Positions 1 to 64,000 of a DNA stretch of 64,000 bases are shown piece after piece. The notes beneath the pieces were generated by a model. That model ran no database searches. It was given only the letters and a program-made list of their open reading frames with translations, and was not told where the DNA came from. This stretch comes from Blattabacterium cuenoti (lineage in GTDB: Bacteria; Bacteroidota; Bacteroidia; Flavobacteriales; Blattabacteriaceae), in assembly GCF_014252055.1 (NCBI RefSeq), contig NZ_CP059208.1:383297-447296 (forward strand), in the 5' to 3' direction. Numbering within the stretch: the first letter of the stretch is position 1; each line of letters opens with the position of its first letter. The position numbers and the translations under genes are program-made.

Positions 1-918
1 TATATACCATTTAATATTTCTTTTATTAGCTTCATATATCCATTCTTCTGATCCAAAAAATCCTCTATTAGCACTTGGTTTTATAACTATATATTTAGGC
101 ATAATAATGTCTAAAAATTCTCTTTTTTTTTGAATTCCGTGAACATATGTTAAATCTTCATCTAATGCAATTGGCAATTTTGATTTTAAACATATCTCTG
201 CCATATCATCCCAATTATTATTATGTGATAATATTGGTTGTTCTATTGAATGAACGATGTTTAGTTCATAAAGTTTGTTGATATAATCAAATAAAATTTC
301 TTTTTTTTTAAATAAAAATGAACCATTTGCATCTATTCGTATTTTCAAAAATGGATATATTTTCTTAATTTCTTTTAAAACTAAATATTGATGAGAAAAA
401 ATATGAAAATTAAATTTCATTTTTATAAATGAAAAACCTTTGCAAACTTTATATTTTACCATTCTAACGATTTTCTTAACCATTTCTTCTTTTGAAGAAA
501 TAAAAAAAGGAGCCCATATTAATCCATTTATAGGTATTCCTTTTTCACCTTTGTAAAATGAAGAATAAAATAATAAAGGAAAATTTTCTTTTAAAGTTGA
601 AAAAACTTGTTCTAATGCAAAAAAAATAGATGAATAAGAAATGTATTTATAATAATAATCTATTTCTAATTTTTTTGTAGAAATTATTTTTTTACAAACA
701 TTTCTTAATTCATTTATAAATTTATTAAAATCAATTGATTTTTCCAATATAGGATTACATTCTCCTATTCCTATTTTACCATATTTTTTTAATATAATGA
801 ACCATATTGAATTATATTTAAATATTCTATTAGAATTGGATATTCCTTTTTTAAAGAAAAAAATTTTCTTTTTCAAATAAATTTCTATTTTATTTTTTTT
901 AGAAAAAAGATAAAACAT
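1..918 (-). CDS. menC: o-succinylbenzoate synthase MenC, C-terminus cut by window edge
   Basis: Dehydrates SHCHC to o-succinylbenzoate in menaquinone synthesis (cytoplasmic). The reading frame starts with ATG at 918 and stays open for 306 codons to base 1, so the C-terminus lies outside the window. Enolase-superfamily landmarks are visible in order: the Lys-x-Lys pair (K166, K168 in IKMKF), metal ligand D196 in RIDAN, E226 in IEQP, D253 in ALDED, and the second-half lysine K280 in IVIKP. This set is characteristic of MenC-type muconate-lactonizing-subgroup enzymes. It lies 12 bases behind the UPF0173 hydrolase gene and is last in the visible menB-menA-hydrolase-menC operon. Family assignment is strong from motifs and context. 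Confidence 0.88.
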   Translation of the reverse strand, partial: MFYLFSKKNKIEIYLKKKIFFFKKGISNSNRIFKYNSIWFIILKKYGKIGIGECNPILEKSIDFNKFINELRNVCKKIISTKKLEIDYYYKYISYSSIFFALEQVFSTLKENFPLLFYSSFYKGEKGIPINGLIWAPFFISSKEEMVKKIVRMVKYKVCKGFSFIKMKFNFHIFSHQYLVLKEIKKIYPFLKIRIDANGSFLFKKKEILFDYINKLYELNIVHSIEQPILSHNNNWDDMAEICLKSKLPIALDEDLTYVHGIQKKREFLDIIMPKYIVIKPSANRGFFGSEEWIYEANKRNIKWYI

Positions 919-930
919 TAGCAGTAATAA

Positions 931-1629
931 TCAAATTATTAAAGATTCTCCAAATTTTAACAAAAAAAGCTTTTTTCCATTTTCTTTAAATTTATTTATT
1001 GCTTCATCTTTATCAATTTCTATATCAGAAAAAGTATCATAATGAACTCCTAATATTTTTTCACATTTTAATAAATTAGAAGCTATTATAGCTTCTTCTA
1101 TATCCATAGTATATTTACCACCTATTGGTAATATAGAAATATTTAATTTCCCAAATTTTGGGATAATTTTCATCTCATTTGTAACAGATGTATCTCCAGA
1201 AATATAAATATTTCCCTCTTTTGTATGTATAAGAAATCCTCCAGGATTTCCTCCATATGTTCCATCATTAAAAACACTAGAATGAATAGCCCAAGTATAT
1301 TTTAATCTTCCAAATGAAAATGGAATAAAAGATCCATAATTTATTCCATTTGTTTTTACACCTCTTTTATTAAAATAATTAGATATTTCGTAATTAGATA
1401 TTAATAAAATGTTATTAAATTTTTTGGAAAAAAACTCTACATCACTTACATGATCATAGTGTGCATGTGTTACTAATATATAATCTAATTTTTTTAAAGA
1501 TTTTACATATTTTTCAAACGAATAATTTTTATTAAAAAATGAATTACTAGAAATAAAAGGATCAACTAATATGTGTTCTCCTTTTATTTCTAGTAAACAT
1601 GTACTATGAGTAATAAAAGTAATTTTCAT
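931..1629 (-). CDS. UPF0173-type metallo-beta-lactamase-fold hydrolase
   Basis: A 232-residue metal-dependent hydrolase of the YtkL/UPF0173 family. The N-terminal strand ITFITHST and DPFISSN are followed by the metal-binding HAHYDH signature at residues 55-60, with later ligands in SGDTSV and VHYDTFSD. The substrate is not known for the family. It sits between menA (3 bases away) and menC (12 bases away), so it is almost surely co-transcribed with menaquinone genes; a role there is inference only. No signal peptide is seen, so it is probably cytoplasmic. Confidence 0.8.
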   Translation of the reverse strand: MKITFITHSTCLLEIKGEHILVDPFISSNSFFNKNYSFEKYVKSLKKLDYILVTHAHYDHVSDVEFFSKKFNNILLISNYEISNYFNKRGVKTNGINYGSFIPFSFGRLKYTWAIHSSVFNDGTYGGNPGGFLIHTKEGNIYISGDTSVTNEMKIIPKFGKLNISILPIGGKYTMDIEEAIIASNLLKCEKILGVHYDTFSDIEIDKDEAINKFKENGKKLFLLKFGESLII

Positions 1630-1632
1630 ATT

Positions 1633-2538
1633 TTAAAAATAATTAATAAGCCCCATACATATACTATATAAAAAAATTATTCTTACCAATTTTCTCAATT
1701 CTGAATTAAAAAAATGATTTTCTTTAAAAAAAAGAATATTTTTTATATGAAAAAAATAAAAAAATAGAAATAAGAATAATAATAAACACTGATAAATACT
1801 TTTTTTATTTAAAAAAATAAAAAACCAACCTAAAAATAAGGAAGTTATTATAATAAATACATGATATACTTTAGCATATTTTATTCCCAATAAATTTGCT
1901 ATAGTATACTTTCCACAAGTATAATCACTATCTATATCCCTCATATTATTAACATTTAAAACAGCAACATTCAATAATCCTATAGATAAAGATAATAAAA
2001 ATACATCTAGATGTATTTCATTAGTATATAGAAAGTAACTTCCTAAAACTGATATAATACCAAAAAAAACAAATACAAAAAAATCTCCTAATGCAAATGA
2101 TCCATAAGAATAAAAACCTACAGAATAGGTTATAGCAGAACATATACATAAAATAATTCCTAAAAAAAATAATATAAAAACAAAGGTATTTATAGGAATT
2201 GAAACATAAATTAATAATAAACCAGACAAAAAAGATAAAATAGAAAATAAAAATATAGCTAATTTCATCGAATTATAATTAATAAAACCATCTATAACCA
2301 TTCTTTTTGGACCAAATTTTCTAAAATTATCAATTCCTTTTATAGCATCTCCATAATCATTTGAAAAGTTAGCTAATATTTGTAATAATAAAGCAGTAGT
2401 AATACATAAAATATATTTCGTATAAGAATTTTCTATTCTATATCTAGATAAAGATAAAATAAAACTAGAAGTTATTCCAGAAACAGACAAAAGCAATGTA
2501 TGTAAACGAATTGCATTTATCCAGTGCTTAAATATCAT
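1633..2538 (-). CDS. menA: 1,4-dihydroxy-2-naphthoate polyprenyltransferase MenA
   Basis: Membrane prenyltransferase that attaches the isoprenoid tail to DHNA, giving demethylmenaquinone. The 301-residue protein is a chain of hydrophobic helices. The first Asp-rich motif, [11 protein letters not shown], is at residues 60-70, and the second, [15 protein letters not shown], near residue 200. Both match the UbiA/MenA superfamily, and the GPKRM segment after the first motif is typical of MenA. Its ATG overlaps the menB stop codon by four bases (ATGA), pointing to coupled translation. Confidence 0.9.
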
Positions 2539-3365
2539 AAAAATTTCTTAAACTTTTTAAAATTTGGATTTCTTTTTTCTAAAAAAGCTTTATTCCCTTC
2601 TTGTGACTCTTCCATTAAATAGAACATTAAAGTAGCATCTCCAGCTAATTGCATTAATCCATATTGTCCATCTAATTCTGCATTTAAACTACGTTTAATC
2701 ATTCTTATAGCCATGGGACTTCTACTTTGTATTATTTTACACCATTTTATGGTTTCTTCTTCTAATTTATCCTTTTTTACAATTTTATTTATTAACCCCA
2801 TATTAAGAGCTTCTTCAGCAGAATATTCTTTACATAAAAACCACATTTCACGTGTTTTTTTCTGACCAATAATACGAGCTAAATAAGAACTACCAAATCC
2901 TCCATCAAAAGATCCAACTTTAGGACCTACTTGGCTAAATACTGCATTATTAGATGCTATAGTTAAATCACATACTACATGCAATACATTTCCTCCTCCT
3001 ACTGCAAAACCATTTACCATTGCTATCACAGGTTTAGGAATATCTCGTATTTTTTTGTAAAAATCTAAAATATTTAATCTAGGAATTCCATCTTTTCCTA
3101 AATACCCACCCAATCCTCTTGTGGATTGATCACCACCAGAACAAAAAGACTTATCTCCAGATCCTGTTATTATTACAATATCAATATCATCTCTATATCT
3201 ACATATTTCTATAGCGGAAATCATTTCTTCTACTGTTTCTACACGAAAAGCATTATAACACGAAGGTCTATTTATTTCTATTTTTGATATTCCATTCCAA
3301 AATGTAAATAAAATATCGTTATATTTTTTAATTGGAGTCCAATCTATAGTATTAGTATGATGCAT
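2535..3365 (-). CDS. menB: 1,4-dihydroxy-2-naphthoyl-CoA synthase MenB
   Basis: Crotonase-fold enzyme that closes the second ring of the naphthoquinone from o-succinylbenzoyl-CoA. The 276-residue length is normal. Landmarks are [11 protein letters not shown] (oxyanion-hole segment), [18 protein letters not shown] and [14 protein letters not shown], all diagnostic for MenB rather than generic enoyl-CoA hydratases. It is the first visible gene of the leftward men operon. The upstream gap to the divergent gene at 3409 is only 43 bases and must carry both promoters. Confidence 0.95.
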
Positions 3366-3408
3366 ATTAAATTAAAATTGATGTTTATTTTTACAAAAAA
3401 AATGTTAT

Positions 3409-3819
3409 ATGTATCGTAACATATTTTCTGTCTATACAGGTGTATTAGTAAGCATTATAGAAATAATTTTATCTATCAGATTAATAAAAAAATGGTTTAT
3501 AGAAATACAATATATTCCAATATCAAAATTGGAGTATATATTTATTGAAGCACCTAATAAATTCTTTTTAATTCTAATTTTTTTTTATGCTATTAGTGCT
3601 TTGTTAGGAGGCTTCATAACAGCTTTTTTTGCGAAAAATGCAAAAAAAGCTTACGCAATATTAACTGGTTTAATTTTATTTTTCATAGCCTTGTTTCATA
3701 TATTTTTTTATACATTTCCTATATGGTTTAAAATTATAATATTACCTATTTTTTTTCCATTTTCATATTTAGGAGGTAATTTGATAGAGTTTTTACAGAA
3801 AAAAAAATGGATAAATTAA
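3409..3819 (+). CDS. small four-helix membrane protein, function unknown
   Basis: I do not recognise this 136-residue protein. It has about four hydrophobic helices (roughly residues 5-25, 49-73, 78-101 and 104-126) and a glycine-rich turn (LLGGFITAFFAKNAKKAY). There is no lipobox or catalytic motif. The ATG at 3409 is chosen because it is the first in frame. It is divergent from menB. Its last 27 bases overlap the 3' end of the convergent antiporter gene. An inner-membrane location is inferred from composition. Confidence 0.65.
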   Translation: MYRNIFSVYTGVLVSIIEIILSIRLIKKWFIEIQYIPISKLEYIFIEAPNKFFLILIFFYAISALLGGFITAFFAKNAKKAYAILTGLILFFIALFHIFFYTFPIWFKIIILPIFFPFSYLGGNLIEFLQKKKWIN

Positions 3820-5061
3820 TAGATATATATATCCAAATATATATCCAATTAAGGCAATCCAGCTAATTTTTTTTATATACCAAAAAAAATCTATTTTTTC
3901 CATTCCCATCGCAGCAACTCCAGAAGCAGATCCAACAAGAAGAATGCTACCTCCTGTTCCAGAAACATAAGCCATAAAATGCCATATATTATGGTCAATT
4001 GGGTGAGAAAACATAGCTATAGTTGCTGCGATTAAAGGTACATTATCTATGATGGAAGAAATAATACCAAATATAAATGCTGTTATTTCCCATGTTGATA
4101 CTTTTTCATTTATCCAATGAGATAAATTATATAATAAACCTAAAGATTCTAAAGAAGAAACAGATAACAAAATTCCTAAAAAAAATAAAAGACTAGAAAT
4201 ATCTAATTTTTTAAAAATTTCATCAACAGATGAAGTTGATTTTTTATTGATAAATCGTGCTATTATAAGTTGTATTCCTAAAGAAAACATCATCCCCATA
4301 TATGGGGGTATTCCTATTATAGTTTTTAAAATGGGAACAAATAACATTAATATCAAACCAACTTTTAACATAAAAAATCCTGTTTTTAGATTTTCTATTG
4401 ATAGTTTATTTTTTTCTATTTTAATAATACCATTAAAAAATGGCATAAACGATACTATTAATGTAGAAATAAACATACATAAAACAGAAGGAATAAATAC
4501 TCTTTTTAAAAGATATAAAGCCGTTACTTTATTTGAAATCCATAACATAGTAGTAGTGATATCCCCAATTGGGGACCAAACTCCTCCTGCATTAGCAGAT
4601 ATAATTACTATTCCTAAATAATATAATCGTTTTTTATAATTAGTAATTATTTTTCTTAAAAGAGATATTAACACTATAGTAGCCGTAAGATTATCTATTA
4701 TAGCAGACAATAAAAAAGATGAAATACTTATTTTCCATAAAAATTTACGTTTTGTATCTGTATAAAATATTTCTTTTAATGCTTCAAAACCAGAAAATTT
4801 TTCAATAATAGAAATAATAGACATAGCTCCAATAAGAAAAAATATAATTTCTGAAGCTTTTCCTAAATGAAATAATAATAAATGACTAGAATTTTTTTTT
4901 ATTATAAAATTTTGATTTAATTCATAAACAGGAAGGTTAAAAATCATAATTAATGACCAACATATAGCAGCCATTAAAAGAGATGGAATAACTTTATTTA
5001 AAGAAATATAATTTTCAAGAGCAATAAATAAATATCCAATAATAAAAATTAAAATAACCAT
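3793..5061 (-). CDS. nhaD: NhaD-type Na+/H+ antiporter
   Basis: Inner-membrane ion transporter of 422 residues with about a dozen hydrophobic helices. The block SANAGGVWSPIGDITTTMLW is the hallmark of NhaD/ArsB-type (IT superfamily) antiporters, as are SAIIDNLTAT and SSIIDNVPLIAA, two inverted repeats bearing conserved Asp-Asn pairs, and GTGGSILLVGSASGVAAMG. It exchanges sodium for protons and helps set ion and pH balance. The last codons contain a tandem 12-base repeat (3825-3848 region) and overlap the convergent gene's 3' end. Confidence 0.85.
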   Translation of the reverse strand: MVILIFIIGYLFIALENYISLNKVIPSLLMAAICWSLIMIFNLPVYELNQNFIIKKNSSHLLLFHLGKASEIIFFLIGAMSIISIIEKFSGFEALKEIFYTDTKRKFLWKISISSFLLSAIIDNLTATIVLISLLRKIITNYKKRLYYLGIVIISANAGGVWSPIGDITTTMLWISNKVTALYLLKRVFIPSVLCMFISTLIVSFMPFFNGIIKIEKNKLSIENLKTGFFMLKVGLILMLFVPILKTIIGIPPYMGMMFSLGIQLIIARFINKKSTSSVDEIFKKLDISSLLFFLGILLSVSSLESLGLLYNLSHWINEKVSTWEITAFIFGIISSIIDNVPLIAATIAMFSHPIDHNIWHFMAYVSGTGGSILLVGSASGVAAMGMEKIDFFWYIKKISWIALIGYIFGYIYLLIYPFFFL

Positions 5062-5099
5062 AACGTTTTGCTCTCAAAATATTATTTAATTTATTACAT

Positions 5100-6386
5100 C
5101 TATAATTTCTTTATCCATCCAGAATAAAAGGAATTATTTCCAAACATTTCTTCAATACGTAATAATTGATTATATTTTGAAGTTCTCTCGGAACGACATA
5201 TAGAACCAATTTTTATTTGTTCAATATTAAGTGCTACAGAAAAATCTGCAATAAAAGAATCTTCTGTTTCTCCTGATCTATGAGATATAATATTATTATA
5301 CTTATTCTTTCTTGCAAGATTAATTGTTTCTATTGTTTCTGTTAAAGTTCCAACTTGATTAAGTTTTATTAGAATAGAATTAGCTATATTATTTTCTATA
5401 CCTTTATTTAATCTTTCTACTTGAGTAACAAATAAATCATCTCCAACTAACTGTACTTTATCTCCTATCTTATCAGTCATTATTTTCCATCCATCCCAAT
5501 CATTTTGATCCATTCCATCCTCAATTGAAATAATTGGGTATCTTTTGATTAAATAAGATAAATAAGAAATATGTTCTTCTTTAGATTTTTTTTGTACTTC
5601 TGTTTTATTCTCAAATTTCGAATAAACATATTTATTATTTTCATAAAATTCAGAAGCAGCACAATCTATAGCTATTCCTATTTCATCATAAGGTTCGTAA
5701 TTAGACATATGTATAGCTTCTAATATATGATCTAAAGTATCTTCTATTCCATTGAAATTTGGAGAAAAACCTCCTTCATCTCCTACACTTGTAGATAATC
5801 CTTTTTTTTGAATGATATTTTTTAATTCGTAGAAAATCTTATGTCCTATTTGAATAGCTTCGGTAAAGCTATTAGATTTTACTGGAACGATCATAAATTC
5901 TTGAAAAGCTATAGGAGCATTAGAATGTCTTCCTCCATTAACAATATTTATTAATGGAGTAGGAAGGAAATATGTATAGACTCCACCTATATATTTGTAT
6001 AATGGTATGTTTAATTCATTTGCAGCAGTCCTTGCTATAGCTAATGATACAGCTAATATAGCATTAGCTCCTAATCTTGTTTTTTTAACAGTTCCATCTA
6101 AATTTATAAGAATATTATCTATATAAATTTGATCTAAAATAGATTTTCCGATCAGTTCAGGAGCAATTATATTATTCACATTGCTAACAGCTTTTAAAAC
6201 CCCTTTTCCAAGAAAAGGAGTTTCATTATCACGAAGTTCAAAAGCTTCATTATCACCTTTAGAGGCTCCAGATGGAACAGAAGCTCTCCCAAAAGAGTTA
6301 CTAGATGTTAGGATATCTACTTCTATAGTAGGATTTCCTCTAGAATCCAATATTTGTCTAGCAAATACATTTTTAATTTTACTCAT
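5100..6386 (-). CDS. eno: enolase
   Basis: Glycolytic 2-phosphoglycerate dehydratase, 428 residues (normal length). Visible motifs include ARQILDSRGNPTIEVD at the N-terminus, SVGDEGGFSPN with the catalytic glutamate, metal ligands in IAIDCAASEFY, SIEDGMDQNDWDGW and LVGDDLFVT, catalytic lysine in ILIKLNQVGT, and the closing signature SHRSGETEDSFIAD. It follows rplQ by 6 bases, so it may be read from the ribosomal superoperon. gpmI is the neighbouring glycolytic step and lies further upstream in the same direction. Confidence 0.97.
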   Translation of the reverse strand: MSKIKNVFARQILDSRGNPTIEVDILTSSNSFGRASVPSGASKGDNEAFELRDNETPFLGKGVLKAVSNVNNIIAPELIGKSILDQIYIDNILINLDGTVKKTRLGANAILAVSLAIARTAANELNIPLYKYIGGVYTYFLPTPLINIVNGGRHSNAPIAFQEFMIVPVKSNSFTEAIQIGHKIFYELKNIIQKKGLSTSVGDEGGFSPNFNGIEDTLDHILEAIHMSNYEPYDEIGIAIDCAASEFYENNKYVYSKFENKTEVQKKSKEEHISYLSYLIKRYPIISIEDGMDQNDWDGWKIMTDKIGDKVQLVGDDLFVTQVERLNKGIENNIANSILIKLNQVGTLTETIETINLARKNKYNNIISHRSGETEDSFIADFSVALNIEQIKIGSICRSERTSKYNQLLRIEEMFGNNSFYSGWIKKL

Positions 6387-6392
6387 TACTAT

Positions 6393-6833
6393 TCATTCTT
6401 TTTTTATTATTTTACTTTTTTTTCCTTTCCCCCCACGTCTCACAGATTTTTTTACATTTTTAGATATATAAATAGTGTTAAAATCTACTAACTCAATAAA
6501 AGAAAGAGTAGCTCTATCTCCAAAACGAAATCCAGCTTTTATGATTCTAGTATATCCACCAGTACGTTCACGTACTTTTTGAAAAGTATCTTTAAAAAGT
6601 TCTGATACAGCTATTTTATCTTTTAAATATGAAAAAATATTCCTTCTAGAATGTGTATTATCAATTTTTGACTTTGTAATAATAGGTTCAATATATCTTC
6701 TTAAAGCTTTCGCTTTAGATAATGTAGTAAATATTTTCTTTTTTTTTATTAAAGAAGAAGCCATATTAGAGAGAAGAGATTTTCTATGGCCATACTTTCT
6801 TCCTAAATGATTATTATTATTTTTATAATTCAT
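6393..6833 (-). CDS. rplQ: 50S ribosomal protein L17
   Basis: A 146-residue large-subunit protein at the end of the alpha-operon gene order, directly behind rpoA (17-base gap). The N-terminal HLGRKYGHRKSLLSNMASSLI and the block FRFGDRATLSFIELVDF match the L17 family. The tail is lysine-rich (RRGGKGKKSKIIKK), as is common in Bacteroidetes L17. The ATG at 6833 gives the family N-terminus. Confidence 0.95.
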   Translation of the reverse strand: MNYKNNNNHLGRKYGHRKSLLSNMASSLIKKKKIFTTLSKAKALRRYIEPIITKSKIDNTHSRRNIFSYLKDKIAVSELFKDTFQKVRERTGGYTRIIKAGFRFGDRATLSFIELVDFNTIYISKNVKKSVRRGGKGKKSKIIKKE

Positions 6834-6850
6834 AAAAAAAATAATTTATT

Positions 6851-7855
6851 CTATTCTTTGTCTAATTTATACTCTGATATATCCATTCCAAAATATAACC
6901 CCTTTTCTTTCATTTTACTTTCTAATTCATCTAAAGATTTTTTTCCAAAGTTTCTCATCTTTAACATATTATTTCTATCACAAACTACTAAATCTTTTAT
7001 AGATTTTATAGAAGCAAATTTTAAACAATTTTTTGTACGTACAGATAGATCCATATCACTAAGTTTAGATTTTAATAATGTTTTCATTCGTAAATATTCT
7101 TCATTATATTTTTTACTTTCTCCTATTTCTTCTTGTTTCTTTTTTCCTATTTTTTCGTAAGAAAAAATGGAAAAATACTGAATTAATATTTTAGAAGCTT
7201 CCATAAGAGCAAATTTTGGAGATATAGATCCATCTGTTTTAATATCTAATGATAAATTTTCAAAATCAGTTTTTTGTCCAACACGACAATTTTCTATTGT
7301 ATATTTTACATTTTTAATTGGAGTATATATAGAATCAATATAGATTGTATCTATTAAATGATCATTACTTTTTTTATTTTCTTCCGCAGGAACATAACCT
7401 CTTCCTTCTTCTATTATAAAACTTATTTCCAATGGAATAGATATATCTTTGTTACAAATAACTAAGTCTGTATTTAAAACTTGGAAATTAGAAATAAATT
7501 TATTTAAAATATCACCTGTTACTTTTTCTATATCTCCAATACCAATATGTACATTAACAACTTCTTTATTTATTTCTGATGTATTTTGCTTAAAACGAAT
7601 TTTTTTAAAATTTAATACTATTTCAGTTACATCTTCTATAACACCTTTTATGGTAGAAAATTCGTATTTTACCCCTTTAATTCTAATAGAGGTAACAGCA
7701 AAACCTTTTAAAGAGCCTAGAAGAACTCTTCTTAATGCATTTCCTAATGTTATTCCATACCCAGGTTCTAAAGGTTTCAAATGAAAAACACTCCTGTTAT
7801 CCGATAATTCATATATTGTAATTCTATCAGGTTTTACAAAATCTAAAATAGACAT
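6851..7855 (-). CDS. rpoA: RNA polymerase alpha subunit
   Basis: A 334-residue alpha subunit. The N-terminal assembly domain shows LEPGYGITLGNALRRVLLGSL near residues 30-50 and IKGVIEDVTEIVLNFKK. The C-terminal domain (from about residue 255) carries LSVRTKNCLKFASIKSIKDL and MRNFGKKSLDELESKMKEKGL, the two HhH-like helices that contact DNA and regulators. Both domains are intact. It sits between rpsD and rplQ as in most bacteria. Confidence 0.97.
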   Translation of the reverse strand: MSILDFVKPDRITIYELSDNRSVFHLKPLEPGYGITLGNALRRVLLGSLKGFAVTSIRIKGVKYEFSTIKGVIEDVTEIVLNFKKIRFKQNTSEINKEVVNVHIGIGDIEKVTGDILNKFISNFQVLNTDLVICNKDISIPLEISFIIEEGRGYVPAEENKKSNDHLIDTIYIDSIYTPIKNVKYTIENCRVGQKTDFENLSLDIKTDGSISPKFALMEASKILIQYFSIFSYEKIGKKKQEEIGESKKYNEEYLRMKTLLKSKLSDMDLSVRTKNCLKFASIKSIKDLVVCDRNNMLKMRNFGKKSLDELESKMKEKGLYFGMDISEYKLDKE

Positions 7856-7869
7856 AATCTTATTTATTG

Positions 7870-8478
7870 TTACTTTGAATACAATTCAACAATTAGTTGC
7901 TCCTTAATATTTTCAGGTATTTCTGTTCTTTTAGGCATAATTCTAAATATTCCTAACATATTTTTTTCATCTAAAATTAACCATTCTACTAAAAATCCTG
8001 CTTTTTTATTAATAGAATCTATTATAACTGGATGTTTTTTTGATTTTTCTCTTATTCCTATTTTATCTCCAGGTTTTAACCTAAAAGATGGAATATTAAC
8101 AATTTTATCGTTTACTAAAATATGTCTATGAGAAACAATTTGTCTTGCAGAAGATCTAGATGGAGCAAATTTTAACCTAAAAACTATATTATCAAGACGG
8201 CTTTCACAAGCTTGTAGCAATAATTCTCCGGTTATTCCTTTTTTCTTCGCAGCCTCTAGAAATAATTTTTCAAATTGACGTTCTAATATACCATAAGTAT
8301 ATTTTGCTTTTTGTTTTTCTATTAATTGTATAAGATATTCTGATCTTTTTCCTCTACGTCTATTCTTCCCATGTTTATTTGATGGATATTTTTTTCTTTC
8401 AAAATATTTATCTACTCCATAAATACTTTGCCCAAGCCTCCTAGAAATTTTAGTTTTTGGTCCTATATATTTTGCCAT
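7870..8478 (-). CDS. rpsD: 30S ribosomal protein S4
   Basis: Primary 16S rRNA-binding protein, 202 residues. I chose the ATG at 8478 (MAKYIGPKTKISRRLG) because it gives the family N-terminus. A longer frame from 8526 would add 16 unrelated residues and run into rpsK. The S4 RNA-binding domain is visible in LESRLDNIVFRLKFAPSRSSARQIVSHRHILVN. It lacks the zinc-binding cysteines, so it is a C-minus S4. Confidence 0.96.
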   Translation of the reverse strand: MAKYIGPKTKISRRLGQSIYGVDKYFERKKYPSNKHGKNRRRGKRSEYLIQLIEKQKAKYTYGILERQFEKLFLEAAKKKGITGELLLQACESRLDNIVFRLKFAPSRSSARQIVSHRHILVNDKIVNIPSFRLKPGDKIGIREKSKKHPVIIDSINKKAGFLVEWLILDEKNMLGIFRIMPKRTEIPENIKEQLIVELYSK

Positions 8479-8491
8479 AAAATATTTAAAA

Positions 8492-8878
8492 TTAAACTCT
8501 TCTTCGTTTAGGTGGCCTACAACCATTATGTGGTAATGGAGTAATATCTTTTATTAAAGTAACTATGATTCCAGAATTACTCAATGCACGTATAGCTGAA
8601 TCTCTACCAGCTCCTGGCCCTTTTACTTTTACTTCAACTTTTTTTACTCCAGCACTTAATCCTTCTTTTGCTACATTTTCTGCTGCTATTTGAGCAGCGT
8701 AAGGAGTATTTTTTTTGGATCCTTTGAAATTCATTTTTCCAGCAGAAGACCATGCAATAACATCACCTTTTCTATTTGTTATGGTAATAATAATGTTATT
8801 AAAAGTAGATTGAATATGAGCAATCCCTATAGGATCAATTGAAACTGATCTTTTTTTTCCAGATGATGATTTAGCCAT
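8492..8878 (-). CDS. rpsK: 30S ribosomal protein S11
   Basis: Small-subunit platform protein of 128 residues. Signatures are [56 protein letters not shown] and the basic C-terminal tail [17 protein letters not shown]. It is 13 bases downstream of rpsK's usual partner rpsM and 13 bases before rpsD. Confidence 0.97.
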
Positions 8879-8892
8879 AAAATTTTATATCA

Positions 8893-9273
8893 TTATTTTG
8901 TAATTTTTTTCTTATTTGCTATAGTTTTTTTCCTTCCTTTTCTTGTTCTACAATTATTCTTAGTTTTCTGTCCCCTCAATGGTAATCCTTTTCTATGTCT
9001 TGTTCCTGTATAACATCCTATATCCATTAATCTTTTAATGTTTGTTTGAATATCAGCTCTTAATTCTCCTTCAATTTTCATATTGTTAGATATATATTTT
9101 CTTATTTTACTAATATCACTATCAGACCAATCAGACATTTTTTTATTTTCATCTATTCCAACAGAATGCAATATTTTTTTAGATAAACTTTTTCCTATTC
9201 CATATAAATAAGTTAAACCTATAATACCTCTTTTAAATATAGGAAGATCTACTCCAGAAATTCTAATTGCCAT
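8893..9273 (-). CDS. rpsM: 30S ribosomal protein S13
   Basis: Head protein of the small subunit, 126 residues. The N-terminus [26 protein letters not shown] and the C-terminal block [26 protein letters not shown] are diagnostic. Sixteen bases separate it from the short rpmJ gene upstream; the gene order infA-rpmJ-rpsM is the standard one. Confidence 0.97.
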
Positions 9274-9289
9274 TTATTTTTTTAATTAA

Positions 9290-9406
9290 TTAACCTTGTT
9301 TTTGTTTAAATCTTGGATTTTTTTTATTTATAATACGTAAACGACCTTTTCTACTAACAATTTTGCAATTTGCAGTTCTTTTTTTTAGAGATGCTCTTAC
9401 TTTCAT
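9290..9406 (-). CDS. rpmJ: 50S ribosomal protein L36, zinc-less form
   Basis: A 38-codon gene beginning with ATG at 9406 ([10 protein letters not shown]) and ending [10 protein letters not shown]. This is the exact length and pattern of bacterial L36. Only one of the four zinc-ribbon ligands remains (C14): the first Cys is Thr, the third is Asn and the His is Phe, so it is a C-minus paralogue type. It lies between infA and rpsM, its usual place. Confidence 0.93.
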
Positions 9407-9465
9407 ATATATATTATATTTATTTACTTTATTATTTATACTTAACTGTTTATTAATATATTTTT

Positions 9466-9681
9466 TTAATATCTATAAGTTATTCTACCTCTTTCTAAAT
9501 CATAAGATGACATTTCTAATCTAACTTTATCTCCAGGTAATATTTTTATATAATGCATTCTCATTTTTCCAGATATATGTGCCTTAACTATACATCCATT
9601 TTCTAATTCTACACGAAACATTGCATTTGGAGATGATTCTATAATAACTCCATCTACTTCTATATGTTTTTGTTTAGCCAT
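9466..9681 (-). CDS. infA: translation initiation factor IF-1
   Basis: A 71-residue OB-fold factor that binds the ribosomal A site during initiation. The sequence shows [42 protein letters not shown] and the C-terminus [11 protein letters not shown], a full-length family match. It lies between secY and rpmJ. The map gene often found beside it in Bacteroidetes is instead at 22984-23802. Confidence 0.96.
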
Positions 9682-9759
9682 AAATTAAATACAATTTAAT
9701 TTTAATAATAAACAGTAATGCAATAATATACAAAAAAAAACAATTATAATCTAGTATAT

Positions 9760-11136
9760 TTAATTGATACGATTTTTCATCATCATTAATCCATCATAAT
9801 GATAATTTAATAAATATATATTTATTTGTTGTGAAATATCTATAATAACTCCAACAACAATTAATAAAGAAGTTCCTCCGTAAAATAAAGAAAAATTCTG
9901 TGTAACGCCGATTCTAAAAACTATAGATGGAAGTATAGCTATTATAGCTAATAAAACTGCTCCGGGAAAAGTAATTTTCGATAAAACATAATCTATATAT
10001 TCAGCAGTATCTTTTCCAGGTTTTATTCTAGGAATATGTCCTCCATTTCTCTTTAAATCATCAGCTATTTGATTTACCGGAATAGTGATTGCAGTATAAA
10101 AAAAAGTAAAAACTATAACTAGTATAAAAATAGTAGAATTATACCATACTCCATAAATATCTTGGAATAGTCGAAAAAATTTTTTTATTTCCGTATTTTT
10201 AATATAATTAGAAAAAGTTAACGGAAACAACATAATAGCTTGAGAAAAAATGATAGGCATAACACCAGCTACAGTAACTTTCAAAGGAATATATTGATGT
10301 CTTTTATGAATTAATTTAGAATCTGTTACTAAAGATTTATAATGTGAAACATACTGTACTGGAATTTTTCTTACAGCTTGTATAATAATAATAGAAAATA
10401 AAATGACTAATAACCATAATAAAATTTCTAAAAATAAAATTATTACACCTTCATATCCTTTCTTTATTTTATTTAATATTTCTTTAACTATAGCATTTGG
10501 AAAACGAGCAATAATTCCAGACATAATAATCAGTGAAACACCATTACCTATTCCTTTATCCGTAATATAATCTCCTAACCACATTGTAAATAATGTACCT
10601 GAAGTTAAAATAAAAACTCCTATCATCCAAAACATGCTACTACCATAAAAAGTATTCATATCTATTAAATAAGCAGACGAAGAACTTGGAGAAGAAAATG
10701 GGATGAATTGTTTAGTTAATGAAATAAGATATACAGGAGCTTGTATTAAACATATACCTACAGTAAGCCACCTTGTAAGAAGGTTAATTTGTTTTCTTCC
10801 GCTTTCTCCGTCTCTACGTAATCTTTGTAAATACGGAATAATAATACACATTAGTTGTATTATAATAGAAGCAGATATATAAGGCATAATACCTAGAGCT
10901 AATATAGATGCTCTATTAAATGCTCCTCCAGTAAAAGAGGAAAGAATTTGCATTAAACCTTTTGATCCAGAATTAAGTTTATCTAAAAAATCGCTAATTC
11001 CTAATGGATTTATTCCGGGTAATGGAATATAAGCTCCAAAACGATATATTAATAATAAACATAAAGTTGTTATTATTTTTTTTCGTAATTCCTTTGCGTT
11101 CCATATATTATAAAAAGTTATTAGAAAATTATTCAC
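9760..11136 (-). CDS. secY: protein translocase channel subunit SecY
   Basis: Ten-helix inner-membrane channel of the Sec translocon, 458 residues. Visible family blocks are RFGAYIPLPGINP, LGIMPYISASIIIQL (plug/TM2 region), LRRDGESGRKQIN, TDKGIGNGVSLIIMSGI, and cytoplasmic loop RKIPVQYVSHYKS. It lies behind rplO in the spc gene order. Partner subunit SecG is at 50817, and accessory YajC and YidC are also in this window. secE is not seen here. Confidence 0.96.
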   Translation of the reverse strand: MNNFLITFYNIWNAKELRKKIITTLCLLLIYRFGAYIPLPGINPLGISDFLDKLNSGSKGLMQILSSFTGGAFNRASILALGIMPYISASIIIQLMCIIIPYLQRLRRDGESGRKQINLLTRWLTVGICLIQAPVYLISLTKQFIPFSSPSSSSAYLIDMNTFYGSSMFWMIGVFILTSGTLFTMWLGDYITDKGIGNGVSLIIMSGIIARFPNAIVKEILNKIKKGYEGVIILFLEILLWLLVILFSIIIIQAVRKIPVQYVSHYKSLVTDSKLIHKRHQYIPLKVTVAGVMPIIFSQAIMLFPLTFSNYIKNTEIKKFFRLFQDIYGVWYNSTIFILVIVFTFFYTAITIPVNQIADDLKRNGGHIPRIKPGKDTAEYIDYVLSKITFPGAVLLAIIAILPSIVFRIGVTQNFSLFYGGTSLLIVVGVIIDISQQINIYLLNYHYDGLMMMKNRIN

Positions 11137-11145
11137 AATAAGTTA

Positions 11146-11619
11146 TTATTTCGATAATAAAAACACTGATCCTCCAGATTTTTTTATAGAAGACGAAGCT
11201 TTATTACTGAATTTATGTGCACTTATTTTTAATGGAGAAGAAATTACTCCTCTTCCCAAAATTTTAATAAAATCTTTTTTATTAATTATTTTGTTTTTAA
11301 TAAGAATTTCTTGATTCAAACTACTTTTAACCAATCCTTTATCAACAAGATTTTGAATCTTATCTAAATTAATTTCTATAATTTTTCTTTTATTTTTTCT
11401 TCTAAATCCAAATTTAGGTATCCTTCTTTGAAGTGGCATTTGTCCTCCTTCAAAACCTATTTTTTTAGAAAAACCAGATCTTGATTTTGCACCTTTGTGT
11501 CCTCTACCACAAGTTCCTCCTTTTCCAGTTCCTTGCCCTCTTCCTAATCTTAATTTTTTTCTTTTAGTTCCAATTTTTGGAGATAAAAAATTTAAATTTG
11601 ATTGGATTTTATTATCCAT
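11146..11619 (-). CDS. rplO: 50S ribosomal protein L15
   Basis: Large-subunit protein of 157 residues. The glycine-rich N-terminal block [20 protein letters not shown], then [19 protein letters not shown], and the C-terminal [19 protein letters not shown] fit L15. Its ATG lies inside the last 8 bases of rpsE, so rpmD (L30), which normally separates these genes, is absent from this position. Confidence 0.96.
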
Positions 11620-12115
11620 GATATACTTTTTTAATAGAGATTCCTCTTTGTTTTGATATTATATAAACATCTCTTAATTTACTAAGAGCTCTGATTGTTG
11701 CTTTAATAATATTATGATGATTAGAAGATCCTTTTGATTTAGATAAAACATTTCTTAAACCTACAGCTTCTAAAACAGCCCTTAATGGTCCACCAGCTAT
11801 AATTCCAGTTCCATCAGAAGCTGGTCTAATAAGGACACGTGCTCCACCATATTTCGCTTCTTGTTCATGAGGAATTGTCCCATTTGATATATAAACTTCA
11901 CAAATACTTCTCTTTGCTTGTTCTCCAGCTTTATGAATAGCATCAGCTGCTTCTTTAGATCTTCCAAAACCATATCCTACTACTCCATTTTCATTACCTT
12001 TAATAACAATAGCACTAAAAGTAAAATATCTTCTACCTTTAGTGACTTTACAAACTCTTGTTACTCCGACTAATCTTTCTTTTAATTCTAGATTTGTATG
12101 TTTTGTTTTTTTCAT
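11612..12115 (-). CDS. rpsE: 30S ribosomal protein S5
   Basis: Small-subunit protein of 167 residues involved in decoding fidelity and mRNA unwinding at entry. The double-stranded-RNA-binding-like domain [20 protein letters not shown] and the C-terminal block [21 protein letters not shown] are family signatures, with [18 protein letters not shown] near the end. It overlaps rplO by 8 bases. Confidence 0.97.
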
Positions 12116-12134
12116 ATCATAACTAAATTATTAT

Positions 12135-12464
12135 TTAAAAATCTAATCCTGTTTCTCTAATTCCGTTAGCTAAAAATTTAATCCTTCCATGATATAAATA
12201 TTTTCCTTTATCAAAAATCAATTTTTTAATTTTTAACTTTTTAACTCTATTACCTAGCAATTTACCTACTTCAATAGATAAATCTGTTTTATTTTTTTTA
12301 GAATTTCTAAAAATTTTTTCTATTGAAGAAGAAGATGTTAAAGTTTTTCCGGATAAATCATCTATAACTTGTGCATATATATTTTTATTACTTCTAAAAA
12401 CAGATACTCTTGGTCTATCTGGGTTTCCAAAAACTTTTTTAAATTTTACACTTTTTTTTTTCAT
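12135..12464 (-). CDS. rplR: 50S ribosomal protein L18
   Basis: 5S rRNA-binding protein, 109 residues, a little shorter than the usual 115-120. Signatures are NPDRPRVSVFRSNKNIYAQVIDD near the N-terminus and FDKGKYLYHGRIKFLANGIRE at the C-terminus. It lies between rplF and rpsE, the conserved spc order. Confidence 0.95.
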   Translation of the reverse strand: MKKKSVKFKKVFGNPDRPRVSVFRSNKNIYAQVIDDLSGKTLTSSSSIEKIFRNSKKNKTDLSIEVGKLLGNRVKKLKIKKLIFDKGKYLYHGRIKFLANGIRETGLDF

Positions 12465-12477
12465 GAATAATAAATAA

Positions 12478-13023
12478 TTATGCTGATTTACCTGCTTTTC
12501 TTCTTACCTCTTCTCCTAAATATCTAACACCTTTTCCTTTATAAGGTTCTGGTATCCTTAAAGATCTAATTTTAGCAGCTATTATTCCTAATAATTGTTT
12601 ATTACAAGATTTTAAAATAATAATAGGATTTTTCCCTTTTTCTATATTTATATTTACAATAATTTCTTTGGGAAGCTGCATCATAATACTATGAGAAAAA
12701 CCTAAATTTAAATCTAGAATATCATTGTTATAAGATGCTTTATAGCCAATTCCTACTAATTCTAATTCTTTTTTAAATCCCATAGTCACTCCTATAATCA
12801 TATTTTTAATTAAAACACGATAAAGTCCATGTAAAGATTTAACTTTTTTTGTTTCCTCACTTCTCAAAATGAATAATTTATTCTCAGATAATCTCAATTT
12901 TATTTCTTTAGAAACTTTTTCTTTCAAAATTCCTAAATTTCCTTTTATTGATATTTCATTATTGATGATCTTAATTTCAACGTCATCAGGAATAAATATT
13001 GGTTTTTTACCAATTCTAGACAT
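12478..13023 (-). CDS. rplF: 50S ribosomal protein L6
   Basis: Two-domain rRNA-binding protein, 181 residues, near the sarcin-ricin loop. MSRIGKKPIFIPDDVEIKI, MIIGVTMGFKKELELVGIGY and the C-terminal PEPYKGKGVRYLGEEVRRKAGK are the family landmarks. Both repeat domains are complete. Confidence 0.97.
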   Translation of the reverse strand: MSRIGKKPIFIPDDVEIKIINNEISIKGNLGILKEKVSKEIKLRLSENKLFILRSEETKKVKSLHGLYRVLIKNMIIGVTMGFKKELELVGIGYKASYNNDILDLNLGFSHSIMMQLPKEIIVNINIEKGKNPIIILKSCNKQLLGIIAAKIRSLRIPEPYKGKGVRYLGEEVRRKAGKSA

Positions 13024-13035
13024 TTTTAAATAAAT

Positions 13036-13419
13036 TTAATATACATAACATAAAATTTCCCCTCCAATTTTTTTTATCTTAGCCTCCTTATCTGTCATTA
13101 TACCATTAGAAGTAGAAATAATAGCAACACCTAATCCATTTAATACACGAGGAATATTTTTGTATTTACAGTACTTTCTCAAACCAGGTTTACTTATTCT
13201 TATAATTTTTTGGATTACAGAAATTTTATCTTGATAATACTTTAAAGCTATTTTTATAATTTTATTTTTACTTTCTATTTTATAATCCAAAATATATCCA
13301 TTTTCTAATAAAACATGAGATATTTCTTGTTTCATTTTAGAAGTGGATACTTCTAAAAGTTTATGTTTTGCAATAGTAGCATTTCTAATTCTAGTCAAAA
13401 AATCAGCAATAGTATCCAT
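13036..13419 (-). CDS. rpsH: 30S ribosomal protein S8
   Basis: 16S rRNA-binding protein, 127 residues. I start it at the ATG at 13419 ([14 protein letters not shown]), the conserved N-terminus; an upstream in-frame start at 13437 would overlap rpsN and adds six atypical residues. [24 protein letters not shown] and the C-terminal [16 protein letters not shown] complete the family pattern. Confidence 0.96.
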
Positions 13420-13430
13420 ATTTTTTAAAA

Positions 13431-13700
13431 TTACCAACTAGCTTTTTTTACTCCAGGAATAAGTCCTTGAGAAGCTAAATTTCTAAAAACAATACGGGAA
13501 ATACCAAATTTTCTCATATAACCTCTACTCCTTCCAGTAATAGAACATCTATTTCTTAAACGTACAGGAGATGCATCTCTAGGTAATTTTTGCAGCAATT
13601 CATAATTTTTAGATTTCTTTATTTTCTTTCTTTTACTTGCATATTTCATTACAATTTTTTCTCTCTTTTTTTGTCTTGCTTTTACAGATTCTTTAGACAT
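13431..13700 (-). CDS. rpsN: 30S ribosomal protein S14, long zinc-less form
   Basis: 89-residue S14 lacking the Cys-x-x-Cys zinc ribbon; this is the long C-minus type. Conserved segments are [37 protein letters not shown] and the C-terminus [13 protein letters not shown]. It lies between rplE and rpsH in spc order. Confidence 0.96.
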
Positions 13701-13713
13701 TATTTAATAATTT

Positions 13714-14268
13714 TTATTTTTTTTTAAAAGGAACTCCAAAAAGAGTTAAAAGCTCTTTAGCTTCCATATCATTATTAGTAGAAGTTACAAATGTAATATT
13801 CATTCCCATATTTTTTTTTATTTTATCAATATTTACTTCAGGATAAACTATTTGCTCTACTATCCCCATATTATAATTTCCATGTCCATCAAAACTACTT
13901 GTTTTTACTCCATTAAAATCTCTAACTCTTGGTAAAGAAATAATAATAAGTCTCTCTAAAAATTCATACATCCTTACTCTACGCAAAGTCACTTTAACTC
14001 CTATAGGCGTTCCTTTTCTAAGCTTAAACCCAGATTCATCATGCTTAGAATAGCAAGTAATTGCTTTTTGTCCTGTTATATCTGTAATTTCTTTTATAGA
14101 AAAATCCATGATTTTTTTATCTAATACAGATATTCCAACCCCTTGATGGATTACTATTTTTAACAATTTTGGAACTTTCATCACACAATGATATCCAAAT
14201 TTTTTTATCAAATTCGGAACTATTTCTTTATCATAAAAATTTTTTAATCTAGATTGATATAATACCAT
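13714..14268 (-). CDS. rplE: 50S ribosomal protein L5
   Basis: 5S rRNA-binding protein of 184 residues. An ATG at 14268 directly follows an in-frame GTG at 14271; I use the ATG. Landmarks are YQSRLKNFYDKEIVPNLIKK, DITGQKAITCYSKHDESGFKLR, LPRVRDFNGVKTSSFDGHGN and GMNITFVTSTNNDMEAKELL. Confidence 0.96.
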   Translation of the reverse strand: MVLYQSRLKNFYDKEIVPNLIKKFGYHCVMKVPKLLKIVIHQGVGISVLDKKIMDFSIKEITDITGQKAITCYSKHDESGFKLRKGTPIGVKVTLRRVRMYEFLERLIIISLPRVRDFNGVKTSSFDGHGNYNMGIVEQIVYPEVNIDKIKKNMGMNITFVTSTNNDMEAKELLTLFGVPFKKK

Positions 14269-14282
14269 CACTTACTATTTTC

Positions 14283-14516
14283 TTATGACTTATTTTCTAT
14301 TTTTTTTAAATTAGACAAATGTATAGGAGATTCTTTTTCTATAATACCCCCTTTAGGGTTTTTAACTCCTGATTTTGTATGCCTTTTTACTATATTTATC
14401 CCACTTATAATAGCTTTTTCTTTTTTAGGAAAAACTATTTTTACAATACCTTTGGTTCCCTTATGATTTCCGGATAAAATTAAAACTTGATCTTCTTTTT
14501 TTATCTTTATCTTCAT
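14283..14516 (-). CDS. rplX: 50S ribosomal protein L24, C-terminally shortened
   Basis: Assembly-initiator protein of the large subunit. It begins with the KOW motif KIKKEDQVLILSGNHKGTKG, then ISGINIVKRHTKSGVKNPKG and SPIHLSNLKKI. At 77 residues it ends right after that block. Typical bacterial L24 proteins continue for about 25 more residues, so the C-terminal extension appears lost. Confidence 0.93.
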   Translation of the reverse strand: MKIKIKKEDQVLILSGNHKGTKGIVKIVFPKKEKAIISGINIVKRHTKSGVKNPKGGIIEKESPIHLSNLKKIENKS

Positions 14517-14532
14517 TTTTTCCCATATTTTA

Positions 14533-14904
14533 TTATAATACTTCCTGAGCTAAAGAAATAATTTTCATATATTTTTTTTCTCTTAATTCTCTTGCTACAG
14601 GTCCAAAAACTCTAGTTCCTATCATATCTCCAGATGGATTAATCAAAACACAAGCATTATCATCAAAATTAATATAAGAACCATCTCTCCTTCTTATTCT
14701 ATTTTTTGTTCTAATTACAACAGCTTTAAACACTTGTCCTTTTTTTACTGTATTTCCTCCAGGAAGAGCTATTTTTATAGTAACAATTATAGAGTCACCC
14801 AAAGAAGCATATCTTTTTCCAGTTCCACCTAAAACTCTAATAACCAATACTTCTTTTGCCCCTGTATTGTCAGATACTTTACATCTAGATTCCTGTTGTA
14901 ACAT
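14533..14904 (-). CDS. rplN: 50S ribosomal protein L14
   Basis: Intersubunit-bridge protein, 123 residues, essentially canonical: [58 protein letters not shown] and [20 protein letters not shown]. The stop codon is followed directly by rplX after a 16-base gap, while rpsQ ends one base before its start. Confidence 0.97.
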
Positions 14905-15165
14905 TTATTTAGATTTTTCTAATATAGACACTAATCTCCAACATTTTTTCTTACTTATAGGACGTGTTTCCATTATAAAAACTTTATCTCCATTTTTAGA
15001 AATATTTTTTTCATCATGAACCATATATTTTGTTTTTTTCGTTATACTTTTTCCATAATATGGGTGTTTTACCTTTTTTATTTCCGATACTATTATAGTT
15101 TTATTCATCTTATCACTGGTAACTATGCCTTTTCTTTGTTTTCTAATATTCCTAAATCTATTCAT
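14905..15165 (-). CDS. rpsQ: 30S ribosomal protein S17
   Basis: Small OB-fold 16S-binding protein, 86 residues. RKQRKGIVTSDKMNKTIIVS, KHPYYGKSITKKTKYMVHDE and VFIMETRPISKKKCWRLVSI match S17. Its start overlaps the end of rpmC by 8 bases and its end abuts rplN, suggesting translational coupling. Confidence 0.96.
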   Translation of the reverse strand: MNRFRNIRKQRKGIVTSDKMNKTIIVSEIKKVKHPYYGKSITKKTKYMVHDEKNISKNGDKVFIMETRPISKKKCWRLVSILEKSK

Positions 15166-15352
15166 TTTTTTTATTTAATTCAGTTTTTAATTTAGCAATA
15201 TTCTTTCTTATAAATCTGATTTCTATAGGATTTTTACACAAACCTACAGAATGATTTAATTTTATTTTTTGAAGAATTTCTTTTTGAATTTCAATTTCTT
15301 TTATCAAATTTTTTTCCATAGAAAAGGATTTGATATCTATATTTTTTTTCAT
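15158..15352 (-). CDS. rpmC: 50S ribosomal protein L29
   Basis: Small helical protein near the polypeptide exit tunnel, 64 residues. It is divergent, but [20 protein letters not shown] and the C-terminal pattern [20 protein letters not shown] fit L29. Placement between rplP (4-base overlap) and rpsQ (8-base overlap) makes the call secure. Confidence 0.92.
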
Positions 15353-15777
15353 AAATTGATCTCATTAGAAAAAACAAATTTCATTTTTATTGGAAGTTTT
15401 TGAGCTGCTAATCTCAAAGCTTCTTTTGCAATTATCATTTCAACTCCATCTATCTCAAATAAAATTCTACCTGGTTTCACTACAGATACCCAAAACTCTA
15501 CTGGACCTTTACCTTTCCCCATACGTACTTCTTGAGGTTTTTTTGTAGCAGGTTTATCTGGGAAAACATTGATCCATAATCTTCCTTCTCTTTTCATATA
15601 TCTAGTTGCAGCTACTCTTGCTGCTTCTATCTGTCTAGAAGTAATCCAAGCTCCTTCTAAAGCTTTTATTCCATACAGCCCTCTTGAAAGAAGAAATCCT
15701 TTTTTAGAATTTCCACGTATTCTACCTTTTTGAGTCTTTTTATATTTTGTTTTTTTTGGTTGTAACATAGAGTACAA
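15349..15777 (-). CDS. rplP: 50S ribosomal protein L16
   Basis: Protein near the peptidyl-transferase centre and A-site tRNA, 142 residues. [19 protein letters not shown] (from the internal Met at residue 4), [40 protein letters not shown] and [13 protein letters not shown] are canonical. The family N-terminus would favour the Met at residue 4; three extra residues in the frame from 15777 cannot be excluded. Confidence 0.96.
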
Positions 15778-15783
15778 AAATTA

Positions 15784-16482
15784 CTATTTTTTTTTCCTAG
15801 AGTATTTGTATGCTCTTTGTTTTCTTTGTATACCGCTCCCTAAAAATGGATATAATTCTCTTTTCCCATATACTTCTCCTTTCATAATCCAAACTTTAAT
15901 ACCTATACTTCCATAAACAGTATTAGCTACAGCCATGTGATAATCTACATCAGCTCGAAAAGTTCCTAAAGAAATTCTTCCTTCCTTATAAGTTTCACAT
16001 CTAGCCATTTCTGATCCATTTAATCTCCCAGAGATTTGTATTCTTATTCCTTGAGCGTTCATTCTCATAGCAGATAATACTGATGATTTAACAGATTTTT
16101 TATAAGATACACGATTTTCTAATTGTCGAACTAAACCTTTAGCTACTAAAGAAGCGTCTAGCTCAGGACGTTTAACTTCAGATATATTAATTTGAACTTC
16201 TTTTTTAGTAAGTTTTTTTAATTCTTTTCTAACTGTATCTACTTCATCTCCCCCTTTTCCTATAACCAAAGCTGGCCTAGATGTTCTAATAGTAATAGTT
16301 ATAAATTTTAAAGTTCTTTCTATGAATATACGAGAAACTATTCCTTTTGGAAGTCTTGCTTCTATATATCTTCTTACTTTAAAATCTTCTTGTATTCTAT
16401 CTTTATAATTACTACACCAACTAGACTGCCAACCAGTTATAATTCCAAGACGATTAACTATTGGATTTGTTTTCTGTCCCAT
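15784..16482 (-). CDS. rpsC: 30S ribosomal protein S3
   Basis: Head protein at the mRNA entry tunnel, 232 residues. [20 protein letters not shown], the KH-domain block [20 protein letters not shown], and the C-terminal [20 protein letters not shown] are full family matches. It lies between rplV and rplP in S10 order. Confidence 0.97.
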
Positions 16483-16484
16483 AA

Positions 16485-16859
16485 TTATACTTTATTTTTT
16501 TTATCCAAAAAAACAGTTATATTACTTGATCTTTTCCTTATTCTGTGACCTCTTCCTTGAGGAACAGGTCGTATTCTTTTCAAAGTCTTTCCCTGATCAA
16601 CTCTTATTTCTTTTATATATAATAAAGATTCATCAATTTTGTAATCAGATTTATTTTTATTATTCCAATTAGAAAATGAAGATAACAGCAATTTTCTTAG
16701 GAAAAAAGAAATTTTAGTTTTTCTACTATACATTAAAATTTCTAATGCTTTTTTAAGTTCTTTATTTCGTATTAAATTTGCTATTAACCTTATTTTTCTT
16801 GGAGAAGTCCTAACTCCATTTAAAGAAGCTGAAACATTATTATGATCATATTTATTCAT
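16485..16859 (-). CDS. rplV: 50S ribosomal protein L22
   Basis: Exit-tunnel protein, 124 residues. The N-terminal [20 protein letters not shown] and the tunnel-hairpin block [20 protein letters not shown] with [14 protein letters not shown] identify it. The middle is more diverged than in most ribosomal neighbours. Confidence 0.95.
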
Positions 16860-16888
16860 GCTTTTTTATTAATACTTTTAATTTAATT

Positions 16889-17173
16889 TTAATTCTTTAC
16901 CTTAATTTTATTTTTAGAACCAGAATGGCCCTTAAAAATACGAGTAGGAGCAAATTCTCCAAGTTTATGTCCTATCATATTCTCCGTAATATACACATTA
17001 ATAAATTGTTTCCCATTATGAATAGAAAAAGTATGTCCTACAAAATCAGGTAAAATAGTAGATGTCCTAGACCAAGTTTTAATAACGATTTTTTTTTTAG
17101 ATTCTATGTTTTTTAAAACTTTTTTGTATAATTTTTGAGAAACATATGGTCCTTTTTTTAAAGATCTTGGCAT
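16889..17173 (-). CDS. rpsS: 30S ribosomal protein S19
   Basis: Small-subunit head protein, 94 residues. [40 protein letters not shown], and [20 protein letters not shown] are canonical. It follows rplB by 7 bases. Confidence 0.97.
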
Positions 17174-17180
17174 AAAAATT

Positions 17181-18005
17181 TTATTTTTTTCTTCTTTGTA
17201 TAATATATTTATTTGAATATTTTCTTTTTAAACGAGTTTTAAATCCTTTGGATGGAACACCTTTTCTACTTCTAGGTATACCACCAGAAGCTTTTCCTTC
17301 ACCACCTCCCATTGGATGGTCAACAGGATTCATAGCAACACCTCTAGTTCTTGGTCTTTTTCCTAAATGTCTATTTTTTCCCGCCTTACCAAATTTTTCT
17401 AATTGATGATCAACATTAGAAACTACTCCTATTGTTGCCATACAAGTTGTCATAATCATTCTAGTTTCTCCAGAAGGAAGTTTAATAGTAGCATATTTTC
17501 CATCTTTTGCAAATAATTGAGCAAAAGAACCTGCACTTCTAGCTATTTTTGCTCCTTGACCTGGTTTAAGTTCTATACAAGAAATATTAGTTCCAAGTGG
17601 GATTTCACTTAAAAAAGTAGAATTTCCAACATTAAAAGGAATTTTATTCCCAGAAATAACTTTTTGTCCTACTTTAAATCCATTCATTGTTAAAATATAT
17701 CTTTTTTCACCATCTACATAATGTAGTAAAGAGATAAAAGAAGATCTATTAGGATCATATTCTATAGATTTTATAGTAGCATATATCCCAAACTTCCTTC
17801 TTTTAAAATCAATAATTCTATACTTTTTCTTATGTCCTCCACCAAAATATCGCATTGTCATTTTCCCAACATTATTTCTACCACCAGATTTCCCTTTTCC
17901 AATTGTAAGACTTTTTTCAGGTTTAGAAACAGTAATTTCTTTGAAATCATTTACTATTTTAAAACGCTGACTAGGAGTTGTAGGTTTAAGTTTTTTTATT
18001 GACAT
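17181..18005 (-). CDS. rplB: 50S ribosomal protein L2
   Basis: Primary 23S-binding protein essential for peptidyl transfer, 274 residues. [40 protein letters not shown], and the C-terminal block [19 protein letters not shown] with the conserved histidine are present. Full length. Confidence 0.98.
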
Positions 18006-18025
18006 TTATTTAATAATAAATTTAT

Positions 18026-18316
18026 TTATATTTCCTTTTCTTTTGAAAAACTTATTTTTTGATTTTCTTCAAGTTGAATAATTGCTTTTTTCAATTTATT
18101 TGTTTTTCCATATAAAAGACCTTTTTTTGTATATTTTGACTTATTTTTTCTATAATAAATCATAGTCCTAATACTTTTAACAGAACAACCAAAAACTTTA
18201 TTTATCTTTTCTTTTATTTGAATCTTGTTACAAGAAATACACACATAAAAAGTGTATATACTATTTTTATCATTTTCTGATGTTTTTTCTGTAACAACAG
18301 GTCTTATAAAAAACAT
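18026..18316 (-). CDS. rplW: 50S ribosomal protein L23
   Basis: Exit-site protein and docking point for trigger factor and SRP, 96 residues. IRPVVTEKTSENDKNSIYTFYV, KIQIKEKINKVFGCSVKSIR and the basic middle match L23. Short gaps of 3 and 20 bases to rplD and rplB place it firmly in the S10 order. Confidence 0.94.
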   Translation of the reverse strand: MFFIRPVVTEKTSENDKNSIYTFYVCISCNKIQIKEKINKVFGCSVKSIRTMIYYRKNKSKYTKKGLLYGKTNKLKKAIIQLEENQKISFSKEKEI

Positions 18317-18319
18317 GAT

Positions 18320-18952
18320 TTATGAAACGGTTAAAAATTTATAAACTTTTTCTATAGAATCTTCAGATAATATAATATATGAAAAATTTAGTAAAGAAAA
18401 ACAATCTAATTCATTAATATCTAATAATCTAAAATTTTTTAGATTCTTAGAAGATAAATATAGATTTCTATTTGATTTTCCTATAATCATTAATGACTTT
18501 TCATTTTTTAATTGTAAAGAATCTAAAAATTTTACTATAAACTTAGTTTTTGGAATATCCAATTTCATGGTTTCTACAACTTTCACTTTATTTTCTGTTA
18601 ATTTTTTTTCAAAAATAAACTTCCTTACCATATCTTTAGTATGTTTATTTATTTTCGTTAAATATTTTCTTGGTCTTGGTCCAAAAACTCTTCCTCCTCC
18701 TCTAAATATAGGATTTTTTATGTCTCCTTTTCTAGATCCTCCAGTTCCTTTTTGTCTATGCAATTTCCTTCTACTTCCTGATAATTCTCCTCTTTCTTTA
18801 GACTTATGAGTTCCTTGTCTTTGAGCAGATAAATATCTCTTAATTTCTAAATATACAGAATGATCATAAGATTTTTTAGAAAACAAATTATCTTCAAATC
18901 TAATCTTTTTATCTGTTTGATTTCCATTTATATCTAAAACTTTTAATTCCAT
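18320..18952 (-). CDS. rplD: 50S ribosomal protein L4
   Basis: Exit-tunnel protein of 210 residues. The long basic loop [20 protein letters not shown], then [20 protein letters not shown] and [13 protein letters not shown], is unmistakable. The N-terminus overlaps the end of rplC by 10 bases. Confidence 0.96.
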
Positions 18953-19575
18953 TTTCTTTTCTTAATCATTAAATATGAATTTTTATTTCCTGGAACTGAT
19001 CCTTTTAAAAGAATAAAATATTTATAAGCATCTACTTTCAAAATTTTTATTTTTTTAATAGTAACACTTTTACCGCCTGTTCTTCCTGCCATTTTTTTCC
19101 CTTTAAAAACACGCGAAGGATCAGACCCTGCACCTATTGATCCTGGAGCTCTTAAACGATTATGTTGTCCATGACTACTTTCTCCAACTCCTGAAAAATG
19201 ATGTCTTTTTACTACTCCCTGAAACCCTTTTCCTTTAGAAATACCTTTTATATCAACTAATTCTCCTTCCTCAAAAATATTTATTTTAATAGAAGAACCT
19301 ATTTGAAATGAAGGCATAGAATCACATTTAAATTCTAATAATTTCTTTTTTGGAGAAATACCAGCCTTTTTAAAATGACCAAGTAAAGATTTGTTAGTTT
19401 TTTCAATTTTTTTTTCTTCAATCCCTAATTGAACAGAAAAATATCCGTCATTATTCATTGTTTTCACTTGAACAACATAACATAAAGGAATATAAACAAT
19501 AGTACATGGAATATTTTCTCCGTCTTTTGAAAAAACACTAGTCATTCCTACATTTTTACCTATTAATCCATACAT
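18943..19575 (-). CDS. rplC: 50S ribosomal protein L3
   Basis: Early-assembly large-subunit protein, 210 residues. [20 protein letters not shown] at the N-terminus, [40 protein letters not shown] and the C-terminal [13 protein letters not shown] are canonical. It is 4 bases downstream of rpsJ. Confidence 0.97.
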
Positions 19576-19579
19576 ACTT

Positions 19580-19885
19580 CTATACTTTTATTTCAGCTTC
19601 AACTCCACTTGGTAATTCCAATTTCATCAATGCATCTACAGTTTTAGATGAAGCATTATGAATTTGCAATAATCTTTTATGTGTAGGAAGAAGAAATTGT
19701 TCTCTTGATTTTTTATTTACATGAGGAGAACGTAATACTGTGAATATTTTTTTTTCTGTCGGCAATGGAACTGGACCATTCAATATTACTCCTGTAGGTA
19801 ACACAGAATTTACAATTTTTTCAGCTGACTTATCTAATAAATTATAGTCATAAGATTTTAATTTTATTTTTATGTCATGACCCAT
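19580..19885 (-). CDS. rpsJ: 30S ribosomal protein S10 (NusE)
   Basis: Small-subunit head protein that also works as transcription antitermination factor NusE, 101 residues. [60 protein letters not shown] and the tail [15 protein letters not shown] are canonical. Its partner NusB is encoded at 56133. Confidence 0.97.
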
Positions 19886-19903
19886 GGTATAAATTAATTT
19901 TAA

Positions 19904-22024
19904 CTATTTTTTTTTGTTAATTTTTTCTTTTTTTTCTTTCCCTATGACAATAATATTATTTTTTATTGTTTCTGGAACAACTTCATAATGAGAAAATTCC
20001 ATAATAGAAGTACCTCTTCCAGAAGAAAGAGTTCGTAAAACTGTAACATATCCAAACATTTCATATAATGGAACTATAGCTTGAATAACTTTTATATTAT
20101 TACGATTACTCATATTTTGTATTACCCCCCTTCTTCTATTTAAATCTCCTATGACATCTCCCATATTATCTTCAGGAACAAGAACTTCTAATTTCATAAT
20201 TGGTTCTAACAATACTGGATCAGCTTTTTTAGCGGCTTCTCTAAAACCAAATTTACCTGCAAGTTCAAAAGAAATTTGATCAGAATCAACTGAATGATAT
20301 GATCCATCTAAAATAGTTATTTTAGCATTATTAATTTCATATCCAGAAAGAGGACCACTTTTCATCATTTCTCTACATCCTTTTTCTATTGAAGGAATAT
20401 ATTCTTTTGGAATATTTCCTCCCTTTATTTTATTAATGAAAACTAACCCAGATTCTCCTTTATTTCCAGGCTCTAATCTAAATAGAACGTCTGCGTATTT
20501 TCCTCTACCTCCAGTTTGTTTTTTATAAATTTCTCTATGTTCCACTAGGCTCGTTAAAGCTTCTTTATATTCTACTTGTGGTTTTCCATGATTTATTTCT
20601 ACTTTAAATTCTCTTTTCATTCTATCTATAATTATTTCTAAATGAAGTTCTCCCATACCAGAAATAATAGTTTGTCCAGTATTATTATCAGTTCTTACTT
20701 GAAAAGTAGGATCTTCTTCCATTAATTTAGATAGAGCTAAACTCATTTTATCTATATCAGATTTATATTTTGGTTCAATAGCTAATCCTATTACAGGTTC
20801 TGGAAATGATATATTTTCTAATAGAATAGGATGTTTTTCATCACATAATGTATCACCTGTCTTAATATCTTTAAAACCAACAACAGCAGCTATATCACCA
20901 GCTACAATTTTTTCTATTGGACTTTGTTTATTAGCATGCATTTGATATATTCTAGAAATACGTTCTTTATTACCAGATCTTGAATTATAACTATAAGAAC
21001 CAGACTCAATTTTTCCAGAATATACTCTAAAAAAAGCTAAACGTCCTACAAATGGATCACTTGCTATTTTAAATGCTAAAGCAGAAAAAGGTTCTTTTTC
21101 ATTTGGCTTTCTTATTTCTTTTGTTTTATTAACAGGATTAATTCCTATTACATTTTTTATGTCAAGAGGAGATGGAAGATAACAACATATAGCATCTAAC
21201 ATAGCTTGTACACCTTTATTTTTAAATGAAGAACCACAAAGTATAGGTATAATTTTCATTTTTATAGTATTCTTTTGTAAAGAATAAATTATATCTTTCT
21301 CGGATATAGAAGAAGGATTATCATATAAAAATTTTTCCATTATTGTATCATCAAATTCCGATAAAGTTTCAATAAGTTTATTTTTATGATCATATACAAT
21401 ATTTTTCATATTTGATGGAACAGGAATCTCTTTATATGTCATTCCATAATTTTTATCATCCCATATTATTGCTTTATTATATATTAAATCTACTACTCCA
21501 ATAAAATCATCTCCACTTCCAATAGGAATTTGTAATGGAATACAATTAGCTCCTAACATCTTTTTTATTTGAGAACAAACATTTAAAAAATCTGCACCTT
21601 GCCTATCCATTTTATTAACAAAAGCTATCCTTGGAATTTTATATTTATCTGCCTGTCTCCAAACTGTTTCAGATTGAGGTTCTACACCATCTACAGCACT
21701 GAATAAAACAACCATTCCATCTAAAACTCTCATAGATCTTTCTACTTCAACAGTAAAGTCTACATGTCCTGGAGTATCTATAATATTTATTTGATACTTT
21801 TTTTCTTCATAAGACCATTCACAACATGTAGCAGCAGAAGTAATAGTAATTCCACGTTCTTGTTCCTGAAGCATCCAATCCATAGTAGCTGCACCATCAT
21901 GAACTTCCCCTATTTTATGATTTATTCCTGTATAGAATAATATTCTTTCAGTAGTAGTAGTTTTTCCTGCATCAATATGTGCTGCTATTCCTATATTTCT
22001 TGTATACTTTAAATCCTTTTCCAT
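19904..22024 (-). CDS. fusA: elongation factor G
   Basis: Translocase GTPase of 706 residues. G1 is [15 protein letters not shown] near residue 18, switch I lies in [21 protein letters not shown]3 is [15 protein letters not shown], and G4 is NKMDRQGAD. Domain IV carries [15 protein letters not shown], and the C-terminus has [10 protein letters not shown]. Intact. It lies in the classical str order rpsL-rpsG-fusA, but tuf is not next to it. Confidence 0.98.
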
Positions 22025-22032
22025 AATAAAAA

Positions 22033-22509
22033 TTAAAATCTAAAATGTGAAAAAGCTTTATTAGCCTCTGCCATTTTATGAATATTTTCTTTTCTCTTTA
22101 CAGCTTCTCCTTGTTCTTTAAAAGCTTCCCATATTTCAAAAGCTAGTTTATCAGACATTGTTTTTTCATTTCTAATAGCTGCACAGGAAATCAGTAGCTT
22201 CATAGCTTTTGTTATTTTATTATTGGGAGAAATTGGGATAGGAACTTGAATATTGGCACCACCCATACGACGACTTTTTACCTCTATATGAGGCATAATA
22301 TTTTTTAATCCATCTTTCCATATTTCTAATGAAGTTTTTTCTTCTTTTCCTTTTACTAAATCTATCTTTTTCATAGCACTATAAAATATTCTATATGCTA
22401 TGCTTTTTTTACCACTTTTCATCAGATGATTAACAAATCTAGTAACAAGAGGTTCATTAAATTTTGGATCAGGTTTATATACTTTACTTTTTTTATTTGT
22501 TTTTCTCAT
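22033..22509 (-). CDS. rpsG: 30S ribosomal protein S7
   Basis: Head-assembly initiator, 158 residues. [60 protein letters not shown] and [11 protein letters not shown] fit S7 at full length. It follows rpsL by 12 bases. Confidence 0.97.
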
Positions 22510-22521
22510 TTAGATAATAAT

Positions 22522-22905
22522 TCAGTCTTTTTTTTCTTTATTCATTTTTGTACCATATTTACTCCTGCTTTTTTTCCTTCCATTTACACCAGCGGTATCG
22601 CGTGCTCCTCTTACTATTTTATATTTTACTCCTGGTAAATCTTTAACTCTACCTCCTTTAACTAATACAATTGAATGTTCTTGTAAATTATGTCCTTCTC
22701 CAATTATATAACTAATAACTTCTCTTCCATTTGTAAAACGAACACGTGCTACTTTTCGCATAGCAGAATTTGGTTTTTTCGGAGTTGTAGTATAAACTCT
22801 AGTACAGACTCCTCTCTTTTGAGGACAAAAATCTAATGCAATAGATTTTCGTTTTTTTGGAACGGAGGTTCTTCCCTTTCTAATTAATTGTTGTATAGTA
22901 GGCAT
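22522..22905 (-). CDS. rpsL: 30S ribosomal protein S12
   Basis: Decoding-centre protein, 127 residues, first gene of the ribosomal superoperon. [40 protein letters not shown], the loop [20 protein letters not shown] and the tail [11 protein letters not shown] are canonical. The upstream 78-base gap to map should hold the promoter. I see no perfect TAnnTTTG box there. Confidence 0.98.
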
Positions 22906-22983
22906 ATTCTATATTTATACAAAATATATACTATTTAATAAAAAATTCCAAAAACTGAAAAAAATAAATTATATAAAAAATTT

Positions 22984-23802
22984 TTATACATTAATTTTTT
23001 CATTTTGGAATGGATCTTCTTCTAAAGATTTAATATTAAGTTCTTTATAAATGTAGCTAAAAGTGGATAGCAAATAAGGATTTCCATCAACAATAGCTAC
23101 ATTATGTTCATAATGAGATGATAATTTCTTATCAAAAGTAGTAATAGTCCATCCATCTTTATGAAAAACAATTTTTGAAGAACCAATATTAACCATTGGT
23201 TCTATAGAAAGAACCATACCATCTTGTAATTTTAATCCTTTTCCTTTTTTTCCAAAATTTGGAACATGTGGTTCTTCATGCATTTTTCTTCCTATTCCAT
23301 GTCCTACAAGATCTTTAACTACATTAAATCCATTTTTTTCAATATAATATTGTATCGAAAAACCTATATCTCCGATATGATTATTCTTTTTACATTTAGA
23401 AATTCCTAAGTATAGGGATTTCTTAGAACAAGAGAGGAATTCTTTTATTTCATCAGATACCTCACCTACTTCAAAAGTATAAGCATGTTCTCCATAAAAT
23501 CCATTCATATAAACTCCACAATCTATAGAAATTATATCTCCTTCACATAAAGGGTCATAATTAGGAATTCCATGTACTACTTGATTATTTGGAGAAACAC
23601 ATAAAGTATTAGGAAAATCATATAAACCAAGAAAAGCTGGAGTTCCTCCATTATCACGAATAAAAGATTCTGCTAATTTATCTAAGTAAATACTATTAAT
23701 TCCAGGTTTTATTTCTTTAGATAACATTCCTAATGTTTTTGAGGCTAGAGTTGCACTTTTTTTAATTAATATTATTTCCTCAATATTTTTTAAAGATATC
23801 AA
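22984..23802 (-). CDS. map: methionine aminopeptidase, type I
   Basis: Removes the initiator Met from nascent proteins. The 272-residue sequence shows the pita-bread metal ligands: D in IISIDCGVYMNGFYGEHAYTF, H in VGHGIGRKMHEEPHVPNFG, and E in MVLSIEPMVNIGS and HYEHNVAI. The N-terminal SH3-like extension is absent, as in most bacterial type Ia enzymes. In many Bacteroidetes map lies next to infA; here it is upstream of rpsL. Confidence 0.95.
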   Translation of the reverse strand: MISLKNIEEIILIKKSATLASKTLGMLSKEIKPGINSIYLDKLAESFIRDNGGTPAFLGLYDFPNTLCVSPNNQVVHGIPNYDPLCEGDIISIDCGVYMNGFYGEHAYTFEVGEVSDEIKEFLSCSKKSLYLGISKCKKNNHIGDIGFSIQYYIEKNGFNVVKDLVGHGIGRKMHEEPHVPNFGKKGKGLKLQDGMVLSIEPMVNIGSSKIVFHKDGWTITTFDKKLSSHYEHNVAIVDGNPYLLSTFSYIYKELNIKSLEEDPFQNEKINV

Positions 23803-23821
23803 AATATAATTATTTATTTAT

Positions 23822-25378
23822 TTATAATAATAGTTCTTTAATAAGAGAAATTCCACTCATGACATAAGGAGTAGGAAGTCCCATTAGTTGAAGAATAGTA
23901 GGTGCAACATCTGATAATGCTGCAACTTCTCTTAATAGAACATTTTTTTTATTAATTTCTTCGTCTATTAGTATAAATGGGACAAGAGATGTAGTATGAG
24001 TAGTGTTAGGAGTTTTATCTAAATTAATCATACAATCTGCATTACCATGATCTCCAACTATAATAACTGTATATAAATTTTCTAAAGCTTTTTCAGAACA
24101 TTTTTTTGTATAAAAATCAACAAATTCACAAGCTATTATAGTTTCTTTCATTTTTCCAGTATGACCTACCATATCCGGATTAGCAAAATTTAAACAGATA
24201 AAATCTGCTGTTTTATTGTTTAATTCTGGAATAATTTTTTTTACAATATTTTCTGCACTCATTTCAGGCTTCATATCATAAGTAGAAACTTTAGGGGATT
24301 TACATAATATTCGAATTTCTTTTTCAAAAGGAATTTCACGGCCTCCTGAAAAAAAATAAGTTACATGTGGATATTTCTCTGTTTCAGCAATACGTAGTTG
24401 TTTTTTTCCTTGTGCTTCTAAAACTTCTCCTAAAGTATTTTTTAAATATTTTTGATTAAAAACAGAATAAACATTATTATATTTATTATCATAACAAGTC
24501 ATTGTTATGTAAGCTTCTAATTTTAGAGTTTCATTGATATTAATTAATTTTTTTTTTCCTATTAAAAGTTCAGTTATTTGCCTAGAACGGTCTGAACGAA
24601 AATTAAAACAAAAAATAACATCTCCATTTTTAATACTAGATACAGAATTTTTATCCTTATTTTTAATTATTAATGGAGGTAAAAACTCATCTGTTATTTC
24701 TTCATCATATAATTTTTCTATAGTACGAATTATATCATCAGTATGATTTCCTTTTGAAAACACCATAGCATCATATGCTTTTTTAGTTCTTTCCCATTTT
24801 TTATCACGATCCATTGAATAATATCTACCAATAACAGTGGATAATTTTCCAGTGTATTTTTCTGTTAATTTTAATAATTTTTTTATATATATGATTCCTT
24901 TTCTAGGAAAAGAATCTCTTCCATCAGTAAAAATATGTATAAATACATCTTTCATTTTTCTTTCATGAGCTATTTTAAGTAAATAAAAAAGATGCTCCAT
25001 ATGAGAATGAACTCCACCATCAGATAATAACCCCATGAAATGGATTCTTTTTTTAGAAATTAAAAATTTATCAAAAATAAAATTTATTCTCTTATGAAAA
25101 GAATTGTTCTTAATAGAAATATTTATTTTTTCTAGATTTTGAATTACTTTCCTACCAGATCCTAAATTTATATGCCCCACTTCAGAATTTCCCATTTGTC
25201 CTTTAGGAAGACCAACAAAATCTCCAGAAGCATGTAAACTACTAAAAGGATAATTATTTGAACAATAATCTATAAATGGAGTAGAAGCTTTTTGAATAGC
25301 AGAAGAATGTAAGTCATTAGATAATCCCCATCCATCCAAAATTATTAACATCAATTTCCTGTTTTTATTATTATTCAT
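23822..25378 (-). CDS. gpmI: 2,3-bisphosphoglycerate-independent phosphoglycerate mutase
   Basis: Mn-dependent mutase of glycolysis and gluconeogenesis, 518 residues. LMLIILDGWGLSNDLHSSAI begins the metal-binding phosphatase domain, MGNSEVGHINLGSGR contains the phosphoserine nucleophile, and later ligands are in IFTDGRDSFP, GRYYSMDRDKKWERTKKAYD and VIIVGDHGNADCMI. Its start shares one base with the tsf stop. It forms a short glycolytic set with eno in this window. Confidence 0.97.
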   Translation of the reverse strand: MNNNKNRKLMLIILDGWGLSNDLHSSAIQKASTPFIDYCSNNYPFSSLHASGDFVGLPKGQMGNSEVGHINLGSGRKVIQNLEKINISIKNNSFHKRINFIFDKFLISKKRIHFMGLLSDGGVHSHMEHLFYLLKIAHERKMKDVFIHIFTDGRDSFPRKGIIYIKKLLKLTEKYTGKLSTVIGRYYSMDRDKKWERTKKAYDAMVFSKGNHTDDIIRTIEKLYDEEITDEFLPPLIIKNKDKNSVSSIKNGDVIFCFNFRSDRSRQITELLIGKKKLININETLKLEAYITMTCYDNKYNNVYSVFNQKYLKNTLGEVLEAQGKKQLRIAETEKYPHVTYFFSGGREIPFEKEIRILCKSPKVSTYDMKPEMSAENIVKKIIPELNNKTADFICLNFANPDMVGHTGKMKETIIACEFVDFYTKKCSEKALENLYTVIIVGDHGNADCMINLDKTPNTTHTTSLVPFILIDEEINKKNVLLREVAALSDVAPTILQLMGLPTPYVMSGISLIKELLL

Positions 25379-26229
25379 TAAATACTAATTCTTTTAAAAC
25401 TGTTTATTTTTAATTTATTATCTATTTTAGATAAGTAATTCCCTATAGTAATTTTATCTTTTTTTATAAATTTTTGGTTAAGAAGTGTATTTTCAGATAT
25501 AAACTTATCAAGTTTTCCTTTTATTATTCTTTCTATTATATTTTTTGGTTTTTTTTTATAAGATCCTTCTTTCGATATTTGATCTTTAATAATTTCAATT
25601 TCTTTCTTAACTAAAAAATTAGGAAAATCTTCTTTACTTATTGAAATAGGATTCATTGCTGCAATCTGCATAGCAATATCCTTTGCGCAAGATAAATTAT
25701 TTACTTTATCCGAAAAACCAACTAAAACTGAAATTTTATTATTGTGTGTATAATCTATTACAAATGGAGATTCTAATCTTTTGAATATTTTTAATTCTAT
25801 ATTTTCTTTTACCACTGATATTTTTTGAGTAATAAATTCTTTTATACTTGTGTTTTCATTATATAAACTTGTTAAAAAATCTTCTTTATTTGTATATAAA
25901 AGAGACTTTTTCGATAATATAGATAAAAGACTTAAAAAAATAGAACTTTTAGAAAGAAAATCAGTTTCACAACTAAGTCCTATAATTGTTCCAAAAGAAT
26001 AATCATTATTTACAGCAGTAATAACTGCACCTTCTTTCATCTCTAAAGAGAGATGATTTATAGAAATTTTTTTTCCTTTTTTTCTCAAAAAAGAAACGGC
26101 ATCTTCTATATTACCATTAGTTTTTTTTAAAGCTTCTTTACAATCCATTACTCCAATTCCTGTAATCTTTCTTAGTTCATTAATTTTATCTATAGATATT
26201 TTCTTCATATTATTAGATGAGTTTATCAT
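25378..26229 (-). CDS. tsf: elongation factor Ts
   Basis: Guanine nucleotide exchange factor for EF-Tu, 283 residues. The UBA-like N-terminus INELRKITGIGVMDCKEALK and the core TDF motif (SCETDFLSKS) are present, and MQIAAMNP follows in the dimerisation region. The ATG at 26229 overlaps the rpsB stop (ATGA); a second Met at residue 8 (26208) gives the more usual N-terminus. The C-terminal half is diverged. Confidence 0.95.
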   Translation of the reverse strand: MINSSNNMKKISIDKINELRKITGIGVMDCKEALKKTNGNIEDAVSFLRKKGKKISINHLSLEMKEGAVITAVNNDYSFGTIIGLSCETDFLSKSSIFLSLLSILSKKSLLYTNKEDFLTSLYNENTSIKEFITQKISVVKENIELKIFKRLESPFVIDYTHNNKISVLVGFSDKVNNLSCAKDIAMQIAAMNPISISKEDFPNFLVKKEIEIIKDQISKEGSYKKKPKNIIERIIKGKLDKFISENTLLNQKFIKKDKITIGNYLSKIDNKLKINSFKRISI

Positions 26230-26981
26230 TCATTATTTATTTTATCCTTATTATTATCTATTATTATTTTATTTTCTACATTTATAGTATCATTTTTATT
26301 TCTAGAAGATGATGCTTTTTGAATAGTTTCTGATACATACTTTAAAATTATATTTATAGATTTTGAAGAATCATCATTAGATGGAATCGGATATTCAATT
26401 TCATTAGGATTAGTATTCGTATCTACCATGGCAAAAACTGGAATTTTCAATTTTTTAGCTTCACTCAAAGCTATTTTTTCTTTATTTGGATCTACTAAAA
26501 AAATACCTCCTGGTATATGATTCATGTTTGAAATACTCCCTAAGTTCTTATATAATTTTGTATAAAGTCTGTCGATTAATAGCTTTTCCTTCTTTGATAA
26601 AGTATTGAAAGTCCCGTTTTTTTTCATTTTTTCTATATTATTCATTTTTTTTACAGATTTACGAATAGTAGTAAAATTAGTAAGTAATCCCCCTAACCAT
26701 CTTTCTGTAACACATGGCATATTAGCTATTTTTGCATAATAAGATACTTTTTCTTTTGCTTGATCTTTTGTTCCAACCAGTAATATTTTTTTTCCAGAAA
26801 AAACTATATTTTCTAATTCTTCACAAGCTTTATTTAGTTTAACTACTGTTTTAGATAAATCTATAATATGAATACCTCCTTTTTTCATAAAAATAAAAGG
26901 CCGCATATTAGGATGCCATTTTCTCGCAATATGTCCAAAATGCACTCCAGCTTTTAACAAATCCTGAGTATTGATTTTCAT
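26226..26981 (-). CDS. rpsB: 30S ribosomal protein S2
   Basis: Small-subunit protein of 251 residues. LLKAGVHFGHIARKWHPNMR, GTKDQAKEKVSYYAKIANMP, VTERWLGGLLTNFTTIRKS, and PVFAMVDTNTNPNEIEYPIP are canonical. A short hydrophilic, Asn-rich tail follows residue 220. It couples to tsf through a four-base overlap. Confidence 0.97.
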   Translation of the reverse strand: MKINTQDLLKAGVHFGHIARKWHPNMRPFIFMKKGGIHIIDLSKTVVKLNKACEELENIVFSGKKILLVGTKDQAKEKVSYYAKIANMPCVTERWLGGLLTNFTTIRKSVKKMNNIEKMKKNGTFNTLSKKEKLLIDRLYTKLYKNLGSISNMNHIPGGIFLVDPNKEKIALSEAKKLKIPVFAMVDTNTNPNEIEYPIPSNDDSSKSINIILKYVSETIQKASSSRNKNDTINVENKIIIDNNKDKINNE

Positions 26982-27012
26982 TTATTTTTCATTTTTTTTT
27001 ATTTAAAAATAT

Positions 27013-27390
27013 CTATCGTTTTGAAAACTGATATTTTTTTCTAGCTTTTTTCTGTCCAAATTTTTTTCTTTCTACTTCTCTAGAATCACGTGTTAATAAA
27101 CCTTCAGGTTTTAATTTTTTTCTGTTTTTTTCATCCATAACACAAAGAGCACGAGAAATCGCAAGACAGACAGCTTCTGCTTGGCCATTAAATCCTCCAC
27201 CAACAACTTTGATATTTATATCTAACTGATTTAATTTATCTGCAATTTTTATAGGGTATATAATTTTTTGATGAATGTAACTAGGAAAATAATCTTCTAA
27301 ATTTTTATTATTAACAGTTATTAAACCATTTCCTAATTTTAAATAAATGCGAGCAAGAGACCTCTTTCTTCTTCCTATAGAATGAATCAT
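27013..27390 (-). CDS. rpsI: 30S ribosomal protein S9
   Basis: Small-subunit protein whose basic tail reaches the P-site tRNA, 125 residues. SIGRRKRSLARIYLKLGNGL, KVVGGGFNGQAEAVCLAISR and the C-terminal LLTRDSREVERKKFGQKKAR are canonical, ending in FSKR. It follows rplM by 6 bases. Confidence 0.97.
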   Translation of the reverse strand: MIHSIGRRKRSLARIYLKLGNGLITVNNKNLEDYFPSYIHQKIIYPIKIADKLNQLDINIKVVGGGFNGQAEAVCLAISRALCVMDEKNRKKLKPEGLLTRDSREVERKKFGQKKARKKYQFSKR

Positions 27391-27396
27391 TTTTTA

Positions 27397-27843
27397 TTAA
27401 TTTTTTTTAAAAAAAATAGGTTTTTGAGCTTTATGATTATGATTTTCTTCATGGTATACATAAAGTTTTTTAAACATTAAACGTCCTAATCGATTTTTAG
27501 GTAACATTCCTTTAACAGATTTATATATTAAAATTCTAGAATCTTTATTTAATAAATCTTTGAATATATTTATTTTTTTTCCTCCTGGATAACCAGTATA
27601 TCGAACATATTTTTTATTATTCCATTTTTTTCCTGTTACCCTAATATTATTAGAATTTATAACTATAACATAATCACCACAATCTATGTGTGGGGAATAG
27701 AAAATTTTATTTTTTCCCATTATAACATTTGCTATTTCTGTAGAAAATCTTCCAAGAATTTGATCTTTAGCGTCCATAATAAACCATGATCTTATCACAT
27801 ATTTTTCATTAGGTGAAACAGTTTTAAAACTTAATGTATTCAT
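27397..27843 (-). CDS. rplM: 50S ribosomal protein L13
   Basis: Early-assembly large-subunit protein, 148 residues. WFIMDAKDQILGRFSTEIAN, SPHIDCGDYVIVINSNNIRV, and the block VKGMLPKNRLGRLMFKKLYV are family signatures. It is divergent from dnaK, and the shared 191-base spacer contains the sigma-54-like element described for dnaK. Confidence 0.97.
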   Translation of the reverse strand: MNTLSFKTVSPNEKYVIRSWFIMDAKDQILGRFSTEIANVIMGKNKIFYSPHIDCGDYVIVINSNNIRVTGKKWNNKKYVRYTGYPGGKKINIFKDLLNKDSRILIYKSVKGMLPKNRLGRLMFKKLYVYHEENHNHKAQKPIFFKKN

Positions 27844-27900
27844 ATAAAAAATATTTTATTTGTGAATATAAGAATTTTTGAAAAAATTTTATTATTATTA

Positions 27901-27940
27901 ATGACTTTTTGTCATATTTTTTTTTTATAACTATTGTCAT
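27901..27940. promoter_or_regulatory. possible activator-binding site upstream of dnaK (ATGAC/GTCAT repeats)
   Basis: ATGAC at 27901-27905 and GTCAT at 27911-27915 form an inverted pair with a 5-base spacer, and another TTGTCAT occurs at 27934-27940. The same pentamers form a tight palindrome upstream of groES (51063-51073). The elements lie about 50-80 bases upstream of the sigma-54-like -24 box, where enhancer-binding activators usually sit. The motif is short, so this is inference. Confidence 0.35.
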
Positions 27941-27982
27941 ACATTATATTCCTTTATTTTACAAAAAGATTTATTTTCATTA

Positions 27983-27998
27983 TGGCATAATGATTGGA
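27983..27998 (+). promoter_or_regulatory. sigma-54-type -24/-12 promoter of dnaK
   Basis: The 16-mer TGGCATAATGATTGGA fits the sigma-54 consensus TGGCAyrNNNNTTGCW at every defined position except the -12 GC, where it has GG. The -24 GG (27984-27985) and -12 pair (27996-27997) have the required 12-base offset. The predicted start near 28009 leaves a leader of about 25 bases to the dnaK ATG. It shares ATTATGGCATA with the groES element. Confidence 0.58.
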
Positions 27999-28034
27999 CA
28001 GTTATTTATATGATTAGAAAAAAATCTAAATAAA

Positions 28035-29936
28035 ATGAGTAAAATTATAGGAATAGACTTAGGAACCACAAATTCTTGTGTAGCTGTAATGGAAATTAAT
28101 GATCCTGTTGTTATACCAAATTCAGAAGGGAAAAGAACTACTCCATCTATAGTTGCTTTTGTTGAAGGAGGAGAAAGAAAAATAGGAGATCCAGCTAAAA
28201 GGCAGGCAGTCACTAATCCTCATAAAACTATTTTTTCTATTAAAAGATTTATGGGAAGAATGTATTCAGAAGTAACTGAAGAATTGAAACATATTCCTTA
28301 TAAAATAATAAGAGGGGAAAATAATACACCTCGTGTAGACATAGGAGGAAGATTATATGCGCCACAAGAAATATCTGCAATGATTTTACAAAAAATGAAA
28401 AAAACAGCTGAAGATTATTTAGGAATAGAAATAAACAGAGCTGTAATTACAGTTCCAGCATATTTTAATGATGCTCAAAGACAGGCTACAAAAGAAGCTG
28501 GAGAAATTGCAGGGTTAAAAGTGGAGAGAATTATAAATGAACCAACAGCTGCTGCTTTAGCTTATGGTTTAGATAAAAGTAATCAAAATAAAAAGATTGT
28601 TGTATATGATTTAGGAGGAGGAACTTTTGATGTTTCTATTTTAGAGTTAGGAGATGGAGTTTTTGAGGTTCTTTCAACTAATGGAGATACTCATCTAGGA
28701 GGAGATGATTTTGATCAAGTAATTATTGATTATTTTTCCAATGAATTTAAATCTAAAGAAGGGTTAGATTTAAGAAAAGATCCTATGGCGTTACAACGTT
28801 TAAAAGAAGCTTCTGAAAAAGCGAAAATAGAATTATCTTCTTCTAATCAAACAGAAGTTAATCTTCCGTATATTACTGCCACAGATTCTGGTCCAAAACA
28901 TTTAGTTATAACTTTAACTAAGTCAAAATTTGAACAATTATCAGAAAAATTGATACAAAGATCTATTACTCCATGTTCTAAAGCATTAAAAGATGCAAAT
29001 TTAACAATAAAGGATATTGATGAAGTAATTTTGGTAGGAGGTTCTACACGTATACCTAAAGTACAAGAAGAAGTTAAAAAATTTTTTAATAAAAAACCAT
29101 CTAAAGGAGTAAATCAAGATGAAGTAGTAGCTATTGGAGCTGCTATACAAGGTGGAGTTTTAACAGGAGACGTTCAAGATGTGTTACTATTAGACGTTAC
29201 TCCATTATCTTTAGGAATTGAAACATTAGGAGGAGTTTATACAAAATTAATTGATTCTAATACTACTATTCCTACTAAAAAATCTGAAATATTTTCTACA
29301 GCAGCTGATAATCAATCAGCAGTAACTATAAGGGTAGGACAAGGAGAGAGACCTATGTTTAAAGATAATAAAGAAATAGGAAGGTTTGACTTAGTAGATA
29401 TACCACCTGCTCCTAGAGGGATCCCTCAAATAGAGGTAATTTTTGATATAGATGCTAATGGAATACTTAATGTCTCTGCAAAAGATAAAGGAACTGGAAA
29501 AGAACAATCAATAAGAATTGAGACATCTTCAGGTTTAAATCAAGAAGAAATAGAAAGAATGAAAAGTGAAGCAAAAAAAAATGCTCAAAAAGATGAAAAG
29601 ATTAAAGAAGAAATAGATAAGTTAAATGCTGCAGATACTCAAATTTTTCAAACAGAGAAACAATTAAAAGATTATGGGAGTAAGTTATCAGAGGATAATA
29701 AAAATAATATAAAAAATTCTTTAGAAGAGTTAAAAAAAGCTCATTCTAAAAAAGATATTTCTGCTATTGATAATAGTATGAAAAATTTAAATGAAGCATG
29801 GGCTAAAGCATCTAAAAATTTATATAATGAAGGAAAGAAAAACAATAATGATAAATCTAGTAATCAAAATACCGAAGGTAAAAATGGAAAAAATAACGAA
29901 AATGTACAAGATGTAGATTATGAAGAAGTAAAATAA
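28035..29936 (+). CDS. dnaK: molecular chaperone DnaK (Hsp70)
   Basis: ATP-driven chaperone of 633 residues. The nucleotide-binding domain shows [53 protein letters not shown] and [14 protein letters not shown]. The substrate-binding domain has [14 protein letters not shown], and the C-terminus is an Asn/Lys-rich tail ending DVDYEEVK, the conserved EEVD-like end. It stands alone, without grpE or dnaJ beside it. The upstream region carries a sigma-54-like promoter. Confidence 0.98.
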
Positions 29937-29965
29937 AAAAAATGTAATGAAAAGGGGAGATATTT

Positions 29966-30631
29966 TTAACGAATTATAGAAATTTTGGTTATTCCTCCAG
30001 TAACCCGTTCTCCCTTTTTCACTTTTATTATAGAATTTTCAGGAATAAAAATATCTATTCTAGATCCAAATTTAATAAATCCAAATTCTTCACCTTTTTT
30101 TACAAAAAAGTTATTTTTTGCATATAAAACAATACGACGAGCTAAAAATCCAGCTATTTGTCTAAAAAGAATTTTTTTATTTTCTTTTGTATTTACAACT
30201 ATAGTTGTATGTTCGTTTTTCAATGATGATTTACTTAACCAAGCTACCATATATTTTCCAGGATGATACTTAGAATAAATAACTTTTCCAGAAACTGGAT
30301 ATCTATTAACGTGTACATCGAATAAAGACATAAAAATAGATACACATATACAATTTTTATTCAAAAATTCCTTTTCAAAAACTTTTTTTAATTCTATTAT
30401 TTTTCCGTCAGCAGGAGATATTACTACATTTTCTTCCTTGTTTATTTTTTGTAAATCTATTTTTGGATTCCTGAAAAAAAAAATTAAGAAAGAATAAAAT
30501 ATTATAATTAAAAACATAAAAATAAAAGAATAAAGAAGTTTAGAAAATAAAAAAAAAGAAAAAATTATCAGTAATATTAACATTAGAAATGTCCATATTA
30601 AAAATGAGTATCCTTCTTTATGAATGGTCAT
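29966..30631 (-). CDS. psd: phosphatidylserine decarboxylase, short type
   Basis: Makes phosphatidylethanolamine. The 221-residue proenzyme has N-terminal hydrophobic helices (residues 10-52), VISPADGKIIELKK, IFMSLFDVHVNRYPVSGKV with the catalytic His region, and GFIKFGSRIDIFIP, where self-cleavage before the serine generates the pyruvoyl group. This short form is the Psd-A type found in Bacteroidetes. It lies 18 bases behind cdsA, forming a phospholipid unit. Confidence 0.92.
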   Translation of the reverse strand: MTIHKEGYSFLIWTFLMLILLIIFSFFLFSKLLYSFIFMFLIIIFYSFLIFFFRNPKIDLQKINKEENVVISPADGKIIELKKVFEKEFLNKNCICVSIFMSLFDVHVNRYPVSGKVIYSKYHPGKYMVAWLSKSSLKNEHTTIVVNTKENKKILFRQIAGFLARRIVLYAKNNFFVKKGEEFGFIKFGSRIDIFIPENSIIKVKKGERVTGGITKISIIR

Positions 30632-30649
30632 AATTTTTTTAATATTTTT

Positions 30650-31468
30650 TTAGAAAAAATAGCTAATACTAGCTACTATAGTTGTAATAATAGGCATTAC
30701 AAAAATAAAACTATCCAATCTATCTAAAAACCCCCCATGACCAGGAAAAAAAATTCCTGAATTTTTTACACAAAAAGATCTTTTTATTGTTGATTCTACA
30801 AGATCTCCAATAGTAGCAAAAAATGGAATAACAAAAGATAAAATAATCCAATATATTTCTTCCCATTTATTATATAATAAAAAACCTAAAATTAAACAGG
30901 AAAAAAATCCTCCAATAAACCCTTCTATAGATTTTTTAGGAGAAATGGATATTGCTATTTTTCTTTTCCCCCATTTTTTTCCTATCAGATAGGAAAAAGA
31001 ATCATTTATCCACACTAAAATAAAAGTTCCTAAAATCAATTCTTTTCCGTATACAGCTGTATCGTATATATAATTAGCTAAATAAAAAGGAATTATAATA
31101 TAAACTAACCCAAAAATTAAACGGCTTACTCGTTCTATTTTTTCTTTATGAGAATATTTTTTTGAAAATAATTGAATGATAAAAAAAATTGTAGAATAAG
31201 GAATAAAACATATCATATATGATATTAATCCTTTTTTAATGAGAAGGTCTATCAATATAGAAATTATGAAAAAAAAAGAAACAATTTTAATTAAATACAT
31301 TTCAGTTTGACAAATCATCAAATATTCAAATAAACAAATAAAAGACAATAACATCATAACTATTCTAAAAAATTTTCCTCCTTTTTCAATAGAAAATAAT
31401 ATTATAATAACGTAAAGAAAACCAGTGATACACCTTATTATGAAGTTTGAATTAAAATATTTATTCAT
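30650..31468 (-). CDS. cdsA: phosphatidate cytidylyltransferase CdsA
   Basis: Inner-membrane enzyme making CDP-diacylglycerol from CTP and phosphatidate, 272 residues with about eight helices. WINDSFSYLIGKKWGKRK and SPKKSIEGFIGG match the family, as does the terminal signature ending GHGGFLDRLDS. In that signature the nearly invariant Asp of KDSG is Asn (N236, KNSG). It lies between ftsH and psd. Confidence 0.9.
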   Translation of the reverse strand: MNKYFNSNFIIRCITGFLYVIIILFSIEKGGKFFRIVMMLLSFICLFEYLMICQTEMYLIKIVSFFFIISILIDLLIKKGLISYMICFIPYSTIFFIIQLFSKKYSHKEKIERVSRLIFGLVYIIIPFYLANYIYDTAVYGKELILGTFILVWINDSFSYLIGKKWGKRKIAISISPKKSIEGFIGGFFSCLILGFLLYNKWEEIYWIILSFVIPFFATIGDLVESTIKRSFCVKNSGIFFPGHGGFLDRLDSFIFVMPIITTIVASISYFF

Positions 31469-31496
31469 TCCTTATTTGTATTTTTTTATTTTTTTC

Positions 31497-33446
31497 TCAA
31501 GGATTACTATTAACAGTACTTAACATATCACCAATTTCATCTGGGTAAGGTCTTTCTCCAAATATTTTTTTCAAATCTTCTCTAAAAAGAACTTCTTTTT
31601 CTAATAGTTGGTTAGCAAGCATAGATAATTTTTTCTCGTTATTTTTCAATATTTTTTTTGCTCTTTGATATTGTTCTGTTATAATTTTCGATATTTCTTC
31701 ATCTATAATTTGAGCTGTTTTTTCACTATAAGGTTTAGAAAAACTAAATTCATTTTGACCTGTAGAGTCATAATAAGATATATTTCCTATTTTATCATTT
31801 AGTCCAAAAATAACTACCATTGATTGAGCTTGTTTAGTTACTCTTTCTAAATCATTTAAAGCTCCAGTAGAGATACTACTAAAAATAATTTCTTCAGCAG
31901 ATCTACCTGCTAATAATGTACATATTTCATCTTTCATTTGTTCAGGAGTTGTTAATTGCCTTTCTTCTGGAAGATACCATGCAGACCCTAAAGTTCTACC
32001 TCTTGGTACTATGGTAACTTTGACTAATGGAGCTGCATGTTCTAATAACCAACTTATAGTTGCGTGACCTGCTTCATGATAAGCTATTCTTTTTTTCTCA
32101 TTTGGTTTTATAATTTTATTTTTTTTCTCCAGTCCTCCTATAATACGATCTATAGCGTCTAAAAAATCTTGACTTATTATCTCTGATCTATTTTTTCTTG
32201 CGGCAATAAGAGCTGATTCATTACAAACATTTGCTATATCAGCTCCACTAAATCCAGGAGTTTGCCTAGCTAAAAAATCTATATCTACATTATTAGATAA
32301 TACTAATCTTTTTAGATGAACACAAAATATTTCTTTTCTTTCATTTAATTCAGGAGTATCTACTATTATTGTACGATCAAAGCGTCCAGGACGAAGTAAT
32401 GCCTGATCTAAAATATCAGATCTATTAGTAGCTGCTAATACAATAACATTAGTATTTGTTCCAAACCCATCCATTTCTGTTAATAACTGATTTAAAGTAT
32501 TCTCTCTTTCATCATTAGATCCTGCTATACTACTCTTTCCTCTAGCTCTTCCTATAGCATCTATTTCATCAATAAAAATTATACATGGAGATTTTTCCTT
32601 AGCTTTTTCAAATAAATCCCTAACTCTAGACGCTCCAACTCCCACAAACATTTCTACAAAATCAGATCCTGATAAAGAAAAAAATGGAACTTTAGCTTCC
32701 CCAGCTACAGCTTTTGCTAATAATGTTTTTCCTGTTCCTGGTGGACCTATTAATAAAGCTCCTTTTGGAATTTTTCCTCCTAATTTAGTATATTTTTGAG
32801 GACTTTTTAAAAAGTCAACGATTTCTTGAACCTCCTCTTTTGCTCCATCTAACCCTGCGACATCTTTAAATGTAATTTTCACATCATCATTTTCATCAAA
32901 TAATTTTGCTTTAGATTTTCCAATATTAAATATTTGTCCTCCAGCCCCTCCACCTGTTGCTCCTATCCTTCTGAAAATAAAAATCCAAAAAAAAATTAAA
33001 AGAATGAAAAAGACTCCATAATCAAAAAAGAATTTAGTTATAGTGTATTCTTGCTGATTTTTAAAATCTATAGTAGCAACTATATTATATTTATTTTTAT
33101 ATTCTTCAAACTTTTTTTGAAAAAATTGTAAATCTCCTATTTCAAATTCGTATTGTAATGGATATGTTGTAAAAAACTTTCTTTCATTTTCGTTACTGAA
33201 ATCACGATATGTATTTGATCCTTCGAGAAAAGCATCTTTTTTTAAATAAACAAGGACTGTTTCCTTATGTTTTACCAAAATCTTTTGGACTTCACCTTTT
33301 GATAAAATATCAAAAAAAGTATCCTGATCTATTTTTTTAGGAGTAGAAAAAGAAGATTTAAAAAAAAATATTCCTAAAAATATAGCAAATATAACCGCAT
33401 ATATCCAAAAAAAACTATTCTTACTTTTTATTTTTTTATTTATCAT
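31497..33446 (-). CDS. ftsH: ATP-dependent membrane zinc protease FtsH
   Basis: Membrane-anchored AAA+ protease of 649 residues that degrades membrane and short-lived proteins. TM1 is at residues 12-29 and TM2 at about 141-158. Walker A GPPGTGKT is at residues 234-241, Walker [16 protein letters not shown] and the SRH follow, and the zinc site HEAGH lies near residue 460 with a further acidic ligand downstream. All catalytic elements are intact. It is followed by cdsA and psd. Confidence 0.97.
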
Positions 33447-33498
33447 ATGAGAGGGTCTTCATTATTTTTTATATAAAATCAAAATTTTTTGATCAAAT

Positions 33499-33810
33499 CT
33501 ATTTCCAAAGACTTTCTATATCATAATAATATCTTTTCTTTGTTTGAAATACATGAACAACAATAGAAATATAATCCACTAAAATCCATTCACTATTTCT
33601 TGAACCTTCTGTATGCCAAGGTTTCTCATTTAATCTTTCGATTGTAAATTTTTCTATAGATTGATATATAGCATAAACTTGATTTTTTGAATCACCATTA
33701 CAGATTATAAAATAATCACAAATAAAGTTTCCTTTTTTTTGTAGATCTATTACAGATAAATTTTCTCCTTTAACAATCTGAATTCCTTCTATAATTATAT
33801 TTAATAACAA
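33499..33810 (-). CDS. rsfS: ribosomal silencing factor RsfS
   Basis: Binds L14 and blocks subunit joining under starvation, 103 residues. KGENLSVIDLQKKGNFICDY, FIICNGDSKNQVYAIYQSIE, PWHTEGSRNSEWILVDYISI and VVHVFQTKKRYYYDIESLW are the DUF143 family blocks. There is no ATG; the frame opens with TTG at 33810, giving MLLNIIIEGIQIVKG, close to the family N-terminus. It precedes ftsH by 52 bases. Confidence 0.93.
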   Translation of the reverse strand: MLLNIIIEGIQIVKGENLSVIDLQKKGNFICDYFIICNGDSKNQVYAIYQSIEKFTIERLNEKPWHTEGSRNSEWILVDYISIVVHVFQTKKRYYYDIESLWK

Positions 33811-33917
33811 AATATTAAAGTTATTTTAATTTTTTTTAATTTGGTTAGATATAATGATAAAATTTTACATTTTATTTATATATATCAAATTTCAATTTAA
33901 AACAAACAATTTATAAT

Positions 33918-34682
33918 TTGAAAAAATTAATTTGGCCTATACATCTAATTTTATTAAAAAAAGTTGATTCTACCAATCAATATGCAAAAAAATATTTTTC
34001 TATTAGAAAAAAAAACTGGACTATTATTTGGACAATCAATCAAACTAATGGAAATGGAACTGAAAATAATATATGGTATACAGAAAAATATAAAAACTTA
34101 ACTTTCAGTATTATATTAACACCTATTTCTCCAATTTCCATAGAAAAAAAATACATTATAAATCTTATTACTAGCAATGCTATACACAAAATATTATGTA
34201 ATCATTACCAACACTATTATGATGGTTTATTCTCTATTAAATGGCCTAATGATATTATATTAAATAATAAAAAAATAGGAGGTATTTTAATAGAAAATAA
34301 TATTTTTTTAAATAAGATTTATTATTTTATTATAGGAATAGGATTAAATGTTAATCAAACAAAGTTTGACGAAAAATGGAATGCCAGTTCTCTAAAAAAA
34401 ATTTTTCAAATAAATTTTCAATTAGATTACTTACTTTATAAAATAGTATCATCTATACAAAAAGAATATTTTTTATATACAAAAATAGGAGAAAAAATTA
34501 TAAGGGAATATTATATACATCATTTATATTTAAAAGACGTAAATTCTCTTTTTTATTTTCAAAAAAGAAAAAAAATATTCAAAGGAATTATTAGATCTAT
34601 AACAGATAAAGGTTTTTTAGTTATTGAACATAATAGTAAACTATATTCCTTTTTTAATAAAGAAATACAAATTATCCGGTAA
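33918..34682 (+). CDS. birA: biotin-protein ligase, with a degenerate biotin loop
   Basis: Attaches biotin to carboxylase carrier protein. The 254-residue enzyme lacks the N-terminal DNA-binding domain, so it is not a repressor. LKKVDSTNQYAKKYF, IKWPNDIILNNKKIGGILIE (KWPND at 108-112) and IGIGLNVNQTKF are clear. The normally conserved GRG(R/Q)RG loop reads GNGTEN at residues 45-50, having lost both arginines and a glycine. The start codon is TTG. The last 11 bases overlap the convergent yidC end. Confidence 0.88.
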   Translation: MKKLIWPIHLILLKKVDSTNQYAKKYFSIRKKNWTIIWTINQTNGNGTENNIWYTEKYKNLTFSIILTPISPISIEKKYIINLITSNAIHKILCNHYQHYYDGLFSIKWPNDIILNNKKIGGILIENNIFLNKIYYFIIGIGLNVNQTKFDEKWNASSLKKIFQINFQLDYLLYKIVSSIQKEYFLYTKIGEKIIREYYIHHLYLKDVNSLFYFQKRKKIFKGIIRSITDKGFLVIEHNSKLYSFFNKEIQIIR

Positions 34683-36468
34683 TATTATTTTTATTTTTAT
34701 CAAGTAATTGCTTAATTAATTTTTTCCAACTAATATGTTTTCTATTTTTTTTCCTAATTTTTATAAGGATTTTTTCATCATTTAACATAATTTTCTTAAT
34801 AAAAAACATAAGTCCAATATTAATAATATTGGATATAAAATAATATAAAGAAAGAGCAGATGCATAACTATTTATAAACAGTAACATAATGATAGGCATT
34901 AAATATAATATAAAATTCATATCCGGAATAACATTTTCATTATCATTTTGTTGTATATTATTTTTTCTTCTATCATTACTTAATTTTGTATAAGCTAAAA
35001 GCGCTAATGAATATAATAAAGTTAACAAACTAACATGGCTTCCATAAAATGGAATAGAAAAAGGAAGTTCTAATATAGAATCATATGAAGTAAGATCATC
35101 TACCCATAAAAAAGATTTACCTCTTAAATTTATTATGGTAGGAAAAAATTTAAATAAAGAGTAAAATATAGGAATTTGAAACAATGTAGATATACATCCA
35201 GACATTGGATTTATTCCTACTTTTTGATATAATTCCATTATAGCTCTTTGTTTTTTCAATGTATCTTCATTCTTGTATTTTTTGTTTAATTCTTCTATTT
35301 CTGGATGAATTAATTTCATTATAGCACTAAGTTTATATTGTCTATAAGTAATTGGAGATAATATAAGCTTAACAACTATTGTCATTAAAATAATTATAAT
35401 ACCATAATTCAAATTTGTTTTTTCCAAAAACTGGAAAATTACTAGAAAAAAATATTTATTAATCCATTTCAAAAACCCCCATCCAAATGGAATGATATTT
35501 TCATAATTATTTTTATATTCTTTTAATAAGTTAAAATCTAAAGGACCAAAATAAAATCTAAAAGAGAAACTAAAATTCTCATCTTTCTTTTTATCTTTAT
35601 CTATATTTATAAATGTTTTCCATCCTATTTTTTTCAAACATTTACCATGAATAAAATTTTCAGAAAAAACGAAAATATCTTTTAAAGGCTTTTTTGGAAT
35701 AAATATGGAAGTAAAAAATTGTTGTTTATGAGCTATCCAATTCAAATTAGATATTCTTTTTTCTTCCGTATTTTTTTCAGAAAAGCTTTTTACAAATGAA
35801 ATTGTAGAATTATTATAAATAGAATAATAACTCCTAGTATAAGAATTTTCCCAATTTCTATCTTTTTCAAAAGAAAAAATTTTTTGTTCTAATTTAAAAG
35901 GAAGACCCCTTTTTAAGGGAAAATTTTTTGTTCGTATAAAAAAATCAATATGATATTGATTTTTATTTCCTAAAATATAAATATATTCTAAAAAATCCTG
36001 ATTTTTTACATTAGGATTTTCTGCTTTCATTACAAGAATTTTTTTTTCTTTATTTGAAAAAATAAAAGGTCTAAAAATTAAATTTGTTGAATGAATATTA
36101 TAAAATCCTTTTTTGTTAGGAAATAATATTTCATAACTTAAACTAGAATTATTTATTAAATGAAGGTTTTTAGAATGATTCGAAAAAGTAGGATTATATG
36201 CTTTATATCTTTTTAAAAAAACATCATTTATTTCTCCTCCTTTATTAGATATTTTTATTTTTAAAGCTTTATTTTCTAAAAAAGTATAATCTTCATTATT
36301 TTTTATTTGATTTTTTTCTGTTAAAGAAAAATTTTTATCTTGTAATTTTTCTTTTAAAAAATCATTTTCTTTATGTTCATTGTCAAAAAAATATGTAAAA
36401 AATGTTATTACAAATAATATAAGTAACAGTCCAATTATAGAACTTTGATCTACATTTTTATTATACAT
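34672..36468 (-). CDS. yidC: membrane protein insertase YidC
   Basis: Inserts membrane proteins alone or with SecYEG, 598 residues. TM1 is residues 11-28, followed by a large extracytoplasmic P1 domain (about 60-345) and the conserved C-terminal core with LNYGIIIILMTIVVKLILSP, KYKNEDTLKKQRAIMELYQK, GINPMSGCISTLFQIPIFYS and SFLWVDDLTSYDSIL. The core is intact. Its start overlaps the pyrG stop by 8 bases. Confidence 0.95.
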   Translation of the reverse strand: MYNKNVDQSSIIGLLLILFVITFFTYFFDNEHKENDFLKEKLQDKNFSLTEKNQIKNNEDYTFLENKALKIKISNKGGEINDVFLKRYKAYNPTFSNHSKNLHLINNSSLSYEILFPNKKGFYNIHSTNLIFRPFIFSNKEKKILVMKAENPNVKNQDFLEYIYILGNKNQYHIDFFIRTKNFPLKRGLPFKLEQKIFSFEKDRNWENSYTRSYYSIYNNSTISFVKSFSEKNTEEKRISNLNWIAHKQQFFTSIFIPKKPLKDIFVFSENFIHGKCLKKIGWKTFINIDKDKKKDENFSFSFRFYFGPLDFNLLKEYKNNYENIIPFGWGFLKWINKYFFLVIFQFLEKTNLNYGIIIILMTIVVKLILSPITYRQYKLSAIMKLIHPEIEELNKKYKNEDTLKKQRAIMELYQKVGINPMSGCISTLFQIPIFYSLFKFFPTIINLRGKSFLWVDDLTSYDSILELPFSIPFYGSHVSLLTLLYSLALLAYTKLSNDRRKNNIQQNDNENVIPDMNFILYLMPIIMLLFINSYASALSLYYFISNIINIGLMFFIKKIMLNDEKILIKIRKKNRKHISWKKLIKQLLDKNKNNITG

Positions 36469-38098
36469 AAGAAGAATTCTGAATTTCTAAAAAATTATTA
36501 TCTTTAGATATTTTAACAAAATGAGTAAATAAAGGATGTGGGTTAGTTATTCTACTTTTATATTCAGGATGGTATTGAACCCCTAAAAAAAATATGTGTC
36601 CTTCTAATTCTATAGCTTCTACTAGTCCTGTATCTGGATTAATTCCTACAGCTTTCATGCCTGCTTCAGAAAAATACTTTAAGTAATCATTATTAAATTC
36701 ATATCTATGTCTATGTCTTTCTACAATCTCTTTTTTATTTCCATAAATAGAAAATATTTTAGATCCTTCTACAAGAGTACATCTCCAATTTCCTAAACGC
36801 ATAGTTCCTCCTTTATAGGAAAAATTTTTCTGTTCTTTTATTAAATTTATAACAGGATGAGATATATTTGGATTATTTTCATAACTTCCTGCATTTTTTA
36901 ATCCTAAAACATTTCTAGCAAATTCTATAGCAGCTATTTGCATTCCTAAACATATTCCAAAAAATGGAATTTTATTTTCTCTTGCATATTTTGCAGCGAG
37001 AATTTTTCCTTCTATTCCTCTATTTCCAAATCCTGGAGCAACTAAAATACCTGAAACATCTTCAAAATATTTTCTTATATTTTTTTCTTTAATCATCATA
37101 GAACAAATCCATTTTATATTAACATATATTTTATTTTCAGTTGCAGCATGAATCAATGCTTCTATAATTGATTTATAAGAATCATGTAAGTCTATATATT
37201 TTCCTACTAACGCTATTTTGATTTCATATTTTGGATTTTTATATTTTCTTATAAAATTTTTCCATTTTTTTAAGTTTGGGGATTTAACAGTAGATAAGTT
37301 TAAGTGATTGAGTATAACTTTATCAAAATTTTGAATATGTAATAAACATGGAATATCATATATTACTTTAGTATCAATTGATTCTATAACATATTCTGGT
37401 TTTACATTACAAAACAATGCTATTTTATTTTTAATTTCTTTGGAAATATGCTTCTCTGTCCTACAAATAATAATATCTGCTTGTATCCCATTTTCCATTA
37501 AATTTCGTACAGAATGCTGTGTAGGTTTTGTTTTTATTTCTCCAGTTACTGTAATATATGGAAGCAAAGTTAAATGAATTACCAACCCATTAAATTTTCC
37601 TAACTCTAATCTTAATTGACGAACAGATTCAATATATGGAAGGCTTTCAATATCCCCAACAGTACCTCCTATTTCAATAATAATAATGTCATAATTTTTA
37701 CTATCTCCAATTATTTTAATTCTTCTTTTAATTTCATTGGTAATATGAGGAATAACTTGCACAGTTTTTCCTAAATAATTTCCTTTTCTTTCATTATCTA
37801 TAACAGTTTTATATATCATACCTGATGTAACGTTATTTTCTTTCGTAGTGGATTGATTTAAAAACCTTTCGTAATGTCCAAGATCCAAATCTGTTTCAGC
37901 ACCATCTTTAGTTACAAAACATTCTCCATGTTCATAAGGATTCAATGTCCCAGGATCTATATTAAAATAAGGATCTAATTTCTGTATTGACACTTTATAT
38001 CCTCTAGATTTTAATAACATTCCTAAAGAAGCAGATATAATCCCTTTTCCTAAAGATGAAGTTACTCCACCTGTAACAAAAATGTATTTTACTTCCAT
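36461..38098 (-). CDS. pyrG: CTP synthase
   Basis: Makes CTP from UTP and glutamine, 545 residues. The synthetase domain begins YIFVTGGVTSSLGKGIISAS, then KLDPYFNIDPGTLNPYEHGE and EIGGTVGDIESLPYIES. The glutaminase domain has the nucleophile in FFGICLGMQIAAIEFARN, and the His-Glu pair in GVQYHPEYKSR. Complete. It reads away from the SRP RNA gene and is followed by yidC. Confidence 0.98.
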   Translation of the reverse strand: MEVKYIFVTGGVTSSLGKGIISASLGMLLKSRGYKVSIQKLDPYFNIDPGTLNPYEHGECFVTKDGAETDLDLGHYERFLNQSTTKENNVTSGMIYKTVIDNERKGNYLGKTVQVIPHITNEIKRRIKIIGDSKNYDIIIIEIGGTVGDIESLPYIESVRQLRLELGKFNGLVIHLTLLPYITVTGEIKTKPTQHSVRNLMENGIQADIIICRTEKHISKEIKNKIALFCNVKPEYVIESIDTKVIYDIPCLLHIQNFDKVILNHLNLSTVKSPNLKKWKNFIRKYKNPKYEIKIALVGKYIDLHDSYKSIIEALIHAATENKIYVNIKWICSMMIKEKNIRKYFEDVSGILVAPGFGNRGIEGKILAAKYARENKIPFFGICLGMQIAAIEFARNVLGLKNAGSYENNPNISHPVINLIKEQKNFSYKGGTMRLGNWRCTLVEGSKIFSIYGNKKEIVERHRHRYEFNNDYLKYFSEAGMKAVGINPDTGLVEAIELEGHIFFLGVQYHPEYKSRITNPHPLFTHFVKISKDNNFLEIQNSSYV

Positions 38099-38193
38099 TA
38101 CAATAAATAATATTAAAAAAAAGGTAAAATGAAAATTAAAAAAATTTTTTTCATGCAGAATAAAGAAAAAAGAAGAATTTATGATTTTTTTTT

Positions 38194-38201
38194 TATATTT
38201 G
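38194..38201 (+). promoter_or_regulatory. Bacteroidetes -7 box of the SRP RNA gene
   Basis: TATATTTG matches the Bacteroidetes sigma-A -7 consensus TAnnTTTG exactly. It ends 7 bases before the first base of the SRP RNA terminal stem (38209), the spacing expected for a start site there. No clear -33 TTG is seen at the usual distance. Confidence 0.6.
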
Positions 38202-38208
38202 CCAACTT

Positions 38209-38311
38209 AAGGAGCAAGTTCTACACAATCAGCTCCCTATAAATCCTCCAGGGTGGGAACACAGTAAAGGTAATTAGGTTGAGCGATGTGATGTAGGTAA
38301 GCTTGCTCCTT
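38209..38311 (+). ncRNA. ffs: bacterial signal recognition particle RNA, small type
   Basis: A GC-rich island in AT-rich sequence that folds as one long hairpin. AAGGAGCAAG at 38209-38218 pairs perfectly with CTTGCTCCTT at 38302-38311. The apical domain contains CAGGGTGGGAACACAGTAAA, corresponding to the conserved Ffh-binding loop of small SRP RNAs (asymmetric loop plus GGAA tetraloop). The length of about 103 nt is normal. It acts with Ffh to target nascent membrane proteins to SecY/YidC. clpX starts 45 bases downstream. Confidence 0.88.
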
Positions 38312-38356
38312 TATTTGATAGAAATAAAAAAAACCCAGAAATAAGTTTAGTAGTTT

Positions 38357-39550
38357 ATGGAAAATATATTAATGTGTAATTTCTGTGGAAGGAAAAAAAA
38401 TGAAATAATATTTTTTGTATCTGGTATTAATAACAGTCACATTTGTAATTTTTGTATAGATAAAACTTATTCTATTATACATAGTAATAATACTAAAAAA
38501 AAAGAAGAAATAAATCCTATACAAATTAAAAAACCTAAGGAAATAAAATGTTTTTTAGATGAATATGTTATAGGACAAAATGAAGCAAAAAAAATTATTT
38601 CTGTTGCTGTTTATAATCATTACAAAAGAATATTATTCTATTCTTCTAGCAAAAAGAATGAAAAAGAAATTGAAATAGAAAAATCAAATGTATTATTGAT
38701 AGGGAATACAGGGACAGGAAAAACATTATTAGCAAAAAGTATTTCAAAACTATTGAATGTTCCTTTTTCTATAGCTGATGCAACAACTTTGACTGAAGCT
38801 GGGTATGTTGGAGAAGATGTAGAGTCTATTTTAACAAGATTATTACAATCTGTTAATTATGATATACGTTCTGCAGAAAAAGGAATTATTTTTATAGATG
38901 AAATAGATAAAATTTCTAAAAAGAGTAATAATCCTTCTATAACTAGAGATGTTTCTGGGGAAGGTGTTCAACAAGCTTTACTTAAAATATTAGAAGGTTC
39001 AATTATAAATGTTCCACCTCAAGGTGGTAGAAAACATCCAGAACAAAAAATGATACAAATAAATACTGAAAATATTTTATTTATAGCAGGAGGATCTTTT
39101 GATGGAATAGATCAAATAATTTTGAATAGAACAAATCAAAATTCAATAGGATATATTTCGAATAAAAATAAAACAAAAAAAAATAATAATATTATAGCTG
39201 AAGATTTGATAAAGTTTGGATTAATTCCAGAACTTATAGGAAGATTTCCTATTATAACTCATTTAAATCCATTAGATAAAAATGCATTAAAAAAAATTTT
39301 AATAAAACCTAAAAATGCTTTAATTAAACAATATCAAAAACTATTTAATATGGATAATATATCTGTTAACATAACAGATGAAGCATTAGATATAATTGTA
39401 GAAGAAACATTAAAGTTAGGTTTAGGTGCTAGAGGTTTAAGAACTTTCTGTGAAAAAATATTTTTAGAATATATTTTCAATATAGAAAATACAAAATCTA
39501 TTTTGACTATAGGTAAAGAAGACGTTGTAAAAAAATTACTGCATTCTTAA
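38357..39550 (+). CDS. clpX: ClpXP protease ATP-binding subunit ClpX
   Basis: AAA+ unfoldase, 397 residues. The N-terminal zinc finger shows CNFCGRKKNE and CNFCIDKTYS (two CxxC pairs). Walker A is GNTGTGKT, Walker B is [15 protein letters not shown], and pore and sensor motifs follow in DVSGEGVQQALLKILEG and GARGLR. An internal Met at residue 5 is an alternative start. The last 15 bases overlap the convergent obgE end. Confidence 0.96.
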   Translation: MENILMCNFCGRKKNEIIFFVSGINNSHICNFCIDKTYSIIHSNNTKKKEEINPIQIKKPKEIKCFLDEYVIGQNEAKKIISVAVYNHYKRILFYSSSKKNEKEIEIEKSNVLLIGNTGTGKTLLAKSISKLLNVPFSIADATTLTEAGYVGEDVESILTRLLQSVNYDIRSAEKGIIFIDEIDKISKKSNNPSITRDVSGEGVQQALLKILEGSIINVPPQGGRKHPEQKMIQINTENILFIAGGSFDGIDQIILNRTNQNSIGYISNKNKTKKNNNIIAEDLIKFGLIPELIGRFPIITHLNPLDKNALKKILIKPKNALIKQYQKLFNMDNISVNITDEALDIIVEETLKLGLGARGLRTFCEKIFLEYIFNIENTKSILTIGKEDVVKKLLHS

Positions 39551-40540
39551 TTTTTTTTCTAAAATTTTATAGATTTTCTCTTTAATAAAATCTAACCCTT
39601 CTCCTGTAAAAGAAGAAATAAATGTAATATTTTCATTTATATCAGAAAATATTTTTTCTATTTTTCTTTTTTCTTTATTATTGATAATTAAGTCCGATTT
39701 AGAAATAGCTAACAATCTTTTTTTAGATAACAATTCAGGGTTAAATTTTTTTAATTCATTTAATAAAATATTATATTCTCTTTTTTTATATTTTGTTTCT
39801 GAAGAAATTAATATTAATAAAGCTGAATTTCGTTCAATATGTCTTAAAAATCGATATCCTAATCCTTTTCCACAAGACGCCATTTCTACAATACCAGGAA
39901 TATCTGCAATTAAAAATGAATCAAAATTGTGTTTTATAACACCCAAATTAGGTTTTTTAGTAGTAAATGAAAAATTACCTATTTTAGGCTTTGCTTTAGT
40001 AATAGAAGATAATAAACTTGATTTTCCTGTATTAGGAAACCCTATTATCCCTATGTCTGCTAAAATTTTTAATTCTAAAGAAATCCAACACCCTTTTGTT
40101 TTAATACCAGGATGAGCGTAACGTCTAGATTTTACTAAAGAATTTTTAAAGAAAAAATTTCCTTTTCCCCCCATTCCTCCATAAAATAGGATTTTTTTTT
40201 GATTGTTTTTAATTATTTCTGTTATTACTTTTTTATTTTCATCCTTAATAACAGTCCCTATTGGAACTTGTATAAATAAATCTTTTCCATTAGCTCCGGT
40301 TATATTATTCCCTCTTCCTGGTAATCCAGATTTTGCAATCCAATGTTTGTTATATTTTAGATGAAAAAAAGTATGAATATGAGAATTTCCACAAATTATT
40401 ATGTTTCCTCCTTTTCCTCCTGATCCTCCATCAGGACCACCTCTTATAATATTTCTTTCTCTATGAAAATGAATTGCTCCAGAACCACCATCTCCACTTT
40501 TACAGAAAATTTTTATTGAATCAATAAAACTTTCTTTCAT
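39536..40540 (-). CDS. obgE: Obg family GTPase ObgE/CgtA
   Basis: Ribosome-assembly GTPase, 334 residues. The glycine-rich Obg fold spans residues 1-158 (SGDGGSGAIHFHRERNIIRG, GGPDGGSGGKGGNII). The G domain has GFPNTGKSSLLSSITKAKPK, switch I TTKKPNLGV, DIPGIVEMASCGKGLGYRFL, and a SKSD-type G4. The C-terminal OCT extension is absent. It follows adk's usual partner position, with adk 17 bases downstream. Confidence 0.95.
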   Translation of the reverse strand: MKESFIDSIKIFCKSGDGGSGAIHFHRERNIIRGGPDGGSGGKGGNIIICGNSHIHTFFHLKYNKHWIAKSGLPGRGNNITGANGKDLFIQVPIGTVIKDENKKVITEIIKNNQKKILFYGGMGGKGNFFFKNSLVKSRRYAHPGIKTKGCWISLELKILADIGIIGFPNTGKSSLLSSITKAKPKIGNFSFTTKKPNLGVIKHNFDSFLIADIPGIVEMASCGKGLGYRFLRHIERNSALLILISSETKYKKREYNILLNELKKFNPELLSKKRLLAISKSDLIINNKEKRKIEKIFSDINENITFISSFTGEGLDFIKEKIYKILEKKLRMQ

Positions 40541-40557
40541 CTTAATTTTAATTTTTC

Positions 40558-41136
40558 TTAATAAATTTCTTTTATTTTCTCTTTTATAAAAAAAAAGATT
40601 TTATCTCTAGATAAAGATGCATCTAACTTTACTATATTGTTTTTCCATTTAGTTTCATTCCAAATTAATAATGTTTCTTCTTCATATTCTTTTATTCTTC
40701 TTTGAATTGTGAATATATCAATATCATCATTACGATTGCTTGTTTTACCTCTTTTTAATAATCTATTTATAATTAGTTCTTTTTTAATATAAAAATAAAA
40801 AATTTTATTTATAACTCCTAAATGATATTTTTCTAATAATTTTTCTAAAAAATTGATCTGTTTCCTAGTTCTAGGATATCCATCATAAATAATTCCTTTA
40901 GCGTTAACATATTTTTTTACTTCTATTTCCAACATATTTGTAGTAATTTCATCAGGAACAAGAATTCCTTTACTAAGATAGTAACTAGATAATTCACCTA
41001 AATTAGTTTTATTTTTTATATGATTTCTAAAAATTATTCCAGTAGATAAGTGAACAAATTCGAATTTTTTTTCTAAAATTTTAGCTTGAGTTCCTTTCCC
41101 ACATCCTGGTGGACCAAATAATACTATATGTATCAT
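40558..41136 (-). CDS. adk: adenylate kinase
   Basis: Interconverts AMP, ATP and ADP; 192 residues, the short form without the zinc-finger LID. IVLFGPPGCGKGTQAKILEK is the P-loop, HLSTGIIFRNHI the AMP site, and IIYDGYPRTRKQINFLEKLL the family signature (DGYPR). The LID region KRGKTSNRNDD is short. The 118-base gap upstream separates it from lpdA. Confidence 0.95.
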   Translation of the reverse strand: MIHIVLFGPPGCGKGTQAKILEKKFEFVHLSTGIIFRNHIKNKTNLGELSSYYLSKGILVPDEITTNMLEIEVKKYVNAKGIIYDGYPRTRKQINFLEKLLEKYHLGVINKIFYFYIKKELIINRLLKRGKTSNRNDDIDIFTIQRRIKEYEEETLLIWNETKWKNNIVKLDASLSRDKIFFFIKEKIKEIY

Positions 41137-41254
41137 AATTTAAATTTTACATCAATGAAATAATAAATAAAGAAAATACGATAATATGGTAAATACAGAA
41201 TTAATTGATTATACAGAACCAAATTTTAAATTTGGGTTTTCTGGAATGGATTTT

Positions 41255-42652
41255 TCATAAATGGATAGCTTTTCCATAAGCGTTAGCTATAGACTCTAAA
41301 ATAGATTCACTTAGTGAGGGATGTGGATGGATACTATTCAATATTTCATAACTTGTAGACTCCAATTTCCTTGCCACTACAACTTCTGAAATAAGATCTG
41401 TTACATTATGACCTATCATATGGCAACCTAACCATTCATCATATTTTTCATCAAAAAGAACTTTAACAAACCCTTCAGTATTTTCATCTGAAATTGCTCT
41501 TCCAAGAGAACTAAAAGGGAATTTTCCTATTTTAAATTTAAATCCTTTTTTATTTAATTCTTTTTCAGTATAGCCAACTGATGCAATTTCTGGTAATGAA
41601 TAAACACACGTTGGTATATTATTATAATCTATTTTTTGATGATTTATTCCCTTTATATTTTCAATGCAACTTATTCCTTCATGTGAAGCTACATGGGCTA
41701 ATGATGGAGTTGGAATTACGTCTCCTATAGCATAGTATCCATCTATATTTGTTCGGTAATTTTCATCAACTATTATAAAATTATTATCAGTTTGAATCCC
41801 TATTTCTTCTATTCCTATGGATTTAGTATTTGGAACAACTCCAATAGCATACAAAATAATGTTAGAATTTAATATAACATTTTTTTCATGGGTTTTAATA
41901 TCAATAATAACAGAATTGTTAGATGAGTTAGTTATTCTATTCACATAAGAAGATGTATAAACTTTAATTCCCATTTTTTCAAAAGATAGTTTTATATAAT
42001 CGGATATTTCATCATCTGCATTTGGAAAAAGTTTTTCACAAATTTCTATAATATCAACTTTTGATCCCATAGAGCGATAAAAATAAGCAAACTCTAGACC
42101 TATAGCACCAGAACCTATAATTGTAATCTTTTTTGGCAACGATAATAAAGATAAGGCTTCTTTGTAAGAAATGATTTTATTAGATAATTTTTTTTTTTCT
42201 TCTACATCTTTTGGCTTAGACCCGGTAGAAATAATAATGTGTGAAGCAGAAAATTTACCTATATTTTTATTTTTTTTATTAAAAACATCAATTTTTTTTT
42301 TATTTTTCAATATAGCATTTCCATGAACAAAATGAACTCCATTTTTTTTTAGAAGAAAAAAAATTCCTTCTTTCATTTTTTCTACTGTTTTTCTGCTTTT
42401 AGAAATAACTTCAGAGAAGTTAATTTCTATATTTTCATTTTGTATTCCAAATAATTTTTGATTTTTTCTTATTAAATGTAATATTTTTGCACTATTTAAA
42501 ATAGATTTTGTAGGAATACATCCCCAGTTTAAACAAATTCCACCAACGTCTTCTTTTTCTATAATAGCAACTTTCATTCCAAGTTGAGCTGCACGTATAG
42601 ATGCTACATAACCTCCGGGTCCACTTCCCAAAATAATAACATCAAAATGCAT
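41255..42652 (-). CDS. lpdA: dihydrolipoyl dehydrogenase
   Basis: FAD-linked E3 component of 2-oxo-acid dehydrogenases and of the glycine cleavage system, 465 residues. FAD site is IILGSGPGGYVASIRAAQLG, the redox disulfide is GGICLNWGCIPTKS, the NAD site is ITIIGSGAIGLEFAYFYRS, and the C-terminal catalytic His-Glu is in SIHPHPSLSESILE. Complete. It stands alone. gcvT in this window is a pathway partner. Confidence 0.96.
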   Translation of the reverse strand: MHFDVIILGSGPGGYVASIRAAQLGMKVAIIEKEDVGGICLNWGCIPTKSILNSAKILHLIRKNQKLFGIQNENIEINFSEVISKSRKTVEKMKEGIFFLLKKNGVHFVHGNAILKNKKKIDVFNKKNKNIGKFSASHIIISTGSKPKDVEEKKKLSNKIISYKEALSLLSLPKKITIIGSGAIGLEFAYFYRSMGSKVDIIEICEKLFPNADDEISDYIKLSFEKMGIKVYTSSYVNRITNSSNNSVIIDIKTHEKNVILNSNIILYAIGVVPNTKSIGIEEIGIQTDNNFIIVDENYRTNIDGYYAIGDVIPTPSLAHVASHEGISCIENIKGINHQKIDYNNIPTCVYSLPEIASVGYTEKELNKKGFKFKIGKFPFSSLGRAISDENTEGFVKVLFDEKYDEWLGCHMIGHNVTDLISEVVVARKLESTSYEILNSIHPHPSLSESILESIANAYGKAIHL

Positions 42653-42778
42653 AAATAATATATTTTTATAAAATTACGAATTTTTTCTTAAAATATAAGA
42701 CAAGTATACAATATTTAATATGAAATATTATGTAATATATTTAAAAATAACATAAATTAGTAAATAAATTTATTTTTT

Positions 42779-43444
42779 ATGAAATTTTTTTTGGATACAG
42801 CTAATTTAAATGAAATAAAAGAAGTTAAAAAACTAGGAATTCTTGATGGAGTTACTACTAATCCATCTTTAATTTCTAAAGAATCTCTATTTACTGAAAA
42901 TGAAATAATGAATCATTATATTTCTATATGTAATATTTTGGAAGAAGGTGAAGATATCAGTGCAGAAGTAATTGGGGATAGTTATCAGAAAATAATAGAA
43001 GAAGGAGAAAAACTTTCTTTACTAAACTCTAAAATTGTAGTAAAAGTTCCAATGACAAAAGAAGGAATTAAAGCAATTCATTTCTTTTCAAAAAAGAACA
43101 TCGATACTAATTGTACACTTGTTTTCTCTGTTACACAAGCTATTTTAGCAGCAAAAGTTGGAGCAAAATATGTATCTCCATTTGTTGGAAGATTGGATGA
43201 TATATCCTACAATGGATTGAATCTTATTAAAGAAATAAAAAATATATATGATAATTACCGTTTTAAAACGAAAATATTAGCTGCTTCCATACGGACACCT
43301 TTACATATTATAGAATGCTCTAAAATAGGAGTAGATGCAGTTACATCTCCTGTTGGAGTAATATTATCCCTATTTAATCATCCTATGACAAAAATAGGTT
43401 TGGATAAATTTATGAAAGATTATAAAAGTAAAATAAAACTATAA
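42779..43444 (+). CDS. tal: transaldolase, TalC type
   Basis: Pentose-phosphate enzyme of the small transaldolase/fructose-6-phosphate aldolase family, 221 residues. MKFFLDTANLNEIKEV, DGVTTNPSLISKE and the Schiff-base lysine K89 in VVVKVPMT are visible. SPFVGRLDD fits the transaldolase branch rather than FSA aldolase, which usually has a PYVNR-type segment. The final 6 bases overlap the convergent gene's end. Confidence 0.92.
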   Translation: MKFFLDTANLNEIKEVKKLGILDGVTTNPSLISKESLFTENEIMNHYISICNILEEGEDISAEVIGDSYQKIIEEGEKLSLLNSKIVVKVPMTKEGIKAIHFFSKKNIDTNCTLVFSVTQAILAAKVGAKYVSPFVGRLDDISYNGLNLIKEIKNIYDNYRFKTKILAASIRTPLHIIECSKIGVDAVTSPVGVILSLFNHPMTKIGLDKFMKDYKSKIKL

Positions 43445-43753
43445 TTTTATTTTCCCATCTAATAAATATTGAATAGAAATAGAAGTTGCTTTAGGTAATT
43501 TTTCGTAAATTTTTGATAATTCTATTTGTTCTTTATTTTCAAATATTTCTTCTAAGTTATTTTTATTTACAAAACTAAATTCTTCTAGTTTTTTATCCAT
43601 GTTTTCTTTTATTCTTTGACTTATCTTTTGACTTATCTTTTCTAAGATACATATAGTTTCGTATATATTTTTCCTAGATTTTTTTTCTAATTCAATACGG
43701 TTAATAGTTTCTGTATTAATTGGTGCTTTACTTATATTTTTTAAGAAATTCAT
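43439..43753 (-). CDS. Rpb6/omega-like RNA polymerase subunit of Bacteroidetes
   Basis: A 104-residue protein that fits the omega-like subunit family encoded next to bamD in Bacteroidetes. The key features are KSRKNIYETICILEKISQKI, an acidic segment KNNLEEIFENKEQIELSKIY and the end EKLPKATSISIQYLLDGKI. It likely stabilises the beta-prime subunit. It overlaps bamD by four bases (ATGA). The expected next gene, coaBC, is missing here and the transaldolase gene lies there instead. Confidence 0.75.
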   Translation of the reverse strand: MNFLKNISKAPINTETINRIELEKKSRKNIYETICILEKISQKISQRIKENMDKKLEEFSFVNKNNLEEIFENKEQIELSKIYEKLPKATSISIQYLLDGKIKL

Positions 43754-44340
43754 TTAACTAAAATTTTATATAAAATTTTTAATTTTTTTGCATTAAAAGA
43801 ATTAGAAAAATATTCCATATATTTTTCATAAGATTTTAAAAAAGGTTTTTTCATACAAAGCTCATATTGAGAAATACAAATATTGTATAAAACTTTTTCT
43901 TTCAAATGACTATTTGGAGAATTTTCAATGAAATTTTTCAGATAATCTAATGCAGTTTTATATCTATGCATTAGAAAATATGATTCAGCTATGCGATAAT
44001 TTTTATTTTCTATCTTTAGAAATAAATTACTTAATAATCTACAAACTTCTTTTACTTTTGAACCATCAGGATCTTTTTTAATTAATTCAATTAACTTTTC
44101 AATTGTAAAAAAAACTTTTTTTTCATTTAAATCAGGTTTTATAAAATAACAATTTTTACTATTCTTAAAAAGATATATTTCATGTAAATTAATCTTTTTT
44201 TCATCATATGATGAAAGAATAGAATTCCTTTTATTTAAAAAAAAACATCCATTAAAAAAGATAAAAAATATTATTAATATAATTTTATCAATTCTTTTTA
44301 TGATATTTTTTGATATCTTTATTAAATATGTATAATCCAC
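43750..44340 (-). CDS. bamD: outer-membrane assembly lipoprotein BamD, shortened
   Basis: Component of the BAM complex that inserts beta-barrel proteins. Residues 15-32 form a lipoprotein-type signal ending FFNGC (predicted lipidated Cys). TPR-like helices follow, with YRIAESYFLMHRYKTALDYL and NSPNSHLKEKVLYNICISQY. At 196 residues it is about 50-70 shorter than typical BamD. The only ATG lies 53 bases inside the ferritin gene. The order dapA-(ferritin)-bamD-Rpb6-like supports the call. Confidence 0.75.
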   Translation of the reverse strand: MDYTYLIKISKNIIKRIDKIILIIFFIFFNGCFFLNKRNSILSSYDEKKINLHEIYLFKNSKNCYFIKPDLNEKKVFFTIEKLIELIKKDPDGSKVKEVCRLLSNLFLKIENKNYRIAESYFLMHRYKTALDYLKNFIENSPNSHLKEKVLYNICISQYELCMKKPFLKSYEKYMEYFSNSFNAKKLKILYKILVK

Positions 44341-44788
44341 TTTTATCTTCTCCTATTAATTCTATTTTATTCAAAATCATTTTAATTAATGCTTCCTCTT
44401 CAATTTGCTCTTCAATAAACCATTGCAAAAAATTATATGTAAAATAATCTTTTTCTCTTGAGGATAATTCTACTAAAAAATTTATTTCTTCAGAAATATC
44501 TTTTTCATGTTGAAATAATTTTTGAAACAAATCTTTTAAAGAACTATATGAAGTTTCTAAACTCTTATTATTTATTGAAATATAAAAATTTCCATTTCTC
44601 TTATTAATATATCTGATTAATTTAAACATGTGATTTCTTTCTTCATTTGAATGATCATATAAAAATTCACATATTCCTTCAAATCCAATTTTTTCAACCC
44701 AAGAAGCCATAGATAAATATAATAAAGAAGATTCTAATTCTCTATTTAATTGTTTTATTAATCCTAATTGTATTGTATCACTAAACAT
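44288..44788 (-). CDS. ftnA: ferritin
   Basis: Iron-storage protein of 166 residues from the ATG at 44788 (MFSDTIQLGLIKQLNRELES); a longer frame to 44809 would overlap dapA. Ferroxidase ligands are visible: Glu in RELESS, Glu-x-x-His in SNEERNHMFKL, and Glu/Gln in WFIEEQIEEE. It is the non-haem FtnA type. In related Bacteroidetes dapA and bamD are often neighbours, so ferritin may be an insertion. Confidence 0.92.
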   Translation of the reverse strand: MFSDTIQLGLIKQLNRELESSLLYLSMASWVEKIGFEGICEFLYDHSNEERNHMFKLIRYINKRNGNFYISINNKSLETSYSSLKDLFQKLFQHEKDISEEINFLVELSSREKDYFTYNFLQWFIEEQIEEEALIKMILNKIELIGEDKSGLYIFNKDIKKYHKKN

Positions 44789-44795
44789 AATTAAA

Positions 44796-45686
44796 TTAAT
44801 TATTATCATTTATTTTTTCTAATAAATCTTTCATTTTTTGTCTTAATGAATATGTAGCTGTTACTAAAGGTAGCCTTACATATGGATCACATATTTTAAT
44901 TAAACTTAAAAAAGTTTTTATCCCTGTAGGATTTCCTTCTTTATAAATAAGGTCTATTATTTTAACAATTTCATAAAATATTGAAAATGCTTCTTTTGTT
45001 TTATTTTCTATTGCTAAAGAAACCATTTTCGATATTTTTTTTGGAAATCCTTGAGCTATGACAGATATTACCCCATTTCCTCCTCCTAGTATTACAGGAA
45101 GTGCAATAAAGTCGTCACCAGATATTACACTAAAATTTTTTGGTTTATTTTCAATAATTCTATAAGATTGTAATAAATTCCCAGAGGCTTCCTTAATTCC
45201 AATTATTTTTGAAAAATCATTTGCTAAACGTAAAACAGTATCAGGCATTATATTAGAACCTGTTCTTTTAGGAACATTATAAATAATCATATTAGCATCT
45301 ATATTACTTATAATAGATTTAAAATGTTCATAAACACCATCTTGTGATGGTCTATTGTAATATGGGGAAACAGAAAGAATAGCATAAAAATCAGATAAAT
45401 TTTTTATACTATTTATTTTTTCTATAATATCTTTCGTATTATTTCCCCCTATTCCTAATATTAATGGTAATTTTTTATTATTTATACTTTGAATATACTC
45501 AATCACATTTTTTTTTTCTTCTTCTTTCAGAGTAGCTGTTTCAGCTGTAGTTCCTAATAAAACTAGATAATCTACTCCATTTTTTGTTACATATTTTATA
45601 AGTTTATCAAGTCCATTAAAATCAATGCTTTTATCCTTTTTAAAAGGAGTAACCAACGCTACACCTGTTCCATTTAATTTTTTCAT
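44796..45686 (-). CDS. dapA: 4-hydroxy-tetrahydrodipicolinate synthase
   Basis: First committed enzyme of lysine and diaminopimelate synthesis, 296 residues. GTGVALVTPFKKDKSIDF, the GTTAET phosphate-like site, the proton-relay Tyr in YNVPKRTGSNI, and the Schiff-base Lys in IGIKEASGN are all visible. Complete. It serves both peptidoglycan and amino-acid supply, as expected in a nutritional symbiont. Confidence 0.97.
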   Translation of the reverse strand: MKKLNGTGVALVTPFKKDKSIDFNGLDKLIKYVTKNGVDYLVLLGTTAETATLKEEEKKNVIEYIQSINNKKLPLILGIGGNNTKDIIEKINSIKNLSDFYAILSVSPYYNRPSQDGVYEHFKSIISNIDANMIIYNVPKRTGSNIMPDTVLRLANDFSKIIGIKEASGNLLQSYRIIENKPKNFSVISGDDFIALPVILGGGNGVISVIAQGFPKKISKMVSLAIENKTKEAFSIFYEIVKIIDLIYKEGNPTGIKTFLSLIKICDPYVRLPLVTATYSLRQKMKDLLEKINDNN

Positions 45687-45854
45687 ATATAATTTACTAC
45701 ATTTATTTTATGATCATAAATATCGTTGTTATTTCAATATTTAATCTAATTGTAATATTATTAAATTATTTTTTGAATCTAAAAAAACAGATGTAAGCGC
45801 ATTCCATTTTAATGGATAAATCAAGACTTAAAAAAAAACTAAAATTTAAAAAAA

Positions 45855-46136
45855 TTAATAATCTCTTTTCGTTCTTGGTCTAGCTGCAGAAACTATAATG
45901 TTCCTTCCCATAAATTCTGTTCCATTTAATTTTTCTATAGCTTTTTTAGCATTTTCTTCATTAGACATTTCTATAAAACCAAAACCCTTACTCCTTTTAT
46001 TTGATGAAGAATCATCAAATATTATTTTAGCATGAGTAACTTCTCCTATAGATTCAAAGTGTTCTTTTAATTCTTGTTCTGTCATATCGTATGATAAATT
46101 TCCTACGTATAATTTCGTATTGTCCATATTGTCCAT
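45855..46136 (-). CDS. RNA-binding protein with one RRM domain
   Basis: A 93-residue single-RRM protein. RNP2 is LYVGNLSY near residue 9 and RNP1 is KGFGFIEM near residue 50, followed by MGRNIIVSAARPR and a basic end. Such proteins are common in Bacteroidetes and Cyanobacteria and bind RNA, often in cold or stress responses. The exact targets are unknown. It is a single-gene unit with gaps on both sides and its own candidate -7 box. Confidence 0.9.
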   Translation of the reverse strand: MDNMDNTKLYVGNLSYDMTEQELKEHFESIGEVTHAKIIFDDSSSNKRSKGFGFIEMSNEENAKKAIEKLNGTEFMGRNIIVSAARPRTKRDY

Positions 46137-46158
46137 ATAATAAATAAGTTTTATAAAG

Positions 46159-46166
46159 CAAATTTA
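46159..46166 (-). promoter_or_regulatory. candidate -7 box of the RRM gene
   Basis: On the minus strand TAAATTTG fits TAnnTTTG exactly, 23 bases before the RRM start codon. This motif is expected by chance a few times in such AT-rich spacers, so confidence is limited. Confidence 0.4.
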
Positions 46167-46367
46167 GATAAATATTTTTTCTAATTTTTATAATGTTTAA
46201 TATTTTAATATAATTAATTAGTTATATAGTTTCAGTTGGTTAGTTATAATTAAATAAATTTCAACAAATAAATTATGTTTTTTTAATTAATTAAGTTTGA
46301 AAATTAAGTATTAAAAAATAGAAACTCTAATTTTTTTATGGTTTATAAAAAAACATTTTAATAATAT

Positions 46368-46375
46368 TAATTTTG
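46368..46375 (+). promoter_or_regulatory. candidate -7 box of pncB
   Basis: TAATTTTG fits TAnnTTTG and lies 41 bases before the chosen pncB ATG. The rest of this 280-base spacer (46137-46415), the longest in the window, shows no gene, tRNA or convincing structure. Confidence 0.4.
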
Positions 46376-46415
46376 TATTAAATGTGTTTTTAAGTTTTAA
46401 GAATGTTTGATAAAC

Positions 46416-47588
46416 ATGAGTAATTTTTATGTTATTTCTTCTATTTTAGATAATGATTTTTATAAATTTACAATGCAAAATGCTGTAATAAAATTATTTC
46501 CTTCAGTAAAAGCTAGATATGAATTAATTAATCGTGGAAAACATTTTTTTCCAAAGAATTTTGCAAATATTATGAAAGAAACTATAAATATAATGTCTGA
46601 TTTAAAGCTATCAGATAAAGAGAAAATATTTCTTGAAAAAAGTTGTCCTTATTTAGATTCTTCATATCTAAATTTTTTAAAAGAATATCAATATAATCCA
46701 AAAGAAGTTTCTGTTTCTCAAACAGGAGAAAACATAAAAATAAGAATAGAAGGACTATGGTATAGGACTATATTGTGGGAAGTTCCTTTAATGGCTATTA
46801 TATCAGAGTTATATTACAAATTAATAGGAGCAAAATGTATACCAGAAGATATAATAATATCTTCTACAAAAGAAAAACTAATATTCTATAAAAAATTAGA
46901 AGTTAAAATAGGAGAATATGGAACTAGAAGAAGATTTTCATATAAAGTTCAAAACTTAGTATTAAAAGTTTTAACAGAAGAAAAATTACCTTTTTTCATA
47001 GGAACTAGTAATGTCCACTTTTCTCATATTTTTTCAATAAACCCAATAGGAACTCAAGGACATGAATGGATAATGTTTCATGCAGCTAAATATGGATTAA
47101 ATATAGCAGATCGTACTGCAATGGAAAATTGGTTAAATATTTATAAAGGAAAATTAGGTATTATCTTATCTGATACATATACATCTTCAATTTTTTTTAA
47201 AAATTTTAATAAAAAATTATCTAATTTTTTTAAAGGAATTAGACATGATAGTGGAGATCCAATCGTTTTTATTAAAAAAACAATCAAACATTATAAAAAA
47301 TTAGGAATAAATCCATTAGAAAAAATAATTGTGTTTTCAGATAACCTTACCCCAAAAAAAGTAGCATATATTTCTTCTTTTTGTAAAAAAAAAATAATTC
47401 CTTTTTTTGGAATAGGAACAAATTTTACAAATGATGTAGGATTACCTACTATGAATTTAGTTATTAAAATGGTTGAAACTTTTTTTGACAAAAAATGGAT
47501 TTCTGTAGTAAAATTATCTAATGTAAAAGAAAAATCAACAGGAAGAAAAAATATGCTAATTTTAGCTAGAAAAAATCTTCATTTGTAA
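46416..47588 (+). CDS. pncB: nicotinate phosphoribosyltransferase
   Basis: NAD salvage enzyme turning nicotinate and PRPP into nicotinate mononucleotide, 390 residues from the ATG at 46416; a TTG at 46407 is less likely. DNDFYKFTMQNAVIKLFPSV, EYGTRRRFSYKVQN, TSNVHFSH, and GIRHDSGDPIVFIKK are characteristic. It is 9 bases before miaB. Retention suggests dependence on host niacin. Confidence 0.94.
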   Translation: MSNFYVISSILDNDFYKFTMQNAVIKLFPSVKARYELINRGKHFFPKNFANIMKETINIMSDLKLSDKEKIFLEKSCPYLDSSYLNFLKEYQYNPKEVSVSQTGENIKIRIEGLWYRTILWEVPLMAIISELYYKLIGAKCIPEDIIISSTKEKLIFYKKLEVKIGEYGTRRRFSYKVQNLVLKVLTEEKLPFFIGTSNVHFSHIFSINPIGTQGHEWIMFHAAKYGLNIADRTAMENWLNIYKGKLGIILSDTYTSSIFFKNFNKKLSNFFKGIRHDSGDPIVFIKKTIKHYKKLGINPLEKIIVFSDNLTPKKVAYISSFCKKKIIPFFGIGTNFTNDVGLPTMNLVIKMVETFFDKKWISVVKLSNVKEKSTGRKNMLILARKNLHL

Positions 47589-47597
47589 ACACTATTT

Positions 47598-48977
47598 ATG
47601 TTTAAAAGTTACAGTGACAATAAAAAAAATGTCATGACAAATAATAAAAACAATTTATACAAAATTTTTCATATAGAAAATTACGGATGTCAAATGAACA
47701 TTTCGGATAGTGAAATAATTACTTCTATTTTATTGACACATGGATTTGTTATTTCAGAAAAAATTGAAACAGCAGATATACTATTGTTAAATGCTTGTTC
47801 TATAAGAGAAAAAGCAGAGTTAAGTTTAACTAAAAAATTAGAACAGCTAAGATTTTTAAAGAAAAAAAAGAAAGTTTTATTTGGAATTACAGGTTGTTTC
47901 TCTAAACAACTAAAAGAACTTTTTTTAAAAGAAAAAAGAGCAGATTTCTTTGTTGAACCAGATCATTATAAAGAAATACCTAATATTATTCAATCTATCT
48001 CAAATGGAATAAAATCTATACCTTTTCCAAGAAGAAAAGAAACATATAGTGATATTATACCATTTTCTAATAATAAAAAAGTAACAACATTTTTAAGTAT
48101 AACAAGAGGGTGTAACAATATGTGTACATTTTGTATAGTTCCATTTACTAGAGGAAGAGAAATAAGTAGTGATCCTAATATTATAATAAAAGAATGTAAA
48201 CGTTTATATAAAATTGGATATAAAGAAGTTACTTTGCTAGGGCAAAATGTTGATTCCTATGAATGGAAAATAGGAGATTCTAAAAATAGATTTATAAAAT
48301 TTTCTGATCTTTTGAACTTGTTAGCTGAAGAAATTCCTTTAATGAGAATACGATTTTCTACGTCTAATCCACATGATATGTCTGAAAACGTTATTAGAGT
48401 TATATCTAAATACCCTAATATATGTAAGCATATACATTTACCAGTTCAATCTGGAAGTAATAAAATACTTAAATTAATGAATAGAAAATATACACGAGAA
48501 GAATATATTAATTTAATAGAAAAAATTAGGAGTATTATTCCTGAATGTTCAATATCTCATGATATTATGACTGGATTTTGTGGAGAAGATGAAGAAGATC
48601 ATAAGGATACTATTAGTTTAATGAACAAAATTAAATATAATTACGGTTACATGTTTTATTATTCTCCAAGACCAGGAACATTATCTTACAGAAAATTTAG
48701 AGACGATGTTCCAATAAGTATAAAGAAAAAAAGATTAAAAGAAATTATAGATTTGCAAAGAAAACATTCATTATACCGTATGAAGAAATTTATTGGGGAA
48801 ACACAAAAAATATTAGTAGAAGGAATTTCTAAAAAAAATTGTAAAAACTTATACGGAAGGAATACTCAAAATATAGTTGTAATTTTTCCAAAAAAAAATT
48901 TTGTATCAATAGGCGATAATATAAATGTAAAAATATTGGATAATACATCTGCAACTTTAATAGGTAAAATTGATTAA
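47598..48977 (+). CDS. miaB: tRNA-2-methylthio-N6-dimethylallyladenosine synthase MiaB
   Basis: Radical-SAM methylthiotransferase acting on A37 of tRNAs, 459 residues. The N-terminal UPF0004 domain shows NYGCQMNISDSE, NACSIREKAE and GCFSKQLKE (three cluster cysteines). The radical-SAM motif is CNNMCTFC, and a C-terminal TRAM domain follows residue 390. All cysteines are intact. It sits before the sigma-54 activator. Confidence 0.96.
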   Translation: MFKSYSDNKKNVMTNNKNNLYKIFHIENYGCQMNISDSEIITSILLTHGFVISEKIETADILLLNACSIREKAELSLTKKLEQLRFLKKKKKVLFGITGCFSKQLKELFLKEKRADFFVEPDHYKEIPNIIQSISNGIKSIPFPRRKETYSDIIPFSNNKKVTTFLSITRGCNNMCTFCIVPFTRGREISSDPNIIIKECKRLYKIGYKEVTLLGQNVDSYEWKIGDSKNRFIKFSDLLNLLAEEIPLMRIRFSTSNPHDMSENVIRVISKYPNICKHIHLPVQSGSNKILKLMNRKYTREEYINLIEKIRSIIPECSISHDIMTGFCGEDEEDHKDTISLMNKIKYNYGYMFYYSPRPGTLSYRKFRDDVPISIKKKRLKEIIDLQRKHSLYRMKKFIGETQKILVEGISKKNCKNLYGRNTQNIVVIFPKKNFVSIGDNINVKILDNTSATLIGKID

Positions 48978-49031
48978 TTTTTAACTATAAAAATTAAAAA
49001 TAATAAATATCAACAAAACTCTAATTCTAAT

Positions 49032-50315
49032 ATGGAGTCTATCCAAAATATAAAACATAAATTTGGAATAATAGGATATGATTATCCTTTGCATCAAGCT
49101 ATAGAAAAAGCGGTACAAGTAGCTCCTACTGATATTTCAGTATTAGTTCTTGGAGAGAGTGGTGTAGGAAAAGAATTTATACCAAAAATAATACATCAAT
49201 TTTCTTGCAGAAAACATAATTCATATATTGCTGTTAATTGTGGAGCTATTCCTGAAGGAACTATTGATAGTGAACTTTTTGGGCACGAAAAAGGATCTTT
49301 TACAGGGGCTACAAACATGAGAAAAGGATATTTTGAAGGAGCAAATGGAGGGACAATTTTTCTAGATGAAGTTGGAGAGTTACCTTTAACTACCCAAGTG
49401 CGTCTTCTTCGAATCTTAGAATCTGGAGAATTTATTAAAGTCGGATCTTCAAAAATCCAAAAAACGAATATAAGAATAGTTGCAGCTACTAATTTGAATA
49501 TGATAGAGTCTATACAAAAAGGAAAGTTTAGAGAAGATTTATATTATCGATTAAATACAGTACAAATAAATGTACCTCCTTTACGATCCCGTAAAAATGA
49601 CATTAAACTTTTATTTAAAAAATTTTCTAACGGTTTTGCTGAAAAATATAACATGCCTCCAATAAAATTAACTGAAGAATCTTTGAAATATATGGAAAAT
49701 TATTCTTGGCCAGGAAACATAAGACAGTTAAAAAATATAATAGAACAGATTTCTGTAGTAGAAAAAGAAAGAGAAATTTCTGTAGAAAAATTAAAAGAAT
49801 ATATTCCGGATAATATTCCTTCGGTTCATCTTCCTTATTTTAATAACTTTAATGATAATTTTACTCATAACTATTCTAAAGAAAGAGACTTTATATACAA
49901 AATATTATTTGATATGAAAAAAAGTTTAAATGATTTAAAAAATATAACTTTTCAATTAATAAAAAATAATCCAAACAATGATAAATTTTTGGAAGAAAAT
50001 CAAGATATTATAAAAAAATTATTTGGTCATATCATTAATCAAGCTTCTAAAGATAGTTTTTTTCAACTTGAACATTTTTCTAAAATATCTAGTAATAAAA
50101 ATATAAATACATCTTGTAATCATAGTTTCAATTATGAAGAAATTGAAAAAAATTCCCCAAAAGAAGAAATACCTTCTTTTTCTTTGCGAAGAAAAGAAAA
50201 AGAATTTATTCAAAAAGCTTTGAAAAAAAATAATGGAAAAAGAAGCAAAGCAGCTAAAGAACTTGGAATTTCGGAAAGAACATTATATAGAAAAATTAAG
50301 CAGTATGGATTATAA
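49032..50315 (+). CDS. sigma-54-dependent transcriptional activator without sensor domain
   Basis: AAA+ enhancer-binding protein of 427 residues. It begins almost directly with the AAA+ domain: Walker A GESGVGKE at residues 41-48, sigma-54 contact loop GSFTGA at 88-93, Walker B TIFLDE at 108-113, and arginine finger region in [20 protein letters not shown] long linker (about 255-385) leads to a Fis-type helix-turn-helix ([20 protein letters not shown]). No N-terminal receiver, GAF or PAS domain is present, so control must be by level or partner. It lies upstream of lptE-secG-groESL. Confidence 0.95.
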
Positions 50316-50790
50316 AAATATTTTTTTTGTTTTTACTTTTATGTTTTTTTCTTTTAATTCATCTTTTATTCCGTTTTTTAGTAAAAAAAAAACAATAGAA
50401 ATTGGAGAATTTACAGAAAAAATTAGATTTCTTGATAAATCTTTTGCTTTTGATATTAAGAAAAATCTTGAAGAATGTGTGGAAAAATATAGTTCTTTAA
50501 AAATGGTTCCTGAAAATGGAGATATTGTTATAAAAGGAGTTTTTTTAGATTATATAATGACTTATGTAGGAGATACTCCAATACAAAAATTTAAATTAAT
50601 AATGAGAATATATTATAAAGATAAATTAGAACCTAAAAAAAACTGGAAAAAATGTTTTTCTTCGTCAGAATACTTTTTATATAAAAATTATGAAGATAAT
50701 ATATTTTTAAACGAACCCGCAATAGATCAAGTTACAAGATATTTAACAATAAAAATATTCAATAAAATATCTTCTTGCAGTGAAGATTAA
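50305..50790 (+). CDS. lptE: LptE-like LPS-assembly protein lacking a lipobox cysteine
   Basis: 161 residues from the ATG at 50305, overlapping the activator's last 11 bases. The block [20 protein letters not shown], the segment [18 protein letters not shown], and the end [15 protein letters not shown] fit Bacteroidetes LptE, which also stands between this activator and secG in relatives. The hydrophobic N-terminus (residues 5-24) has no cysteine, so it cannot be lipidated as usual. A longer frame from 50233 would only add overlap. Confidence 0.7.
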
Positions 50791-50816
50791 GGTAAAAGTA
50801 AGAAATAAAAAATAAT

Positions 50817-51056
50817 ATGTCTTTAGTTACTGTATTTGGTTTTTTTATTATTATAATGTGTATATTTCTTATATTAATTATTTTAGTACAAAATCCTAAA
50901 AAAGATAGTATTTCTCAATCTTTTTTAGAAAAAAATTTTAAATTTTTTGGAATAAAGAGGGCTAATTCTTTTTTAGAAAAAATTACTTGGTCTTTATCTA
51001 TTATTATATTTTTTTTAGTTCTACTTTTTAACTTTTTTTTAAAATTAAAATACTAA
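50817..51056 (+). CDS. secG: protein translocase subunit SecG
   Basis: Two-helix auxiliary subunit of the Sec channel, 79 residues. The N-terminal helix FGFFIIIMCIFLILIILVQN ends in the conserved LVQNPK segment, and the second helix spans residues 58-76. The usual glycine-rich middle is replaced by a Lys/Phe-rich one. It lies between lptE and groES. Confidence 0.85.
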   Translation: MSLVTVFGFFIIIMCIFLILIILVQNPKKDSISQSFLEKNFKFFGIKRANSFLEKITWSLSIIIFFLVLLFNFFLKLKY

Positions 51057-51062
51057 AAACAT

Positions 51063-51073
51063 GTCATTATGAC
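51063..51073. promoter_or_regulatory. possible activator-binding palindrome upstream of groES
   Basis: GTCATTATGAC is a perfect 11-base palindrome (5-base arms around one T). Its centre is 51 bases upstream of the groES sigma-54 -24 GG. The same arms occur as separated repeats upstream of dnaK (27901-27940). It could be the enhancer for the activator encoded at 49032; this is inference. Confidence 0.42.
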
Positions 51074-51117
51074 GTTAAATTTTTATTAAATTAGAAAATT
51101 ATTGTGTTTTTTTATTA

Positions 51118-51133
51118 TGGCATATTTTTAGCT
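51118..51133 (+). promoter_or_regulatory. sigma-54-type -24/-12 promoter of groESL
   Basis: TGGCATATTTTTAGCT matches TGGCAyrNNNNTTGCW with a single change in the -12 TT. The invariant GG (51119-51120) and GC (51131-51132) are 12 bases apart, as sigma-54 requires. The predicted start near 51144 leaves a 47-base leader to the groES ATG. G and C are rare in this spacer, so the cluster stands out. The eleven bases ATTATGGCATA are shared with the dnaK element. Confidence 0.7.
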
Positions 51134-51190
51134 ATAATATGAATTACTTATTTAGAGTCATTAATCTTATTAATTAAAATTATTTAAAAT

Positions 51191-51469
51191 ATGGTGGAAG
51201 TAAATATTAAACCTTTAGCAGATCGAGTTCTAGTAAAACCTGACCCTGCCGAAACAAAAACATCATCAGGCATTATTATTCCTGATACTGCAAAAGAAAA
51301 ACCACAAAAAGGTACAGTGTTTGCTGTAGGAAAAGGTAAAAAAAATGAGCCTATGATTTTGAAGGAAGGAGATAGAGTTTTATATGGAAAATATTCTGGA
51401 ACAGAATTAAAATGGGATGGAGAAGAATATCTTATTATGCGAGAATCTGATGTAATAGCAATTATATAA
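51191..51469 (+). CDS. groES: co-chaperonin GroES
   Basis: Lid of the GroEL cage, 92 residues. [20 protein letters not shown], the mobile loop [19 protein letters not shown], and [20 protein letters not shown] are canonical. The start ATG is at 51191. It is preceded by a sigma-54-like promoter and followed by groEL after 65 bases containing a small hairpin. Confidence 0.97.
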
Positions 51470-51485
51470 TGTAATTGATGTAAAG

Positions 51486-51504
51486 TGATATAGTTTTTAT
51501 ATCA
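51486..51504 (+). other. small hairpin between groES and groEL
   Basis: TGATATA at 51486-51492 and TATATCA at 51498-51504 pair perfectly around a GTTTT loop. It lies in the transcribed spacer between the two cistrons. It has no U-tract, so it is not a terminator; it may protect or process the mRNA. Confidence 0.4.
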
Positions 51505-51528
51505 TAATAGTAATTCGTTAAAATCTAA

Positions 51529-53172
<1,644 letters not shown>

Positions 53173-53192
53173 TAAATGATGTAATATATAAA

Positions 53193-53234
53193 CAAAAAAA
53201 AATAGTGTCTATATTAAAGACACTATTTTTTTTC
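53193..53234. terminator. bidirectional intrinsic terminator, groEL / kdsC-like gene
   Basis: AATAGTGTCT at 53201-53210 pairs perfectly with AGACACTATT at 53218-53227 around a 7-base loop. An A-tract lies before and a T-tract after the stem, so it can end transcription from groEL on the plus strand and from the convergent gene ending at 53254. It is the clearest terminator in the window. Confidence 0.9.
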
Positions 53235-53253
53235 TAATATTCAAAAACAATAT

Positions 53254-53754
53254 TCAAAACCAATTTTTTTGAACTTTAAGAGTTTGCTCTATAACATCTC
53301 TCACACAACCTCTTCCTCCTTTTTTTGGAGAAATATATTTAGATACATTTTTTACTTCTTGAACAGCATCTATTGGAGAACAAGGTAAAGCAACAGATTT
53401 CATAATTTCAATATCCGGAATATCATCCCCCATATATAATACCCTTTTTTTATTAATATTCAATATACGGCAATATTCATCCAGATATTTTTTTTTATTC
53501 TTTACCCCTTGATAAATATAAGGAATTTTTAAACTTCTTAAACGACGAAAAACCATTAAATCTGAACCTCTTGTTATAACACATATATTATAACCTCTAT
53601 TTTTCGCTATTTGAATTGCATATCCATCTTTAGCAAACATTTGACGAACTAAACTCCCATCTGGAAATAAATTCAAAGTACAATTTGTTAATACTCCATC
53701 AACATCAAACACGAAAGTATCGATGTTATTCATTATATTTCTATAATTCTCCAT
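53254..53754 (-). CDS. kdsC: KdsC-like HAD phosphatase (Kdo-8-phosphate phosphatase)
   Basis: HAD-superfamily phosphatase of 166 residues from the ATG at 53754; an in-frame TTG at 53763 is less likely. Motif I is DVDGVLTNC with the nucleophile Asp, motif II Thr is in CVITRGSD, and the acidic motif is MGDDIPDIEIM. YQGVKNKKKYLDEYC and the end SPKKGGRGCVRDVIEQTL match KdsC, the cap-less tetrameric type. It would dephosphorylate Kdo-8-P for LPS core, fitting lptE, although no other Kdo gene is in view. Confidence 0.85.
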   Translation of the reverse strand: MENYRNIMNNIDTFVFDVDGVLTNCTLNLFPDGSLVRQMFAKDGYAIQIAKNRGYNICVITRGSDLMVFRRLRSLKIPYIYQGVKNKKKYLDEYCRILNINKKRVLYMGDDIPDIEIMKSVALPCSPIDAVQEVKNVSKYISPKKGGRGCVRDVIEQTLKVQKNWF

Positions 53755-53775
53755 AAAGATCAATCAATCCAAACC

Positions 53776-53806
53776 AACTTAATAAAAATATAATTTTTAT
53801 TAAGTT
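53776..53806. terminator. long perfect inverted repeat, possible terminator or mRNA hairpin
   Basis: Fourteen bases AACTTAATAAAAAT (53776-53789) pair perfectly with 53793-53806 around a 3-base loop. It lies 20 bases behind the DUF3276 gene and 21 before the kdsC-like gene, both on the minus strand. On that strand no U-tract follows the stem, so it may be a weak terminator or a protective 3' hairpin. Confidence 0.42.
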
Positions 53807-53826
53807 TAAATAAAAAAATTTGATTA

Positions 53827-54225
53827 CTAAATATCTTCAAAATTTATGTTAGTAACATTTTTCATTTCTGATGCTCTTTTAATTTCTTTAATATCTTGAT
53901 TTTGATAATGTGTTTGATTTTTAAAATCTTTTTGATGACGTTCTGATATAACTTCACTTCCTTTTTCATTGATAATAAATTTAATCATGTCATCAAGTAT
54001 ACTTTGAAATTTTGAAAAATCTTCCTTATACAAGTATATCTTGTGTTTTTTATAAGAAATCTCACCTGTTTCGGAAAAATTTTTTTTACTTTCAGTAATC
54101 GTTAAATAGTAATCTCCTGCCCTAGTTTCTCTTGCATCGAAAAAATATGTACGACTACCTGTTTTTAAAGTTTTTGAACAAATTTCGTTTCTCTCTTTTA
54201 GATTTTCTTTTTCTTTTTCGTCCAT
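53827..54225 (-). CDS. DUF3276 Pur-alpha-like nucleic-acid-binding protein
   Basis: A 132-residue protein of the Bacteroidetes DUF3276 family with a PUR-type fold that binds single-stranded DNA or RNA. The core TGSRTYFFDARETRAGDYYL then TITESKK and HKIYLYKEDFSKFQSILDDM is clear, ending in the amphipathic helix. Its tail (about residue 95 on) is hydrophilic and variable. Its cellular role is not settled. It appears to be its own unit with a candidate -7 box. Confidence 0.87.
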   Translation of the reverse strand: MDEKEKENLKERNEICSKTLKTGSRTYFFDARETRAGDYYLTITESKKNFSETGEISYKKHKIYLYKEDFSKFQSILDDMIKFIINEKGSEVISERHQKDFKNQTHYQNQDIKEIKRASEMKNVTNINFEDI

Positions 54226-54261
54226 TTCAAAAAATATTATATATAATTATAATCATAAAAA

Positions 54262-54269
54262 CAAATCTA
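54262..54269 (-). promoter_or_regulatory. candidate -7 box of the DUF3276 gene
   Basis: On the minus strand TAGATTTG fits TAnnTTTG, 37 bases before the DUF3276 start codon. No definite -33 element was seen. Confidence 0.45.
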
Positions 54270-54298
54270 AATAAAAAAAATGGTCTATACTATTTTTA

Positions 54299-56032
54299 TT
54301 AAAAATTATTATGAATAATTTTTTCCTTTATTTTGTAAATTCTACCTTTTTTTAACATAATAAATAAATCAAAATCATTGATATAAGAAGTATCATGAGT
54401 AATAATGATTATAGTAGTATTTTTTAATTTTTTTTTTATATAAAAAATAATGGCTTTTCTAGTTTTTTGATCTATAGCAGAAAAACTATCATCAAAAATA
54501 ATAATTTTTGGTTTCCTTATAATAGCTCTTGCTATACATATTCTTTGTTTTTGTCCACCAGATAAAGTAATTCCTCTTTCTCCTATGATTGTTTGATATC
54601 CATATCTAAAATTAAGAATATCATTTTCAATCATAGCTATTTTAGCAGCAGAATATACTTCATAATGAGAAACGCTGTTTATACAACCTAAAGCGATATT
54701 ATTATAAATAGAATCTGAAAAAAGAAAAGATTCTTGAGGAACATAACCTATATTTTTTCTGAAGGAAAAAAGATTATGATTCTTCAAATCCATATCATCT
54801 ATAAAAATATTTCCGTAAATAGGATCATACAAACGTGATATTAATTTTCCTATAGTAGTTTTTCCTGATCCAGTATTCCCTGTTAAAATTAATGTCTTTC
54901 CACTTTTTAATGAAAAAGATATTTTATTGATTGTACAATTATTTTCATCGAAATCTAAATTTTTTTTATCATAAAAAAAACTAACATTTTTAAATTCTAT
55001 GTTTCCAACTATTTTAGTTTGTATTAAATTATTATTGTATATATTAGGTTTTTCATTTAGAAATTCACTAATACGAATTAGTGATACTTTAGCTCTTTCT
55101 ACAATAGAAACAACCCATCCTAATATGATAAATGGAAAAATTAATACATTAATATATGTAAAAAATTCAGCAATAGTTCCTATTTTTATTTCTCCAAAAT
55201 AATATTTTTTTCCTCCAAAAAAAAGAATCATTAAGTGACTGATTCCAATAAAAAATATTATAATAGAAGATAAAATAGTTTCAATTTTTGCTAATTCTAT
55301 ATTTTTCTTTTGATAATCTTTTATAATTCTTTTATATTTTTCTTGAAAAAAAGATTCAGCAACAAACGACTTTATTATATGTATCCCAGAAAAAGTTTCT
55401 TGTATAAAAGAGCATATAAATGATTGATAATTTTGAATTTCTTTGCTTTTCTTAGCAATTAAGATACTTATGTAGTAAATTAAAATGAATAAAATGGGAA
55501 TAGGTATAATCACATAAAATGTTAATGTTTTTTCTATTCTTAACATTTGAATAGAAACCATAATAAAAAGAATTATAAGATTGATAAAATACATTACTCC
55601 CGGTCCTATATATTGCCTAATAAAAGAAACGTCTTCTGTAAGACGATTCATAAGATCTCCTGTAGAATTTTCTTTATAAAAAGACAAACTTAATTTTTGA
55701 TAATGTGAAAATATTTCATTTTTTATATCAAATTCAATCATTCTAGAAGTAGATATAATGCATTTTCGCATATGATATTTTACTATACCTCCTATAACAG
55801 GTCCTATTAATATAATACTAGTATAAATAAAAATATCTTTTTTAATGTTAAAAGAATCTGTTGTATTTAAGGAATCTATGAATAAACTTTTAATAGAATT
55901 AATTGATTTTCCTATATAAGGAATAGGAATTAAAGTTAAAATATTTGATATTATAATTAAAAAAAAACCTATGCATAGACGTATTTTATACCTTAAATAA
56001 TATTTTTTGCTAAAAGCAAACAAATCACTCAT
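54299..56032 (-). CDS. MsbA-like ABC exporter, fused permease and ATPase
   Basis: Half-transporter of 577 residues. Six hydrophobic helices span residues 15-300, with the coupling segment LSLSFYKENSTGDLMNRLTE typical of lipid/multidrug exporters. The ATPase has Walker A GNTGSGKTTIGK, Q-loop YVPQESFLFSDS, signature LSGGQKQR, Walker B IIIFDDSFSAID and switch His in IITHDTS. It probably works as a homodimer. A lipid A or lipid substrate is plausible but unproven; it is the only ABC transporter here. Confidence 0.9.
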   Translation of the reverse strand: MSDLFAFSKKYYLRYKIRLCIGFFLIIISNILTLIPIPYIGKSINSIKSLFIDSLNTTDSFNIKKDIFIYTSIILIGPVIGGIVKYHMRKCIISTSRMIEFDIKNEIFSHYQKLSLSFYKENSTGDLMNRLTEDVSFIRQYIGPGVMYFINLIILFIMVSIQMLRIEKTLTFYVIIPIPILFILIYYISILIAKKSKEIQNYQSFICSFIQETFSGIHIIKSFVAESFFQEKYKRIIKDYQKKNIELAKIETILSSIIIFFIGISHLMILFFGGKKYYFGEIKIGTIAEFFTYINVLIFPFIILGWVVSIVERAKVSLIRISEFLNEKPNIYNNNLIQTKIVGNIEFKNVSFFYDKKNLDFDENNCTINKISFSLKSGKTLILTGNTGSGKTTIGKLISRLYDPIYGNIFIDDMDLKNHNLFSFRKNIGYVPQESFLFSDSIYNNIALGCINSVSHYEVYSAAKIAMIENDILNFRYGYQTIIGERGITLSGGQKQRICIARAIIRKPKIIIFDDSFSAIDQKTRKAIIFYIKKKLKNTTIIIITHDTSYINDFDLFIMLKKGRIYKIKEKIIHNNF

Positions 56033-56040
56033 ATAACATA

Positions 56041-56048
56041 CAAAAATA
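56041..56048 (-). promoter_or_regulatory. candidate -7 box of the ABC exporter gene
   Basis: On the minus strand TATTTTTG fits TAnnTTTG, but it lies only 9 bases before the start codon, implying an almost leaderless transcript. This makes the site doubtful. Confidence 0.25.
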
Positions 56049-56057
56049 CAAACTTTT

Positions 56058-56065
56058 TAAATTTG
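56058..56065 (+). promoter_or_regulatory. candidate -7 box of nusB
   Basis: TAAATTTG fits TAnnTTTG, 68 bases before the nusB ATG at 56133, giving a leader near 60 bases. Low information content limits confidence. Confidence 0.35.
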
Positions 56066-56132
56066 ATTTTTTATTTATATAATTGTACTGTATAATTTCA
56101 TTACTCTCTAAATCTTAACATATTTGTTAACA

Positions 56133-57089
56133 ATGTCTATAAGACGACACTTTAGAATAAAAAGTTTACAATTTTTATATGCTCAATATTTATCAAGAAT
56201 AGATTCAAAAAAAGTTGAAAAAAATATGCTAGATAGCATTGAAGGATTACATAATTTATATGTATCTCTTCTTTATTTTATTTTGGAAATAAGAAAAAAA
56301 GTTTTTTTTCTTTATAAGGCTAATACTAGTAGTAAAAAAAATGAAAAAAAAGATATTCATTTTATGAAAAATATTGCATATAATTCTGTAATTGTAATTC
56401 TTTCTAAGAATAAATATTTAATGAAATATCCTATTAAAAATTTTTTTTGTAAAATTTTTTGGGAAAAAAAAGATGAATATATTTTTATCTCATTTTTACA
56501 AAAAATGCAAAAATTATCTTCTATACATCAAAAATTTTATCAAAAACCATGTGATTCTTTTGAAGAAGAAAAAAAATTTTTAATAAGATATTATGAAGAC
56601 TTTATTATTACTGATGAAAAAATTATAGAATGTGTAGAAGATTTTTACATAATAAATGGACAAGAAGATTTAAATATTGCTCATTCTATGGTACGTAATA
56701 CTTTAAAATTTATAAAACACTCTACCACTTCAGATTTTAAATTGTACAATATTTATAAAAATGATGAAAATAAAAAATTCCTTATTGATTTATACAGAAA
56801 TACAATTTTTCATAGAGATGAATTTAATCACTTAATTAGTAATACATCAAATAATTGGGATATAAATAGAATAGCAAAAATAGATTTAATTATATTGCAA
56901 ATGGCTATTTGTGAATTTTTATATTTTCCAAATATTCCTCCAAAAGCTACTATAAATGAATATATAGAAATTACGAAAATATTCTGTATGGAAAAAAGTA
57001 AAATATTTGTTAATGGAATATTAGATCATATTTTTAAACTTTTAAATAAACAAAATAAAATTGTTAAAATTGGAAAAGGTTTAATGTAG
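56133..57089 (+). CDS. nusB: transcription antitermination factor NusB, long form
   Basis: Binds boxA RNA with S10 to prevent early termination of rRNA transcription. The 318-residue protein has the NusB fold at its C-terminus (NWDINRIAKIDLIILQMAIC, FPNIPPKATINEYIEITK) and the N-terminal RRHFRIKSLQFLYAQYLSRI, separated by a long insertion as in other Bacteroidetes. The ATG at 56133 is chosen over a TTG at 56124. yajC and coaE follow, the usual Bacteroidetes order. Confidence 0.9.
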   Translation: MSIRRHFRIKSLQFLYAQYLSRIDSKKVEKNMLDSIEGLHNLYVSLLYFILEIRKKVFFLYKANTSSKKNEKKDIHFMKNIAYNSVIVILSKNKYLMKYPIKNFFCKIFWEKKDEYIFISFLQKMQKLSSIHQKFYQKPCDSFEEEKKFLIRYYEDFIITDEKIIECVEDFYIINGQEDLNIAHSMVRNTLKFIKHSTTSDFKLYNIYKNDENKKFLIDLYRNTIFHRDEFNHLISNTSNNWDINRIAKIDLIILQMAICEFLYFPNIPPKATINEYIEITKIFCMEKSKIFVNGILDHIFKLLNKQNKIVKIGKGLM

Positions 57090-57122
57090 ATAGATTATTT
57101 TTATAGTTTATAAAATCATTTT

Positions 57123-57419
57123 ATGTTATTACAACAAAATTCTATTGCAAGCACTATTTGCATGTTTTCTTTGATTTTTATTATATTTTATTTTTTCATG
57201 ATTCGTCCTCAAGTAAGAAAACAGAAACTTGAAAAAGAATTTCAAGAAAGATTGAAAATAGGAAGTTATATAGTAACAAATTCAGGTATACATGGTAAAA
57301 TTATAGAAATTAAAGACGATTTTTGTATAATCGAGATTATTACAGGAAAAATAAAATTAGAAAAAAATACAATTTCTAAAGATTTAACTCAATTACGATA
57401 TGGAAAAGAAAAAATATAA
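57123..57419 (+). CDS. yajC: preprotein translocase accessory subunit YajC
   Basis: Small Sec-associated membrane protein, 98 residues. One helix at residues 10-27 is followed by the family signature FFMIRPQVRKQKLEKEFQER, GSYIVTNSGIHGKIIEIKDD and a positively charged tail. It sits 33 bases behind nusB and 5 bases before coaE. Confidence 0.94.
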   Translation: MLLQQNSIASTICMFSLIFIIFYFFMIRPQVRKQKLEKEFQERLKIGSYIVTNSGIHGKIIEIKDDFCIIEIITGKIKLEKNTISKDLTQLRYGKEKI

Positions 57420-57424
57420 AAATA

Positions 57425-58078
57425 ATGAGTTTTATATTAATAGGTATAACAGGTAAAATAGGATCTGGAAAAAGTTTGTTATCTTCCTTTTTTAAAAAAA
57501 AAGGAATTCCTGTTTATTCTTCAGATAAAAAAGGGAAAATACTAATGAATAATAATAAAATTATACAGAAAAATATAATTAAACATTTTGGAAAAAATTC
57601 CTGTATAAATGGAAAAATAAATAAAAATTATTTATCAAAAATAGTATTTAAAGATTCTATTGCATTAAAAATTTTATGTTCTATCATTCATCCATGGATA
57701 TCTATTGATTTTAAAAAATGGATTTCTTATTTATCAGAAAAAAAAGAAAATAAAAATTTTTACGTAATTAAAGAATCTGCTATTTTATTTGAGAGTGGAA
57801 GTTATAAAGAATGTAATAACATTATTACTGTAACTTCTCCATTGAAGAAAATGATAGAAAGAATAATGAAAAGAGATAATTTAAATGAAAATGAGATTTT
57901 TGATCGACTAAAAAGTCAAATTTCCAATAAAAAAAGAATAAAAAAATCTGATATTATTGTAGATAATTCTACGTCTATTAAAAATTTGAAAAAAAAAGCA
58001 AATAAAATTTATAATACTTTAATTTACAATAAAATAAAATGGGAAAAGGAGATAGAAAAACAAAAAGAGGTAAAATAA
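57425..58078 (+). CDS. coaE: dephospho-CoA kinase
   Basis: Final enzyme of coenzyme A synthesis, 217 residues. The P-loop is GITGKIGSGKSLLSSFFKKK, and DXD-like SSDKKGK, IKESAILFESG and TVTSPLKKMIERIMKRD follow. The canonical second Asp of the substrate motif (SDK) is kept. Its last 40 bases overlap the bTHX gene in another frame. Confidence 0.93.
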   Translation: MSFILIGITGKIGSGKSLLSSFFKKKGIPVYSSDKKGKILMNNNKIIQKNIIKHFGKNSCINGKINKNYLSKIVFKDSIALKILCSIIHPWISIDFKKWISYLSEKKENKNFYVIKESAILFESGSYKECNNIITVTSPLKKMIERIMKRDNLNENEIFDRLKSQISNKKRIKKSDIIVDNSTSIKNLKKKANKIYNTLIYNKIKWEKEIEKQKEVK

Positions 58079-58161
58079 GAAAAAAAACTTTTGGGAATCT
58101 TAGATTAAATCCAAGAAATGTTAAAAGAAAGAAAAAAAATATGAAAATTAATAAGAATTGA
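58039..58161 (+). CDS. 30S ribosomal protein bTHX (Thx)
   Basis: A 40-codon gene starting ATG at 58039 inside the coaE 3' end. The protein begins MGKGDRKTKRGKI and continues with KTFGNLRLNPRN and a Lys/Arg-rich tail. This is the pattern of the small basic protein Thx found in the 30S head of Thermus and in Bacteroidetes (MGKGDxxTxRGKIxxGTYG type). It overlaps coaE by 40 bases, so it is easily missed. Translation is probably coupled to coaE. Confidence 0.88.
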   Translation: MGKGDRKTKRGKIRKKTFGNLRLNPRNVKRKKKNMKINKN

Positions 58162-58271
58162 ACTTAAAAATATAAATAACTCAATTTTTATTACTATCAT
58201 CATTATTTTATTCGGATATACATTAGGTTCTTTAATTCAAGATAATAATATCAGTTTATTGTGTTATATTA
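58162..58271. other. spacer before ndh, no gene recognised
   Basis: This 110-base spacer holds the promoter region of ndh but no clear -7 box. A plus-strand frame without any start codon reads as a hydrophobic helix (SIFITIIIILFGYTLGSLIQ). It may be the decayed start of a membrane protein, or chance in AT-rich DNA. Confidence 0.35.
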
Positions 58272-59576
58272 ATGTCAAAAATCGTGACAATGAATATTCC
58301 AATAGTGAAAGATCTAAAAAGAGTTGTTATTATCGGAGCTGGATTTTCTGGATTACAAGTAGCAAAAAAATTAAGAAGAGATAAATTCCAAGTTATTCTT
58401 ATAGATAAAAATAATTATCACACTTTTCAACCTTTGTTATATCAGGTAGCTACAGCTGGATTAGAGCCAGATTCTATTGCACATTCTATAAGAAATATTA
58501 TAAAAGAAACTAAAAATTTTTTTTTTAGATTAGCACATGTTCATTTTATCAATACAGAAAAACAAAAAATATATACTAATATAGGAGAATTATCTTATGA
58601 TTATTTAATTCTAGCAACAGGTTCTGTAACTAATTTTTTTGGGAAAAAAAATATCGAATCTTTTGCTTTACCAATGAAATCTATTCCAGAAGCTCTAAAT
58701 CTTAGAAGCCTCATTCTACAGGATTTTGAATCAGCTTTATTAACAAATAATACAAAAGAAAAAGAAAGTCTTATGACTTTTGTAATTGTTGGAGGTGGGC
58801 CTACTGGAGTTGAACTTGCAGGTGCTTTAGCTGAGATGAAAAAATATGTACTTCCACATGATTATCCTAATTTAGATGTAAAATATATGAATATTCATTT
58901 ATTGCAAGCTTCTTCTAGATTATTGGATGGAATGTCTGAAGAATCAGCAAAAGAAGCTTATAATAATTTAGAAGAATTGGGAGTGATTATTTGGTTAAAT
59001 TGTTTAGTACAAGATTATGACGGTAAAATCGTTTTTATAGAAAATAATAAAAAAATAGAATCTGCTAATGTAATATGGGCAGCAGGAGTTAAAGGTGCAG
59101 TTATAAAAGGATTTTTAAAGGAAGATGTAAAAGGACAAAGAATCCTAGTTGATAATTATCTTAAGGCCATAAAATATGATAATATTTTTGCTATTGGAGA
59201 TATAGCTTACAATAACAAAAATAAATTTTATCCAAATGGTTACCCTATGACTGCTCAACCTGCTATACAACAAGGAAATTATCTTGCGAAAAACTTCAAT
59301 TATTTATTAAATAAAAATATTATCAAACCTTTTGTATATAAAAATTTTGGATCTATGGCTACTATAGGTAGAAATAAAGCTGTTTGTGATTTTTCTTTTT
59401 TTAAGTTAAAAGGATTTTTAGCTTGGATAATTTGGATGTTTGTTCATTTAATTAGTCTAGTAGGTTTTAGAAATAGAGTTATAGCCTTAACTAATTGGAT
59501 AATTCAATATTTGCAATATAATAAAAGTGTACGTTTGATTATAAGACCTTTTCACAGAAAAAAAAAGATTATTTAA
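58272..59576 (+). CDS. ndh: type II NADH dehydrogenase (NDH-2)
   Basis: Non-proton-pumping flavoenzyme that moves electrons from NADH to menaquinone, 434 residues. FAD site is RVVIIGAGFSGLQVAKKLRR, with QPLLYQVATAGLEPDSIAHS next. The NADH site is TFVIVGGGPTGVELAGALAE, a second FAD block is NIFAIGDIA, and the C-terminal amphipathic/hydrophobic helix (about 378-400) anchors it to the membrane. The last 8 bases overlap menF's end. Confidence 0.95.
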   Translation: MSKIVTMNIPIVKDLKRVVIIGAGFSGLQVAKKLRRDKFQVILIDKNNYHTFQPLLYQVATAGLEPDSIAHSIRNIIKETKNFFFRLAHVHFINTEKQKIYTNIGELSYDYLILATGSVTNFFGKKNIESFALPMKSIPEALNLRSLILQDFESALLTNNTKEKESLMTFVIVGGGPTGVELAGALAEMKKYVLPHDYPNLDVKYMNIHLLQASSRLLDGMSEESAKEAYNNLEELGVIIWLNCLVQDYDGKIVFIENNKKIESANVIWAAGVKGAVIKGFLKEDVKGQRILVDNYLKAIKYDNIFAIGDIAYNNKNKFYPNGYPMTAQPAIQQGNYLAKNFNYLLNKNIIKPFVYKNFGSMATIGRNKAVCDFSFFKLKGFLAWIIWMFVHLISLVGFRNRVIALTNWIIQYLQYNKSVRLIIRPFHRKKKII

Positions 59577-60678
59577 AAACAAGTTGAGAAAGAATATTCT
59601 TTATTTTATTTTCTGTTTCTTCTAATTCCTTATTTACATTGCTATCTATAGTAATTCCACTACCAGCATATAAAGTTATTTCCTTTTTTTCTTTTCTTAT
59701 ATTTGCACATCTTAAATTTAAATATAATTCCATTGATTCTTTATCTACAATTCCAATATATCCCGTATAAAAATTTCTTTTATATCCTTCATTTTCTTTT
59801 ATAAAATTGAAAGATTTATTTTTTGGAATTCCACATATAGATGGAGTAGGGTATATTTTATTTAATATCTTATTGTAATTTGGATACTTAAAAAAAGAAA
59901 ATAAAATTAAAGTTTCTAAGTGTTTTAAATTCCCTATTTTCTTTACTCTAGTTTTTTTTATGGAAAGAACTCCTTTATAAAATTTTAATATTTTTTTAAT
60001 ATAATTAACTACAATATTATGTTCTTTTATTTCTTTTTTTGTCCATATATTATTTTCCCAAATTGTTCCTGCTAATACAGATATCAAGAGATTTTTTTTT
60101 TGGAATTTAATTAATAATTCTGGAGTACATCCTATCCAAAAACCATGGTGAATATTATAACATAAACTAATCAAAGCATTAGGGTAAGATATAATTAATT
60201 TTTGAAAAGTTTTTCTTAAATAAATTTTCTGAAAAGAAATCTTTACAGATCTAGATAATACAACTTTTTTTAAATCTCCTTTTTCTATTTTTTTAATTCC
60301 TTTTTTAACTAAATCTTTATATTTTTTTTTGCAAGATTTAGTTAAAAAATTAGAATTAGTATCCCAATTAAAAATATAATTTGAGTTTTTGATATTAGAT
60401 AAATTTTTTGAAATATCTGCATAATAAATTATACGCGGAACTATTTTTAGTTCATGATTATTGTCAAAACTTTTAATTATAAAATATTTTTTGTTTAAAC
60501 ATTTATAATTTTCATTTTTATTGAAATAGAGATAAATTTTTTTTTCATGTGGTTTTTTAAAAATGACAAAATTATTATTGTCATAATAATTTTCTATAAT
60601 TTTTTTATATAACCCCGTAATACTTATTTTTTTTGATTTAGTTTTTTTTTCATTATTACAATATTCGTCATTTTGCAT
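59569..60678 (-). CDS. menF: isochorismate synthase MenF
   Basis: Diverts chorismate into menaquinone. The 369-residue protein has a chorismate-binding domain in its second half: KKVVLSRSVKI, SVLAGTIWENN, KEIKEHNIVVNYIKKIL, IYPTPSICGIPKNKSFNFI and NFYTGYIGIVD. The N-terminal half is diverged. Its ATG at 60678 lies 55 bases inside the thioesterase gene. It is not adjacent to menC/B/A, which lie at the other end of the window. Confidence 0.92.
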   Translation of the reverse strand: MQNDEYCNNEKKTKSKKISITGLYKKIIENYYDNNNFVIFKKPHEKKIYLYFNKNENYKCLNKKYFIIKSFDNNHELKIVPRIIYYADISKNLSNIKNSNYIFNWDTNSNFLTKSCKKKYKDLVKKGIKKIEKGDLKKVVLSRSVKISFQKIYLRKTFQKLIISYPNALISLCYNIHHGFWIGCTPELLIKFQKKNLLISVLAGTIWENNIWTKKEIKEHNIVVNYIKKILKFYKGVLSIKKTRVKKIGNLKHLETLILFSFFKYPNYNKILNKIYPTPSICGIPKNKSFNFIKENEGYKRNFYTGYIGIVDKESMELYLNLRCANIRKEKKEITLYAGSGITIDSNVNKELEETENKIKNILSQLVFK

Positions 60679-61064
60679 AAACTAATAAGTTTTTTGTTTT
60701 CATTAAAAACATTTATCTGTATAAAATGTAGAGTTTTCCCTTTATGAATAATATTTGCTTCTGCAAATAAAACTCCTTCTTTTATACACTTTATATGACT
60801 TGCAGAAATTTCAATATTAAAAACATTATATTTGTCATTATATTTTTTAATATTAAGAAATGATAGTGAACTTCCAACGCTTTCTGCTAAAGAAATTATA
60901 GCGCCTCCATGAACAAAACCAAATGGTTGTATATTTTTTTTATTTATAGACATTTTTGCAGTTAAAATATCTATATGTGGAGATAAGTAGATAAATTCAA
61001 TTTGCATTATATCTATAAATGTATTTTTTTTTAAATCATTTAATTCATCTATAAATTTTTTCAC
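60624..61064 (-). CDS. hotdog-fold thioesterase, likely DHNA-CoA thioesterase
   Basis: PaaI/MenI-family hydrolase of 146 residues. The active-site block FGFVHGGAIISLAESVGSSL holds the conserved HGG and catalytic Glu, and ISASHIKCIKEGVLFAEANI and IHKGKTLHFIQINVFNENKK complete the hotdog pattern. Overlap with menF (55 bases) argues that it acts in menaquinone synthesis, hydrolysing DHNA-CoA. Substrate is inferred from position. Confidence 0.8.
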   Translation of the reverse strand: MKKFIDELNDLKKNTFIDIMQIEFIYLSPHIDILTAKMSINKKNIQPFGFVHGGAIISLAESVGSSLSFLNIKKYNDKYNVFNIEISASHIKCIKEGVLFAEANIIHKGKTLHFIQINVFNENKKLISLCKMTNIVIMKKKLNQKK

Positions 61065-61076
61065 TTCTTTATCTAT

Positions 61077-61144
61077 TTATTATCTTGAAAAATCTTAAAA
61101 AAGATATTAAGATATTATTGATTTTGTAAATCATAAGATAATAA
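61077..61144. other. folded spacer element between menF operon and idi
   Basis: An outer stem of ten perfect pairs (TTATTATCTT at 61077-61086 with 61135-61144) encloses two hairpins: ATCTTAA/TTAAGAT (61092-61098 with 61107-61113) and TGATTT/AAATCA (61119-61124 with 61128-61133). This makes a three-way junction. A 15-base direct repeat TCTTAAAAAAGATAT occurs at 61093 and 61163. It may be an operator or RNA element; AT-richness makes chance possible. Confidence 0.35.
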
Positions 61145-61193
61145 AATTTGTTTTAAAATTCTTCTTAAAAAAGATATAGTATATATAGTTGAT

Positions 61194-61751
61194 ATGAATA
61201 ATAATAATGAAATAAATGACGATAATTTAATTCCTTTAATAGGAAAAAATTATAAAATTATTGGATTTGAAAAAAAAGATAAAATTCATAAGGAAGGGTT
61301 ATTACATAGTGCAGTTTCTGTATTTATTTTTAATAAAGAAAATCATTTAATGATGCAAAAAAGATCTTATAAGAAATATCATTCTTCATTATTATGGACA
61401 AATACATGTTGTAGTCATCCTAAAAAAAATGAATCTCCATTAGCAGCAGCACACCGTTGTTTAATAGAAGAAATGGGTTTTGACTGTTTTCTAAAAAAAC
61501 AATTTTGTTTTACATATTATGAATCATTTCAATATGGGTTAATAGAAAATGAACTTGATCATGTTTTTATAGGATATTATAATAATAATCCCACAATTAA
61601 TTATGAAGAAGTTGAAGATTGGAAATGGATTTCATTAAAAAAATTAATAGAAAATATTAAGTTTTATCCAAACTTATATACTATATGGTTAAAAATTATT
61701 GTTAAAAATTATTTAAACAAATTATTTTGTGATGATAGCTACTATAAGTAA
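61194..61751 (+). CDS. idi: isopentenyl-diphosphate isomerase, type I
   Basis: Nudix-fold enzyme that interconverts IPP and DMAPP for the menaquinone tail and other isoprenoids, 185 residues. LHSAVSVFIFNKENHLMMQK, the metal/catalytic segment LWTNTCCSHPKKNESPLAAA with the active-site Cys, EEMGFDC and the catalytic Glu region in ENELDHVFIGYYNNNP are present. It overlaps the next gene by 20 bases. Confidence 0.94.
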   Translation: MNNNNEINDDNLIPLIGKNYKIIGFEKKDKIHKEGLLHSAVSVFIFNKENHLMMQKRSYKKYHSSLLWTNTCCSHPKKNESPLAAAHRCLIEEMGFDCFLKKQFCFTYYESFQYGLIENELDHVFIGYYNNNPTINYEEVEDWKWISLKKLIENIKFYPNLYTIWLKIIVKNYLNKLFCDDSYYK

Positions 61752-62142
61752 AAAAGGTAGTTTTAGCGCTGCCCATAGACTTTATAATCGACAATGGAAT
61801 TATGAAAAAAATATTGAAATATTTGGAAAATGTGCATATTTAAATTATCATGGACACAATTATGAATACATAGTAAGTATAACAGGAAAAGTCAATAAGG
61901 TAACTGGGTTTGTTTTCAACTTAAATAAGCTGAATAAAATTATACAAAATGAAATTGTAGATTTATTTGATCATAAAAATATTAATCTAGATATCAATGA
62001 ATTATCTTCAATTAATCCTACAATTGAAAATATTTCAATTTTTATGTGGAACAAGTTAAGAAATAAAATTTCTTTGGATTTAAGTTTGAAAATAACTTTA
62101 TACGAAACAAAAGATAATTTTGTCGAATATGATGGAAAATAG
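61732..62142 (+). CDS. 6-pyruvoyl-tetrahydropterin synthase / QueD family enzyme
   Basis: Pterin enzyme of 136 residues, started at the ATG at 61732 behind an in-frame GTG. SAAHRL and HGHNY give the three zinc histidines, and the catalytic Cys lies in FGKCAYLNYHGHNY. The five-residue gap from Cys to HGH, with FGKC, resembles the eukaryotic PTPS form more than E. coli QueD. LFDHKNIN holds the Asp-His pair. The product (tetrahydropterin, folate-type, or queuosine precursor) is unclear. Confidence 0.85.
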   Translation: MIATISKKGSFSAAHRLYNRQWNYEKNIEIFGKCAYLNYHGHNYEYIVSITGKVNKVTGFVFNLNKLNKIIQNEIVDLFDHKNINLDINELSSINPTIENISIFMWNKLRNKISLDLSLKITLYETKDNFVEYDGK

Positions 62143-63238
62143 TAACAAAAAAAAAACGTATTTGTATAAAAAACATGTTAATCTAGGTGCTAAAATGGTT
62201 CCATATTCTGGATTTATTATGCCTCTTCAATATAAATCTTCTATTATAGAACATATGAATGTAAGAAATATCGCTGGAATCTTTGATATTAGCCATATGG
62301 GAAATTTTTTTTTAAAAGGAAAAGATTCTAAAAATTTAATTCAAATTTTAACAACAAACGATGTAAGTAAAATAAAAATAGGACAAGCTCAATATAATTG
62401 CATGATTAATGATAAAGGGGGAATTATTGATGATTTAGTAATTTATAAAATATTAGAAACAGAATTCCTACTTATAGTAAATGCTGTTAATATAGAAAAA
62501 AATAAAAAATGGATTACCCATCACATAAAAAAATACAAATGTAAATATGTAGAGTTAATAGATTCCTCTCAGGAATATTCTTTATTATCTGTACAAGGTC
62601 CTCAATCCTTATCAAGGATCAAAAAATTAACTAATATATTATTGGAAGAAATAGATTTTTATCATTTTAAAATAGGAGAATTTGCAGGAATAAAAAATCT
62701 ATTAATATCTAGAACAGGTTATACAGGATCTAAAGGAATAGAAATTCTTATTCCTAATAAATATGTAGAAAAAGTATGGGATGAAATTATAGGAATTTCA
62801 AATATTATTCCATGTGGAATAGCAAGTAGAAATTCATTAAGATTGGAAATGGGATATCGTTTATATGGAAATGATATTTCTGAAAATATAACACCTATAG
62901 AAAGCGGATTATCTTGGATAGTAAAATTTAATAAAAAATTTATTGCAAGAGAAATATTAAAAAAACAAAAAATAAAAGGAGTAGAAAAAAAACTTATATC
63001 TTTTATGGTAAATGAAAATGGTAAAATTCCTAGAATGGGACATCCAATATTAAATTGGAATAAATCCATTATTGGAGAAGTAACATCTGGATGTTTTTCT
63101 CCTGTCTTAAAAAAAGGAATAGGATTAGGATATGTAAATATAAATAAATTGAAAAATCCTATTTATGTCTTAATAAGAGAAAAATATATTTTTGTTACTG
63201 AAGTAAAATTACCTTTTATTAATATTAATAATATTTAA
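62129..63238 (+). CDS. gcvT: glycine cleavage system T protein (aminomethyltransferase)
   Basis: Transfers the glycine methylene to tetrahydrofolate and releases ammonia, 369 residues from the ATG at 62129 (another ATG follows at 62132). KMVPYSGFIMPLQYKSSI, GIFDISHMGNFFLKGKDSKN, ISRTGYTGSKGIEILIPN and ASRNSLRLEMGYRLYGNDIS are family blocks. It overlaps the preceding gene by 14 bases. It works with LpdA (41255) as L protein. Confidence 0.96.
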   Translation: MMENSNKKKTYLYKKHVNLGAKMVPYSGFIMPLQYKSSIIEHMNVRNIAGIFDISHMGNFFLKGKDSKNLIQILTTNDVSKIKIGQAQYNCMINDKGGIIDDLVIYKILETEFLLIVNAVNIEKNKKWITHHIKKYKCKYVELIDSSQEYSLLSVQGPQSLSRIKKLTNILLEEIDFYHFKIGEFAGIKNLLISRTGYTGSKGIEILIPNKYVEKVWDEIIGISNIIPCGIASRNSLRLEMGYRLYGNDISENITPIESGLSWIVKFNKKFIAREILKKQKIKGVEKKLISFMVNENGKIPRMGHPILNWNKSIIGEVTSGCFSPVLKKGIGLGYVNINKLKNPIYVLIREKYIFVTEVKLPFININNI

Positions 63239-63248
63239 AATATTTTTT

Positions 63249-64000
63249 ATTAAAAAAAACAGCAGTACATATATACAACATATCAAAAAAAATTTATCAC
63301 TAGCAATACCTATATGTTTTACTCAATTAGCAGTTATATGCATAGGGTTTTTTGATAATGTAATGGTTGGTATTTTAGGAAAAAATGCATTAGCTTCTGT
63401 ATCATTAGCTAACGCTGTATTTTTTATAATGATTATTTTTGGATTTGGAATATCATCAGCGATTTCTACATTAATTGCATCAGTAGATATAAAAAATGAA
63501 TATAAAAAAGGATTCTTTATATTTTATCATGGATTAGTTTTAAATTTTGTTTTATCCATATTTATGTATACTGCAGTACATATTTTTTTTTACCTATTTC
63601 CATATTTAGGACAACCTAAAGAAATTTTAAATGATACAATTTCTTTTTTAGAAATAACATCTATTTCTTTTGTTCCATGGATGATATTTGAAATTTTTAG
63701 AAAATTTTCTGAAGGATTATCTTTAGTTTTTCCAAGTTTAGTAGCCACTTGGAGCTCCGCAATTATTAATATAATTTTAAATTATATATTTCTTAATGGA
63801 AAATTTATATTTCCTAAATTAGGGATTTTAGGAGTTGCTTACGCTACTTTAATATCTCGTATAATTATGTTAATATGTATTTTTATTTTATTATTTAAAT
63901 ATAAAAGAGTACGTAAATATTATAATTATTTCAAATTTTCTTATTTAAAATTAAAAAAAGAATTCTTTAAAAAAATTCTAAAAATAGGAATTCCTTCTGG
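63249..64000 (+). CDS. MATE-family multidrug/Na+ efflux protein, N-terminal part
   Basis: An open frame runs off the right edge. It encodes hydrophobic helices with SLAIPICFTQLAVICIGFFD then NVMVGILGKNALASVSLANA, GFGISSAISTLIASV, and later GVAYATLISRIIMLICIFIL, the NorM-type MATE pattern. No ATG, GTG or TTG lies between the gcvT stop and the conserved first helix. The best start is ATT at 63249 or ATA at 63240. Substrate unknown. Confidence 0.78.
   Translation, partial: MKKNSSTYIQHIKKNLSLAIPICFTQLAVICIGFFDNVMVGILGKNALASVSLANAVFFIMIIFGFGISSAISTLIASVDIKNEYKKGFFIFYHGLVLNFVLSIFMYTAVHIFFYLFPYLGQPKEILNDTISFLEITSISFVPWMIFEIFRKFSEGLSLVFPSLVATWSSAIINIILNYIFLNGKFIFPKLGILGVAYATLISRIIMLICIFILLFKYKRVRKYYNYFKFSYLKLKKEFFKKILKIGIPS

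Follow-up and report, generated by a model that had tools for sequence, protein, structure and literature searches.

A predicted sigma-54 promoter of groES-groEL and a proposed minimal chaperone regulon in Blattabacterium

The window analysed here, a 64,000-base stretch of a Blattabacterium cuenoti genome, carries upstream of groES-groEL what is probably a working sigma-54 promoter belonging to a minimal regulon of chaperone genes that descends from free-living flavobacteria, a reading to which we assign a probability of roughly 0.88 from comparison of sequences. That the predicted promoter before the chaperonin genes is real appears almost certain. The first-pass annotation had already read the site as a sigma-54 promoter driving groESL, and that reading finds strong support in conservation of the site, the presence of rpoN, a single activator, a helically phased palindrome, and the sister promoters of dnaK and of grpE-dnaJ. 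The features concerned are collected in Table 1.

Table 1. Promoters, candidate activator sites and genes of the proposed circuit, in window coordinates
Feature	Position	Strand	Basis or remark
Predicted sigma-54 -24/-12 promoter of groES-groEL, TGGCATATTTTTAGCT	51118..51133	+	25/25 genus genomes conserve the site, not the flanks
Candidate enhancer (UAS), imperfect palindrome TGTCATTATGACG	51062..51074		Conserved at phased spacings, groES and grpE
Predicted further promoter of the sigma-54 type, TGGCATAATGATTGGA	27983..27998	+	TGGCATAATGATTG invariant in 21/21 genus genomes
dnaK	28035..29936	+	633-aa ORF with GIDLGTTNS
TGACTTTTTGTCA dyad upstream of dnaK promoter, possible activator site	27902..27914		Also upstream of dnaK in G046 (another genus of the same family)
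Sigma-54 activator (EBP)	49032..50315	+	PF00158, E 5.2e-65; HTH_8, E 1.8e-14
lptE by position, between EBP and secG	50233..50790	+	EBP-LptE pair annotated in F. psychrophilum
secG, gene directly upstream of the promoter	50817..51056	+	PF03840, E 2.9e-14
groES (Cpn10)	51191..51469	+	PF00166, E 9.9e-34
groEL (Cpn60)	51535..53172	+	PF00118, E 1.8e-76

The element upstream of groES

The element TGGCATATTTTTAGCT has its GG at 51119-51120 and its GC at 51131-51132, a 12-base offset with ten bases between, and lies 58-73 bp upstream of the groES ATG (51191); transcription is predicted to start near 51144. The arrangement agrees with the coordinates given in the first-pass annotation, as does the scarcity of G and C remarked on there, which together make up 20 of the 134 bases of the secG-groES spacer (51057-51190). 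Both the GG/GC pair with N10 spacing and the TGGCAY at -24 that mark sigma-54 promoters are present. With one mismatch allowed, the groES site is the sole match to TGGCATRWTTTTNGCT within the window (0.04 expected), and the whole genome, a single contig of 622,023 bases, holds two matches to TGGCANRNNNNTNGCW, at groES and upstream of grpE.

The genus comparison comprised the window genome and 24 others. The element is found at the same place in all 25, each of which keeps the GG-N10-GC core whose conservation in relatives had been named as a check, and 23 are identical, reading TGGCATGTTTTTGGCT; of the two exceptions to this consensus one ends in A, and the other is the window copy itself, with two G-to-A changes. 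Mean column agreement across the 25 genomes is 0.99 over the 16-mer; the 40-base flanks on its two sides give 0.71 and 0.55. In 15 other genus genomes the pattern TGGCAYRNNNNTNGCW occurs at groES, with one further place in just two genomes; the one of these that was checked, at 132313 in G010, falls within an ORF and was discounted. AT-rich spacers yield many partial matches (245 core matches with a score of at least 9 genome-wide), and it might be supposed that the groES site is a chance match, or is shared by ancestry without function. However, this is already contradicted by a 16-mer that is conserved near-perfectly while its flanks drift, and the convergence of such sites on three chaperone operons also speaks against it; we consider it extremely improbable.

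It might also be expected that groESL depends mainly on the primary sigma factor, through a promoter for the sigma-A of Bacteroidetes or a sigma-70-like one, or on read-through from secG, which lies on the same strand 134 bp upstream, the sigma-54 site being a relic. Weak sigma-70-like matches do exist, but they are not above shuffles (4 found, against a mean of 2.5), and while in the window genome a TATAAT at 51133-51138 overlaps the site at its end, the motif is otherwise seen, nearby, in one other of the 25. In addition, TAnnTTTG is absent from 24 of the 25 spacers, and a relic would hold neither 16 bases across 25 species nor an intact rpoN and activator gene. Control of groESL by a primary sigma factor or by read-through is therefore improbable.

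HrcA/CIRCE and sigma-32 control the same target genes in other phyla. The window genome differs from HrcA/CIRCE systems in that a search for CIRCE-like repeats with up to 3 mismatches gave 0 matches, as the first-pass annotation had noted, and an HrcA gene was likewise not found in the genome.

A phased palindrome upstream of the promoter

The imperfect palindrome TGTCATTATGACG lies 56 bp upstream of the groES -24 box in the window genome, and its genus consensus is TGTCATNATGACA. This dyad is present upstream of groES in 25/25 genus genomes, at 55-57 bp from the -24 box in 21 of them; three others have it at 45-47 bp and the remaining one at 59 bp. The same dyad stands 24-26 bp upstream of the grpE -24 box in 14 of the 16 genomes examined. 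Among 70 sigma-54-like sites in the genome, two (groES and grpE) have a 9/10 dyad within 150 bp, and none does in a reversed control. In other Bacteroidota, dyads of the form TGNCA-N3-TGNCA precede the -24 box by 25, 35-37, 45-47, 55-57, 78 or 89 bp. The dyad spacings fit a 10.5-bp period with R = 0.91 (n = 37; the same R for 27 distinct combinations), a value reached by 0 of 20,000 uniform draws, and relatedness among the genomes inflates these statistics. Phasing on one face of the helix is what would result if an activator bound to the DNA made contact with polymerase. At 25-89 bp from the -24 box, these sites are closer than many classical NtrC-type enhancers.

In many free-living groES loci (e.g. 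L050, L069 and L073) the dyad, there TGCCAGCCTGTCA, forms part of a T-tailed hairpin that follows secG, and thus terminator and activator site may share bases. Given that the dyad overlaps the left arm of the apparent secG terminator, its conservation in free-living relatives may have two causes.

These arrangements raise the alternative that the palindrome is what remains of an intrinsic terminator of secG, with the promoter still of the sigma-54 type and its activator independent or bound elsewhere. The palindrome does come directly after the secG stop, and T-tailed hairpins occur in the region in free-living relatives; however, no terminator-like structure was found in the window spacer, and the central bases of the halves are often unpaired (TGACA..TGACA, TGTCA..TGTCA), which would make a poor RNA stem. 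The same palindrome also lies upstream of grpE, including grpE of free-living relatives, where it stands at 25 bp and lacks a T-tract. It is the distance to the -24 box that is quantised at about 10.5 bp, while the distance to the secG stop varies from -8 to 17 among the 25 genus genomes. A vestigial terminator is thus unlikely, and the palindrome is better read as a candidate site for binding of the EBP.

The activator, RpoN and the proposed chaperone regulon

The EBP gene lies three genes upstream of groES, in the order miaB-type gene (47598-48977), sigma-54 activator, lptE by position, secG, groES and groEL; the gene taken as lptE gave no Pfam match. As in the flavobacterial regulon, an orthologous EBP is therefore found near groESL. 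The encoded protein consists of an AAA+ domain, a lid and a Fis-type HTH, and a receiver or other recognised sensory domain was not found in it. It is the only strong PF00158 match in the genome, the other matches being weak and taken as other AAA+ proteins. One orthologue per genome, uninterrupted by stops, is present in all 25 genus genomes, with the Walker A motif, REDLxYRL and a 14-residue HTH helix unchanged across them. The genome thus has a dedicated AAA+ activator with a GAFTGA-type loop. This sigma-54-contacting loop reads GSFTGA in all 25 genus orthologues, as against GAFTGA in five free-living relatives and in G046. The rpoN gene, whose presence elsewhere in the genome the first-pass annotation had made a check on its reading, is there in a single complete copy with activator-interacting (AID), core-binding (CBD) and DNA-binding (DBD) domains; it is also present in the smallest genus genomes checked.

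A strict TTGC consensus at -12 missed dnaK and many free-living groES promoters, and was relaxed to TTG followed by any base. The second site in the window, TGGCATAATGATTGGA, lies 52 bp before dnaK and keeps the -24 element and the TTG while lacking the GC: its -12 is TTGG, not TTGC, and across 21 genus genomes the dnaK -12 is TTGG, TTGA or TTGT. The dyad TGACTTTTTGTCA is found upstream of dnaK in nearly all of these 21 genomes, at distances that are unphased. Intergenic matches to TGGCA-N8-G in the whole genome fall at dnaK, grpE-dnaJ and groES-groEL, with two others that were dismissed, one at 349428 that is ribosomal RNA judging by sequence and one at 360637 that adjoins tRNA-Cys. From this listing the recognisable regulon comprises three core chaperone operons, and sites upstream of groES, grpE-dnaJ and dnaK are the set that characterises the flavobacterial regulon. 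The same intergenic listing gave no sigma-54 site upstream of lon in the window genome. Two side observations concern grpE. Two reduced genomes of 580 and 571 kb (G009 and G010) have neither sigma-54 site nor palindrome at grpE and keep both at groES. In G002 two identical 41-base palindrome-promoter modules of grpE stand 633 bp apart (C1:87562-87602 and 88195-88235), as if the upstream region had been duplicated.

Outside the genus, TGGCANRN5TGH occurs within 200 bp of groES at 54 of 85 loci, against 0.075 expected from shuffles, and at 0 of 77 coding controls. A search with the joint pattern, which was too strict, gave a match in 3 of 79 genomes. The 344,793-base genome G046, from another genus of the same family, has rpoN, and its groES locus comprises an activator whose loop reads GAFTGA and whose HTH is the same, followed by secG, TGACATTATGTCA, 36 bp, TGGCATATTTTTGGA and groES. 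Its dnaK is preceded by a diverged GGGCATGATGATTGA with TGACTTTTTGTCA upstream. A further sigma-54-type site in this genome, TGGCATAACTATTGT (C1:216581), stands 44 bp before a lon-like gene, lon being a member of the F. psychrophilum regulon. The presence of this site suggests that the lon site was lost from the window genome rather than never part of the regulon.

The mechanism that these features suggest would begin with binding of RpoN holoenzyme to the -24/-12 element, on which the groES promoter is predicted to depend. The single EBP, as a dimer or oligomer, would bind the palindrome on the same helix face and hydrolyse ATP to open the promoter, and the resulting RNA would start at the predicted position and cover groES-groEL. 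The same RpoN/EBP pair would drive grpE-dnaJ and dnaK. Counting against this reading are the dnaK promoter, with its departure from TTGC at -12 and its unphased dyad, the loss of both elements at grpE in G009 and G010, and the two differences of the window's groES site from the genus consensus. High chaperonin levels are typical of symbionts. Since it has no recognised sensory domain, the EBP may be constitutive, which would suit such levels, or it may be governed directly by folding state (e.g. by free chaperone).

Relation to known systems and to the retention of rpoN

Several sigma-54 promoters of Flavobacterium psychrophilum have been mapped by their transcription start sites, at groESL, lon, dnaK, grpE-dnaJ and htpG, which form one co-expression cluster (PMC9723704). 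A 2025 survey found chaperone genes of Bacteroidota to be enriched for sigma-54 promoters, most in Flavobacteriia, the enriched groups being GroEL, GroES, GrpE, DnaJ and DnaK (PMC12316311). Given these two reports, the part of the first-pass annotation that called a sigma-54-driven chaperonin unusual fails for the phylum; it holds when the comparison is with Proteobacteria or Firmicutes. In the survey, reference 80, cited for its sentence on sigma-54-dependent groES and grpE, is a Blattabacterium genome paper (PMC12316311), and the paper that mapped the start sites (PMC9723704) looks a fitting source for the F. psychrophilum part of that sentence.

The window genome resembles the F. psychrophilum sigma-54 (SM4) system in that groESL, dnaK and grpE-dnaJ each have a -24/-12 promoter, mapped there by transcription start sites, and in that genes for a sigma-54 regulator and LptE are paired within a few locus tags of groES (PMC9723704). 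However, there are three EBPs in F. psychrophilum, and its sigma-54 has many further targets, motility and secreted proteins among them (PMC9723704), whereas in the window genome one EBP and three operons are left and the lon site is no longer seen. The proposed circuit shares with NtrC-type enhancer-dependent activation an AAA+ activator that carries a Fis-type HTH and an upstream site that is palindromic, but the EBP here is without a receiver or other recognised sensory domain. Rfam gave no family matching the groES region, and a hairpin between groES and groEL, whose conservation a remark in PMC2768785 had suggested, proved not to be conserved in the genus.

Sigma-54 chaperone promoters are thus already known in F. 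psychrophilum and predicted across Bacteroidota, and what this analysis adds is a minimal regulon, a candidate enhancer with helical phasing and a possible explanation for the retention of rpoN. Enhancer sequence, phasing and symbionts were not described in the 2025 survey (PMC12316311), and a partial search of the literature, which is no proof of novelty, did not find an enhancer described for this activator. The phased palindrome is therefore a concrete, apparently undescribed candidate binding site for the groESL-linked activator of Bacteroidota.

That RpoN is still present in Blattabacterium and in two symbionts of scale insects has been called unusual, and for one of them a tentative tie to nitrogen was drawn (PMC3971599). 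A reason besides nitrogen was not found for symbiont rpoN (PMC3971599) in a search that was again partial and does not prove novelty.

In Sulcia, rpoN is reported absent, and in Uzinura and Walczuchella it is reported present. It is about an even proposition that rpoN has been retained in Flavobacteriales symbionts with extremely reduced genomes because it maintains the transcription of chaperone genes, with one sigma factor, one activator that has no recognised sensory domain (constitutive or governed by folding state), three operons and a helically phased enhancer common to Bacteroidota. The sites point to chaperones rather than nitrogen, which is directly testable. The symbionts appear to have reduced the circuit to one sigma-54, one activator and three chaperone operons, and a circuit stripped down in this way would account for the persistence of rpoN in genomes this small.
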